From: Solobacterium sp.
Lineage (GTDB): Bacteria; Bacillota_I; Bacilli_A; Erysipelotrichales; Erysipelotrichaceae
Reading direction: 5' to 3'
Assembly (NCBI GenBank): GCA_017536885.1
Contig: JAFWCM010000307.1
Span: forward strand, 1 to 40,733
Length of the DNA: 40,733 nt
Shown: one piece after another, positions 1 through 40,733 of the stretch
Numbering within the stretch: the first letter of the stretch is position 1
How the letters are laid out: every line of letters begins with the position of its first letter
Notes under the pieces: generated by a model
Told to the model about the DNA's origin: nothing
The model's input: the letters and a program-made list of their open reading frames with translations, nothing else
Database searches by the model: none
Position numbers and translations under genes: made by a program

Positions 1-2
1 AT

Positions 3-736
3 CTCAGTATTACGGACTATCTGATCTGGGGAGGATTTCCGAAGCGGATTGAATTTGAATCTGGTGAAGCACAGAAAGCATACCTTCGAGATCTTAAGGA
101 AACCATTGTTTTCCGGGATCTTATCATTCGCAAAACATCAATAAACCGGAGGAATTCAGGAAACTTGCGGATTATGTTCTCATCACGAATTCCAGAACAT
201 TTTCCGTAGTCGGTATTACAGAATATATGCGCAGAAATGGATCCGGAGTGACCGACAAAACCATCAAAAAATGGATGAGCTATCTTGAGGAGGCATATCT
301 GATTTCACACCTGAGCCGATATTCCACAAAAGCAAAACCTGCTCTGGACTATTACTATAAAGTGTATGACGCAGATGTGGCGTTCAATTCTCTGGAGGTA
401 TTTGACAACCGTTATGATTTAAGTCATAACCTGGAAAACATTATCTTCAACGAGCTGACGTATAGGGGCTATCATCTTTCGGTGTTCATTACCGGCAAGG
501 GCCAAGAAATTGATTTTATCGCGGAAAAGAACGGTAAGAAATACTATATTCAGGCAGCGCTGAGTGTAGCGGAAGAGAAAGTATGGCAGAAGGAAATGCG
601 TGCTTTTGAGGGATTGTCACAGATTGACAGAAAGATTCTGATCACGACGGACACGATTGATTATTCGACCAGCAATGTGACGCACATTTCCCTGGATCGT
701 TTTCTGTCCCTTGCCTCCTTGTCTGAGGCTTATTGA
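3..736 (+). pseudogene. AAA ATPase with DUF4143 C-terminal region, frameshifted and cut by window edge
   Basis: The frame entering at base 3 reads a typical segment of the ATP-binding protein/DUF4143 family (ITDYLIWGGFPKR, then YLRDLKETIVFRDLI). At about bases 132-137 the family sequence (a RK-x-INKPEEF stretch) moves into another frame, which runs on through TEYMRRNGSGVTDKTIKKW and LEEAYLISHLSRYS to a TGA at 734-736. One base appears to be missing, so the full protein cannot be made; a start inside the second frame (ATG 227) would give only the DUF4143 tail. These proteins have an N-terminal AAA+ P-loop domain, which lies left of the window, and a PD-(D/E)XK-like C-terminal part; here EIDFIAEKNGKKYYIQ followed by a basic and acidic stretch fits that fold. 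Function in the family is poorly known. A sequencing error cannot be excluded. Confidence 0.75.
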
Positions 737-757
737 AGTGTAATTCCGGGTACTGTC

Positions 758-781
758 GTTTCAGATCCGCAAAACTGAAAC
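758..781. repeat. Short inverted repeat between genes
   Basis: GTTTCAG and CTGAAAC form a perfect 7-bp stem around a 10-nt loop, shortly after the ATPase stop. No T-run follows on either strand, so it is not a standard terminator. It may be a weak mRNA 3' hairpin or chance. Confidence 0.3.
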
Positions 782-997
782 CACAGGACTGTGTTTTCGG
801 AAATGAAGACTTTTACAACGTCTGCGGAAGGGGGGAGGCGGCGCGTCTTGCGTTTTGATGATCCGCAATATGCCCTACAGCAGAAAAGAACTGCGTCGAT
901 GGCTCTCTTCAAAAAGAATTCGAAGTCTGATTCTCTGAGGTGATAAACTGATATAAAAGAATAAGATGCACAATAGATCGTATTTAGGAGGCATGCC

Positions 998-2773
998 ATG
1001 AAACAATATATTACAAAAGCAGAGAATGGCTTTGTCGACGCTTCCTGGCTGAACGGAATCAAAGACAGTCTGAATGGCGGGAAGGTGCTGTTTCATATTT
1101 ATACCGGTATTTCCGATCGGGAAATACTCATCGCGTTGATGAATACACTGCGGGAGGCATTTCCCTCCTGCAATGTGGTCGGAACGGAATCGGGAGGGGA
1201 GATCAGAGAAGGATCTCTGATGGATAAGGGAATACTCATTTCCTGTCTGGTATTTGAAAGCACGGAGATATCCGTACGCATTTATGATGGTCTGGCCGGG
1301 CAGGAGCGTATGATTGGATCACGCATCAGGGAAGAGATCGATGGAGAGGTTTCCCACGATCTCAAAGCGGTGGAACTTCTGCTGCCGGGTGCGCTTCTCA
1401 ATACCCTTGATATGTATGAAGAGCTCAAGCATTGTGATCCCTCTGTTGTCATCTTCGGCGGATATGCCGGAAATCATGATGCGGATCTTGAAAATGCCTT
1501 TGTCATGGCAGACGGAAAGACCTACGCGAACGCCTGTGTTGCGATTCTGTATTACGGGAAAGACTTCCGTATTGACGCCGCCAAATCTGCGGGCTGGGAA
1601 AAACTGGGCATGCCGTTCAAGATCACGAGTGCGGAAGGAAATCTGCTGAGAGAAATCAACGGCATTCCGGCAGCGGATATCTATCAGAGGTATCTGAATA
1701 TCGCGGTAGATGATGACTTTATCGATAATACGAATGAATTTCCGATTGCCGCTTATGTCGGCGATGAGGAAATCCTCCGTCATACCAATACGGTGATGGA
1801 AGACGGATCTCTGCTTCTTGCCGGATCTGTACTGGAAGGATGGGATATGTATCTGACCTTCGGGAATCCCACCGGAATCATCGAAGAAGTGAACCGCCGC
1901 CTGAAGCAGATTCATGCCTTCAATCCCCAGGCGATACTTCTTTACTCGTGCTATGTAAGGAAGCTGTTCTGGGAAAGGTTTGTCAATGTGGAACTGGAGC
2001 CATTCCAGAAGATCGCACCCTCAGCCGGGTTTAATACCTTCGGTGAAGTGCTCCGCAACATGAAAACCGGAGAGATCATGGAATATAACATCACACTGCT
2101 CTCCATTGCCATGCGGGAAGGGGACGCAGAACCGCGTGAGGATGCGGTGCCTTATGCCGATGATGCAATTCTCAGCGGTCAGTCTTCTCTGATCAAGCGG
2201 CTGGCAAAACTCGTGAGTTCCAGTACGATGGAGATTCAGAATGCATACCGGAATCTTGAGGCAATGAATGAACAGCTGAAATACGCATCGGAACACGATA
2301 CTCTTACCGGCCTCTATAACCGCGGCCGGACAGAGGAATTGATCGAAGAAATGATGCGGGAGAGCCGGGAAACGAAAAAGACCACCTCTCTGATCATGTT
2401 TGATATCGATCATTTCAAGAAGGTCAATGATACCTACGGCCACCGCAAAGGGGATAAAGTCCTTCGGGAAATCGCAGAGATCGCCGAATCCATGCTGGAT
2501 GCCGAAAAGGGAGAAGCTGCCGGAAGATGGGGAGGAGAAGAATTCTTCATCGTCCTGTTAGACAATGAAAGCGTCAGCGGGCGGGAGTTTGCAGAGAGAT
2601 TCCGCAGAGCGGTGGAAGAACATGACTTCGGAGATGGCCTGAGGATAACGGTAAGCCTCGGTGTCATGGATGTCACCGGAAACGAAGAGCCGAAGCATGT
2701 ATACGCTCAGATTGACGATGCGCTCTATGAGGCCAAGGAAAACGGCCGCAATCGCACGATAGAAGTGAAATAA
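998..2773 (+). CDS. FIST-domain sensor diguanylate cyclase
   Basis: This 591-residue cytoplasmic protein couples a FIST sensor to a GGDEF domain. FIST_N covers roughly residues 30-225 (GTESGGEIREGSL, VVIFGGYAGNHDAD) and FIST_C roughly 230-370 (LLYSCYVRKLFW, PSAGFNTFGEV). A short helical linker leads to the GGDEF domain from about 430 (HDTLTGLYNRG, FDIDHFKKVNDTYGH) with the active-site GGEEF at 512-516. It should make cyclic di-GMP from GTP in response to a small ligand; FIST domains are thought to bind small molecules such as amino acids, and the ligand here is unknown. The residues where the inhibitory RxxD I-site would lie read EKGE, so product inhibition through that site is probably absent. 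No membrane segment. Start ATG has a TAGGAGG 7-8 bases upstream. Stands alone and is closed by a strong terminator. Confidence 0.93.
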   Translation: MKQYITKAENGFVDASWLNGIKDSLNGGKVLFHIYTGISDREILIALMNTLREAFPSCNVVGTESGGEIREGSLMDKGILISCLVFESTEISVRIYDGLAGQERMIGSRIREEIDGEVSHDLKAVELLLPGALLNTLDMYEELKHCDPSVVIFGGYAGNHDADLENAFVMADGKTYANACVAILYYGKDFRIDAAKSAGWEKLGMPFKITSAEGNLLREINGIPAADIYQRYLNIAVDDDFIDNTNEFPIAAYVGDEEILRHTNTVMEDGSLLLAGSVLEGWDMYLTFGNPTGIIEEVNRRLKQIHAFNPQAILLYSCYVRKLFWERFVNVELEPFQKIAPSAGFNTFGEVLRNMKTGEIMEYNITLLSIAMREGDAEPREDAVPYADDAILSGQSSLIKRLAKLVSSSTMEIQNAYRNLEAMNEQLKYASEHDTLTGLYNRGRTEELIEEMMRESRETKKTTSLIMFDIDHFKKVNDTYGHRKGDKVLREIAEIAESMLDAEKGEAAGRWGGEEFFIVLLDNESVSGREFAERFRRAVEEHDFGDGLRITVSLGVMDVTGNEEPKHVYAQIDDALYEAKENGRNRTIEVK

Positions 2774-2779
2774 AGTATC

Positions 2780-2822
2780 AGGGAATATGCGGATGAATGT
2801 CGTCTGCGTATTCTCTTTTTTT
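2780..2822 (+). terminator. Intrinsic terminator of the FIST-GGDEF gene
   Basis: A 17-bp stem (2780-2796 with 2800-2816, four or so G-T wobbles, no mismatch) closes on a 3-nt loop and is followed directly by a run of T. It begins 6 bases after the stop codon. Confidence 0.9.
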
Positions 2823-3235
2823 ACAAAACCTACCGTCAAAACGCAGCGGTTCAAATGCCTCTGGCAAGTGATTTATGTCCTGCGTTTAACAGAAAAAACC
2901 GGCATGAGTGCCACCGGGGAAAATCTGCGGCAGCCTTGCCGCATAGCTCTAGGCAACATTGTTTTTGTGTTAATCTGCCGATCGGCATTGGCGTTTTCTT
3001 CTGGCAGAGATCTGATTGTGACAAGACAAAGAGTAATGATTCAGGAATGATCATCATAAGAAAAACACTCTGATTACGCCGTTAATCCCCCGTGCGATTC
3101 AATACATCATCATTGGACAGGCCCTATAATCTCACACTTGGCAAAACTGCCAAACGCACCGCGCTTTCGCGGGGCAGTGAGGTTCAATGTATAATAGAAG
3201 GGAATACTGTATCAGAAAGAGGAGATAAGAACTTT
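2823..3235 (+). promoter_or_regulatory. Leader and promoter region of manC, with a palindromic operator candidate
   Basis: No gene is visible here. Two TATAAT boxes (3125-3130 and 3190-3195) lie upstream of manC, both with poor -35 matches. Between them is a perfect inverted repeat TTGGCA-AAAC-TGCCAA (3138-3153), a plausible operator, and then a CCGCG-CTTT-CGCGG hairpin (around 3159-3172). The downstream box would give a leader of about 40 nt. The assignment to manC is by position; the binding protein is unknown. Confidence 0.5.
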
Positions 3236-4564
3236 ATGAATATCATCCTGTTATCCGGCGGATCCGGAAAGCGCCTCTGGCCTTTGTCAAACGATATCCG
3301 CTCCAAGCAGTTTATTAAGATATTTAAAAAACACGGGCTTGATATGACGCTGGACACCGAAGATGACTATGAGTCCATGGTCCAGCGGATTTACCGCCAG
3401 ATCAGAACAGCTGATCCCAATGCGGATGTGACCATTGCCACTTCGAAATCCCAGGTCTCTGCGATTCATAACCAGCTCGGAGAAGAAGTCGGCATTTCCG
3501 TAGAACCCTGCCGCAGAGATACCTTCCCGGCAATTGCCCTTGCGACCGCGTATCTCAAAGACTGCAGAGGGGTGGATGAAAATGAGGCGGTAGTTGTCTG
3601 CCCGGTAGACCCTTATGTGGAAGACGGGTATTTCAGGACACTGAAAGAGATGTGCGATTCCGCCCAGAAAGGCACTGCGAATCTTGTTCTGATGGGCATC
3701 GAGCCGACCTACCCGAGTGAAAAGTACGGATATATCAAACCGAAGAAAGACGGCTCCTGGGGCTTTACGGAAAAGCCGACTGCCGAAAAAGCAGCCGAGT
3801 ACATCGAAGAAGGGGCACTCTGGAACGGCGGTGTGTTTGCCTATAAACTCTCTTATGTTCTTTCCAAGGCAAGAGAACTGCTCGGCACCGATACGTATGA
3901 AGAACTGTTCACCGGGTATTCCGGGCTTAAGAAAATCTCCTTCGATTACGCGGTAGTCGAACAGGAAGACAAGATTGAAGTGGTTCGTTACAGCGGTACC
4001 TGGAAGGATCTCGGAACATGGAATACCCTGACGGAAGCGATGGAGGAAAAGACCATCGGTGATGCGACGCTGAACAAGAACTGCTCCAATGTACATGTCA
4101 TTAATGAACTCGGCATCCCCATTCTTGTCATGGGCGGCAAAAACATGGTGATCTCCGCATCTGCGGACGGAATTCTCGTATCCGACAAGGAACAGAGTTC
4201 TTACATCAAACCCTTTGTGGATGCGATCGATCATCAGATCATGTTTGCGGAAAAGAGCTGGGGAAGCTATCGGGTACTGGATGTTGAAGAGGAGAGCATG
4301 ACCGTCAAGGTAACCCTGAACCCCGGACATAAGATGAATTATCACAGCCATGAAAAGCGGGATGAGGTATGGACAGTGATCAGCGGATCCGGCAAGACGA
4401 TTGTTGACGGGATGGAACAGAAGATAAAGCCGGGAGATGTGGTGACGATGGCCGCCGGCTGTAAGCATACGGTCATCGCCGGGAAAAAGGGCCTGCAGCT
4501 GATTGAAGTGCAGATGGGCAAAGACATCAGCGTCAAGGATAAGAAAAAATACCGAATGCCATGA
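3236..4564 (+). CDS. manC: Mannose-1-phosphate guanylyltransferase
   Basis: A 442-residue cytoplasmic enzyme making GDP-mannose from mannose-1-phosphate and GTP. The N-terminus carries the nucleotidyltransferase signature LSGGSGKRLWPLS (canonical GGSGTRLWPLS), followed by VEPCRRDTFPAIALA and EKYGYIKP, and then the FTEKP and WNGGVFAY motifs of the family. A left-handed beta-helix-like linker leads to a C-terminal cupin (about 350-440; NPGHKMNYHSHEKRDEVW). The frame is open back to a GTG at 3092, but ATG 3236 has GAGGAGA upstream and begins exactly at the family start. The cupin has an HxHx4E metal motif but not the QxHxHRxE form of bifunctional ManC/PMI enzymes, so isomerase activity here is doubtful; an isomerase is encoded next, overlapping by 4 bases (ATGA). 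A phosphomannomutase is not in the window. Confidence 0.93.
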   Translation: MNIILLSGGSGKRLWPLSNDIRSKQFIKIFKKHGLDMTLDTEDDYESMVQRIYRQIRTADPNADVTIATSKSQVSAIHNQLGEEVGISVEPCRRDTFPAIALATAYLKDCRGVDENEAVVVCPVDPYVEDGYFRTLKEMCDSAQKGTANLVLMGIEPTYPSEKYGYIKPKKDGSWGFTEKPTAEKAAEYIEEGALWNGGVFAYKLSYVLSKARELLGTDTYEELFTGYSGLKKISFDYAVVEQEDKIEVVRYSGTWKDLGTWNTLTEAMEEKTIGDATLNKNCSNVHVINELGIPILVMGGKNMVISASADGILVSDKEQSSYIKPFVDAIDHQIMFAEKSWGSYRVLDVEEESMTVKVTLNPGHKMNYHSHEKRDEVWTVISGSGKTIVDGMEQKIKPGDVVTMAAGCKHTVIAGKKGLQLIEVQMGKDISVKDKKKYRMP

Positions 4565-5544
4565 AACGAACCCCTTTTCTTCTTTCTCCCGCCGCAAAGG
4601 ATTATCTCTGGGGCGGAAGCCGGTTGAATGATGATTTCAACCTCGCGCTTGACGCATCTCCTCTTGCCGAAGCCTGGGTATGTTCCACCCATCCCGACGG
4701 AGAATCTTCTGTCCCTGCATTTTCCTGCACGTTATCGTCTTTATTGAAAAACCATCCCGATTTCCTGGGCAGTCATACACTGGAAACCACGAAAGGGAAA
4801 CCGGAGCTTCCCATTCTGATCAAGTTCATCGATGCCAGAAAAGATCTGAGCGTTCAGGTGCACCCGGATGATGAATACGCCCTTCAGCACGAAGGGCAGC
4901 TCGGGAAAACGGAAATGTGGTATGTCCTCGATGCAAGACCCGGTGCCGAACTGATCTACGGGTTCAATCGGGAAGTGACAAAAGAACAGATCAGAGAAGC
5001 CATCGGGCGGGGGGAGATTGATTCCTTTCTGAACCGGGTGCCGATCCATAAGAATGACCTGTTTTTTATCACCCCCGGCACGGTTCATGCGATCGGTGCC
5101 GGTGCGCTGATTGCGGAGGTTCAGGAAGCTTCCAATATCACCTATCGCCTGTATGACTATGACCGGGTGGATAAGACCGGGAAAAAGCGCCCTCTGCATG
5201 TGGATCAGGCGCTGGATGTCTTAAACCTTCAGGGAATGGGTGCGGTCCGCCAGCCGATGCGTCTTTTGAAATACCGAAGGGGATATGCCTCTGAACTTCT
5301 GAGCCGCTGCCGGTATTTTCAGGCGGAGCGGGTATTGCTCAACACCGAGGTTTACCGCCGGCTTGTGGACTACAAAACAACGGAAAACAGCTTTCATGCC
5401 TTATTGTGCTTCGATGGCTGCGGCAGTATCAGCGGGGAAAACTTCATGCTGAACTTCTTCAAGGGAGACTGCATCTTTGTCCCCTCGGACAGTATTCCGC
5501 TGAAACTGCACGGCAAGGCGCATCTTCTGGATGTAAGCTGCTGA
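4561..5544 (+). CDS. manA: Mannose-6-phosphate isomerase, class I
   Basis: A 327-residue zinc enzyme interconverting fructose-6-phosphate and mannose-6-phosphate, supplying the GDP-mannose route started by the overlapping manC. Family landmarks are KDYLWGGSRL near the N-terminus, EAWVCSTHPDGES, SVQVHPDDEYA with the Gln and His metal ligands, KTEMWYVLDA with the Glu ligand, and PGTVHAIGAGALIAEVQEAS with the last His and the active-site region (EVQEASNITYRLYDYDR). Length matches short Gram-positive class I enzymes. The ATGA overlap with manC implies translational coupling. The pair forms a two-gene operon ended by a terminator 15 bases after the stop. Confidence 0.95.
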   Translation: MKRTPFLLSPAAKDYLWGGSRLNDDFNLALDASPLAEAWVCSTHPDGESSVPAFSCTLSSLLKNHPDFLGSHTLETTKGKPELPILIKFIDARKDLSVQVHPDDEYALQHEGQLGKTEMWYVLDARPGAELIYGFNREVTKEQIREAIGRGEIDSFLNRVPIHKNDLFFITPGTVHAIGAGALIAEVQEASNITYRLYDYDRVDKTGKKRPLHVDQALDVLNLQGMGAVRQPMRLLKYRRGYASELLSRCRYFQAERVLLNTEVYRRLVDYKTTENSFHALLCFDGCGSISGENFMLNFFKGDCIFVPSDSIPLKLHGKAHLLDVSC

Positions 5545-5559
5545 TCCATATACCGAAAG

Positions 5560-5594
5560 AAAGAGAGAGCAGAATCAAACTGTTCTCTCTTTTT
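5560..5594. terminator. Probably bidirectional terminator between manA and the acyl-CoA synthetase
   Basis: A 13-bp stem (5560-5572 with 5580-5592, one G-T wobble) around a 7-nt loop ends in a T-run on the plus strand. The minus-strand reading also has a T-rich tail, so it could also stop the convergent gene that ends at 5780. Confidence 0.85.
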
Positions 5595-5779
5595 GAAATC
5601 CGGGATAAATTCCGGTGCTGATCAGCATGCAGATCCGGGTGAGAGATCTGTCTGTGGTTTTATAAAATCGAAATGTCCATGCCTGCAGACTTTGCCGGGT
5701 TTCGTCTGATTCCAGGGGAAGTGCGTTAGTATTGGCTGCTGCTGACCGGCGGATCAGCGGTCCGTTTGCCGTTGAACTG

Positions 5780-7363
5780 TTACTTCGCCGAAGAATCGTC
5801 GTCGGACGCATTCAGCTTTTCCATCACGCGCTCTTTCAGACTGCGCACATCGAGTTTGCCGTTGGCGTTGAGAGGGAAGGAAGAGAAAGCAAAGAAATGA
5901 GCAGGGATCTTGAATTTCGCTATATGCTGAGCGAGGAAATCCCTCAGGCTCTTTTCATCCGGCGCATCGCCGTTAAATACCACACAGGCCTCGACGCTCT
6001 CTCCCCAGTCAGGATGAGGCATACCGAATACCTTGACCTCCCGCACCGAAGGTTCTGCCAGAAGTGCTGTCTCCACTTCAAACGGGGAGATATTCTCACC
6101 CTTGCGAATGATGATTTCCTTAATGCGTCCCATCAGTCTCACAATGCCGTCCTCGTCGATGACAGCGAGATCACCGGTATGAAGCCAGCCATCCGAGTCC
6201 ATGGCCTGCAGCTCGGGAGGAAGACCGAGATAACCGTTCATTACACAGGGGCCTCTGAGAATCAGCTCGCCGATTTCCCCGCGCCCCAGAAATCCTTTTT
6301 CCTGGTCCCAGATGCGGGCGTCGACGTCGTCAATGAACCGGCCGACGGAACAGATTCTGCGTTCGATCGGATCCTCAGAATGATTTATGGAAATAACGCA
6401 GCTGTTCTCTGACTGTCCATACCCCACTAAGACCGTGCCGTCTTTCAGCAGATTCTCAAGACGGAGCACATCCGATGGACTTGCGAATCCGCCGCCGATC
6501 ACGCATGTTTTCAGTTCCTTTGCCGCATCTTCGAACTGCGGAACCGCAATGAGATCGTTGTAGAGGGAAGGAACCGATGCGCATTGTCTGATCTTATTCC
6601 GGGCAATCATGTCTGCGACCGTCTCGGGTTTAATACGAGAAACCAGATAGGTATGGGCCCCTTTGAGCATCCATGCATGGGCGAAAATCAGTCCGAACAC
6701 ATGAAACAGCGGCAGGGGAATAATACCGGTTTCGTAAACACTCTTCTGCATTGCTTTCAGGGTGGAAGAAGCGTTGGAAAGAACTCCGTAAGAGGACAAT
6801 TGAACCGCTTTTGGAAGAGAGGTTGTACCGGAAGTGAAAATGATGATCTGGGTGTCACGAGGTGAAACACGGTTTTTCAATACCGCGATTTCGTTCTCAT
6901 CCAGAGCAGCGGAGTCATCCGCGCACTGCGCGAATAACGCATTCAGATCAAGGATGTGATCTTCCTTTATACCGCCGTCAAGGAAAGCCTTTGTTACGGC
7001 AGCCTGATTCCCGCCGGCGACATAGCTATCACCGACCAGAGCCCATTTCGCGCCGACCAGTTCACTCAGCTGCGTCACTTCCGAAGAGCTGAGACTGTAG
7101 TTCACGAGCGCTGCCACGCCTCCGGCCATGGCAATACCAAAAACCGCCGTCATATATCCCACGCTGTTGTAGGACAACAACATGACTTTGTCACCTTTTT
7201 GCAGACCCTTTTTGTATAATGCCAGGGCAAAGCGGAAGGAGGCGTCTCTTACCTCCCGAAAGCTCATGGTATATTCATTGCAGGTAAGAGCCGGCTTCTC
7301 GCCGTATTTCTCTGCTAATTCATTGAGCCATCCCGCGTATAAACAGGTATCGTTATTCTCCAT
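5780..7363 (-). CDS. AMP-dependent acyl-CoA synthetase/ligase
   Basis: A 527-residue class I adenylate-forming enzyme that activates a carboxylic acid as acyl-AMP and probably transfers it to CoA. The P-loop motif IIFTSGTTSLPKAV is near residue 176 (family TSGTTGxPKG, with G to S and a terminal V here), the GYGQSENS motif replaces the usual YGxTE, and the C-terminal part has HTGDLAVIDEDG, GRIKEIIIRKGENISPFEVE and the catalytic lysine motif NANGKLD. No signal peptide or membrane segment. Substrate (fatty or aryl acid) cannot be read. The start ATG has AGAGGGGG about 8 bases upstream. It stands alone, convergent with manA. Confidence 0.9.
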   Translation of the reverse strand: MENNDTCLYAGWLNELAEKYGEKPALTCNEYTMSFREVRDASFRFALALYKKGLQKGDKVMLLSYNSVGYMTAVFGIAMAGGVAALVNYSLSSSEVTQLSELVGAKWALVGDSYVAGGNQAAVTKAFLDGGIKEDHILDLNALFAQCADDSAALDENEIAVLKNRVSPRDTQIIIFTSGTTSLPKAVQLSSYGVLSNASSTLKAMQKSVYETGIIPLPLFHVFGLIFAHAWMLKGAHTYLVSRIKPETVADMIARNKIRQCASVPSLYNDLIAVPQFEDAAKELKTCVIGGGFASPSDVLRLENLLKDGTVLVGYGQSENSCVISINHSEDPIERRICSVGRFIDDVDARIWDQEKGFLGRGEIGELILRGPCVMNGYLGLPPELQAMDSDGWLHTGDLAVIDEDGIVRLMGRIKEIIIRKGENISPFEVETALLAEPSVREVKVFGMPHPDWGESVEACVVFNGDAPDEKSLRDFLAQHIAKFKIPAHFFAFSSFPLNANGKLDVRSLKERVMEKLNASDDDSSAK

Positions 7364-8211
7364 TCTTTATCCCCCTCTTAAAAAATGAAAATATCTTTCA
7401 CTGATCATCATTGCGGCGTGTTCCGCGGATCAGTCAGTTCCTCAGCGTGCCTGCACGTACGGCGAGGCACCTCAACTGTTTCGGTGCGAAGATTTCTTTC
7501 TGCTCTGATCGCTTCCATTGGTCAGCCATTGACGGAACAGTACAGAGTGTTTTGACGGATGTTCGGGGAATTTGGGCATCAATCATATGAGATTGACATA
7601 AACTGATGCCGGGAACCGAATCGGTCCGTCTCCTGGCATGGATACCCCTGCAGATCCCCCGCGATCTTTCTTACGCCGGCAGTATTCTTCAGCGTTTCCG
7701 ATTACGGATGTTCATTCCTGAATCAGAACACCGAGAATCGTCTGTTCTTTGAACGTTCAGCGTTTCCGAAAAAATCTTCGTCTTATTTTATCATTGACGC
7801 TGTCATCCGAAAACAGGAAAATTCTCTTTGTCAAAAGAGAAGATTCGGCAGTTTGGCTGACTCTTCCGAAATCCTGAAACCCGCCGGTGCCGGTTTCATT
7901 CCTGCGCTGATGAACTGAACTCCCACTCTGAGATCAGAAACAGATCCGAAAGCCTGCCGATATACGACCGGCACGAAATCTGAACAATGCATGCGTGAAT
8001 GATGCGCGGATTTCCTTCCGATGCGGTGCAGCATCCGATTTATGAATGCCCCATGGAAAAAGCAGATAAGTCTCTGAGCAAAATATTGTGAGACTCCCGT
8101 ATAAAAAACCAGACAAAAAAATCATTGCATGAAATCGGGCTCATGACCTCCCCGGGGCGGCGGACAGGAGCCGGGGAGAATCCCTTCAAAGCTTTTTTTC
8201 CCGAAATGGAA

Positions 8212-8246
8212 GGCAGAAGATTCCATGCCTTCTGCCGGTATTTTTT
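8212..8246 (+). terminator. Orphan intrinsic terminator
   Basis: GGCAGAAG (8212-8219) pairs with CTTCTGCC (8229-8236), followed by GGTA and a T6 run. A second GC-rich hairpin (about 8148-8178) lies just before it. No upstream plus-strand gene is visible for about 2.6 kb, so this may end a non-coding RNA. Confidence 0.6.
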
Positions 8247-8366
8247 ATCGAAGCACCGCTCTGAGCTGATTCCGTGCTTTTTTTATCTCATATGATAGGA
8301 TTAAGACAGAAGGGACAGAAGGGGAATAAAGAAACAGGGCGTGTGACAATTTCATCTGTCTGCGGC

Positions 8367-8498
8367 ATCCGTTTTTTGAGAGGGTCGGGGACCGACACGA
8401 ACGGATCGGAAAACGAATGGTGTAAAGCCCTTTGCATTCCGCAAGACAGGGAAGGGAACCGATCTGTCTGTACAGACAGTCCTGGTATCCATGCAAAG
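8367..8498 (+). ncRNA. Candidate structured RNA element, unidentified
   Basis: Several nested complementary segments occur in order. ATCCGTT (8367-8373) pairs with AACGGAT (8400-8406) around an inner GTCGG-GGA-CCGAC hairpin. CTTTGCAT (8430-8437) pairs with ATGCAAAG (8491-8498) around the 16-bp perfect palindrome CTGTCTGTACAGACAG (8464-8479). I could not match it to the FMN, TPP, SAM or cobalamin riboswitch consensus. It could be an untranslated leader element of the downstream flavin reductase-rubredoxin gene, and the palindrome could instead be a protein site. Strand is assumed from the gene downstream. Confidence 0.3.
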
Positions 8499-8771
8499 TC
8501 TTTTCCTGCGGTCCATCCGCGACTCTTTAAAATACGGAGGATTCAGAGACGGAGAAAACCATGCCGGATGTTTCGCGTCTCATTGCGATCGGAAGGGAAA
8601 GCGAACCTCCTGAAAGCATCATGACAGAATGAAATGCCGACAGCTGTCCATCGGAGAAGCACCGCTTTTGAAAAAAAGGCGGACCGGGCATCCGGGAAGC
8701 TCTGATCTTACGATCGTCGTCTGCCGAAACAGGAAAGAACTGCTTTAAAGCAGAAAAAAGAAGGAGAACCT

Positions 8772-9416
8772 ATGATGAAAGAAACTCTTACCAATGATCC
8801 CAAAGCAATGTACAAACTCTCGTATGGCCTGTTTGTATGCACCGCGGTAAAAGACGGAAAACCCAACGGCTGCATCATCAACACGGCCATCCAGGCCGCA
8901 AATCCCAATATCATTTCGATTGCGGTAAACAAGGCCAACTACACATGTGAACTGATCAGGGAGACGCGGGAATGCAACATCTCGGTCATCAGTGAAGACG
9001 CATCCTTTGATCTCTTTCAGAGATTCGGATTCCAGTCGGGAAGGGATGTCAATAAGTTCGATGGATTTACATCCTGCGATACTGCCGCAAACGGGATTCC
9101 CTATATCACCGAAGGCACCAATGCGTATTTTTCCCTGAAGGTGAAACAGGAAGTGGATCTCGGAAGTCATATGCTGTTTCTCTGCGAGACTCCCTTTATG
9201 ACCGTATTATCCGACCGGCCTTCCTGTACCTATGCGTATTACCAGTCAAATATCAAACCCAAACCGCAGCCGGCCGGAAAAACCAGTGAAGGAAAGACCA
9301 TCTGGCGCTGTGTGATCTGCGGTTATGAGTGGGTTGGGGAAGAACTCCCCGATGATTTCATCTGCCCTGTATGCAAACACCCCAAGGCGGATTTCGAGAA
9401 GATCGTCGTCAGCTGA
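8772..9416 (+). CDS. Flavin reductase-rubredoxin fusion (high-molecular-weight rubredoxin type)
   Basis: A 214-residue soluble redox protein. Residues 1-150 are a flavin reductase-like FMN-binding domain (YKLSYGLFVCTAVKDGKPNGC, NPNIISIAVNKANYTCELI, DVNKFDGF). Residues 175-210 are a rubredoxin with its two iron-binding pairs, CVICGYEW and CPVCKHP. Such fusions pass electrons from NAD(P)H to partners such as flavodiiron proteins or rubrerythrins, and they serve oxygen or peroxide defence in anaerobes; partners are not in this window. AAGGAG precedes two tandem ATGs at 8772 and 8775; the second has the better spacing, so the true start may be three bases later. It appears to be a single-gene unit with a terminator 140 bases downstream. 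Confidence 0.93.
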   Translation: MMKETLTNDPKAMYKLSYGLFVCTAVKDGKPNGCIINTAIQAANPNIISIAVNKANYTCELIRETRECNISVISEDASFDLFQRFGFQSGRDVNKFDGFTSCDTAANGIPYITEGTNAYFSLKVKQEVDLGSHMLFLCETPFMTVLSDRPSCTYAYYQSNIKPKPQPAGKTSEGKTIWRCVICGYEWVGEELPDDFICPVCKHPKADFEKIVVS

Positions 9417-9555
9417 ACCCTGCCTGAGGCAAGCTTCTGCGGTATTGCGGTGCCCGGTTCAGCCCGGCAATCCTCTAAAGAGTCAGGAATGGCTGCCGCA
9501 GGGCCGGCAGATCATCTTCAGCAGAGCCTGAGAGAACACGGAATCAGAACCATGA

Positions 9556-9593
9556 ATCTTCGGAAGAGTCATACCGCTTCCGGAGATTTTTTT
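9556..9593 (+). terminator. Terminator downstream of the rubredoxin fusion
   Basis: An 11-bp stem (9556-9566 with 9577-9587, one wobble) with a 10-nt loop is followed by seven T. The 140-nt gap from the stop codon shows no gene. Confidence 0.8.
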
Positions 9594-9647
9594 CCGATGA
9601 TGGAAAAGGGAAGCACCGGCACGTTTGCAGAATTCGGAAATCAACAG

Positions 9648-9684
9648 AAAAAAATCCGGTCGGGCAATCAGCTCTGACCGGATT
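9648..9684 (-). terminator. Terminator of the NAGPA-domain gene
   Basis: On the minus strand AATCCGGTC and GACCGGATT form a 9-bp stem followed by a T7 run, 36 bases after the stop of the gene ending at 9720. The plus strand has a weaker T-run after CTG, so it might act both ways. Confidence 0.8.
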
Positions 9685-9719
9685 CTGTTTTTATGCTCTG
9701 TTTGCCCTTGAAGAATTGC

Positions 9720-11078
9720 TCATTCTTTGATCGTGACCCAATCCTCACCGCCGGCAATCCACTGATCTTCCCCGATGAGGTACCAGTCATAGCCATATGC
9801 TTTCTGCCGCTTTGATGCGGTGTAGGTTTTGCCGTTTTCTGCCTTTCCGACAATACGGGAAGATATGCTCGGAAGGCTGCGGATATTCAGGTTGTCGACA
9901 TTGACGGTGATTTCAGCCGTCTCATCGGAATGCGTTTCCGCCTCGGCCTGTTTCAGAGATTCATATTCCACCCAGTCTTTCTGACTGGCAATCCATCTCT
10001 GTTTTCCGATCCGGAACCATTTATACTGGTCATCAATCTTGATCTCATAGACCTGATAGCGCTCGCCGTTAGTCGCGTATCCTTTCGAGGGCTTATTGGT
10101 ATTCGGTCCGGTGCGGACTCTGAGGCGATCGACATTCACCAGGGCATAACCGATCGCCGGTTCTTCGATGACTTCTTCTTCGATTCTGGTATCGGTCAGC
10201 TCGGGCTCGACTTCCCTGACAAGCGTGGTCTCATAGACCATCTGGGTTGATCCGCCGCCGTCCATGCGGATCGCATCATGCACGTTCAGTCGGCTCAGGA
10301 AATCTTTGATCGCACCTTCATCCATGGTTCCGTAGATGGTGATCAGAAGAAACTGTTTGTCCGCTTTCTGCGCCAGGATCGTAACGGCTCTGCCATAGGT
10401 GCGGTAGTCAATCGCTCCGGCATCCCCGTTGGTGATATCCCGCTGTTCCCCATCCGCAAAGTAGGTATAGGAACCGGACACGGCATAGTCTTCATTGATC
10501 ACATAGCCGGTAGACCAGTGCCAGGAGCTGTCTCCGTTCCACTGTCCGTTTGCCCAGCCGTGATATTTCAGCGAAAGATCATTCCCGCTGATATATGCCG
10601 TCGCAAACCCGTTTCCGTAGGCAGGGGTGTTTTCCGTACCATACCAGTAGGTCCAGACATTGTGACGCCTGACCGCTCCCACGGGCTGACCGAAGAGATC
10701 CCCGGAATTGGCAAAATACCCGGCATTGATTCCGCCGGCATACAGCAGTCCTTTCTCCAGCGCAGCCTGATCTGTGAGCTCATCGAGATACATGGGATCT
10801 TCATTGTAGTCAATCTGCACATGGGTATGCTCACTGGGAGTGACCCGGAGAATGTCATAGAGGACATCATCCAGAACACCTTCCTCGTGCGTAATATCTT
10901 CGCTCTCTCCGTCGGTATAGACATTGATCGCAGTCGCGAGCTTTCTTCGCAGTGTATGTACTCTTGTATTTTCGTCCCAGGCCAGAGTGACTTCTTCGGC
11001 ATTGACCGGAAGAATCCCGCCGATCATCACGGCAAGCACCGCACCTGTTCGAATCAGATATTTCATGTTTTCTGTCAT
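9720..11078 (-). CDS. Secreted phosphodiester glycosidase (NAGPA/DUF2233) with two SH3 repeats
   Basis: A 452-residue exported protein. Residues 1-27 form a signal peptide (MTENMKYLIRTGAVLAVMIG, cleavage near NAEE). A NAGPA-type domain spans about 70-320, with GGINAGYFANSG, a VGAVRRHN region and the family hallmark IRMDGGGSTQMVYE. Two bacterial SH3-like repeats follow, each starting with a VDxLxxRxxP pattern (VNVDRLRVRTGPNTN and VNVDNLNIRSLPSIS); they probably bind the cell wall. The family removes sugars from phosphodiester-linked glycans; the natural substrate here is not known, though a surface or exopolysaccharide is likely. The frame is open to 11447, but that extension is basic and unlike a protein; ATG 11078 starts the signal peptide and has GGGTGA upstream and a TATAAT 17 bases away. 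Confidence 0.85.
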   Translation of the reverse strand: MTENMKYLIRTGAVLAVMIGGILPVNAEEVTLAWDENTRVHTLRRKLATAINVYTDGESEDITHEEGVLDDVLYDILRVTPSEHTHVQIDYNEDPMYLDELTDQAALEKGLLYAGGINAGYFANSGDLFGQPVGAVRRHNVWTYWYGTENTPAYGNGFATAYISGNDLSLKYHGWANGQWNGDSSWHWSTGYVINEDYAVSGSYTYFADGEQRDITNGDAGAIDYRTYGRAVTILAQKADKQFLLITIYGTMDEGAIKDFLSRLNVHDAIRMDGGGSTQMVYETTLVREVEPELTDTRIEEEVIEEPAIGYALVNVDRLRVRTGPNTNKPSKGYATNGERYQVYEIKIDDQYKWFRIGKQRWIASQKDWVEYESLKQAEAETHSDETAEITVNVDNLNIRSLPSISSRIVGKAENGKTYTASKRQKAYGYDWYLIGEDQWIAGGEDWVTIKE

Positions 11079-11094
11079 AATTTCACCCGTGCTA

Positions 11095-11100
11095 ATTATA
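11095..11100 (-). promoter_or_regulatory. -10 box of the NAGPA-domain gene
   Basis: A perfect TATAAT reads on the minus strand 16 bases before the start codon, which would give a very short leader. No good -35 box is present, which fits activator dependence through the repeat array immediately upstream. Confidence 0.55.
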
Positions 11101-11116
11101 CAGAAGAAACGCTGTG

Positions 11117-11176
11117 TTTCATGAAAAAACAATGAAACAAATGAAACAGGCAAAATGAAACAGCCGGAATGAAACA
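11117..11176 (-). repeat. Direct TGTTTCAT repeats upstream of the NAGPA-domain promoter
   Basis: ATGAAACA (plus strand) occurs at 11132, 11141, 11155 and 11169, that is at spacings of 9, 14 and 14 bases, with a related ATGAAAAA at 11121. Read on the minus strand these are TGTTTCAT direct repeats placed from roughly -20 to -75 relative to the -10 box. The promoter-proximal copy overlaps a palindrome TTTCATGAAA (11117-11126). The arrangement suggests an activator or repressor array. Confidence 0.6.
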
Positions 11177-11321
11177 GGAATGATTCAGGCAAACCGCAGG
11201 GCATGCCTGCCGCACAATTCCGCCGTCTGTTCCTTACCCCATGCCCAAAGCAGCTGCTGTGAAATGACAAGGCACAGCGGGTTCTGCAGTGTTGTGAAAG
11301 CGCCGCACCGCCGGCGTCCGT

Positions 11322-11359
11322 AAAAAAGCATGGACCGCTGCTGTACGCTGCGGTCCTGC
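11322..11359 (-). terminator. Terminator of the MscS-type channel gene
   Basis: On the minus strand GCAGGACCGC pairs with GCGGTCCATGC (one bulged base) and a T6 run follows. It lies about 85 bases past the stop codon. It separates this gene from the NAGPA-domain gene further downstream on the same strand. Confidence 0.75.
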
Positions 11360-11443
11360 TTCGATGCGTTTTCTTTTCTTTGGAAATTCGCCCCGGGGAA
11401 AAGGAGGATGCCCTTCGCCCTGCGGCAGCGGCCGGAGGAAAAT

Positions 11444-14400
11444 TCACTCTTTCGGATTGTTCTGATCGTCTCCCGTATGGATGGTGAGCTGCGGGAACGG
11501 AACCTCGATACCGTTTCTTTTGAACATCATGTAGACTTTTCGATTCACCGCTCTTGTCACCCGGGGACGGAAGGCCTCATGGCATCTGGCTCTGACGAGA
11601 AGCGCCACACCGCTGTCGCCGAGCCGTCTTACGCCAAGGTAGACGAGGTCGCCGATCATCTCGGGGATTCTTCCTTCCGGTTTTTTCAGCTCTTCGATTA
11701 ACAGTTTCTCCACCCGTTCGAGATCTTCTTCATAGCAGATCTGATACTCCAGGAAGAGATTGGCCGGATGGGCCGACATATGGACGACATTCTGGACTTC
11801 CTTGTTCGGAATGATCTTGATATCTTCGCTGTCCACATCGTAGATCTTTGTCATGCGTATGCCGAGTTCTTCCACGATTCCGCGGAAGCCGTTGACGCTG
11901 ATCATGTCTCCCACCTGAATGTTTCCTTCAATCAGAAGGAAGATGCCGGCAATGATATCACCCACCAGGCTGTTTGCGCCGATACCGATGACCACCGATA
12001 CGATTCCGGCGGACGTCATCAGGGCAGTCGGATCCATGCCGAGATATACAAGGCACCGGTAGAGAATGACAAATCCGCCCGCATAGGACACAAGGCTCGC
12101 AATCATCCGGATCACGGTCCTGGCCCGGGTGGCAAGCATTGTGGTCATGATATCCGTCAGCCAGCGAAGCAGGAAGAGGATAAGTCCGCCTTCCAGCAGG
12201 ATGATCAGAGATTCGGTCAGGGCAAAGACATTCAGTCCGTGTTCCCAGTTGCCGCTCATCACATACCCAAGCATGCTGTCATCCGTTGAGCCCGGGCGCG
12301 TATAGCGGATCAGAAGAAGAACAGCTGCCATTCCTGCCATCGCAAATGCGAGGTTTCGAAACACCTTGAACTCTGCGGTCTTTCCCGTGACGTGTCCTTT
12401 TTCCGGATTCTTAACTTCCGTATCGTATTCTGTTTCCGGACAGGTATATACGCTTAGACCGATCACTATAAGAATGATAAATGCGAACATGGCAGCGGTG
12501 AGGGTGAGCGTCAGCCGCTGACGAAGAAGGATATCCTTGCGGATCGCAAAGAAGATGATGTCCGTATTATACTGGCCTGTCACCGCATAATAGGTATCCC
12601 GGTTCATATGAATGTACTGGCACAGATTATCCTGCACATCACTTTCCTTTAATCCGTAATCAAGGGCATTTTTTTCAATGAAGCTGCTGTCGGGATGCCA
12701 TGTAAACTTTTTGCTTTCCTTATCGACCGTAAACACAAAGGCGCCTTCGCCGGGCTGCACCGACTTCAGGGTATCACTCAGCGAATTCTTCCCAAGCATC
12801 ACTTCCAGAAGTCCGTTGCTGTATTCCCCGTTGACATATCCGGCGATACTGCCGTTTTCTGTTCTTGACGGTACACTGATGCTTGTTTTTTTCGGGAGGG
12901 CAGAGGAAGAATCGGAAGGTTTCGTCTCGGCAGTGCTGTCAGAAACTGCCTGCTCCGTCTCTTGTGTCACCCCTATGCTGGGAGCGAGATACGAAGAGGA
13001 TGCCGCAATTGTCATGCCGTATTCATCCGTAACCCACAGGGTGTCAAGATCGAGAATCGAGGTCAGAAGATCGAGTTTTTCCGGCGATATAGAATCCGGT
13101 TGTTTTTCGAGATACCCTCCGGCGAGCTTTACCAGCTTTTCTGCGTTTTTCTGATACAGGTCTTTGATCTCCACGAGAATATTCTCATCGTGCTTCTGTT
13201 CCGTCTGGATTTTCGAAAGCTGAGCAGTGCTGTTTTTTGACCAGCTGCTCATCAGGTAAAAAGTCTGCAGATAGAAGGAAGAAAAGAAAACGGCAACTGT
13301 ACAGAAGATCGTGAATGTCAGAAGTTTCACCTTTCTTCCGCTTTCCTTCTGCTGGCGCAGTACAGGATGGTAGTTCTCTTCGATCACCGTGTTCTTCTGT
13401 TTTAAAAGAAGTACGGCATAATACACCAGATCCGCTGCGAGAACGGCGAATATAAACCACATCAGATATGTTACCTGTTTTCTCAGGGCAGAGAGTTCTT
13501 CGTTCGGAACACCGCATACCACCCAGGCATTCTGATCCTTGAAATAGACGGGATAGAGATACATGGACGTACCGTTGACGTTCTGGGTGACAAACTCTCC
13601 GTCATGAATGTCGTTCATATTGAGGCCGAGCGCTGAAATATTCTTGTTCTGGAAAGAGGAGTCCGGGTAATAGAGAATGTCTCCGGTGTCTGCCGACCAG
13701 ACAAATGCAAAGCCTCTGGATCCGATCACTTCATTTTTGAGCGTATAGTTCCACGCATTCATCATATTTTCGTAGGCAAGCTGCGACTCTCCGTAATCAT
13801 TGATTACGCATGCAAGATCTCCGTCGAGCGAAAATGAATAGAAAATCGGGAAGGGATTGCTGAAGTTATAGAAGGCTTCGTTCGCAGAGGGTTCTTCTTC
13901 AAATTCCCCGGTCTTTGAAGATTCTGAAGAATTCTCCGCTTCCTTCTGTCCCATTTCCGTCAGCTGGCTGTTTGCCATATCAGTGAGATAAGTGATTCTT
14001 TCCTGCAGGGCTTGTTGGGAGTAGGGATAGATCACCGCTCTTTCCATCTGGAATGTCTCAAAGGTTTTCAGAAGCGGTGCGTAGACCGGATCCTTCAGAT
14101 CCTTGTAAAAGCCGACGGAGGAAGCGATCACATTTCCCTCTTTGTCAATCACCAGGATGTCACGCGCATTGATCTCTGAATTCAGTTCTGTCAGAAAGTC
14201 CTGGGATTTCAGAAGCTCCGGATGATCCTGAGCATTTAACATGATCATGCGCAGGAAGGATTCATGCACACCATCCGACCACAGCCGTATGATATCATCC
14301 CTGAATTCATAGGAACCGAAGGCATCACAGATATAGCTGCTGTTGTCCTTCATCTCTTCCTCAAGGCTGTTTCTCGCAAGGTTGGACTGAGAGGCCATGA

Positions 14401-14485
14401 GGAGAGAGATAAACAGAAGGATTCCGGTAATTCCGAACAGAATGGTCAGAATGATTCTGCTTTTTGTCGATATCTCTTTTTTCAT
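11444..14485 (-). CDS. MscS-type mechanosensitive channel with two extracytoplasmic sensor regions
   Basis: A 1013-residue membrane protein far longer than MscS (about 290). A first TM helix at 9-31 precedes a Cache-like outer domain (about 32-335, ending in the WVVCGVPNEEL pattern of dCache). A TM at 340-365, a second TM at 385-410, and another outer region of about 250 residues (WVTDEYGMTIAASSSYL, GAFVFTVDKESKKFTWHPDSS) follow, then a TM near 668-690. The last third has four or so TM helices and the MscS pore and beta domain (TSAGIVSVVIGIGANSLVGD, GNIQVGDMISVNGFRGIVEELGIR, IPNKEV). It presumably opens on membrane tension or ligand binding; the ligand is unknown. The second outer region is Ser/Thr-rich around 525-545, which looks like a linker. 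GAGAGG precedes the ATG. Confidence 0.88.
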   Translation of the reverse strand: MKKEISTKSRIILTILFGITGILLFISLLMASQSNLARNSLEEEMKDNSSYICDAFGSYEFRDDIIRLWSDGVHESFLRMIMLNAQDHPELLKSQDFLTELNSEINARDILVIDKEGNVIASSVGFYKDLKDPVYAPLLKTFETFQMERAVIYPYSQQALQERITYLTDMANSQLTEMGQKEAENSSESSKTGEFEEEPSANEAFYNFSNPFPIFYSFSLDGDLACVINDYGESQLAYENMMNAWNYTLKNEVIGSRGFAFVWSADTGDILYYPDSSFQNKNISALGLNMNDIHDGEFVTQNVNGTSMYLYPVYFKDQNAWVVCGVPNEELSALRKQVTYLMWFIFAVLAADLVYYAVLLLKQKNTVIEENYHPVLRQQKESGRKVKLLTFTIFCTVAVFFSSFYLQTFYLMSSWSKNSTAQLSKIQTEQKHDENILVEIKDLYQKNAEKLVKLAGGYLEKQPDSISPEKLDLLTSILDLDTLWVTDEYGMTIAASSSYLAPSIGVTQETEQAVSDSTAETKPSDSSSALPKKTSISVPSRTENGSIAGYVNGEYSNGLLEVMLGKNSLSDTLKSVQPGEGAFVFTVDKESKKFTWHPDSSFIEKNALDYGLKESDVQDNLCQYIHMNRDTYYAVTGQYNTDIIFFAIRKDILLRQRLTLTLTAAMFAFIILIVIGLSVYTCPETEYDTEVKNPEKGHVTGKTAEFKVFRNLAFAMAGMAAVLLLIRYTRPGSTDDSMLGYVMSGNWEHGLNVFALTESLIILLEGGLILFLLRWLTDIMTTMLATRARTVIRMIASLVSYAGGFVILYRCLVYLGMDPTALMTSAGIVSVVIGIGANSLVGDIIAGIFLLIEGNIQVGDMISVNGFRGIVEELGIRMTKIYDVDSEDIKIIPNKEVQNVVHMSAHPANLFLEYQICYEEDLERVEKLLIEELKKPEGRIPEMIGDLVYLGVRRLGDSGVALLVRARCHEAFRPRVTRAVNRKVYMMFKRNGIEVPFPQLTIHTGDDQNNPKE

Positions 14486-14959
14486 CGGTTATCCTCTCTT
14501 TCGCTTTGCGCGAAATCATTGTGCCGTACTTCATCTTCTGCGTTATATGGAAAACAGAGACCTGCAGGGTCAATGATCAGCCAGACCGAAATCAGTGCTT
14601 TTGAAGAAGCGCTGCCTCCATCGCTGTTGATTTCATTTTAACATTTCTGGTTTTTACCCTGCAGTGGCGTTGCGTGAATTCTTCCATACGGACCGCATTC
14701 TTCAATCCGGGCAGAAAAGCACAGGGAAATCATGCGATTTCCGGCAGCGAAAGACTGCCGTCTTTCTGCCTGGGCGGGAAGGAAAAGAATGGTTCCGAAG
14801 CGCAATCATTCAGAGATCTTTGCCCGGAAAGGAAATGATTTTGTCTTTTTTTCATGCGAAAGCAGGTTTGAATGCATATACAGAACTCTGTCATACAGTG
14901 TATGATATCTGATGGAAATTGCCAGAAACCAGATATATTAGGAGGAATAAAAAACATCT
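14486..14959. promoter_or_regulatory. Divergent regulatory region between the MscS-type gene and nagB
   Basis: No gene is seen. Just before the MscS-type ribosome binding site is a perfect hairpin TTTCGC-TTTGC-GCGAAA (14499-14515), inside that mRNA leader; a TTGACC (-35-like) and TATAAC lie further upstream on the minus strand with poor 20-base spacing. In the middle a GGAAATC-ATGC-GATTTCC palindrome (14725-14742) directly abuts a GGCAG/CTGCC hairpin (14743-14759). On the nagB side TATGAT (14901-14906) is a -10 candidate without a good -35. Confidence 0.45.
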
Positions 14960-15751
14960 ATGAGAGTGGTAATTCAGGAAAACTATGACAACATGTGCAA
15001 GTGGGCGGCCGACTACATCGCCGCAAAGATCAGAAACCACAAGGAAGACAGGCCCTTTGTATTAGGTCTTCCGACCGGTTCCTCTCCGATCGGCGTATAT
15101 AAGGAACTTGTCCGTCAGAACCAGGCAGGGGAGCTCTCCTTCGCAAACGTTGTTACTTTCAATATGGATGAATACCTTGGCCTTCCGCATGAACACGATC
15201 AGTCCTACTGGTATTTCATGCATGATAATTTCTTCGATCATCTTGTCGATATGAAACCGGAGAATATCAACATTCTCAACGGTATGACCGACAACCCGGA
15301 AGAAGAATGCAGAAAATATGAAGAGAAGATCGCAAGCTACGGCGGAATCGATCTGTTCATGGGCGGCATCGGTGTAGATGGCCACATTGCCTTCAATGAG
15401 CCGTACACCTCTCTCAACAGCCGTACCGGTGTCAGAGACCTCACCACCGATACCAGAATCGTCAACTCCCGTTTCTTCGGAAATGATCCGGAGAAAGTCC
15501 CTGCCCAGGCGCTCTCCGTCGGTGTAGGCACCGTCATGGATTCCAAGGAAGTTCTGATTCTCATCAACGGCCACAACAAGGCAAGAGCTCTTGCGGCAGT
15601 TGTTGAGGGCGGCGTCTCCAGCAAGTGGACCTGCTCCGCGGTTCAGCTGCACAACCATGCGATCATCGCCTGCGATGAAGCGGCCTGCGGTGAGATCACC
15701 GTCGATACCTACAAGTATTTCCTGGATATCGAGCGGAAGGAACGTCTGTAA
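14960..15751 (+). CDS. nagB: Glucosamine-6-phosphate deaminase
   Basis: A 263-residue cytoplasmic enzyme converting glucosamine-6-phosphate to fructose-6-phosphate and ammonia. Motifs include LGLPTGSSPIGVYKELV, FNMDEYLGL with the active-site Asp, MGGIGVDGHIAFNEP with the catalytic His, SRTGVRDL, and ALSVGVGTVMDSKEV. Length and ends fit the Bacillota family. The GGAGG lies 14 bases before the ATG, longer than usual, yet no alternative in-frame start fits and the protein begins at the family start (MRVVI). Alone in its unit and closed by a terminator. Its substrate pool is shared with the amino-sugar precursors of the surface-glycan locus to the right. Confidence 0.96.
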   Translation: MRVVIQENYDNMCKWAADYIAAKIRNHKEDRPFVLGLPTGSSPIGVYKELVRQNQAGELSFANVVTFNMDEYLGLPHEHDQSYWYFMHDNFFDHLVDMKPENINILNGMTDNPEEECRKYEEKIASYGGIDLFMGGIGVDGHIAFNEPYTSLNSRTGVRDLTTDTRIVNSRFFGNDPEKVPAQALSVGVGTVMDSKEVLILINGHNKARALAAVVEGGVSSKWTCSAVQLHNHAIIACDEAACGEITVDTYKYFLDIERKERL

Positions 15752-15769
15752 TCCTGCCAGATTATCGCC

Positions 15770-15799
15770 GAGAGGAGAAAAAACCTCCTCTCTTTTTTT
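15770..15799 (+). terminator. Terminator of nagB
   Basis: GAGAGGAG and CTCCTCTC form an 8-bp stem on a 7-nt A-rich loop, followed by seven T. Confidence 0.88.
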
Positions 15800-15854
15800 C
15801 TGCCCGGCTGCCGGCCTGGTCTGATTCAGGAACAGATATCGTACCTTGCATCGC

Positions 15855-15883
15855 AAAACAAAACACAGCCGGAAGCGGCTGTG
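15855..15883 (-). terminator. Terminator of the membrane-anchored GT2 gene
   Basis: CACAGCCG-CTTC-CGGCTGTG on the minus strand (8 bp, 4-nt UNCG-like loop) runs into TTTTGTTTT, 52 bases after the stop at 15936. Confidence 0.88.
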
Positions 15884-15935
15884 CTGTCTGCGTGAGAATC
15901 TCCCTCTCTCCCGGTTCATCGGGAAACGATATGGT

Positions 15936-16841
15936 TCAGCGATCGGAATCTTTGGATAAATGCCGGTCTGCGTATTCATTCAATGCGGTTTCCATACTCA
16001 TGATGGTCTGGTTTTTATCGGAGTCGAGAATAAATCCGGTAAAGATGAACAGCGAAGAAAGAAGCAGGATGAACAGTCCGAGATCCCGTGACCAAAGCGC
16101 GAATACCAGGATGCCGATCACAAGGAACAGAACGAAGAACAGGAAGAAAAAGTACAGAGGACGATAATTCTTGTACAGATCAAATAAAGTGATGATGACC
16201 TTGGCGCCGTCCTGCATGGTATTCAGCTTGGAGAAAGACCCCTCCGGCCGGTCCCGGTAGGAGATGGGGATTTCACAGATCTTCATCCGCATGATCAGCG
16301 CATAAACCGTCATTTCGGTCTCAATCTGAAAGCCTTCCGACTTCACCGGCATGCATTTGACAAACCGCCTTGAAAAGACCCGGTATCCGGTCATGATATC
16401 CCGGATGTTTCCGTGAAAAAGACGGTTGATGAGATCCCTGACCAGATTGTTTCCGAACTCATGAAACGGCCGTTTGTTTTCGCTGTAATAGGTGCCGTTG
16501 GAGAGACGGTCACCGATTGCCATATCCGCTTCCCCCCGGAGTACGGGATCGAGAAGCGCGTGAATCTCTTCCGCGGGATAGGTATCGTCTCCGTCTACCA
16601 GAACATAGGCATCCGCATCGATATCCCGAAACATCGAACGGACCACATTTCCCTTTCCCTGACAGGGCTCTTTGCGCACGATTGCCCCGGCTTCTTCCGC
16701 AAGGGCAGCCGTGTTGTCGGTGCTGTTATTGTCATAGACATAGATCTCTGCATCGGGAAGCGCGTTCCGAAAATCCAGTACGGTCTTTTTTACCGTGATT
16801 TCTTCGTTATAGCAGGGGATCAGTACGGCGGTTTTTTTCAT
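15936..16841 (-). CDS. GT2 glycosyltransferase, dolichol-phosphate-mannose-synthase-like, membrane-anchored
   Basis: A 301-residue protein with a GT2 catalytic domain at 1-215 (AVLIPCYNEEITVKKTV, IYVYDNNSTDNT, VLVDGDDTYPAEE with the metal-binding acidic cluster) and two C-terminal TM helices at about 230-253 and 257-278, then a charged tail. Enzymes of this type usually move a sugar from a nucleotide to a polyprenyl phosphate on the inner face of the membrane, feeding GT-C transferases or surface glycans; the sugar is not readable. The frame is open for 69 more codons upstream, but the conserved start is ATG 16841. No ribosome binding site precedes it and a TATAAT ends 7 bases before it, so the mRNA may be leaderless. 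The divergent neighbour is a GT-C-like membrane protein, a natural partner. Confidence 0.88.
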   Translation of the reverse strand: MKKTAVLIPCYNEEITVKKTVLDFRNALPDAEIYVYDNNSTDNTAALAEEAGAIVRKEPCQGKGNVVRSMFRDIDADAYVLVDGDDTYPAEEIHALLDPVLRGEADMAIGDRLSNGTYYSENKRPFHEFGNNLVRDLINRLFHGNIRDIMTGYRVFSRRFVKCMPVKSEGFQIETEMTVYALIMRMKICEIPISYRDRPEGSFSKLNTMQDGAKVIITLFDLYKNYRPLYFFFLFFVLFLVIGILVFALWSRDLGLFILLLSSLFIFTGFILDSDKNQTIMSMETALNEYADRHLSKDSDR

Positions 16842-16848
16842 GGTTTCA

Positions 16849-16857
16849 ATTATATCA
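16849..16857 (-). promoter_or_regulatory. Extended -10 promoter of the GT2 gene
   Basis: TGATATAAT (extended -10 form TGnTATAAT) lies so close to the start codon that transcription should begin at or next to the ATG. No convincing -35 box, as is common for extended -10 promoters. Confidence 0.6.
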
Positions 16858-17084
16858 CACAAGAAAACAGGCAAAGGACCTGCAAGAAGGAATGCCTCCT
16901 TTCCTGAGAAAAGCCCCGATCTTCGCCGAAACCGGATTCTTTTCCGGATTCCTGTGTGCAAGTCGGGAGGGGAGATGCCGCAAACGGGGAATAAATGCTT
17001 ATAATAGGAAACGTCAGGTATTTGTGAAAAATACGGAAATTCATACATCGTTCAGGATTCGCTGAATATGAAGGAGTAATAAAA

Positions 17085-18887
17085 ATGGGGATGGACAAAA
17101 TAAAAAACGCTGCGAAATCAAAAGGGGGATTGATTGCGCAGTATGCCATAATGGCTTTATGGTTTGCGCAGCTGATCAACAGCGATGCGTATTATGTAAA
17201 CTATCTTCTTATCGCTGCCATCGCGGGCATCTGCTGTTATCACAACCGCAGGTCCGGAATTTTTTTATGGGTGAAAGGGAAAACACTTTACAGCGAAGTG
17301 ATCCTGAATCTCTTCGCCGTTCTGTTTTCCTGCATGATCTCTCTGGCGAATTATAAGGTATGGGCCTTACCGGAGATGCCGGACCAGTTCGGCTTTCTCT
17401 TTGCCGGATTCTACCGGATATTTCTCGGAACCATTTCATTTCTCGGCGGATATATTGCGTTCTGGCATATTTTCCATGCCCTGTTTTATAATCTGAAATC
17501 GCTGATCTACAAAAAGGAACAAACGCAGAAAGCAAGCCCGAAGATGATATTTTTCGTGAGTTTTGCCCTGCTGGTTTTAACCCGCTGGATTGTTCTTTAT
17601 TTCTGCCAGTATCCCGGCGAGCTCACCCCCGACAGCATCCATCAGATGGGCCAGCTGACAAGCGGCGTCTACACCAATCATCTTCCGTTTTACCACACGA
17701 TGGTCATCAAGTTCTTTGTCAATCTGGGACAGTCTCTTTTTCACGATATCAACGCCGGGGTTGCGCTTTACAGCGTATTTCAGATTCTCTTCACCTCGCT
17801 GTGCTTCTCTTTTGCCCTCAGCACAATGGCGTCCATGAAGGCTCCGTTTCCGATGATTCTTGCGTCTCTGCTTTTTTTTGTTCTGATGCCGTACCATCTG
17901 ATCTACGCGATCACGATGTGGAAAGATATCATGTTCGGATGTTTTGTTCTCCTGCTGGTGCTGTCGGTTTACCGGTGCATCGGGAACCTCGGAAACAGTC
18001 TCTTTAACCATATTCTGTTTTTCATTTCCGGCATGGGGGTCTGCCTGTTTCGAAGCAACGGCTTCTTTGCCTACGCAGTGCTGTTTCTTTCGTTTCTGCT
18101 TCTCTGGAAAGCGAAATACAGAAAGATGCTGGTGATATTCGTGACGGTCATGATCGCGAGCTATATTCTCAAACATCCGGTTCTGTCGATGCTGAAGGTG
18201 GCGCAGCCGGATACGATCGAGTCGCTTTCCATACCGGCGCAGCAGATTTCCCGCGTCGTGAAGGACGGATGTCAGCTGAATGAGCGGGAAAAGGAGACAT
18301 TAAGCGAAATCATCGATATCGAAAAGATTCCCGAAGCATATTCTCCCTTCATTTCGGATCCGATGAAGAATCTGGTCCGGCAGAAAGGAAACCAGGACCG
18401 GATCAAAGAAGAAGCGGGAAAGTTCATCCGATTGTATGCTTCCCTTGGCATCAAACATCCGGGTGAGTATCTCATGGGCTGGATCGATCTCACCCGCGGA
18501 TACTGGAATGCCGGATACGATTACTGGATCTGGCGCTGCCGGGTGTATGACAATGACCTCGGAATTGAACAGACCGTAAGAAGCTATACCCTGAACCGGG
18601 TGCTCGAAGAGTATCTCTGGCTGTTCACCGATGTTCAATTGCTGCGGCTGTTCTTAAGCATCGGGCTGTTTGTCTGGATGGATATGATACTGCTGCTGAT
18701 CGCGCTGCTGCGGAAGGACAGACTAGGAATCTTCGTCACTCTGCCATCTCTTGCTCTCGTCCTGTCGCTGCTGATTGCGACCCCGGTGTTCTCCGAGCTC
18801 AGATACATGTATGCTCTCTTCTGCTGCCTGCCGGTGATCATCGCCATGACACTGCGGCCGCTCAAAGCGGAAGAGACCAATGCCTGA
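17085..18887 (+). CDS. Polytopic membrane protein, DUF6020-like, probable GT-C type glycosyltransferase
   Basis: A 600-residue protein with about 11-13 hydrophobic helices and a soluble region around 365-480. Features of the DUF6020 group are seen: CQYPGELTPDSIHQMGQLTSG near residue 178, NHLPFYHTMVIKF just after, and AITMWKDI near 277. A Tyr/Trp-rich stretch (YWNAGYDYWIWRCRVYDND) precedes the last helices. GT-C enzymes use polyprenyl-linked sugars outside the membrane; here this is inference from topology and from the divergent polyprenyl-phosphate GT2 neighbour. It could instead be a polymerase of the glycan made by the locus downstream, as no other Wzy-like protein is present. GGAGT precedes the ATG; a TATAAT at 17000-17005 may be its promoter. 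Confidence 0.75.
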   Translation: MGMDKIKNAAKSKGGLIAQYAIMALWFAQLINSDAYYVNYLLIAAIAGICCYHNRRSGIFLWVKGKTLYSEVILNLFAVLFSCMISLANYKVWALPEMPDQFGFLFAGFYRIFLGTISFLGGYIAFWHIFHALFYNLKSLIYKKEQTQKASPKMIFFVSFALLVLTRWIVLYFCQYPGELTPDSIHQMGQLTSGVYTNHLPFYHTMVIKFFVNLGQSLFHDINAGVALYSVFQILFTSLCFSFALSTMASMKAPFPMILASLLFFVLMPYHLIYAITMWKDIMFGCFVLLLVLSVYRCIGNLGNSLFNHILFFISGMGVCLFRSNGFFAYAVLFLSFLLLWKAKYRKMLVIFVTVMIASYILKHPVLSMLKVAQPDTIESLSIPAQQISRVVKDGCQLNEREKETLSEIIDIEKIPEAYSPFISDPMKNLVRQKGNQDRIKEEAGKFIRLYASLGIKHPGEYLMGWIDLTRGYWNAGYDYWIWRCRVYDNDLGIEQTVRSYTLNRVLEEYLWLFTDVQLLRLFLSIGLFVWMDMILLLIALLRKDRLGIFVTLPSLALVLSLLIATPVFSELRYMYALFCCLPVIIAMTLRPLKAEETNA

Positions 18888-18923
18888 AGCGCGGGGCAGA
18901 GATGTTTGGCGGCTGTCCGGCAA

Positions 18924-18932
18924 TGGTATAAT
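18924..18932 (+). promoter_or_regulatory. Extended -10 promoter at the head of the glycan operon
   Basis: TGGTATAAT with a weak TTTGGC 16 bases upstream (18905-18910). It sits 50 bases before the first GT4 gene, in a 94-base gap after the DUF6020-like gene. It may drive the whole locus to about 36.9 kb. Confidence 0.55.
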
Positions 18933-18981
18933 CTCAATGGCAGGAATTGCCTGATAGAAAAGAAAACAGTTAAAACAGGGT

Positions 18982-20061
18982 ATGAAAACAGAGAGAAAAA
19001 CAGCGATTGATGCACGCATGATCAATATGTCCGGCATCGGAACCTATATCCGCCATCTGCTCGGAAGGGGAATCTATGACGTCGCTCTCGGCGAGGAGGA
19101 GGAGATCCGAAATTACGACAGGGATGTGAAGGTGATTCCCTACCCCGCAAAGATCTACAGCCCGCAGGAACAGATCCTGTTCCCGGCGAAAGAGCTGAAG
19201 AAAGAAGGGGTGAATCTGATTCATTTTCCTCATTACAATGCGCCGTTTTTCTGCGGGATTGACTATGTTGTGACCGTGCATGATCTGATTCATATCATTT
19301 TCCCTCAGTATATGAAAAACAGAATCGCCGCCGCATACGCAAAAGCGCTGATGGCAAACAGCCTTCATAACTCGCGGCATATCTTCACCGTATCCGAACA
19401 CTCCCGCAAGGATCTGATCTCCTGTTTTCAGGTTCCGGATCAGAAGATCACCGTAACGTATAATTCAACCGATCCGGTATTCCGCAGACTCCCGGAAGAA
19501 GACTATGCCTGTCTCGATGAGAAGTACGGCATCGCCGGGAAAAAAGCGATTCTCTATGTCGGAAACCTTAAGCCGCATAAGAATGTGAAAACGCTGATCC
19601 GGGCCTTTCAGGAGATGAACCGCCCGGACACTGTCCTCCTGCTGGCGGGAAAGGACTTCAACGATGATGCCCTGAATACGGCAATGAAGGAGTCTTCCGG
19701 AATCATACGCTGCGGGATGGTCAGCGATGAAGAACTGATTCATCTTTACAACCGGGCGGATGTCTTTGCCTTTCCGAGTCTCTATGAAGGATTCGGCATC
19801 CCCCCGCTGGAAGCGATGGCCTGCGGAACCCCGGTGGTCTGTTCCAATGCCTCTTCGATCCCGGAAGTTGTGGGCAATGCCGCACTCCTGTGTGAGGCAG
19901 AGGATTCATCTTCCCTGAAGGAGAATATATGCAGAGTGCTGGACGATGAAAGTCTCAGGAATACGCTGATTCAAAGGGGAGCCGAACGAGTTGCCCGCTT
20001 CTCCTGGGAGGAAACCGCGGCGAAAACAGCAGAATGCATCCGCATGATTCAAAAGCCGTAA
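18982..20061 (+). CDS. GT4 glycosyltransferase
   Basis: A 359-residue GT-B fold enzyme of family GT4. The N-terminal domain begins with [19 protein letters not shown] and has [15 protein letters not shown] and [16 protein letters not shown]; the C-terminal donor domain has [20 protein letters not shown] and the EX7E-type region [32 protein letters not shown] (residues about 265-295). Likely a mannosyl- or rhamnosyl-type transferase acting on a lipid-linked glycan in the cytoplasm; the sugar cannot be assigned, although GDP-mannose made by the manC/manA pair is possible. The ribosome binding site is weak (CAGGGT). First gene of the main plus-strand glycan run. Confidence 0.92.
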
Positions 20062-20085
20062 GTCATTTATGAAAGGAATTGTTGT

Positions 20086-20910
20086 ATGGAATCCATAACA
20101 TTCGGCATCTGCACCTATAACCGCAGACAGATTCTGATGAACTCAGCGAAGTCGCTGGCTTTGGTGCGGGGGATTGAGAAGGTACATATTCGAATCTACG
20201 ATGACTGTTCCAATGAATACGATGAAGCCTTTCTGCGTTCTCTGTTTCCCGATGCGGTATCCATTACCCGTCAGAAGGTCAACCTCGGGGCGGATAAGAA
20301 CACTTCTCTGATGTATGAGGATTTTCTGAAAAGCGGGGATGAATGGCTGTTCAATGCGGATTCGGACCTGATCTACCGGGCCGATCTTCTCGAAGCCATG
20401 GAGTCGCTGAAGGAAGAATGCGGCGGGTTTATGACCTTTTTCAACTGCATCTCCCACGGGGATGTAATAGAAGCCGGACGATTTGTGGAAAAGGACAGCG
20501 TCGGGGCGGCCGGGTGTTTTTTCCGGAGGGATGTCATTCAGCTGATCCTGGAAAAGATGAAAGTGCGTTCGGTTTCCTTTGATGTCGGTTTTTCCAAAGT
20601 GCTGAGACAGAACGGATATCCCCTGTATGCATGCAGGAATTCCATGGTTCAGCACATCGGCGTCACCGGCTTCAACTCCGCCAATATCATCTTCGACTAC
20701 GGCCGGGGATTTGTCCCGGACAGCCAGGTGAATGCGCAGATTGTGGAGGATACGTTTGAAGCCTATGTCGCTTCGGTCCGTGAATTCAGCCGAAGGCGGT
20801 CTTTCTGGGCCTACAATTTCATCACCAGTACGATCCCGCGGAAGATTGACCGCTACGGAAGAGTGCTGCGGGAACTCAATGAGAACCGAAAGGGTTCCGG
20901 GAAAGGCTGA
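20086..20910 (+). CDS. GT2 glycosyltransferase
   Basis: A 274-residue cytoplasmic GT-A enzyme. It opens with ITFGICTYNRRQILMNSAKSL, has the IRIYDDCSNEYDEAF strand and loop, and a D-x-D-like FNADSDLIYRADLLEAM near residue 88. A later region (AGCFFRRDVIQLI, then SMVQHIGVTGFNS) is the acceptor side. No membrane segment. AAAGGAA lies upstream of the ATG. Sits 24 bases after the GT4 gene and 3 bases before the next GT2, so all three are probably co-transcribed and act in sequence on one repeat unit. Confidence 0.88.
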   Translation: MESITFGICTYNRRQILMNSAKSLALVRGIEKVHIRIYDDCSNEYDEAFLRSLFPDAVSITRQKVNLGADKNTSLMYEDFLKSGDEWLFNADSDLIYRADLLEAMESLKEECGGFMTFFNCISHGDVIEAGRFVEKDSVGAAGCFFRRDVIQLILEKMKVRSVSFDVGFSKVLRQNGYPLYACRNSMVQHIGVTGFNSANIIFDYGRGFVPDSQVNAQIVEDTFEAYVASVREFSRRRSFWAYNFITSTIPRKIDRYGRVLRELNENRKGSGKG

Positions 20911-20913
20911 GCC

Positions 20914-21762
20914 ATGGACCGGGAAAAGAAGGTAACGCTGTCGGTGATCATGCCGGTCTATAACTGCGCCTCTACGATCGAACGGGCGCTGAAGAGCGTG
21001 CTTCATCAGAAGAGCGATGACATGGAAGTTCTGGTGATTGACGGAGGCTCATCTGACGGGACCGTGGAGATCATTGAGAACTATGCAAAAGAGATTGATT
21101 ATTTCGTGTCGGAAAAAGACCGCGGCTATGCGGATGCGCTGAACAAGGGAATTGCCGCTGCCCGGGGAACGTTTTTTACGATGCTGGCAGGGGATGACTG
21201 CTATCTGAAAGATGCTTTGAAAACCGTACTGGAACGACTCGATGACGGGGTGGATGTCTGGTGCGGATCGATCATCGAAAAACGCAAATTCGGTTATGTG
21301 ATCCTTCCTTCCTCCCCGGATTTCCGCGAATTATACCGATGCTGTTCCTTGCGTCAGCCGGCTTCCATGTACCGGCGAAGTGTGGTAATGGACAGCGGAT
21401 GCTATGACATCCGCTATCGCTGTTCCTCGGACCGGGATCTGTTTCTTCGCCTGTATGAAAAAAACTATCGCTTCCGGATCGAAGCGCTTCCCGTCGTGCT
21501 GTTTGGGACCGACGGGATGAGCACCACCTCCGATCTCGGTCTGAAAGAGGATGTGGAGATCTCCGTGAAGCACGGCATGGACCCGAAGGAAGCAGAGCGG
21601 ATTTATCTGGAATCGCGCAATGATCTCATCGGAACCAGGCGTATGGCAAAAGAGAATCTCTATGCTGCGCTGAGCCGGCTTCATCTTCTTGATCTCTTCC
21701 ATGCCCTGACAAAACGGCCGAAGGGATATCTCCATGCATCCGGGTTTGAGCTCCAGCAATAA
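20914..21762 (+). CDS. GT2 glycosyltransferase
   Basis: A 282-residue family 2 enzyme with the classic start LSVIMPVYNCASTIERALKS, the LVIDGGSSDGTVEIIENYA loop, SEKDRGYADALNKGIAAARG and the acidic LAGDDCYLKDAL near residue 93. The later RQPASMYRR and SSDRDLFLRLYEKNY segments match the WcaA/WcaE-like group. The start codon is 3 bases past the stop of the preceding GT2, which implies coupled translation. Donor and acceptor unknown. Confidence 0.92.
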   Translation: MDREKKVTLSVIMPVYNCASTIERALKSVLHQKSDDMEVLVIDGGSSDGTVEIIENYAKEIDYFVSEKDRGYADALNKGIAAARGTFFTMLAGDDCYLKDALKTVLERLDDGVDVWCGSIIEKRKFGYVILPSSPDFRELYRCCSLRQPASMYRRSVVMDSGCYDIRYRCSSDRDLFLRLYEKNYRFRIEALPVVLFGTDGMSTTSDLGLKEDVEISVKHGMDPKEAERIYLESRNDLIGTRRMAKENLYAALSRLHLLDLFHALTKRPKGYLHASGFELQQ

Positions 21763-21844
21763 CCCCCAAAGAGAACAGGCGGCTGCCCTTCCGCATACCT
21801 CACGGTGAAAAGTCACCCGGGTATTTCTTTGCAGAAGAGGTGTA

Positions 21845-21850
21845 TATAAT
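21845..21850 (+). promoter_or_regulatory. Possible internal promoter before the flippase gene
   Basis: A perfect TATAAT in a 140-base gap, with a poor -35. It would start a transcript near 21857, before the TTG start of the flippase gene at 21903. Confidence 0.4.
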
Positions 21851-21902
21851 AGAGTGTCGCAGGAAGCTGTTCCTGCAGAACGATCAGAAAGAAGGTCACA
21901 GA

Positions 21903-23480
21903 TTGGCAAAAGAAGAAGCGGAAATGAGTGTAAACCGCCTGAATAAAACGGAAAACACCCTGAGAAATATCGTGTTCGGTCTGTTCGGAACGGGAGCCGG
22001 ACTGCTTTTTCCTTTTATCGTCAGAACCGTGCTGATCTACCGGTACGGGGAAGATTATCTCGGATTGAACGGCGTGTTTCAGTCGATTATCACCGTCCTC
22101 AACCTGGCGGAACTCGGCTTCAGCTCCTCGGTGGTATTCAGCCTGTATAAACCGATTGCGGAAAATGATGTCAAAACGGTAAATGCGTATCTTGCCTATT
22201 TCCGAAAGGTCTACCTCACGATCGGTATTGTGATTGCGGTTGCCGGAACCCTTCTGATACCGTTTCTGCCGCTGATGATCAAGGACCCGACCACGCCGGG
22301 AAATCTCAACTGCTATATCTGGTATCTGTTCTTCCTCAGCGAAGCGGTGATCAGCTATGTGTTCTACGGATACAAATTCATCATACCGACCGCCGTTCAG
22401 CGAAATGACATGATCAGTGCCGTGTCCATGGTTACCACAACCATGAAATCGGTGCTGCAGATCATCGCGCTGTATGTCGGGAATCATTATTTCATTTTCC
22501 TCGCGATGTCGCCGCTGATGACGATCGTTCATCATGCGATTCTCGCCGCGGTGGTGACGAAGCGGTTCCCGCAGTATAAACCGGAAGGGATGATTTCCAA
22601 AGAGCAGCGGGAAGAGATGCGGCCGCTGCTTGCTGGAATCCTGATCAGTAAGGTCCGTGCGGTCAGCCGGAACAGTTTTGACAATATCTGCATCTCCACG
22701 TTTATCGGGCTTGCCGCCGCGGGTATTTACCAGAACTACTTTTTCATCATGACAAGCATTTCCACGGTCAGCGGAATCATCACCTCGTCCATGCTTTCCG
22801 GCATCGGAAACAGTATTGTGACCGACAGTATCGAGAAAAACTACCGTGACATGCGGCGGTTTAACTTCATGTTCATGATCATTGCCGGCTGGGCATCGAT
22901 CTGTCTTCTGTGCCTGTATCAGCCGTTTATGGATATCTGGGTCGGACCGACAAGAATGCTCGGAATGGCGGAGGTGATCGCCATGTCCCTGTACTTCTAT
23001 GTGCTGAAACTCGGAGACATGCGGTGGACCTATACGGAAGGGGCAGGGCTCTGGTGGAAGTGCCGCTATCTTGCCCTGGCCGAAGCCGCATGCAATATGA
23101 TCCTGAATGTGGTTCTCGTAAGGCTGTTCGGCGTGCTCGGCATTATCAGCGCCACCCTGGTCTCTCTGATCTTCATCGATAATATCTTTGCGACCCGGAT
23201 TGTATTTGATGAATACTTCAAAAACGGAAAGCTCAGGGAATACTTCGGGGATCAGCTGAAATACTTCCTTGTCAGCACATTGATCGCAGTCATCACCTAT
23301 GCGCTTTGCTGGCTGGTTCCGTTTGCGGGCATCGGCGGACTGATTGTCAGAATTCTGATCTGCGGCCTGGTGCCCTGGCCGATCTACTATCTGATCTACC
23401 GCAGGAGTGCGCTGTATCTTGATGCAAAAGAGTGGATGCTCGAGTTTATCTCCCGCAAGCGGAGAGAAAAGGCGCAGTGA
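21903..23480 (+). CDS. Wzx-type polysaccharide flippase (MOP superfamily)
   Basis: A 525-residue inner membrane protein with about 12-14 hydrophobic helices. The N-terminal part (NTLRNIVFGLFGTGAGLLFP, then RTVLIYRYGEDYLGLNGVF and LNLAELGFSSSVVFSLYKP) matches the oligosaccharide flippase group of Gram-positive bacteria. It should turn the finished lipid-linked repeat unit to the outer face of the membrane. I chose TTG 21903 because GAAGG lies 7 bases upstream; a GTG at 21840 would overlap the -10 box, and ATG 21924 has a poorer ribosome binding site. A typical phosphoglycosyl transferase to start the unit is not in the window. Confidence 0.88.
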   Translation: MAKEEAEMSVNRLNKTENTLRNIVFGLFGTGAGLLFPFIVRTVLIYRYGEDYLGLNGVFQSIITVLNLAELGFSSSVVFSLYKPIAENDVKTVNAYLAYFRKVYLTIGIVIAVAGTLLIPFLPLMIKDPTTPGNLNCYIWYLFFLSEAVISYVFYGYKFIIPTAVQRNDMISAVSMVTTTMKSVLQIIALYVGNHYFIFLAMSPLMTIVHHAILAAVVTKRFPQYKPEGMISKEQREEMRPLLAGILISKVRAVSRNSFDNICISTFIGLAAAGIYQNYFFIMTSISTVSGIITSSMLSGIGNSIVTDSIEKNYRDMRRFNFMFMIIAGWASICLLCLYQPFMDIWVGPTRMLGMAEVIAMSLYFYVLKLGDMRWTYTEGAGLWWKCRYLALAEAACNMILNVVLVRLFGVLGIISATLVSLIFIDNIFATRIVFDEYFKNGKLREYFGDQLKYFLVSTLIAVITYALCWLVPFAGIGGLIVRILICGLVPWPIYYLIYRRSALYLDAKEWMLEFISRKRREKAQ

Positions 23481-23507
23481 GCTGACAGAGAAGAAGGAGG
23501 AAAGCAC

Positions 23508-24968
23508 ATGGATCTTTGGAAAAAAGGAAAAGACAGGGTGTATGACTTTGCCTTTGTCTATGAAATCAAAAACAGGGAACAGGACAGTCTGCTTCTTTTG
23601 AAAAGCGAGATGGAATACCGCGGTTACAGCGTGAAGATGATTGAAGACTGGGAACAGGCGATTCATCGCGATGTGCCTCCTTTCGCAAAGACGGTGGTAT
23701 CCTTTGCCCTTCACAGCAAGGAGACGATGGACTTTATCAGCCAGTTTGTAAGAGGCGCTGACCGCTTTGTCAATCTTCAGTGGGAACAGGTCTATACCAA
23801 CGGCGACCGGGCTCAGAAAGCCGAAGAAGGCGGCACCACCGGCGTTTTCGACGAAGCGAAAAAGGCGATGCATATCTGCTGGGGAGAAAAGACCAGGGAA
23901 GATCTCACGCAGAAATACGGTCTCAAAGAAAGCCATGCGGCCGTCACCGGATGTATTTCCCTGGATTTTCTGCGGGAGGAATTCCGCCCGTTTTATCTTT
24001 CCAAAGAGGCACTGCAGAAGAAATTCGGCATCGACAAGTATAAAACGATGTATCTGATGATTTCCTCCTTCAGCTATGGTCAGCTGCCGGAAACGGTGAT
24101 CAACAGCGAACTCTATCAGAACCAGGGATTTGATGTCCGGGCGCAGGTCAGGATCGAAGTGGAATCACAGCGGATCATTCTGGACTGGCTGGAAGAAGAA
24201 GTGATCCGCCATCCTGATATTCTGATGGTCTACCGCCCTCATCCCGCCGAGTCGAATATTAAACGGCTTGCGGAGCTGGCAGAGAAGTATGACAATTTCC
24301 GGGTCATCCCAGATCTCTCCATTCGTCAGTGGATCCTGACAGCGGACCGGATGTTTACCTGGTGGAGCACCTCGGTCGCGGAGATCTATGCGGCGGGCAA
24401 GGGCTGTTCCATTCTGCGGCCGGTGGAGCTGCCGCATGAAAATGATCTTGAAATCTATGAAGGCGCCAGGTTTGTGACAACCTTCGAGGAATTTGACCGG
24501 AACTATCTTGGCAGGGATACGTTTCCGATCAGCGATGAAGTCATGCAGAAATACTATGCGATCGATAAGGACATTCCCGCCTTCATGAAAATTGCGGATG
24601 TGCTCGAGCGGGTATTACACGACGATGAATTCAAAGTCGAAGGATATGAGAACCTTCGCGCAACCCCGGTTGTTACGGCAGCCGCAAACGCAAAGTGGAA
24701 TCTTAAGCAGTTTGTCTTCGATCATGAGCCGCTCTGCAAAATTGCCGAGAAGATTGCCGGCGATCGGATTATCAGTCCCCGCGGCGATCTTGCGGCACTG
24801 AAGAAAGAGTTTGCGTATTTCCGCGAGATGGCAGAAAAAAACCACCAGGACTATGATGAGATGAAAAACCGGCTGATCACACTGACCCGGCTTTCCGACC
24901 CGTTCCGAACCCGCAGAACGAAAGAAGAGCCAGCAGAGAGAGAAGAGACAGAAGGAGAGATACGATGA
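23508..24968 (+). CDS. Surface carbohydrate biosynthesis protein, probable GT-B transferase
   Basis: A 486-residue soluble protein. It opens with YDFAFVYEIKNREQDSLLLL and has FVNLQWEQVYTNGD, MHICWGEKTREDL, VTGCISLDFLREEFRP, MVYRPHPAESNIK (about residue 240) and FTWWSTSVAEIYAAGKGC (about 283). The HP and SxxxE elements resemble those of Kdo, polysialic and CDP-glycerol type GT-B transferases, and it recalls the surface-carbohydrate proteins found beside neuB-like genes. I infer that it uses the CMP-activated nonulosonic acid made by the genes that follow; this is not proven by the sequence. AAGGAGG precedes the ATG. It overlaps neuB by ATGA. Confidence 0.7.
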   Translation: MDLWKKGKDRVYDFAFVYEIKNREQDSLLLLKSEMEYRGYSVKMIEDWEQAIHRDVPPFAKTVVSFALHSKETMDFISQFVRGADRFVNLQWEQVYTNGDRAQKAEEGGTTGVFDEAKKAMHICWGEKTREDLTQKYGLKESHAAVTGCISLDFLREEFRPFYLSKEALQKKFGIDKYKTMYLMISSFSYGQLPETVINSELYQNQGFDVRAQVRIEVESQRIILDWLEEEVIRHPDILMVYRPHPAESNIKRLAELAEKYDNFRVIPDLSIRQWILTADRMFTWWSTSVAEIYAAGKGCSILRPVELPHENDLEIYEGARFVTTFEEFDRNYLGRDTFPISDEVMQKYYAIDKDIPAFMKIADVLERVLHDDEFKVEGYENLRATPVVTAAANAKWNLKQFVFDHEPLCKIAEKIAGDRIISPRGDLAALKKEFAYFREMAEKNHQDYDEMKNRLITLTRLSDPFRTRRTKEEPAEREETEGEIR

Positions 24969-25999
24969 AGGAAAACCATGCAGTAATCATCGCCGAAGCC
25001 GGCGTGAATTATAACGGCGACATTGAAATCGCAAAGAAGATGGTAGATGCCGCGGCGGATGCCGGAGCGGATATCGTCAAATTTCAGACGGGCATTCCCG
25101 AGAAGGTGATTTCGGTATTTGCCGAAAAGGCAGACTACCAGAAAGTCAATACCAACGACCCCTCTGGCGAAGAGAGCCAGCTGGACATGGCCAGGAAACT
25201 GATGCTGCCATGGGAGGTATATCCGGAACTGATCGCCTATTGCCGCGAAAAGGGGATTGAATTTCTATCCACCCCGTTTGATATCGATAGCGCGGAATTC
25301 CTTCATTCCCTGGGGATGAAGCAGTGGAAGATTCCCTCCGGGGAGATCACCAACCTTCCGCTCTTACGAAAGATCGCATCCTTTCATGAACCGGTGATCC
25401 TTTCCACCGGCATGGGCACATTGGATGAAATCGAAGATGCGATCCATGTCCTTCTGACCGGCGTGAAGAAATCGGATATCACCGTGCTTCAGTGCAATAC
25501 GGAATATCCGACTCCCTATGAAGACGCCAATGTCCGGGCGATGATTACCCTGGCGGAACGCTTCGGCGTCAAAACCGGATATTCCGATCATACCAGGGGA
25601 ATCGAAGTGCCGATTGCCGCTGCGGCGCTGGGTGCGGCGATCATCGAAAAGCACTTCACCCTGGACCGGACCATGGACGGTCCCGATCAGGTGGTCAGTA
25701 TTGAACCGGATGAACTGAAACAGATGGTGCAGAGTATCCGCAATGTCGAAAAATCACTCGGCAGCGGAATCAAATATCCAAGCTATTCGGAAGCCAAGAA
25801 TATGAAGATTGCCCGCAAGAGCATTGTGGCATCCCGCCCGATCAAGGCGGGGGAGATCTTCTGTGAAGAGAACATCACCTGCAAGCGTCCCGGCGACGGG
25901 ATTTCCCCGATGAAGTGGGATGAAATCCTCGGAAAGAAAGCACAGCGGGACTATCAGCCGGATGAAAAACTCGATGAAAGGGAGCTTTCCCGCGCATGA
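24965..25999 (+). CDS. neuB: NeuB-family nonulosonate (sialic acid-type) synthase
   Basis: A 344-residue cytoplasmic enzyme that condenses a hexosamine with phosphoenolpyruvate to give a nine-carbon 2-keto acid. The TIM barrel starts with VIIAEAGVNYNGDIEIAKKMVDAA and has ADIVKFQT, KQWKIPSGEITNLPLLR, VILSTGMGTLDEIEDA, LQCNTEYPTPYEDAN, GYSDHTRGIEVPIAAAALGA and IEKHFTLDRTMDGPDQ. The C-terminal SAF (antifreeze-like) domain begins near 280 (RKSIVASRPIKAGEIF). All expected family regions are present. The family includes Neu5Ac, legionaminate and pseudaminate synthases; the substrate is not readable, but lack of an aminotransferase or acetyltransferase in the locus favours a simple ManNAc-type substrate. 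ATGA overlaps on both sides. Confidence 0.94.
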   Translation: MKENHAVIIAEAGVNYNGDIEIAKKMVDAAADAGADIVKFQTGIPEKVISVFAEKADYQKVNTNDPSGEESQLDMARKLMLPWEVYPELIAYCREKGIEFLSTPFDIDSAEFLHSLGMKQWKIPSGEITNLPLLRKIASFHEPVILSTGMGTLDEIEDAIHVLLTGVKKSDITVLQCNTEYPTPYEDANVRAMITLAERFGVKTGYSDHTRGIEVPIAAAALGAAIIEKHFTLDRTMDGPDQVVSIEPDELKQMVQSIRNVEKSLGSGIKYPSYSEAKNMKIARKSIVASRPIKAGEIFCEENITCKRPGDGISPMKWDEILGKKAQRDYQPDEKLDERELSRA

Positions 26000-27279
26000 A
26001 TCCGGAGATCAGAGAAGTACTGAAGGGGAAGCGGATTCTGTTCATCGGGGCATCGGGCCATTATGAGCTTGCGGTGAAGAAGGCGCAGGAATACGGAGCC
26101 TATGCGATGTGCGTTAACTTCAATCCCAACGCGGCCGCGAAGAAATACGCGGATCTTGGCGCGGATGTGGATACGTATGTTCCCGAAGAAGTGCTTGCCT
26201 TTGCCAGGGAGAACCGGGCCGACGGCATCTTCACTTCCTGGAATGAAGTGAATCTCTATACGGCCGCTTATGCGGCGGAAAAGCTCGGCGTTCCCTTCTA
26301 TGCAAAGAAAGAGCAGCTGGATGCCCTGATTACCAAGGATGCCTTCAAGCGCACCTGCAGAACGTACGGGGTTCCCTATATCCATGAATTCTTTGTCGGA
26401 AACAGACTTACGGAAGCGGATATCGCAGCGATGGAATATCCGGTGATCGTCAAACCAACCGACAGCGGCGGCACCCGCGGGATGACCGTCCTCTATTCCC
26501 GGCAAGGGCTGGAGGAAGCCGCGGAAAAAGCGCTGGAAGTATCCATCAAAAAAGAATTCGTCGTGGAGCCCTACCTCAGAAACGGACAGCTTCTTGTTAT
26601 GGATTTCATCGTGCAGAACGGAAAGGCAGTGCTCTGCAGTGCGGCCGACCGTTCTTTGATCCGCACCTCGGAGAATGAAGTGCCGCTTTCGATTGCCTTC
26701 ATGTATCCCTCAAAATATATTGATGTGATCAAAGAACAGGCGGTGAGGCCGATTCAGAATCTCATCACAGGTCTCGGGATCGAAAACGGAATCATCTCCT
26801 TTGAGGCGATGGTCAGCGAAGGAAAGCTGTATGCAATTGAATCGCAGTTCCGTTTCGGCGGCACCCATTTCTATACGCTTCTCGAAGAGGAATACGGCAT
26901 CGATCTTCTCGGCATGATGCTTGCTTATGCGATCACCGGCCGTTTTGATTATTATTCTCTGGATCGCGTTTCGCCCGAATTCAAAACCCTGTATGCATGT
27001 CAGAACCTGCAGGCATACGGCGGCAAAGTGAAATCCATTTCGCACCGTGAAGAGATGATGAAGCTGCCGGGGGTATTGTGGTCGGTCATGATCAAGACGA
27101 TCGGAGACACCGTCCCGGCCGATGGATCGACGGCGATCAATTTCGCCAAGATCGGAATCACCGGAGATACCGAACGGGATCTTTACCGGACGATGGACCG
27201 GATCCAGCATACCTTAGTGGCAGAGGATGAAGAGGGGAAGAATCTCATCAAGCAGAATATCCCTCCCGAGTATCTTTAA
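25996..27279 (+). CDS. ATP-grasp enzyme
   Basis: A 427-residue cytoplasmic ligase of the carbamoyl-phosphate-synthase-like ATP-grasp group. The N-terminal Rossmann-like part starts with ILFIGASGHYELAVKKAQEYGA, then FTSWNEVNLYTAAYAAEKLGVPF. The ATP-grasp core is seen in ALITKDAFKRTCRTYGVP, YPVIVKPTDSGGTRGM (glycine-rich loop) and FVVEPYLRNGQLLVMDF, then FEAMVSEGKLYAIESQFRFGGTHFY, which carries the late metal-binding acidic and Asn/Gln positions. Such enzymes join a carboxylate to an amine or thiol through an acyl phosphate. Being set between neuB and neuC, it could attach an amino acid or other amine to a sugar acid. Product unknown; not part of the known minimal sialic pathway. Confidence 0.85.
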   Translation: MNPEIREVLKGKRILFIGASGHYELAVKKAQEYGAYAMCVNFNPNAAAKKYADLGADVDTYVPEEVLAFARENRADGIFTSWNEVNLYTAAYAAEKLGVPFYAKKEQLDALITKDAFKRTCRTYGVPYIHEFFVGNRLTEADIAAMEYPVIVKPTDSGGTRGMTVLYSRQGLEEAAEKALEVSIKKEFVVEPYLRNGQLLVMDFIVQNGKAVLCSAADRSLIRTSENEVPLSIAFMYPSKYIDVIKEQAVRPIQNLITGLGIENGIISFEAMVSEGKLYAIESQFRFGGTHFYTLLEEEYGIDLLGMMLAYAITGRFDYYSLDRVSPEFKTLYACQNLQAYGGKVKSISHREEMMKLPGVLWSVMIKTIGDTVPADGSTAINFAKIGITGDTERDLYRTMDRIQHTLVAEDEEGKNLIKQNIPPEYL

Positions 27280-27313
27280 AGAAACACCGCAGAAACAACA
27301 AGAGGCAGAAAAA

Positions 27314-28105
27314 ATGAAGCGGTTCGACTATCACCTTCACAGTGAATATTCCATGGACTCAGGAGAGTCCCTTTCCAATATCTCTGCCAAAGCAATCCGC
27401 GAAGAGATGGAAGAGATTGCGGTCACCGACCATGCGGAGCTGCAGAATCCGGAAGATCTTCCCGACTTTCATCGCCGCCAGGCGGAACTTGCCGAACTGA
27501 ATCAGAAGTATGAGGGCTCTTTGAAACTGAAAAGCGGAATAGAACTTGGCCAGCCGCATCGCTTCCCGAAGGAAGCGGAACAAATTCTTTCGGAAACTGC
27601 TTTTGATTTTGTGATCGCTTCGCTTCATGAACTCGAAACCCTCGGATCCCCGGCGAACTTCGCCTTTGACAAGACAAGCGCGCCGGTCTTCTTCCGTCAG
27701 TATTTTGAAGAGCTCAGAGTGATCGCTGAGACGGCAGACTATGACGTTCTCGGACACGTCACCCTGCCGTTTCGCTATGTACCGGAGTCTCTTTCTGACC
27801 TCCATCATCCCATGCTTTATCGCAGGGAATATGAGGAAATTTTCCGCATTGTGATCGGGCGGGGAAAAGGCATTGAAGTCAACACCAGCGGCTTACGCAC
27901 GAGACTTGGGGAACCCATGCCCGGATCGGAACTTCTTTCGTGCTATCATAACCTCGGCGGCCGGGTGATTACCGTCGGTTCGGACGGCCATTCCTGCCGC
28001 AGTGCGTTTCTCGGGATCGAAACCGGGATGGAGACTCTGAACCGTGCCGGATTTGAGACTGTGACAGTATTTACCAACAGGATTCAGAAACAGGTGAAGC
28101 TATGA
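27314..28105 (+). CDS. PHP-domain phosphatase, histidinol-phosphatase-like
   Basis: A 263-residue PHP metal hydrolase. Metal ligands of the fold are in place: DYHLHSEYSMDSGESLSN (HxH), VTDHAEL, GIELGQPHRF (Glu), VIASLHEL, VLGHVTLPFRY and TVGSDGHSC (DxH). In amino acid pathways this family removes the phosphate of histidinol phosphate, but no his gene is near and it sits between the ATP-grasp gene and neuC, so a sugar-phosphate or cyclitol-phosphate substrate is more likely (inference). The frame extends back to 27227, but that would overlap the ATP-grasp gene and is unlike the family; ATG 27314 has AGAGG upstream. Overlaps neuC by ATGA. Confidence 0.88.
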   Translation: MKRFDYHLHSEYSMDSGESLSNISAKAIREEMEEIAVTDHAELQNPEDLPDFHRRQAELAELNQKYEGSLKLKSGIELGQPHRFPKEAEQILSETAFDFVIASLHELETLGSPANFAFDKTSAPVFFRQYFEELRVIAETADYDVLGHVTLPFRYVPESLSDLHHPMLYRREYEEIFRIVIGRGKGIEVNTSGLRTRLGEPMPGSELLSCYHNLGGRVITVGSDGHSCRSAFLGIETGMETLNRAGFETVTVFTNRIQKQVKL

Positions 28106-29274
28106 AAAAACTTGTTGTTCTCACCACCAACCGGGCGGATTTCGGATTGCTGAGACCGGTGATCCAGAAGCTTCGCAAAAAGGAGTCGCTTGATGTAAGA
28201 ACGGCGGTATCCGGCTCCCATCTCTCTCCCGAATTCGGCATGACCTACCGGGAAATCGAAGAGGCGGGAATTCCGATCGACCGGAGAATAGAAATTCTTC
28301 TGAGCGGGGATACGCCCTCTGCGATTTCCAAAACCATGGCCCTTGCCGTGATGGGGTTTGCGGATTATTTCGAGGAACGAAAGCCCGATGCGCTTCTCGT
28401 GCTGGGGGACCGGTATGAAGCGTTTTCGGTATGCATCGCCGCGGTCAATGCGAGAATTCCGATCATCCACCTCTATGGCGGAGAAACCACGGAAGGGGCG
28501 GTAGATGAGTGTTACCGCCATTCCATCACCAAGATGGCGATGTTTCACTTCACGGCGACCGAAGAATTTCGGCAGCGGGTGATTCAGTTGGGGGAAGATC
28601 CTTCCCGGGTATTCCTGGTCGGAGCGATGGGGGTGGAAAACGCCCTGCATTTTGATCCCCTGAACGATGCGGAGTTTGAGAAGCTCACCGGGATCAATGA
28701 TGAGCGGCCTCTGGTGATGTGCACCTTCCATCCGGTGACGCTCGAAAGTGATACGGCAAGACTTCAGATCAGGAAACTCCTGTCTGCCGTGGAACAGTTT
28801 CCCGGGTATTTCTTTCTGTTTACGAAAGCGAATTCGGATGCGGACGGAAGAATCATCAATCAATGCATTCAGGACTATGTCAACACCCATGAAAATGCGG
28901 TATTGGTTGATTCGCTCGGGGCGAGAGGGTATCTTACGGGATTGCGCAAGGCAAGCTTTGTATTGGGCAATTCCTCGAGCGGTCTTGCCGAAGTGCCGAG
29001 CTTCGGGATTCCGACGATCAATATCGGTGACCGGCAGAAGGGAAGAATCAAAGCGGCCAGCGTGATCGACTGTGCTCCCGAAACGGATGCTATCATCGCG
29101 GCGATCCATAAGGCAGAAGATCCGGATTTCCGCAGCGTCTGTTCGCTGCGGGTCAATCCCTACGGAGACGGCAATACCTCTTCCGCGATTGCGGACCGGA
29201 TTGAGGAACTGATGAAAAACGATCTGAATGTGAAGAAATCGTTTTATGATATGAAAGCGGCAAAGGAGCTGTGA
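28102..29274 (+). CDS. neuC: NeuC-type UDP-N-acetylglucosamine 2-epimerase (hydrolysing)
   Basis: A 390-residue GT-B-like epimerase that releases a 2-epimerised free amino sugar (for example ManNAc) from its nucleotide form, the substrate of NeuB. Family features: VLTTNRADFGLLRPVIQKL, TAVSGSHLSPEFGMTYREIEE, LVLGDRYEAFSVCIAA, IIHLYGGETTEGAVDECYRHSI with the conserved DExxRH-like motif, and VLGNSSSGLAEVPSFGIPTINIGDRQKGR. GDP-linked (LegG) and UDP-linked (NeuC) forms cannot be told apart here. It is followed after one base by the GAPDH-like gene, so both halves of the locus are transcriptionally one. Confidence 0.93.
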   Translation: MKKLVVLTTNRADFGLLRPVIQKLRKKESLDVRTAVSGSHLSPEFGMTYREIEEAGIPIDRRIEILLSGDTPSAISKTMALAVMGFADYFEERKPDALLVLGDRYEAFSVCIAAVNARIPIIHLYGGETTEGAVDECYRHSITKMAMFHFTATEEFRQRVIQLGEDPSRVFLVGAMGVENALHFDPLNDAEFEKLTGINDERPLVMCTFHPVTLESDTARLQIRKLLSAVEQFPGYFFLFTKANSDADGRIINQCIQDYVNTHENAVLVDSLGARGYLTGLRKASFVLGNSSSGLAEVPSFGIPTINIGDRQKGRIKAASVIDCAPETDAIIAAIHKAEDPDFRSVCSLRVNPYGDGNTSSAIADRIEELMKNDLNVKKSFYDMKAAKEL

Positions 29275-29275
29275 G

Positions 29276-30313
29276 ATGAAGAAAAGAGTACTGATCAACG
29301 GATTCGGACGCATCGGAAGGACGATAGCGCGAATCAATCTGAAACATGATGTGTTTGAACTGGCGGCGATCAATGACATCAATCCCGACAACAAGAATAT
29401 CGCCTATCTTCTCAAATACGACAGCACGTTCGGGCGGCTGGAGAATGAGATTACCAGCGATGACCAGGGAATCGTGATCGATTCGCATCCGGTGCGGGTC
29501 ACCCATGAAAAAGAGTTTAAGAACATCGATTTTTCCGGCATCGATATCGTGATTGAATCCTCCGGAATCAAAACCAATATCCTGCAGATGGAAGAACTGG
29601 CGGAAACCTCTTTCGTCGAGCGCTTTATCGTAACCAATGTGGATTCGAAGAAGGCGCAGAACATTCTCTTCGGCGTCAATGAGCAGCTGATCAGAGATCC
29701 AAAGAAGAGGATCCTCTCCTCCAGCATCTGCGATGTGGTATCCCTTGGCCCGGTGTACAACGTTCTGGAAACCGCCTTCGGCATCGAAAGCGGCTTTCTG
29801 ACCACCCTGCATCCATGGCTTTCCTATCAGAACCTCATGGACGGCCCGGCCAAATCCTGGTCGCAGCCGGGGGATGTCTATTCCCATTATGCCCTGGGAC
29901 GCTCCGCGGTCATGAGCCTGATTCCCAAATCCACCTCGGCCGTCCGGGCCCTGGGAAATGTATTTCCTGAGGCGGTGGATAAAATTGCCTGCTTTTCCTA
30001 CCGCACACCCACCAATCTTGTTTCCAGCGGTGTCTTCTCCGCCGTGCTGAAGAAGGATACCTCCAGCGAAGAGCTGATCCGCCTGTTTCAGGAAGCTGAG
30101 AAAAAGCAGAAGTACCATGTCTTCCGTACTACGGATGAACCACTGGTTTCGGTGGACTATATCGGAAATGATTACTCTGCCGTTCTCGATACCAGATGGA
30201 TCCAGGTCGTCGGCGGAAATCATATTGAAGTGGTTTACTGGTATGACAATGAATGCGGGTATTCTTCCCGTATTGTGGATATTGTCCGGGTTCTTTCCGA
30301 ACCGGAGTCCTGA
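29276..30313 (+). CDS. GAPDH-like aldehyde-phosphate dehydrogenase, divergent
   Basis: A 345-residue NAD(P)-dependent enzyme of the glyceraldehyde-3-phosphate dehydrogenase fold. The Rossmann part is INGFGRIGRTIARI and AINDINPDNKNIAYLLKYDSTFG. The catalytic Cys aligns with SSSICDVVSLGP (canonical SNASCTTNCLAP) and the catalytic His with TTLHPWLSYQNLMDGP (canonical TTVHAYTxxQxxxDGP). The usual SCTTN threonine is Asp and the SSTGAAKAVG loop reads KSTSAVRALG, so the phosphate pockets differ. It should therefore oxidise or reduce an aldehyde near a phosphate, but glycolytic use is unlikely from context. Neighbours are neuC and a glycerate-kinase-like gene. It may be an erythrose-phosphate- or aldose-phosphate-type dehydrogenase feeding the cyclitol branch. 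Confidence 0.88.
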   Translation: MKKRVLINGFGRIGRTIARINLKHDVFELAAINDINPDNKNIAYLLKYDSTFGRLENEITSDDQGIVIDSHPVRVTHEKEFKNIDFSGIDIVIESSGIKTNILQMEELAETSFVERFIVTNVDSKKAQNILFGVNEQLIRDPKKRILSSSICDVVSLGPVYNVLETAFGIESGFLTTLHPWLSYQNLMDGPAKSWSQPGDVYSHYALGRSAVMSLIPKSTSAVRALGNVFPEAVDKIACFSYRTPTNLVSSGVFSAVLKKDTSSEELIRLFQEAEKKQKYHVFRTTDEPLVSVDYIGNDYSAVLDTRWIQVVGGNHIEVVYWYDNECGYSSRIVDIVRVLSEPES

Positions 30314-30321
30314 GGCAAGCG

Positions 30322-31485
30322 ATGAAAGTTCTTGTGGTATCCGGTTCCTTTAAAGATGTGTTCAGTCCTCCGGAAGCGACGAATCTGATCCGGGACAGTT
30401 TTTTAAGGCACGGCTATGACGTTTCCGGCGTGCCTTTTTGTGATGGGGGAGAATATACCTATGAGGTATTGAAGGAAATCCTTTTTGATGCGGAGGAAAT
30501 CATCGTCGACGATGTGATCTTTCCGGATGGATCCCGAAGGCCCTGTCATTATCTGATCGACCGGGACAGCGCCCACATCGTCTCGTCGGAAATTCTGCGT
30601 CTGCTTCCCGAAGAAGATGCCCGGAAGAATCCGCTGCTTCTTACCGATTACGGATTCGGCCAGCTGATCGGTGATGCCCTGAAGCGCGGCATCAAAACAC
30701 TGAAGCTGTATCTTGGCGGCACCTCGACCGTCTGTTTTGGCATGGGGATGATCCAGGCCATGGGGGCGAAGCTGTATGAGGATGAGGGAACCCTGATTCC
30801 TGTACCGGCGGTACCGGCAAATATGAAACGCCTTCAGCGCATCGAAATCGATCGTTCTTTGTTTCAGGATGTCCGGGTGACGGTGATTGCGGACGGCAAT
30901 GCCTGTGCGGATGAGATGAAAGGGATCACCGCTCTCAAAGTCGGCAGGGCATTTCAGAAAGATAAAGAAGAGATCGTCCGGGAAAGCGAAGAAGTCAAAG
31001 AGCGTGTCACCATGGTCACCGGCTTTGGGACAACGCGGGATTTCAGCGGTGCGGCCGGCGGGCTTCTGTACGGCATCGATCTGGTGTTTGATGGGGACTA
31101 TGTCCTGGGCGGCATCTATTTTACTGATCTTCTCAACATCAGAGAGAAGATCAGAGACTGTGATCTTGTCGTCACCGGCGAGGGCCGCTATGACAATACC
31201 GCCTGCGGAAAAGCCCCGGCCAGCGTTGCCGCGATCGCAAAGTCCCTCGGAAAACCGGCGGTCCTGGTCTGCGGGCAGATCGACACGGATGCGATTCCGG
31301 AATATTCCGGGGGAATCCTCCGGGATCTTCCCGAAGCAAAGGAACTTGGCTTCCATGCCGTATTGACCTGTCAGGAATACTATGATGAACATCCCCCGGA
31401 GGGAAGTTACCCGGAACAGATCGAGCAGTATCGTGCGCTTACCCCGGTTCTTCTCGATCAGCTGATCGGAGAATTCCGTTTATGA
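30322..31485 (+). CDS. Glycerate kinase-like protein (GlxK/PF02595 type)
   Basis: A 387-residue protein of the type I glycerate kinase family. Landmarks are VVSGSFKDVFSPPEATNLI (canonical APDSFKGSLSA), PFCDGGEYTYEVL (ADGGEGT), TDYGFGQLIGDALKRGI, LYLGGTSTVCFGMGMIQAMGA (canonical GGSATNDGGxGxxxALG), GAAGGLLYGI and VVTGEGRYDNTACGKAPA with VLVCGQID. The GGSATNDGG loop is changed to GGTSTVCFG, so the substrate may not be glycerate. Role by position: phosphorylates a polyol or sugar acid before nucleotide activation by the next gene, with which it overlaps (ATGA). The frame is open to 30253, but ATG 30322 follows GAGG and the family start. Confidence 0.85.
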   Translation: MKVLVVSGSFKDVFSPPEATNLIRDSFLRHGYDVSGVPFCDGGEYTYEVLKEILFDAEEIIVDDVIFPDGSRRPCHYLIDRDSAHIVSSEILRLLPEEDARKNPLLLTDYGFGQLIGDALKRGIKTLKLYLGGTSTVCFGMGMIQAMGAKLYEDEGTLIPVPAVPANMKRLQRIEIDRSLFQDVRVTVIADGNACADEMKGITALKVGRAFQKDKEEIVRESEEVKERVTMVTGFGTTRDFSGAAGGLLYGIDLVFDGDYVLGGIYFTDLLNIREKIRDCDLVVTGEGRYDNTACGKAPASVAAIAKSLGKPAVLVCGQIDTDAIPEYSGGILRDLPEAKELGFHAVLTCQEYYDEHPPEGSYPEQIEQYRALTPVLLDQLIGEFRL

Positions 31486-32207
31486 AGGCCGTGATTCTTT
31501 TAGCCGGCGTGGGACGGCGGATGGGCGGTGAAACAAACCATCTTCATAAAGCGCTGATTCCCCTGCAAGGAAAACCGCTGCTGGATTATCTTCTGGAAAA
31601 CCTTCGAAGATCCAAAATCACTGAGGTGATTCCGGTGCTTGGATATCAAAGGGAAACAGTCCTTTCCTGCATCGAGCGCTGCTCGTCTGATCTTGACGTC
31701 AGACCGGTATACAACCCGGACTATGCAAACTCCAACAATCTTGTTTCACTGGTTTCTGCCGAAAAAGAAATCGGCGGGGAAGATTTTATTCTGATCAACG
31801 GAGACATGGTTTTTGATCCGGACATTCTGATCCGGATGAAAGAGATCTGCCATTCCTGCATTGCGGTGGATATGGTGCATAAAGCAGAAAAGATTGACAG
31901 TCCGAAAGTGCAGGGAAAGCAGCGCATTACCGATCTTGGCCGAGAGATACCTCTGCCCGAAAGCATCGGCTATGCGATCGGAATTTATCGCTTTCAGGCC
32001 GATCTGCTTCCCGACTTTATGAGTAAGGCGAAGGAATACATTACAAGGGACCGCATGCATGGCTTCCATGATCCCCTGCGGGATCTCTTTGCGGATCATG
32101 AAATCCTGCCGGTAAATATTGGTACACTGGAATGGAAGGATATCGATGATCCGTCCGATCTTAAGGAAGCAGAGGAAATCATAAGGAGACTGTATGGAAG
32201 TGAATGA
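31482..32207 (+). CDS. LicC/IPCT-like nucleotidyltransferase
   Basis: A 241-residue cytoplasmic sugar- or polyol-phosphate nucleotidyltransferase. It starts KAVILLAGVGRRMGGETNHLHKALIPL (canonical AAGxGxRMxxxTxxxPKxL; the lysine is kept), then GYQRETVL, YNPDYANSNNLVSLVSA, which recalls the NN-SL motif of phosphocholine and inositol-phosphate cytidylyltransferases, FILINGDMVFDPDIL (metal-binding Asp), and WKDIDDPSDLKEAEEII near the end. CTP is the likely nucleotide by that resemblance. The alcohol phosphate is unknown; the product of the cyclase branch is a candidate. It shares 14 bases with the SDR gene. Confidence 0.87.
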   Translation: MKAVILLAGVGRRMGGETNHLHKALIPLQGKPLLDYLLENLRRSKITEVIPVLGYQRETVLSCIERCSSDLDVRPVYNPDYANSNNLVSLVSAEKEIGGEDFILINGDMVFDPDILIRMKEICHSCIAVDMVHKAEKIDSPKVQGKQRITDLGREIPLPESIGYAIGIYRFQADLLPDFMSKAKEYITRDRMHGFHDPLRDLFADHEILPVNIGTLEWKDIDDPSDLKEAEEIIRRLYGSE

Positions 32208-32964
32208 ATTCAGCGGAAAGAAGATTCTGATCACCGGTACTTCGCGTGGGATCGGAAAAGCTCTTGCGGCCTATTTTGTGAAAGAAAAGGCGGAAGTGTA
32301 TGCCGTCTCGCGAACCGCCTGTGACATTCAGGAACCGAACTTTCATTTTCTGAAGGCGGATATTCAGGATACCGAAGCGATTCTCCGCTGGCTGGATCAG
32401 AAAGAAGTCTCTCTCGACATCCTGATCAACAATGCCGGAATCATCTGCTATGAGAATCTCCTGGATGTCTCGAGAGAAGAAATCCAGAAGGTATTTTCGG
32501 TGAATGTCATCAGCACCCTCTGTCTTTGCCGGGAGATTGCCCGCCGGATGATGGGACAAAACCGTCCCGGGGTCATCGTGAATACGATCTCCTTTGCGGC
32601 GAAGATTCCCTCTGTTGGCTCCGGCATCTATGCCGCATCGAAAGCCGCCCTGGAATCTTTGACGAAGACCATGGCGGCCGAATGGGCGCCGTACGGAATC
32701 CGGGTCAACGGATACAGTCCGGGAGTGATCGAGACGGATATGACCGCTCCGGCGATTCAGGCAAACCGGGAAGCGATGACGGATGTGATTGCGCTTCACA
32801 GGATCGGGACAACCGAGGATGTCGTAAAGGCTGTCGCCTTCCTTGCGGGAAGTGACTCCTCCTATCTTACCGGCATCAATCTTGAAGTCTCGGGCGGAAA
32901 GCTGATTGTACAGAATGCCGGCAGAGCCTGGAAAGAAAGAAAAGAAAGGGAAGAAGGAAAATGA
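32194..32964 (+). CDS. Short-chain dehydrogenase/reductase
   Basis: A 256-residue classical SDR. TGTSRGIG binds the dinucleotide, ILINNAG is the structural motif, and the catalytic residues are Ser in ISFAAK and Tyr/Lys in YAASKAAL, followed by IRVNGYSPGVIETDM. The C-terminal tail is highly charged. It likely oxidises or reduces one hydroxyl of a cyclitol or sugar; the substrate is not readable. AAGGAG precedes the ATG. It overlaps both neighbours: 14 bases with the nucleotidyltransferase and ATGA with the cyclase gene, which is strong evidence for one pathway. Confidence 0.9.
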   Translation: MEVNEFSGKKILITGTSRGIGKALAAYFVKEKAEVYAVSRTACDIQEPNFHFLKADIQDTEAILRWLDQKEVSLDILINNAGIICYENLLDVSREEIQKVFSVNVISTLCLCREIARRMMGQNRPGVIVNTISFAAKIPSVGSGIYAASKAALESLTKTMAAEWAPYGIRVNGYSPGVIETDMTAPAIQANREAMTDVIALHRIGTTEDVVKAVAFLAGSDSSYLTGINLEVSGGKLIVQNAGRAWKERKEREEGK

Positions 32965-34103
32965 GCCAGCGGAACAACGATATTGAAACAACCTACACGC
33001 ATACCTATTCCAGTCGGTTTATCATCGACCGGGATCCGGAATTCGGCCGGATGAAGGAAATGGGGCTGGAGAACTACGACCGGCTGTTCTTTGTGATGGA
33101 TGAGAATGTGGAACGGATCTACCGGGATAAAATCCTGGCGAATACCGTAAGTATCAATCAGGAATTCCATATCCTTTCCGTCAAACCGGAAGAGCACTCC
33201 AAATCGATCGATTTCTATCCCGTTCTGGTTTCCTTTCTCGAAGAGAAAAATGCCGGAAGATATGATGCGGTCATCGCCGTGGGCGGGGGAATCATTATCG
33301 ATCTGGTGAGTTTTACCGTATCCACCTATATGAGAGGCCTGCCGTTATTCATCATTGCGACTACACTGATCGGACAGACTGATGCGACCACCGCCGGTAA
33401 AACCTGCCTCAACAGCAGGAATGCGAAAAACCTGCTCGGGACATTCTATTATCCCATCGTCGTCTATAACAGCATTGAAATCCTTCGGACCTGTCCGAAG
33501 CGGATTACCCGTCAGGGACTTTCCGAAGCCTTCAAATACAGCCTGCTCACTGACGGAAAAGCATTGCAGGATATCATTGATTTCTGCACCCATGAGTTTG
33601 ACAGCGATGTGATGGAACGCATTGTCCGCAAGACGATCGAATCCCGCATCGCCGTAAGAAAGGTCGATCCCCTGGCGAGCAACCTCGGCCATACGTTCGG
33701 CCACGCCCTGGAAAAATACTCCGGCTATACGGTACTGCATGGTGATGCGATTCTGACCGGAACGGTGATGGCGATGACCTACGCGGTGGAAAAAGGCCTG
33801 ATGAAGGAAGAAGAAAAAGAGCGGATTTTCGCGATGATGAAGGAAGCGGGACTGAATATCTATATCCCCGAGGACTTTCAGCCGGAGCGCCTGGTGGAAT
33901 ACATGCGCAAGGACAAGAAATCCAGTTCGAAGAAACTGCATCTCGTCATGATTCAGGGAATCGGAAAACCGTATCGCGGACTAACCCCGTTTCTTGAAGC
34001 GGACTATGATGACGTGGAGGACTTCCTGAAGCGCTATACCGCCTCGTATCCGTATAAGAAGAGCGATTATGCGGAGTATCTCAACAAGGAATCGCTCGAT
34101 TGA
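32961..34103 (+). CDS. Sugar phosphate cyclase, 3-dehydroquinate-synthase-like fold
   Basis: A 380-residue NAD- and zinc-dependent cyclase of the AroB superfamily. AVGGGIIIDLVSFTVSTYMRG replaces GGGVIGDL in E. coli AroB. The lysine motifs AGKTCLN and AKNLLGTFYYP, the metal ligands in GLSEAFKYS, NLGHTFGHALEKY and LHGDAI, and the late RKDKKSSSKKLHLVM are retained, so it should be active. The segment after the active-site Asp is about six residues shorter than in AroB, and the conserved Arg of RxxLNxGHT is missing (the place reads DPLASN). This argues against 3-dehydroquinate synthesis and for another cyclisation, as in 2-epi-5-epi-valiolone or 2-deoxy-scyllo-inosose synthases. No shikimate gene is nearby. 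It is the key marker of the unusual branch. Confidence 0.88.
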   Translation: MSQRNNDIETTYTHTYSSRFIIDRDPEFGRMKEMGLENYDRLFFVMDENVERIYRDKILANTVSINQEFHILSVKPEEHSKSIDFYPVLVSFLEEKNAGRYDAVIAVGGGIIIDLVSFTVSTYMRGLPLFIIATTLIGQTDATTAGKTCLNSRNAKNLLGTFYYPIVVYNSIEILRTCPKRITRQGLSEAFKYSLLTDGKALQDIIDFCTHEFDSDVMERIVRKTIESRIAVRKVDPLASNLGHTFGHALEKYSGYTVLHGDAILTGTVMAMTYAVEKGLMKEEEKERIFAMMKEAGLNIYIPEDFQPERLVEYMRKDKKSSSKKLHLVMIQGIGKPYRGLTPFLEADYDDVEDFLKRYTASYPYKKSDYAEYLNKESLD

Positions 34104-34119
34104 AAGAAGAGGAACAGCC

Positions 34120-34554
34120 ATGATTAAGAATATCAATCACGTCAGCTTTACCGTCCATGACCTGGATCAGTCCGTTGCCTTCTACCAGAATGTTCTGGGA
34201 CTGAAATGCGTGAGCCTTGCGGAGAGGGATGAAGCGTTTTCCTCGGCGGTTTCCGGAGTCAAAGGAGCCGAGATGAAAATCGCCTATATGGAAGGGCCGA
34301 ACTGTTCCATCGAGCTGATCCAGTATGTCAAAGGGGAAGGAACGCGGATCGACAGCCGGACCAATAACCCCGGAAGCACGCATCTCTGTTTCCATGTCAG
34401 TGACTATGATGACTGGATGAAGCGCATGAAGGATCACGGTGTGGCCATGCGGGGAGAACTCTGCGTTGTGCCGGCCGGTCCGAACATGGGCAGACGCGTC
34501 TGTTATATGATGGATAACGAAGGAAACAACCTCGAATTCATCGAGAGTGTCTGA
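34120..34554 (+). CDS. VOC (glyoxalase/epimerase-fold) metalloprotein
   Basis: A 144-residue protein of the vicinal oxygen chelate superfamily made of two beta-alpha-beta-beta-beta units. All four metal ligands are visible: His in NHVSFTVHDLD, Glu in SIELIQY, His in GSTHLCFHVSDY and Glu in GNNLEFIES. Family members include methylmalonyl-CoA epimerase, glyoxalase I and dioxygenases; ValD of validamycin synthesis is a VOC cyclitol epimerase. In this setting, 16 bases after the cyclase gene, an epimerase of the cyclic product is a reasonable inference. ATG 34120 with AGAGGA upstream is preferred over an earlier in-frame start inside the cyclase gene. Confidence 0.87.
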   Translation: MIKNINHVSFTVHDLDQSVAFYQNVLGLKCVSLAERDEAFSSAVSGVKGAEMKIAYMEGPNCSIELIQYVKGEGTRIDSRTNNPGSTHLCFHVSDYDDWMKRMKDHGVAMRGELCVVPAGPNMGRRVCYMMDNEGNNLEFIESV

Positions 34555-34576
34555 TTTTTCTCAGGGAGTCTTCAGG

Positions 34577-35734
34577 ATGACGAAAGTACTTCAGATACCG
34601 AATTATTTCTATCCGAATATCGGCGGAATCGAGCAGGTCGCCCGCGACATCTCGGGTGCTCTTTCAACCGACAGTTCTTATGAACAGAAGGTGATCTGTT
34701 TTAATGAAACCGCCGCGGACGGCGATGTGGTCTGTAAAAGAGAAGAAACCGTGCATGATTTCGTGGACGGGGTGGAGATTATCCGCTGCGGCTGTTTTGC
34801 GAAAAAAGCTTCCCAGTCCCTTTCCCTGACGTTTGGAAAGGAACTGGAAAAAGTGATGAACAGCTTCCGTCCCGATGTGGTGATTTTTCATTATCCCAAT
34901 CCGTTCGAAGCTTCCTTTCTGATGAAATATCTGAAAGGAAATTTCCGCTTTGTGCTGTACTGGCATCTGGATATCGTCAAGCAGAAACTGCTCCGCCATC
35001 TGTTTGCCGGACAGACAAAACGGCTGCTGGAACGGGCGGATCTTGTCATAGCGACAAGCCCCCTCTATATCGACGGCAGCCCCTGGCTTTCCAGATACCG
35101 GGATAAATGCATGGTCATTCCCAACTGCATCTCGGAAACCCGGATGACCGTTACCGATGACATCCGAAAAAGAGCGGAAGAGATCCGGAAGGAAAACGAA
35201 GGGAAGATTCTCTGTTTCGGGGTCGGAAGGCATATTCCCTACAAGGGATTCACCTATCTTGTTCAGGCATCGAAACTTCTCGACGACCGGTTCCGCATTG
35301 TGATCGGCGGAAAAGGGGAACTCAGCGAAGAACTGAAAAAAGAGGCAGAGGGAGATGCGAAGATCACCTTCCCGGGAAGGGTCAGTGAAGACGATCTGAT
35401 CGCCTATTATCTTGCCATGGATATCTTCTGCTTTCCTTCCGTCACGAAAAACGAAGCGTTCGGGATTGCCCTGGCGGAAGGTATGTATTTCGGCAAACCT
35501 GCCGTAACCTTTCATGTGGCAGGTTCCGGGGTCAACTATGTCAGCCTGAAGGATGTGACGGGGCTGGAAGTGCCTAACGGAAATGTGCGGGTCTACGCCT
35601 CTGCGCTGCGGACCCTTGCGGAGGATGAGGCACTGCGTACCCGCATGGGAAAAGCCGCCAGGGAAAGAGTCGAAACGCTCTTTCTCACTTCCTCCTTCCG
35701 GGATCATATTCTCGATATGATGCGCAGCCTGTAA
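34577..35734 (+). CDS. GT4 glycosyltransferase
   Basis: A 385-residue GT-B family 4 enzyme starting VLQIPNYFYPNIGGIEQVARDI. It has IRKRAEEIR then FGVGRHIPYKGFTYLVQA, ITFPGRVSEDDLIAYY and the EX7E-like FCFPSVTKNEAFGIALAEGMYFGK, plus GLEVPNGN. The DXD-free donor site is typical. It may transfer the residue made by the cyclase branch (inference). An earlier in-frame GTG at 34547 would overlap the VOC gene, but AGGGAG lies 8 bases before ATG 34577. No terminator is seen after it; a damaged small gene follows. Confidence 0.92.
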   Translation: MTKVLQIPNYFYPNIGGIEQVARDISGALSTDSSYEQKVICFNETAADGDVVCKREETVHDFVDGVEIIRCGCFAKKASQSLSLTFGKELEKVMNSFRPDVVIFHYPNPFEASFLMKYLKGNFRFVLYWHLDIVKQKLLRHLFAGQTKRLLERADLVIATSPLYIDGSPWLSRYRDKCMVIPNCISETRMTVTDDIRKRAEEIRKENEGKILCFGVGRHIPYKGFTYLVQASKLLDDRFRIVIGGKGELSEELKKEAEGDAKITFPGRVSEDDLIAYYLAMDIFCFPSVTKNEAFGIALAEGMYFGKPAVTFHVAGSGVNYVSLKDVTGLEVPNGNVRVYASALRTLAEDEALRTRMGKAARERVETLFLTSSFRDHILDMMRSL

Positions 35735-36152
35735 ACACTGCCGCATCAGGAATCCTGCGGCGTTTGGAAAGAACTGTGAACAGGAAACTCTCAAAGGCTG
35801 CTGCAGCTCTGTTTCTCTGCATCGCAGTGACTGGAATTTTCATGTGTCTCTGTATGGGTATTGCGGTAAAGGAGATATCTTTCTGTATCAAACCTGTCCG
35901 GAAGAACGCGAACATCGCTGTGATCTGATCCGCCGGCTCTATGCGGATCACGACGCGGCTCCGGAAGATCTTTCCGGCATGGATCATAGGATCCTCCTTC
36001 CGGCAAAGCGGATCACACCGGAGTTTTCACCCGGGGAAAAAGCGGAGTGCATGTTTGAAAATGAATCGATCCGGATCTGAAAGTTTTGTTTATAAAACAG
36101 AACCATACATCAATAATTGTTCGTACATCAGAGAGATCAAAAAGGAGAGGCT
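35735..36152 (+). other. Gap between GT4 and neuA, holding a broken small gene
   Basis: The 418 bases hold a GCCGC/GCGGC imperfect hairpin near 35742-35763, the pseudogene candidate at 35776-36080, and a short AT-rich stretch with GTTTATAAAAC (about 36087) before the NeuA ribosome binding site. No clear promoter with both boxes was found. Confidence 0.5.
35776..36080 (+). pseudogene. Frameshifted small membrane or secreted protein, candidate
   Basis: A GTG at 35776 opens a frame that reads a good signal-anchor (MNRKLSKAAAALFLCIAVTG, then IFMCLCMGIAV), which stops at about 35928. From about 35860 another frame reads a plausible soluble tail (KGDIFLYQTCPEEREH, then LIRRLYADHDAAPEDL, ending ENESIRI at the stop near 36080). 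Joined by one indel near 35865-35880, they would make a protein of about 100 residues with an N-terminal membrane helix. Family unknown. This reading is a hypothesis; programmed shifting or two chance frames are alternatives, and the ribosome binding site is weak. Confidence 0.35.
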
Positions 36153-36851
36153 ATGAAAAATATTGCTGTGATTCCCGCCAGAAGCGGATCGAAGGGACTT
36201 CCCAACAAGAATATCAGACTGCTTGCGGGAAAGCCGCTGCTTGTTTATTCCGTCGAGGCGGCCCGCGCATCGGGTCTGTTTGACACGGTCATGGTGTCTA
36301 CGGATTCCGAAGAATATGCAGAGATCGCAAGATCTGCCGGTGCCGAGGTTCCGTTTCTGAGAAGTGAGGAAATGTCATCGGATCATGCGGGATCCTGGGA
36401 AGCGGTGGAAGAAGTTCTGGACAACTACCGCCGGCTCGGAAAGGAATTTGATACGGTGACATTGCTGCAGCCGACATCTCCCTTAAGAACTGCGGAGGAT
36501 ATCCGCAATGCGTTTGCGATTATGGAAGAGAAGAACGCAAATGCGGTTATAACAGTCTGTGAAACAGAACATTCTCCTCTGCAGTGTGATGTTCTTCCGA
36601 AAGATCATTGTATGGATCAGTTTGTCAGTAAATCCGCAAGGGATCAGCGCCGTCAGGATATGGACACCTATTACCGGGTCAACGGGGCGGTCTATCTTGT
36701 AAAAACGGAATATCTCCTTGAAGATCACGATATTTGCCGCAATCAAAGCTATGCGCTTGTCATGGACCGCCGGCGCTCGGTTGACATCGATGATGAAATT
36801 GATTTCAAACTGGCAGAAGTGCTTCTTGCCGACCGGAAAGAGCGGGAATAA
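36153..36851 (+). CDS. neuA: CMP-nonulosonate (sialic acid-type) cytidylyltransferase
   Basis: A 232-residue enzyme that joins CMP to the anomeric hydroxyl of a nonulosonic acid made by NeuB. It has the signature IAVIPARSGSKGLPNKNIRLLAGKPL, then VMVSTDSEEYAEIA, LQPTSPLRTAEDI and YYRVNGAVYLVKTEYLL, and ends with the SVDIDDEIDFKLAEVLL segment that carries the two metal-binding Asp residues. Length fits the short bacterial NeuA/LegF class without a C-terminal esterase. AAGGAGAGG precedes ATG 36153. It lies about 8 kb from neuC, beyond the cyclitol-like block and the broken gene, and closes the glycan locus. Confidence 0.93.
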   Translation: MKNIAVIPARSGSKGLPNKNIRLLAGKPLLVYSVEAARASGLFDTVMVSTDSEEYAEIARSAGAEVPFLRSEEMSSDHAGSWEAVEEVLDNYRRLGKEFDTVTLLQPTSPLRTAEDIRNAFAIMEEKNANAVITVCETEHSPLQCDVLPKDHCMDQFVSKSARDQRRQDMDTYYRVNGAVYLVKTEYLLEDHDICRNQSYALVMDRRRSVDIDDEIDFKLAEVLLADRKERE

Positions 36852-37792
36852 TAAGAAGCCCCGCGATGCAAGTTGTGATCTGCCCCGGCTTATCTTCCTT
36901 ATGCATTGTTTACAGGAATCGGATCATTACTGCCGAACCGCAAAGCAACGCAAATCTGTTTTACGATAAATTCAATTTTGAATGCCCTTGTGCATTCAAA
37001 AAGAATGGCCCAGTACTGACCCCGCAGTATGATCTGGAACTGAGACATTCTTATGTGCAGCGAGAACTTATTGGCGGGAAATCAAAGTTAGTTTATCACG
37101 GGCGTTTTGCCTTTTATGCCCGTTTGATCTCTCTGATTAAGCAGCCATGATTGCAGAAGAGTGTCCTCAACCGGATTGTCTGACCACGAATTGTTCTGTT
37201 TTAAATATTCTCAGGTGCACTGAACAATAGGCATGCCTCCAATATCCGATCATTACATTCTTTTATAAGTTCTCAAAACTGCATATTTTATGCGCAATGG
37301 GATCAGCCTGGGTATGGTTGGCGCTTTTGATTAACCTCCGGATAACTTAACTGCACGCTGTGAATTTCTGTAAGGCGCAGAGAAAACATCGTTTTATTTG
37401 AACTTCGGTTTTTAAAAATGCTGTACTGTATTTGCTTTCAAGGTTTTATGGTCATGAGCTTGCCTTTTTGATTCACTGCTTCAGGCGGTTTATGCCGTCT
37501 GATCTGAACCGGGCAGGACTGTTTGCCGTGACAATTCTTCCCAGCGTTTATGGTGCCTGTCGGGGCGAACAGGAACTTTTATATTTGTGCCGTATCTTGT
37601 AAGTCAGATCCATTATTCTGAAGATTGATTCTTCCTGGGATCGGTCAGTTTTATCGGTACGAAAGGCATTCCTGCAAGACTTCCAGGAGGCAGGTTCTTT
37701 GCGGCGCAGTTCCGTCCCTTGTCAGGCGGGACAGGTTCTGCGGTGGGAAGCTGAGGTATCATATACAATGGTATGCAGAGGTCAGACAGAGT
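36852..37792. other. AT-richer gene-free stretch between neuA and the CotH gene
   Basis: No convincing gene is seen in 941 bases. Base composition is visibly more AT-rich than in the flanking genes, which suggests decayed or transferred DNA. An open frame at 36866-37150 has no ribosome binding site or recognised family. A perfect inverted repeat TTTTGAATGC-CCTTGT-GCATTCAAAA lies at 36976-37001, and ACGGGC/GCCCGT pairs near 37098-37124. Neither is followed by a clear T-run. No transposase or terminal repeats were found. Confidence 0.5.
36976..37001. repeat. Perfect 10-bp inverted repeat
   Basis: TTTTGAATGC (36976-36985) and GCATTCAAAA (36992-37001) flank a 6-nt loop. It is A- and T-tailed on both strands within the arms, so it may be a weak bidirectional terminator for neuA, or a remnant end of a mobile element. 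Confidence 0.45.
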
Positions 37793-40357
37793 ATGAGAGC
37801 ACTGATATTGGTATTGTTTGGAATTCATGTGATACCGGTACTGATCACGGAACTGATTCTGCGCTCCGGTTCCTTTCTTTCGGAAAAAGAAAAGCGGATC
37901 GGAACCCTCATCAATCTTTTGATCAATGCGGTGTTTTTTCTTGCGGTGATGATCCTGCTCTATCAGACAAATCCGATCACAATGCTCAGAAATCTTCTCA
38001 CCCTGAACTGTTCCTATCAGGATGCGGCGCGGCTTGGAAGTTCCTGTCTTCTGTGTCTTCTGGTGCCTGTTCTTGTGTGGTTCTGGCGAATGACAATGAT
38101 CTCCCGCAGGGGAGGTGGTACAGAACCATTCCGAAGGAAAGGCAGTGTCCTTCTCTTGTTCTGCTTTGTTCTTTTTTTCGCAGTGATCAGCTGGTATGTT
38201 TCTCTGGAAGGAAACAAACACATCACCCTGGACGGCTTCTGCCGGAAAACCGAAATCCTCAGAGATGGAGAGGAAGAGGAAGAACTCTCCTGGGTTTCGA
38301 TCCGCAATAGCGGCATCCTTGCCTATGAAGTAAAAAGTCTCTATGTTTCCGACAATGAAGACAATCTCCGCAGCTTCCGGCTGGAAGAGGATACCATTGA
38401 TCCCGGAGAATCTTCGAAAACCCTGATCTCCGCCGATGAAACTCTGGATATCAAAAAAGACGGAGGATCTTTTGTGATCCTCTCCGATGCGGCCGGCAAT
38501 GTATTGGACCGCATGGCGGTACCGGCGCTTTTGAAAGAGGAAGCTTATGTAAAAAACGGAGAGACCTGGAGCGTGATCAATACTGCAGAAGAGGTCATCG
38601 CTGCCCCGGTATTCTCCTCTGACAGCGGGTTTTATAAGAATGCGTTTGATCTTACTCTTACCGCAGAAGAGGGACAGAAGATCTATTACACCCTGGACTG
38701 CAGTGATCCGACTGTTGACTCGACTCCTTATACCGGTCCGATTCATGTCTATGACCGAAGTGGGGAACCAAACCAATACCGCTCGATCCGCAATGTTCAG
38801 CGCGATTATCCGATGCTGGAGTTTGATGACCCAGGCCCGGTAGACAAGGCGTTTATCGTACGGGCCATTGCCGTGGATGAAGCCGGCAATACCAGCAAAC
38901 CCGTCACAAACTCCTATTTCATCAACCTGGGAAAATATGCAGGTCATAAAGTGGTTTCCCTTGTCACCGACCCCGCCAATCTCTTCGATCCGGAAAAGGG
39001 CATCTATGTCACCGGCGCAGAATATGATGAATGGTACCGGCAGTATCTTGACGGAATCATCACACTGAAAGAGGGAGAAAGCACGGTCAGTGCTGCACCG
39101 AGACCTCATTTCCGCCTGCGGGGAGAGGAATGGGAAAGAGAAGCCGACTTTGAACTCCTGAGCGGAAATGAAATTCTGCTGAGCCAGCCGGTGGGAATCC
39201 GGATTCAGGGCGCATATTCCTCCGGACTGCCGCTCAAACGCTTTTCGGTGTATTCCCGGAAGAAGTACAGCGGAAACAAGTATTTTGATCAGCCGCTTCT
39301 CGGTGACATTCCAAGTCATTCCATTGTTCTGAGAGAAGGTTTTCTGAACGCCTTTACAGAGACTCTGACAGAAGACCGGCACAATGAAACGCTGAGATCC
39401 ACACCGGCTGCCGTCTTCCTGGACGGAGAGTTCTGGTATTACACATACATTCAGGAGAAGTACAGCGGAACTTATTTTTCCGAACATCTGGGTCTTAGCC
39501 CTGATAATATCGTGATTGAAAAAAGCCTTCCCGATACCGGCTTGATGGAAGAGATCGATTCTTTGGATGTGTCAACGGACGAAGGATATGCAAAGATCGG
39601 GGAACTTATGGATATCCAGAGTTATATCGATTTCATGTGCATCAACACGTATCTCGATAACGAGGACACCTACGAAGAAAAGAATATCCTGATGTGGAAA
39701 AGCATCATTAAGGAAAATGACGGACCGGGAGACGGAAGATGGAGATGGGCTTTGTATGATATGGATCTTTTGTGGTTAACGGAAGACCGGGACCATAAAA
39801 AAGATGAACCGGCATATGCGGTCAATACATTCACTCTGGGAATGAGTCCCGAGATGACTCTGAACTACAACGCAATGACCCAGCCCTTCTTTCTGAAGCT
39901 CCGGGCAAACCAATCCTTCCGGAAACAGTTTGTTCTCACGTTCATGGATCTGGTCAATACGGATTTCAAACCGGAGACTGTCCTGCCAAAACTGGAAGCG
40001 TGGGATGGCTGGGGCGAAGTAACACAGGAGCACTGCGACTTCTTTCAGAAGCGCGCCGATTACATCGTCCCCTGTATGGCGGAGTATTTTGATCTGAAAG
40101 GAAGCCTTGAAACCGTAACCCTGACTTCCAATCGGCCGGAGTCTGTGATATCACTGAACACGACTACCCCCGTTGTTAAGGACGGTGAATGGAGCGGCAG
40201 ATACTATACCGATTACGCGGTGAGTGTCTCAACAAACGAAAGCGGCTTTGATCACTGGGAGATCACAGCCAACGGAACCACAGAAACAAGAACCGAACCT
40301 TCCATCGAAGTTCCGGTAACGAAAGGAGGAACAGTGATTCATGCGGTATTCCAATAA
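37793..40357 (+). CDS. CotH-kinase family membrane protein with CHB_HEX_C-like domain
   Basis: An 854-residue protein. Four TM helices lie at about 1-23, 36-60, 85-105 and 118-138, then a large outer region: a lamin-tail-like beta segment (about 150-235), a chitobiase C-terminal-like domain (about 255-345; KIYYTLDCSDPTVDSTPYTGP), and the CotH domain (about 375-780; VTGAEYDEWY, GIRIQGAYSSGLPLKRFSVYSRKKY, YYTYIQEKYSGTYF, RWRWALYDMDLLW with the catalytic Asp pair). The C-terminus is a beta-rich module. CotH domains phosphorylate proteins in spore coats; the natural substrate here is unknown and the four helices are unusual for the spore type. The frame opens at 37625, but ATG 37793 starts the first TM; its GAGG is 12 bases away, so the start is only fairly sure. 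It overlaps the next gene by 17 bases. Confidence 0.88.
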   Translation: MRALILVLFGIHVIPVLITELILRSGSFLSEKEKRIGTLINLLINAVFFLAVMILLYQTNPITMLRNLLTLNCSYQDAARLGSSCLLCLLVPVLVWFWRMTMISRRGGGTEPFRRKGSVLLLFCFVLFFAVISWYVSLEGNKHITLDGFCRKTEILRDGEEEEELSWVSIRNSGILAYEVKSLYVSDNEDNLRSFRLEEDTIDPGESSKTLISADETLDIKKDGGSFVILSDAAGNVLDRMAVPALLKEEAYVKNGETWSVINTAEEVIAAPVFSSDSGFYKNAFDLTLTAEEGQKIYYTLDCSDPTVDSTPYTGPIHVYDRSGEPNQYRSIRNVQRDYPMLEFDDPGPVDKAFIVRAIAVDEAGNTSKPVTNSYFINLGKYAGHKVVSLVTDPANLFDPEKGIYVTGAEYDEWYRQYLDGIITLKEGESTVSAAPRPHFRLRGEEWEREADFELLSGNEILLSQPVGIRIQGAYSSGLPLKRFSVYSRKKYSGNKYFDQPLLGDIPSHSIVLREGFLNAFTETLTEDRHNETLRSTPAAVFLDGEFWYYTYIQEKYSGTYFSEHLGLSPDNIVIEKSLPDTGLMEEIDSLDVSTDEGYAKIGELMDIQSYIDFMCINTYLDNEDTYEEKNILMWKSIIKENDGPGDGRWRWALYDMDLLWLTEDRDHKKDEPAYAVNTFTLGMSPEMTLNYNAMTQPFFLKLRANQSFRKQFVLTFMDLVNTDFKPETVLPKLEAWDGWGEVTQEHCDFFQKRADYIVPCMAEYFDLKGSLETVTLTSNRPESVISLNTTTPVVKDGEWSGRYYTDYAVSVSTNESGFDHWEITANGTTETRTEPSIEVPVTKGGTVIHAVFQ

Positions 40358-40733
40358 ACCCACAGAACCTGTGTCTGCGTATTTCCGAACCCATCCCAAT
40401 CTCGGAAGAATTCTTGCATTGATTGTGCTTGTCCTTGCCCTGGGTGTATGCTGGGCAGTCGGCTTTGTCGTTGAAAGAGAGGCCGGCAATAAACATAACT
40501 ACATCGGCGTGCCGATGAGTGAAGAGGTGATCGAGAAGGAATTCTCGTATCTTGCGCCCAATGAACTCGACTGGACGACGGAAAGCGCGGAGTATAAAGA
40601 CATCGATCTGAGTTCCGCCGAAGCGCCCCTGGAAATTCACGAGGGAGGAGATTACCGACTGAAGGGAAAACTGAACGGGCAGATCCATATCAATGCGCCG
40701 GATCAGATCGTGCATCTGTTTCTTGACGGAACG
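40341..40733 (+). CDS. Membrane-anchored carbohydrate-binding protein (Cthe_2159-like), cut by window edge
   Basis: The first 131 residues are visible and the frame runs off the right edge. A TM anchor at about 24-44 (ILALIVLVLALGVCWAVGF) is followed by a linker and GGDYRLKGKLNGQIHINA then VHLFLDGT, which matches the start of the Cthe_2159 beta-helix family that binds acidic polysaccharides (polygalacturonate). Position next to a CotH protein is a known arrangement; polyphosphate-polymerase-like (VTC) and DUF4956 genes are often part of it and might lie just outside. GGAGG precedes the ATG by 11 bases inside the end of the CotH gene. Confidence 0.75.
   Translation, partial: MRYSNKPTEPVSAYFRTHPNLGRILALIVLVLALGVCWAVGFVVEREAGNKHNYIGVPMSEEVIEKEFSYLAPNELDWTTESAEYKDIDLSSAEAPLEIHEGGDYRLKGKLNGQIHINAPDQIVHLFLDGT

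Follow-up and report, generated by a model that had tools for sequence, protein, structure and literature searches.

The window, i.e. the whole 40,733-nucleotide stretch of Solobacterium sp. DNA analyzed here, harbors a gene for a sugar phosphate cyclase (SPC)-family protein which, together with five relatives, appears from sequence comparisons to constitute a new and sharply distinct SPC subfamily, apart from AroB (3-dehydroquinate synthase, DHQS), 2-deoxy-scyllo-inosose synthase (DOIS) and EEVS. The explanation that we favor, and consider likely, is that this is an NAD+- and Zn-dependent SPC of a horizontally spread subfamily with a non-shikimate function, and that its six-gene cassette produces a CDP-activated polyhydroxy unit, here called X, which ends up as a phosphate ester on surface glycans. 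X is best read as a cyclitol and/or a hydroxy acid.

Protein features and fold

The open reading frame of the SPC gene is intact, its ATG overlaps the stop codon of the preceding short-chain dehydrogenase/reductase (SDR) gene (Table 1), and the product contains the Pfam domains DHQ_synthase and DHQS_C. All of the SPC superfamily residues are present: G108-G110 and D114 of the NAD motif GGGxxxD, the zinc ligands E189, H244 and H260, and the catalytic D141, K147, N157 and K192. The zinc ligands among these were correctly called intact in the first-pass annotation; the same had been said of the lysine motifs, which holds for K147 and K192 but not for the pocket Lys, its place being taken by Arg229 in all six members. 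An AF2 model of the protein (pLDDT 92) had DHQ synthase 1nvd as its best structural match (Z 39.8, rmsd 2.2 over 341 residues), with EEVS ValA (Z 37.0), DOIS BtrC (36.6) and DDGS (36.0) as other matches and iron alcohol dehydrogenases far lower, at a Z of about 26. Judged by this modeled fold the protein belongs to the SPC superfamily, in line with the AroB fold that had been proposed for it.

The window SPC scores 249 bits for the NCBIfam AroB family (TIGR01357), which is less than the curated cut-off of 305. It is also far from TIGR04425 (AroB-related putative sugar phosphate phospholyase, cyclizing), likewise an uncharacterized AroB-like branch, for which it reaches 187 bits against a cut-off of 400.

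Table 1. The cassette of the window and its upstream genes, with nucleotide positions in the window.
Feature	Position	Strand	Remarks
NeuB, ATP-grasp, PHP and NeuC	24965..29274	+	upstream of the cassette, co-directional
GAPDH-like dehydrogenase	29276..30313	+	catalytic Cys/His kept, CTTN replaced by CDxx, phosphate site altered, insertion SQPGDVYSHYALGR
Glycerate-kinase-type kinase (PF02595)	30322..31485	+	other family in L016/L017
Nucleotidyltransferase	31482..32207	+	closest solved structure LicC (CTP:phosphocholine cytidylyltransferase)
SDR	32194..32964	+	
SPC-family protein, 380 aa	32961..34103	+	R229 in pocket-Lys slot; ASNLGHTFGHA preceded by six-residue deletion; Zn ligands E189/H244/H260
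Shortened active-site segment (R229-H244 codons)	33645..33692	+	16 residues vs at least 22; coordinates from ORF start 32961
VOC (glyoxalase-like) protein	34120..34554	+	candidate metal ligands H, E, H, E

Relatives and their distribution

Five full-length relatives, with 42-48% identity to the window SPC, were found in Campylobacterota (L014, Epsilonproteobacteria UBA4036), Nitrospinota (L015, Nitrospinia), a Pacearchaeota MAG (L016), the CPR group Woesebacteria (L017, RBG_13_46_13) and Pseudomonadota (L018, Gammaproteobacteria). Their AroB scores of 231-262 bits are all under the cut-off, and the next matches, with at most 35% identity, are ordinary AroBs.

While a single-sequence scan of genome contigs gave zero matches, the scan that was used was steered by an alignment of the window protein and five synthetic rows, the latter serving only to pick motifs, and its matches held up in tblastn searches with the actual window protein; it is blind to members without KNLLGTFY or GLSE[AV]FKY. 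The 273 genomes of the host family, 395 of the host class and 392 of the host phylum (overlapping sets) yielded no further member, the class and phylum matches being ordinary AroBs with the full 22-residue segment. About 730 genomes in the classes of the L014, L015, L016 and L017 hosts held nothing beyond the known relatives, the plasmids scanned had AroB and DOIS types only, and the viral contigs scanned, although rich in SPC homologs, had none of the subfamily.

Both the phylogeny and the active-site comparison that the first-pass annotation had proposed as checks were carried out. In a maximum likelihood tree of 56 sequences, including one characterized EEVS (ValA) and zero EVS or DDGS sequences, the six members form a single clade (support 100/100, stem 0.84), separate from AroB, from the DOIS clade (itself 100/100) and from ValA, with the deeper branching order lacking resolution. 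The DOIS reference BtrC is identical to 2d2x over 368 residues. Homologs from viral contigs (L103-L182, IMG/VR) are common, and most of those sampled constitute a supported clade (100/99) apart from AroB; one of them, L103:10001-11044, is a member of the TIGR04425 family with 420 bits.

Since the distribution of the subfamily is sparse and cuts across bacteria and archaea, it fits horizontal spread. The GC content of the cassette genes, 0.48-0.54, is no different from that of the remaining window, i.e. no foreign base composition was seen. The contig of L018 (G763:C91; L018 and L194) carries conjugation-type genes, as read from the sequence, and is a possible mobile natural-product cluster.

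Active site

The active-site comparison employed an alignment of 170 SPC-family sequences: the six members and 164 others, which include ordinary and solved AroBs, BtrC, ValA and SPCs from viral contigs. Counting from the pocket Lys/Arg through the first GHTFGHA His gives 16 residues for every member and at least 22 for every one of the others. The segment before GHTFGHA, earlier put at about six residues shorter than in E. coli AroB, thus has a deletion of exactly six residues, present in 6/6 members and 0/164 other sequences. In place of the pocket Lys itself (K221 in S. aureus, K250 in A. nidulans), each of the six has Arg229; among the others, 163 have Lys and none Arg. Likewise, the Arg of RxxLNxGHT was rightly described as replaced: the Arg264 (S. 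aureus R235) slot, four residues before the conserved Asn, is occupied by Pro or Ala in the members (P237 in the window protein) and by Arg in 158 of the 164 non-members, the only six without it including DOIS-type enzymes. That GGGVIGDL reads GGGIIIDL is also correct, but it was dropped as evidence since it is not diagnostic, the usual Gly being kept in only 84 of the 164 non-members. The catalytic Lys K192 is matched by His in 25 of these 164.

The DAHP pocket of S. aureus DHQS comprises D130, K136, N146, E178, K181, K221, R235, N239, H242, H246 and K314 (PMC6262012). Because nine of these 11 residues are kept in the subfamily and the K221 and R235 slots are changed, the machinery for oxidation and beta-elimination appears to be intact with one end of the pocket rebuilt; the inter-subunit Arg position is kept too. 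Asn241, invariant in the subfamily, is the counterpart of N246 in M. tuberculosis DHQS, which has been implicated in ring opening and aldol closure (PMC6262012). Arg229, in turn, is invariant at a position lining the DAHP pocket in DHQS and could bind a carboxylate. Loss of Arg264 alone is therefore no proof of lost carboxylate binding, and the substrate may consequently be carboxylated or DAHP-like. The argument from a lost carboxylate-binding Arg is hence weakened, although the Arg264 slot as such is indeed without Arg; the first-pass annotation had itself named an equivalent Arg elsewhere as a finding that would count against it, and Arg229 goes part of the way towards that.

Relation to the shikimate pathway

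A non-shikimate role of the subfamily is, in our judgment, highly probable. The host of the window has an AroB proper (C25:7749-8672, 311 bits with a cut-off of 305), adjoining aroC (C25:6634-7683), and consequently does not need the window SPC as its DHQ synthase; it is true, as had been noted, that no aro genes lie near the latter. The hosts of L014, L015 and L018 also carry AroBs, of 369-379 bits. In the hosts of L016 and L017, both small MAGs of which the completeness is not established, searches for aroC, for another AroB and for a PF00793 DAHP synthase found nothing, which is suggestive rather than conclusive in speaking against an aromatic role of the SPC there. Nor was a DAHP synthase recognized in any cassette. 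The earlier claim that the protein is probably not a DHQS can, as regards a DHQS of the shikimate pathway and with the sub-cut-off score, the separate aroB-aroC pair of the host, the loop and Arg changes fixed in a clade of its own and the shikimate genes not found in two hosts, be raised to very probable.

Transketolase, a usual source of erythrose 4-phosphate, was not detected in the genome of the window's host (G000) or in G761, which makes sedoheptulose 7-phosphate doubtful as a universal substrate. G000 is 95% complete and has no Transketolase_N match, yet DAHP synthase, aroB and aroC are present; the transketolase gene may sit on a missing contig, or there may be another source of erythrose 4-phosphate.

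Cassette neighbors

The order of the cassette in the window is GAPDH-like dehydrogenase, kinase, nucleotidyltransferase, SDR, SPC and VOC protein, with short or overlapping junctions. In L014, the kinase is followed by nucleotidyltransferase and SDR in one 504-aa ORF (L014:8478-9992), SPC, VOC and GAPDH-like genes and, just downstream of the cassette, a CDP-glycerol glycerophosphotransferase-like domain (PF04464, Glyphos_transf) fused to a methyltransferase domain (L014:13381-15174). L016 and L017 share the order CDP-alcohol phosphotransferase, nucleotidyltransferase, DUF4147-MOFRL glycerate kinase, SDR, SPC and VOC; the L016 contig ends within the VOC gene, while L017 has divergently oriented genes for the GAPDH-like enzyme and the phosphotransferase. 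The order in L015 is HIT, SPC, VOC, GAPDH-like, and L018 has SDR, SPC and GAPDH-like genes, then a transporter-like ORF and genes for a TauD dioxygenase and an NRPS, with an AMP-binding (adenylating) enzyme nearby.

VOC directly follows SPC in five of the six loci, and wherever the contig of a relative reaches far enough, a GAPDH-like gene accompanies the SPC. In the kinase slot the window has PF02595, and L016 and L017 have an unrelated family, the DUF4147-MOFRL glycerate 2-kinases. A LicC-like nucleotidyltransferase is found in four of the six loci and CDP-alcohol-type phosphotransferases only in L016/L017, with Glyphos_transf in L014; none was identified in the window. As L015 and L018 lack both kinase and cytidylyltransferase, CDP activation is not universal in the subfamily. 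Next to 75 ordinary AroB loci, covering 1.06 Mb, the only cassette partner seen was a single generic SDR, and the literature searched contained no description of the gene set. For the residue changes in the GAPDH-like protein, the comparison with E. coli GapA and an alignment of solved structures agree; its AF2 model, built from a five-sequence alignment, was poor (pLDDT 58.6) and was set aside.

NeuB and NeuC upstream are over their sialic-acid cut-offs, with the ATP-grasp and PHP proteins between them, and these genes are a capsule-type context outside the conserved cassette. Two further window genes are a PseF-like cytidylyltransferase just under its cut-off (36153-36851; 190.7 vs 205.7) and, between a flippase-like ORF and NeuB, a 486-aa protein lacking a Pfam match (23508-24968), possibly a surface-polymer transferase.

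Proposed pathway

That the cassette is a CDP-X pathway we hold with good confidence. In the scheme that we infer for its reactions and their order, the SPC would oxidize a hydroxyl of a sugar phosphate, expel phosphate by beta-elimination and return the hydride, whereupon the product would close to a keto-cyclitol. The VOC protein would then epimerize or isomerize beside the ketone, the SDR reduce the ketone, the kinase phosphorylate X, the LicC-like enzyme make CDP-X and a CDP-alcohol phosphotransferase finally transfer X-phosphate. The GAPDH-like enzyme probably converts an aldehyde to a carboxylate and, with both unrelated glycerate-kinase families recognizing a hydroxy acid, X would then bear a hydroxy-acid group. 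Resemblance of X to a 2-hydroxy acid is suggested because glycerate is the substrate after which both of the unrelated families in the kinase slot are named; whether X carries a carboxylate is nevertheless a close call, in which we lean slightly against it. Ring closure by the SPC is somewhat favored, owing to the invariant Asn241, but it is less than certain, since an acyclic hydroxy acid would also fit both the glycerate-type kinases and the constant presence of a GAPDH-like partner. We know of no cyclitol pathway with a GAPDH-like enzyme, which counts against the favored explanation, as does the small size of the subfamily, of which six members are known.

The characterized SPCs named in PMC4426668 (DHQS, aminoDHQS, EEVS, EVS, DDGS and DOIS) use very few substrates. 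The new substrate proposed in the first-pass annotation is plausible. We give an even chance to the wider proposal of a new SPC reaction on a substrate of no known member, in a mobile six-enzyme pathway of bacteria and archaea to a CDP-activated, so far undescribed cyclitol or cyclitol acid that would go into surface glycans and, in one lineage, into an NRPS product. Given its reshaped pocket and its compact cassette, carried even by small-genome CPR and Pacearchaeota in which shikimate genes were not detected, the subfamily points to a precursor of surface glycans that has not been described before, and 'aroB' annotations in capsule loci can mislead.

Alternative explanations

The same genes could also be read as a pathway with no ring at all, which we regard as rather unlikely. 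The SPC would here be an acyclic phospho-lyase that, with the GAPDH-like enzyme, turns a short aldose phosphate (e.g. erythrose 4-phosphate) into a deoxy keto acid, from which VOC and SDR would make a glycerate-like 2,3-dihydroxy acid to be phosphorylated and CDP-activated. Glycerate is the only substrate common to the two kinase families, the linkage of the GAPDH-like enzyme would be accounted for, and in L018 the SDR-SPC-GAPDH core has an adenylating enzyme and an NRPS as neighbors, a setting in which an acid building block would make sense. All characterized SPCs that we know of cyclize, however, the Asn implicated in ring closure is invariant, and the transketolase that would usually supply erythrose 4-phosphate was not detected in the window's host. 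A known SPC reaction in a reshaped pocket, i.e. that of EEVS with sedoheptulose 7-phosphate or that of DOIS with glucose 6-phosphate, within an acarbose-type pseudosugar pathway and with VOC as the 2-epimerase, is unlikely in our view. Acarbose biosynthesis does use the same series of enzyme kinds, namely SPC, kinase, epimerase, reductase, kinase and nucleotidyltransferase (PMC9200736), but the nucleotidyltransferase is of the GTP-preferring AcbR type instead of LicC-like, the kinase families are other ones, and the GAPDH-like enzyme is extra in the cassette. BtrC shares with the subfamily the SPC fold, the GHTxGHA motif and the lack of Arg in the Arg264 slot, and in cetoniacytone biosynthesis an SPC product is epimerized by a VOC protein, CetB. 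Nevertheless, BtrC (22% identity) and ValA (21-22%) both belong to separate clades and lack the six-residue deletion, BtrC having a full-length loop; Asn241 of the subfamily is Glu in DOIS, where YGHT follows, and Asp in ValA, and the latter has Asp-x-GHSFSP where the members have ASNLGHTFGHA, without the His at H248. The supply of sedoheptulose 7-phosphate is, moreover, doubtful in G000 and G761.

For a second, diverged DHQ synthase, whose product the SDR would reduce to a quinate-like acid destined for phosphorylation and CDP activation, speak the mostly intact DHQS pocket, the solved DHQSs as nearest structures (28-31% identity to the best solved bacterial members) and Arg229, which could stand in for Arg264 at the carboxylate. 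We find it quite improbable, as the six members are all under the AroB cut-off, DAHP synthase and aroC were not found in the L016 and L017 hosts, with DAHP synthase recognized in no cassette and no shikimate linkage, and those few non-members that lack the Arg include DOIS-type enzymes, which have an uncarboxylated substrate. That the gene is a decaying, functionless aroB duplicate is scarcely credible: its active-site residues are changed relative to AroB, but six lineages from different phyla share these changes in fixed form, along with conserved catalytic residues and partner genes.

Similarity to CDP-ribitol synthesis

The favored CDP-X pathway is reminiscent of CDP-polyol pathways such as CDP-ribitol synthesis, where SDR and cytidylyltransferase are also paired or fused and CDP-alcohol-type phosphotransferases are found nearby; the cassette differs in adding the SPC, VOC, glycerate-type kinase and GAPDH-like genes. 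According to work cited in PMC4873967, Acs1 is a CDP-ribitol synthase in which a reductase is fused to a cytidylyltransferase, and the single nucleotidyltransferase-SDR ORF of L014 recalls this arrangement.
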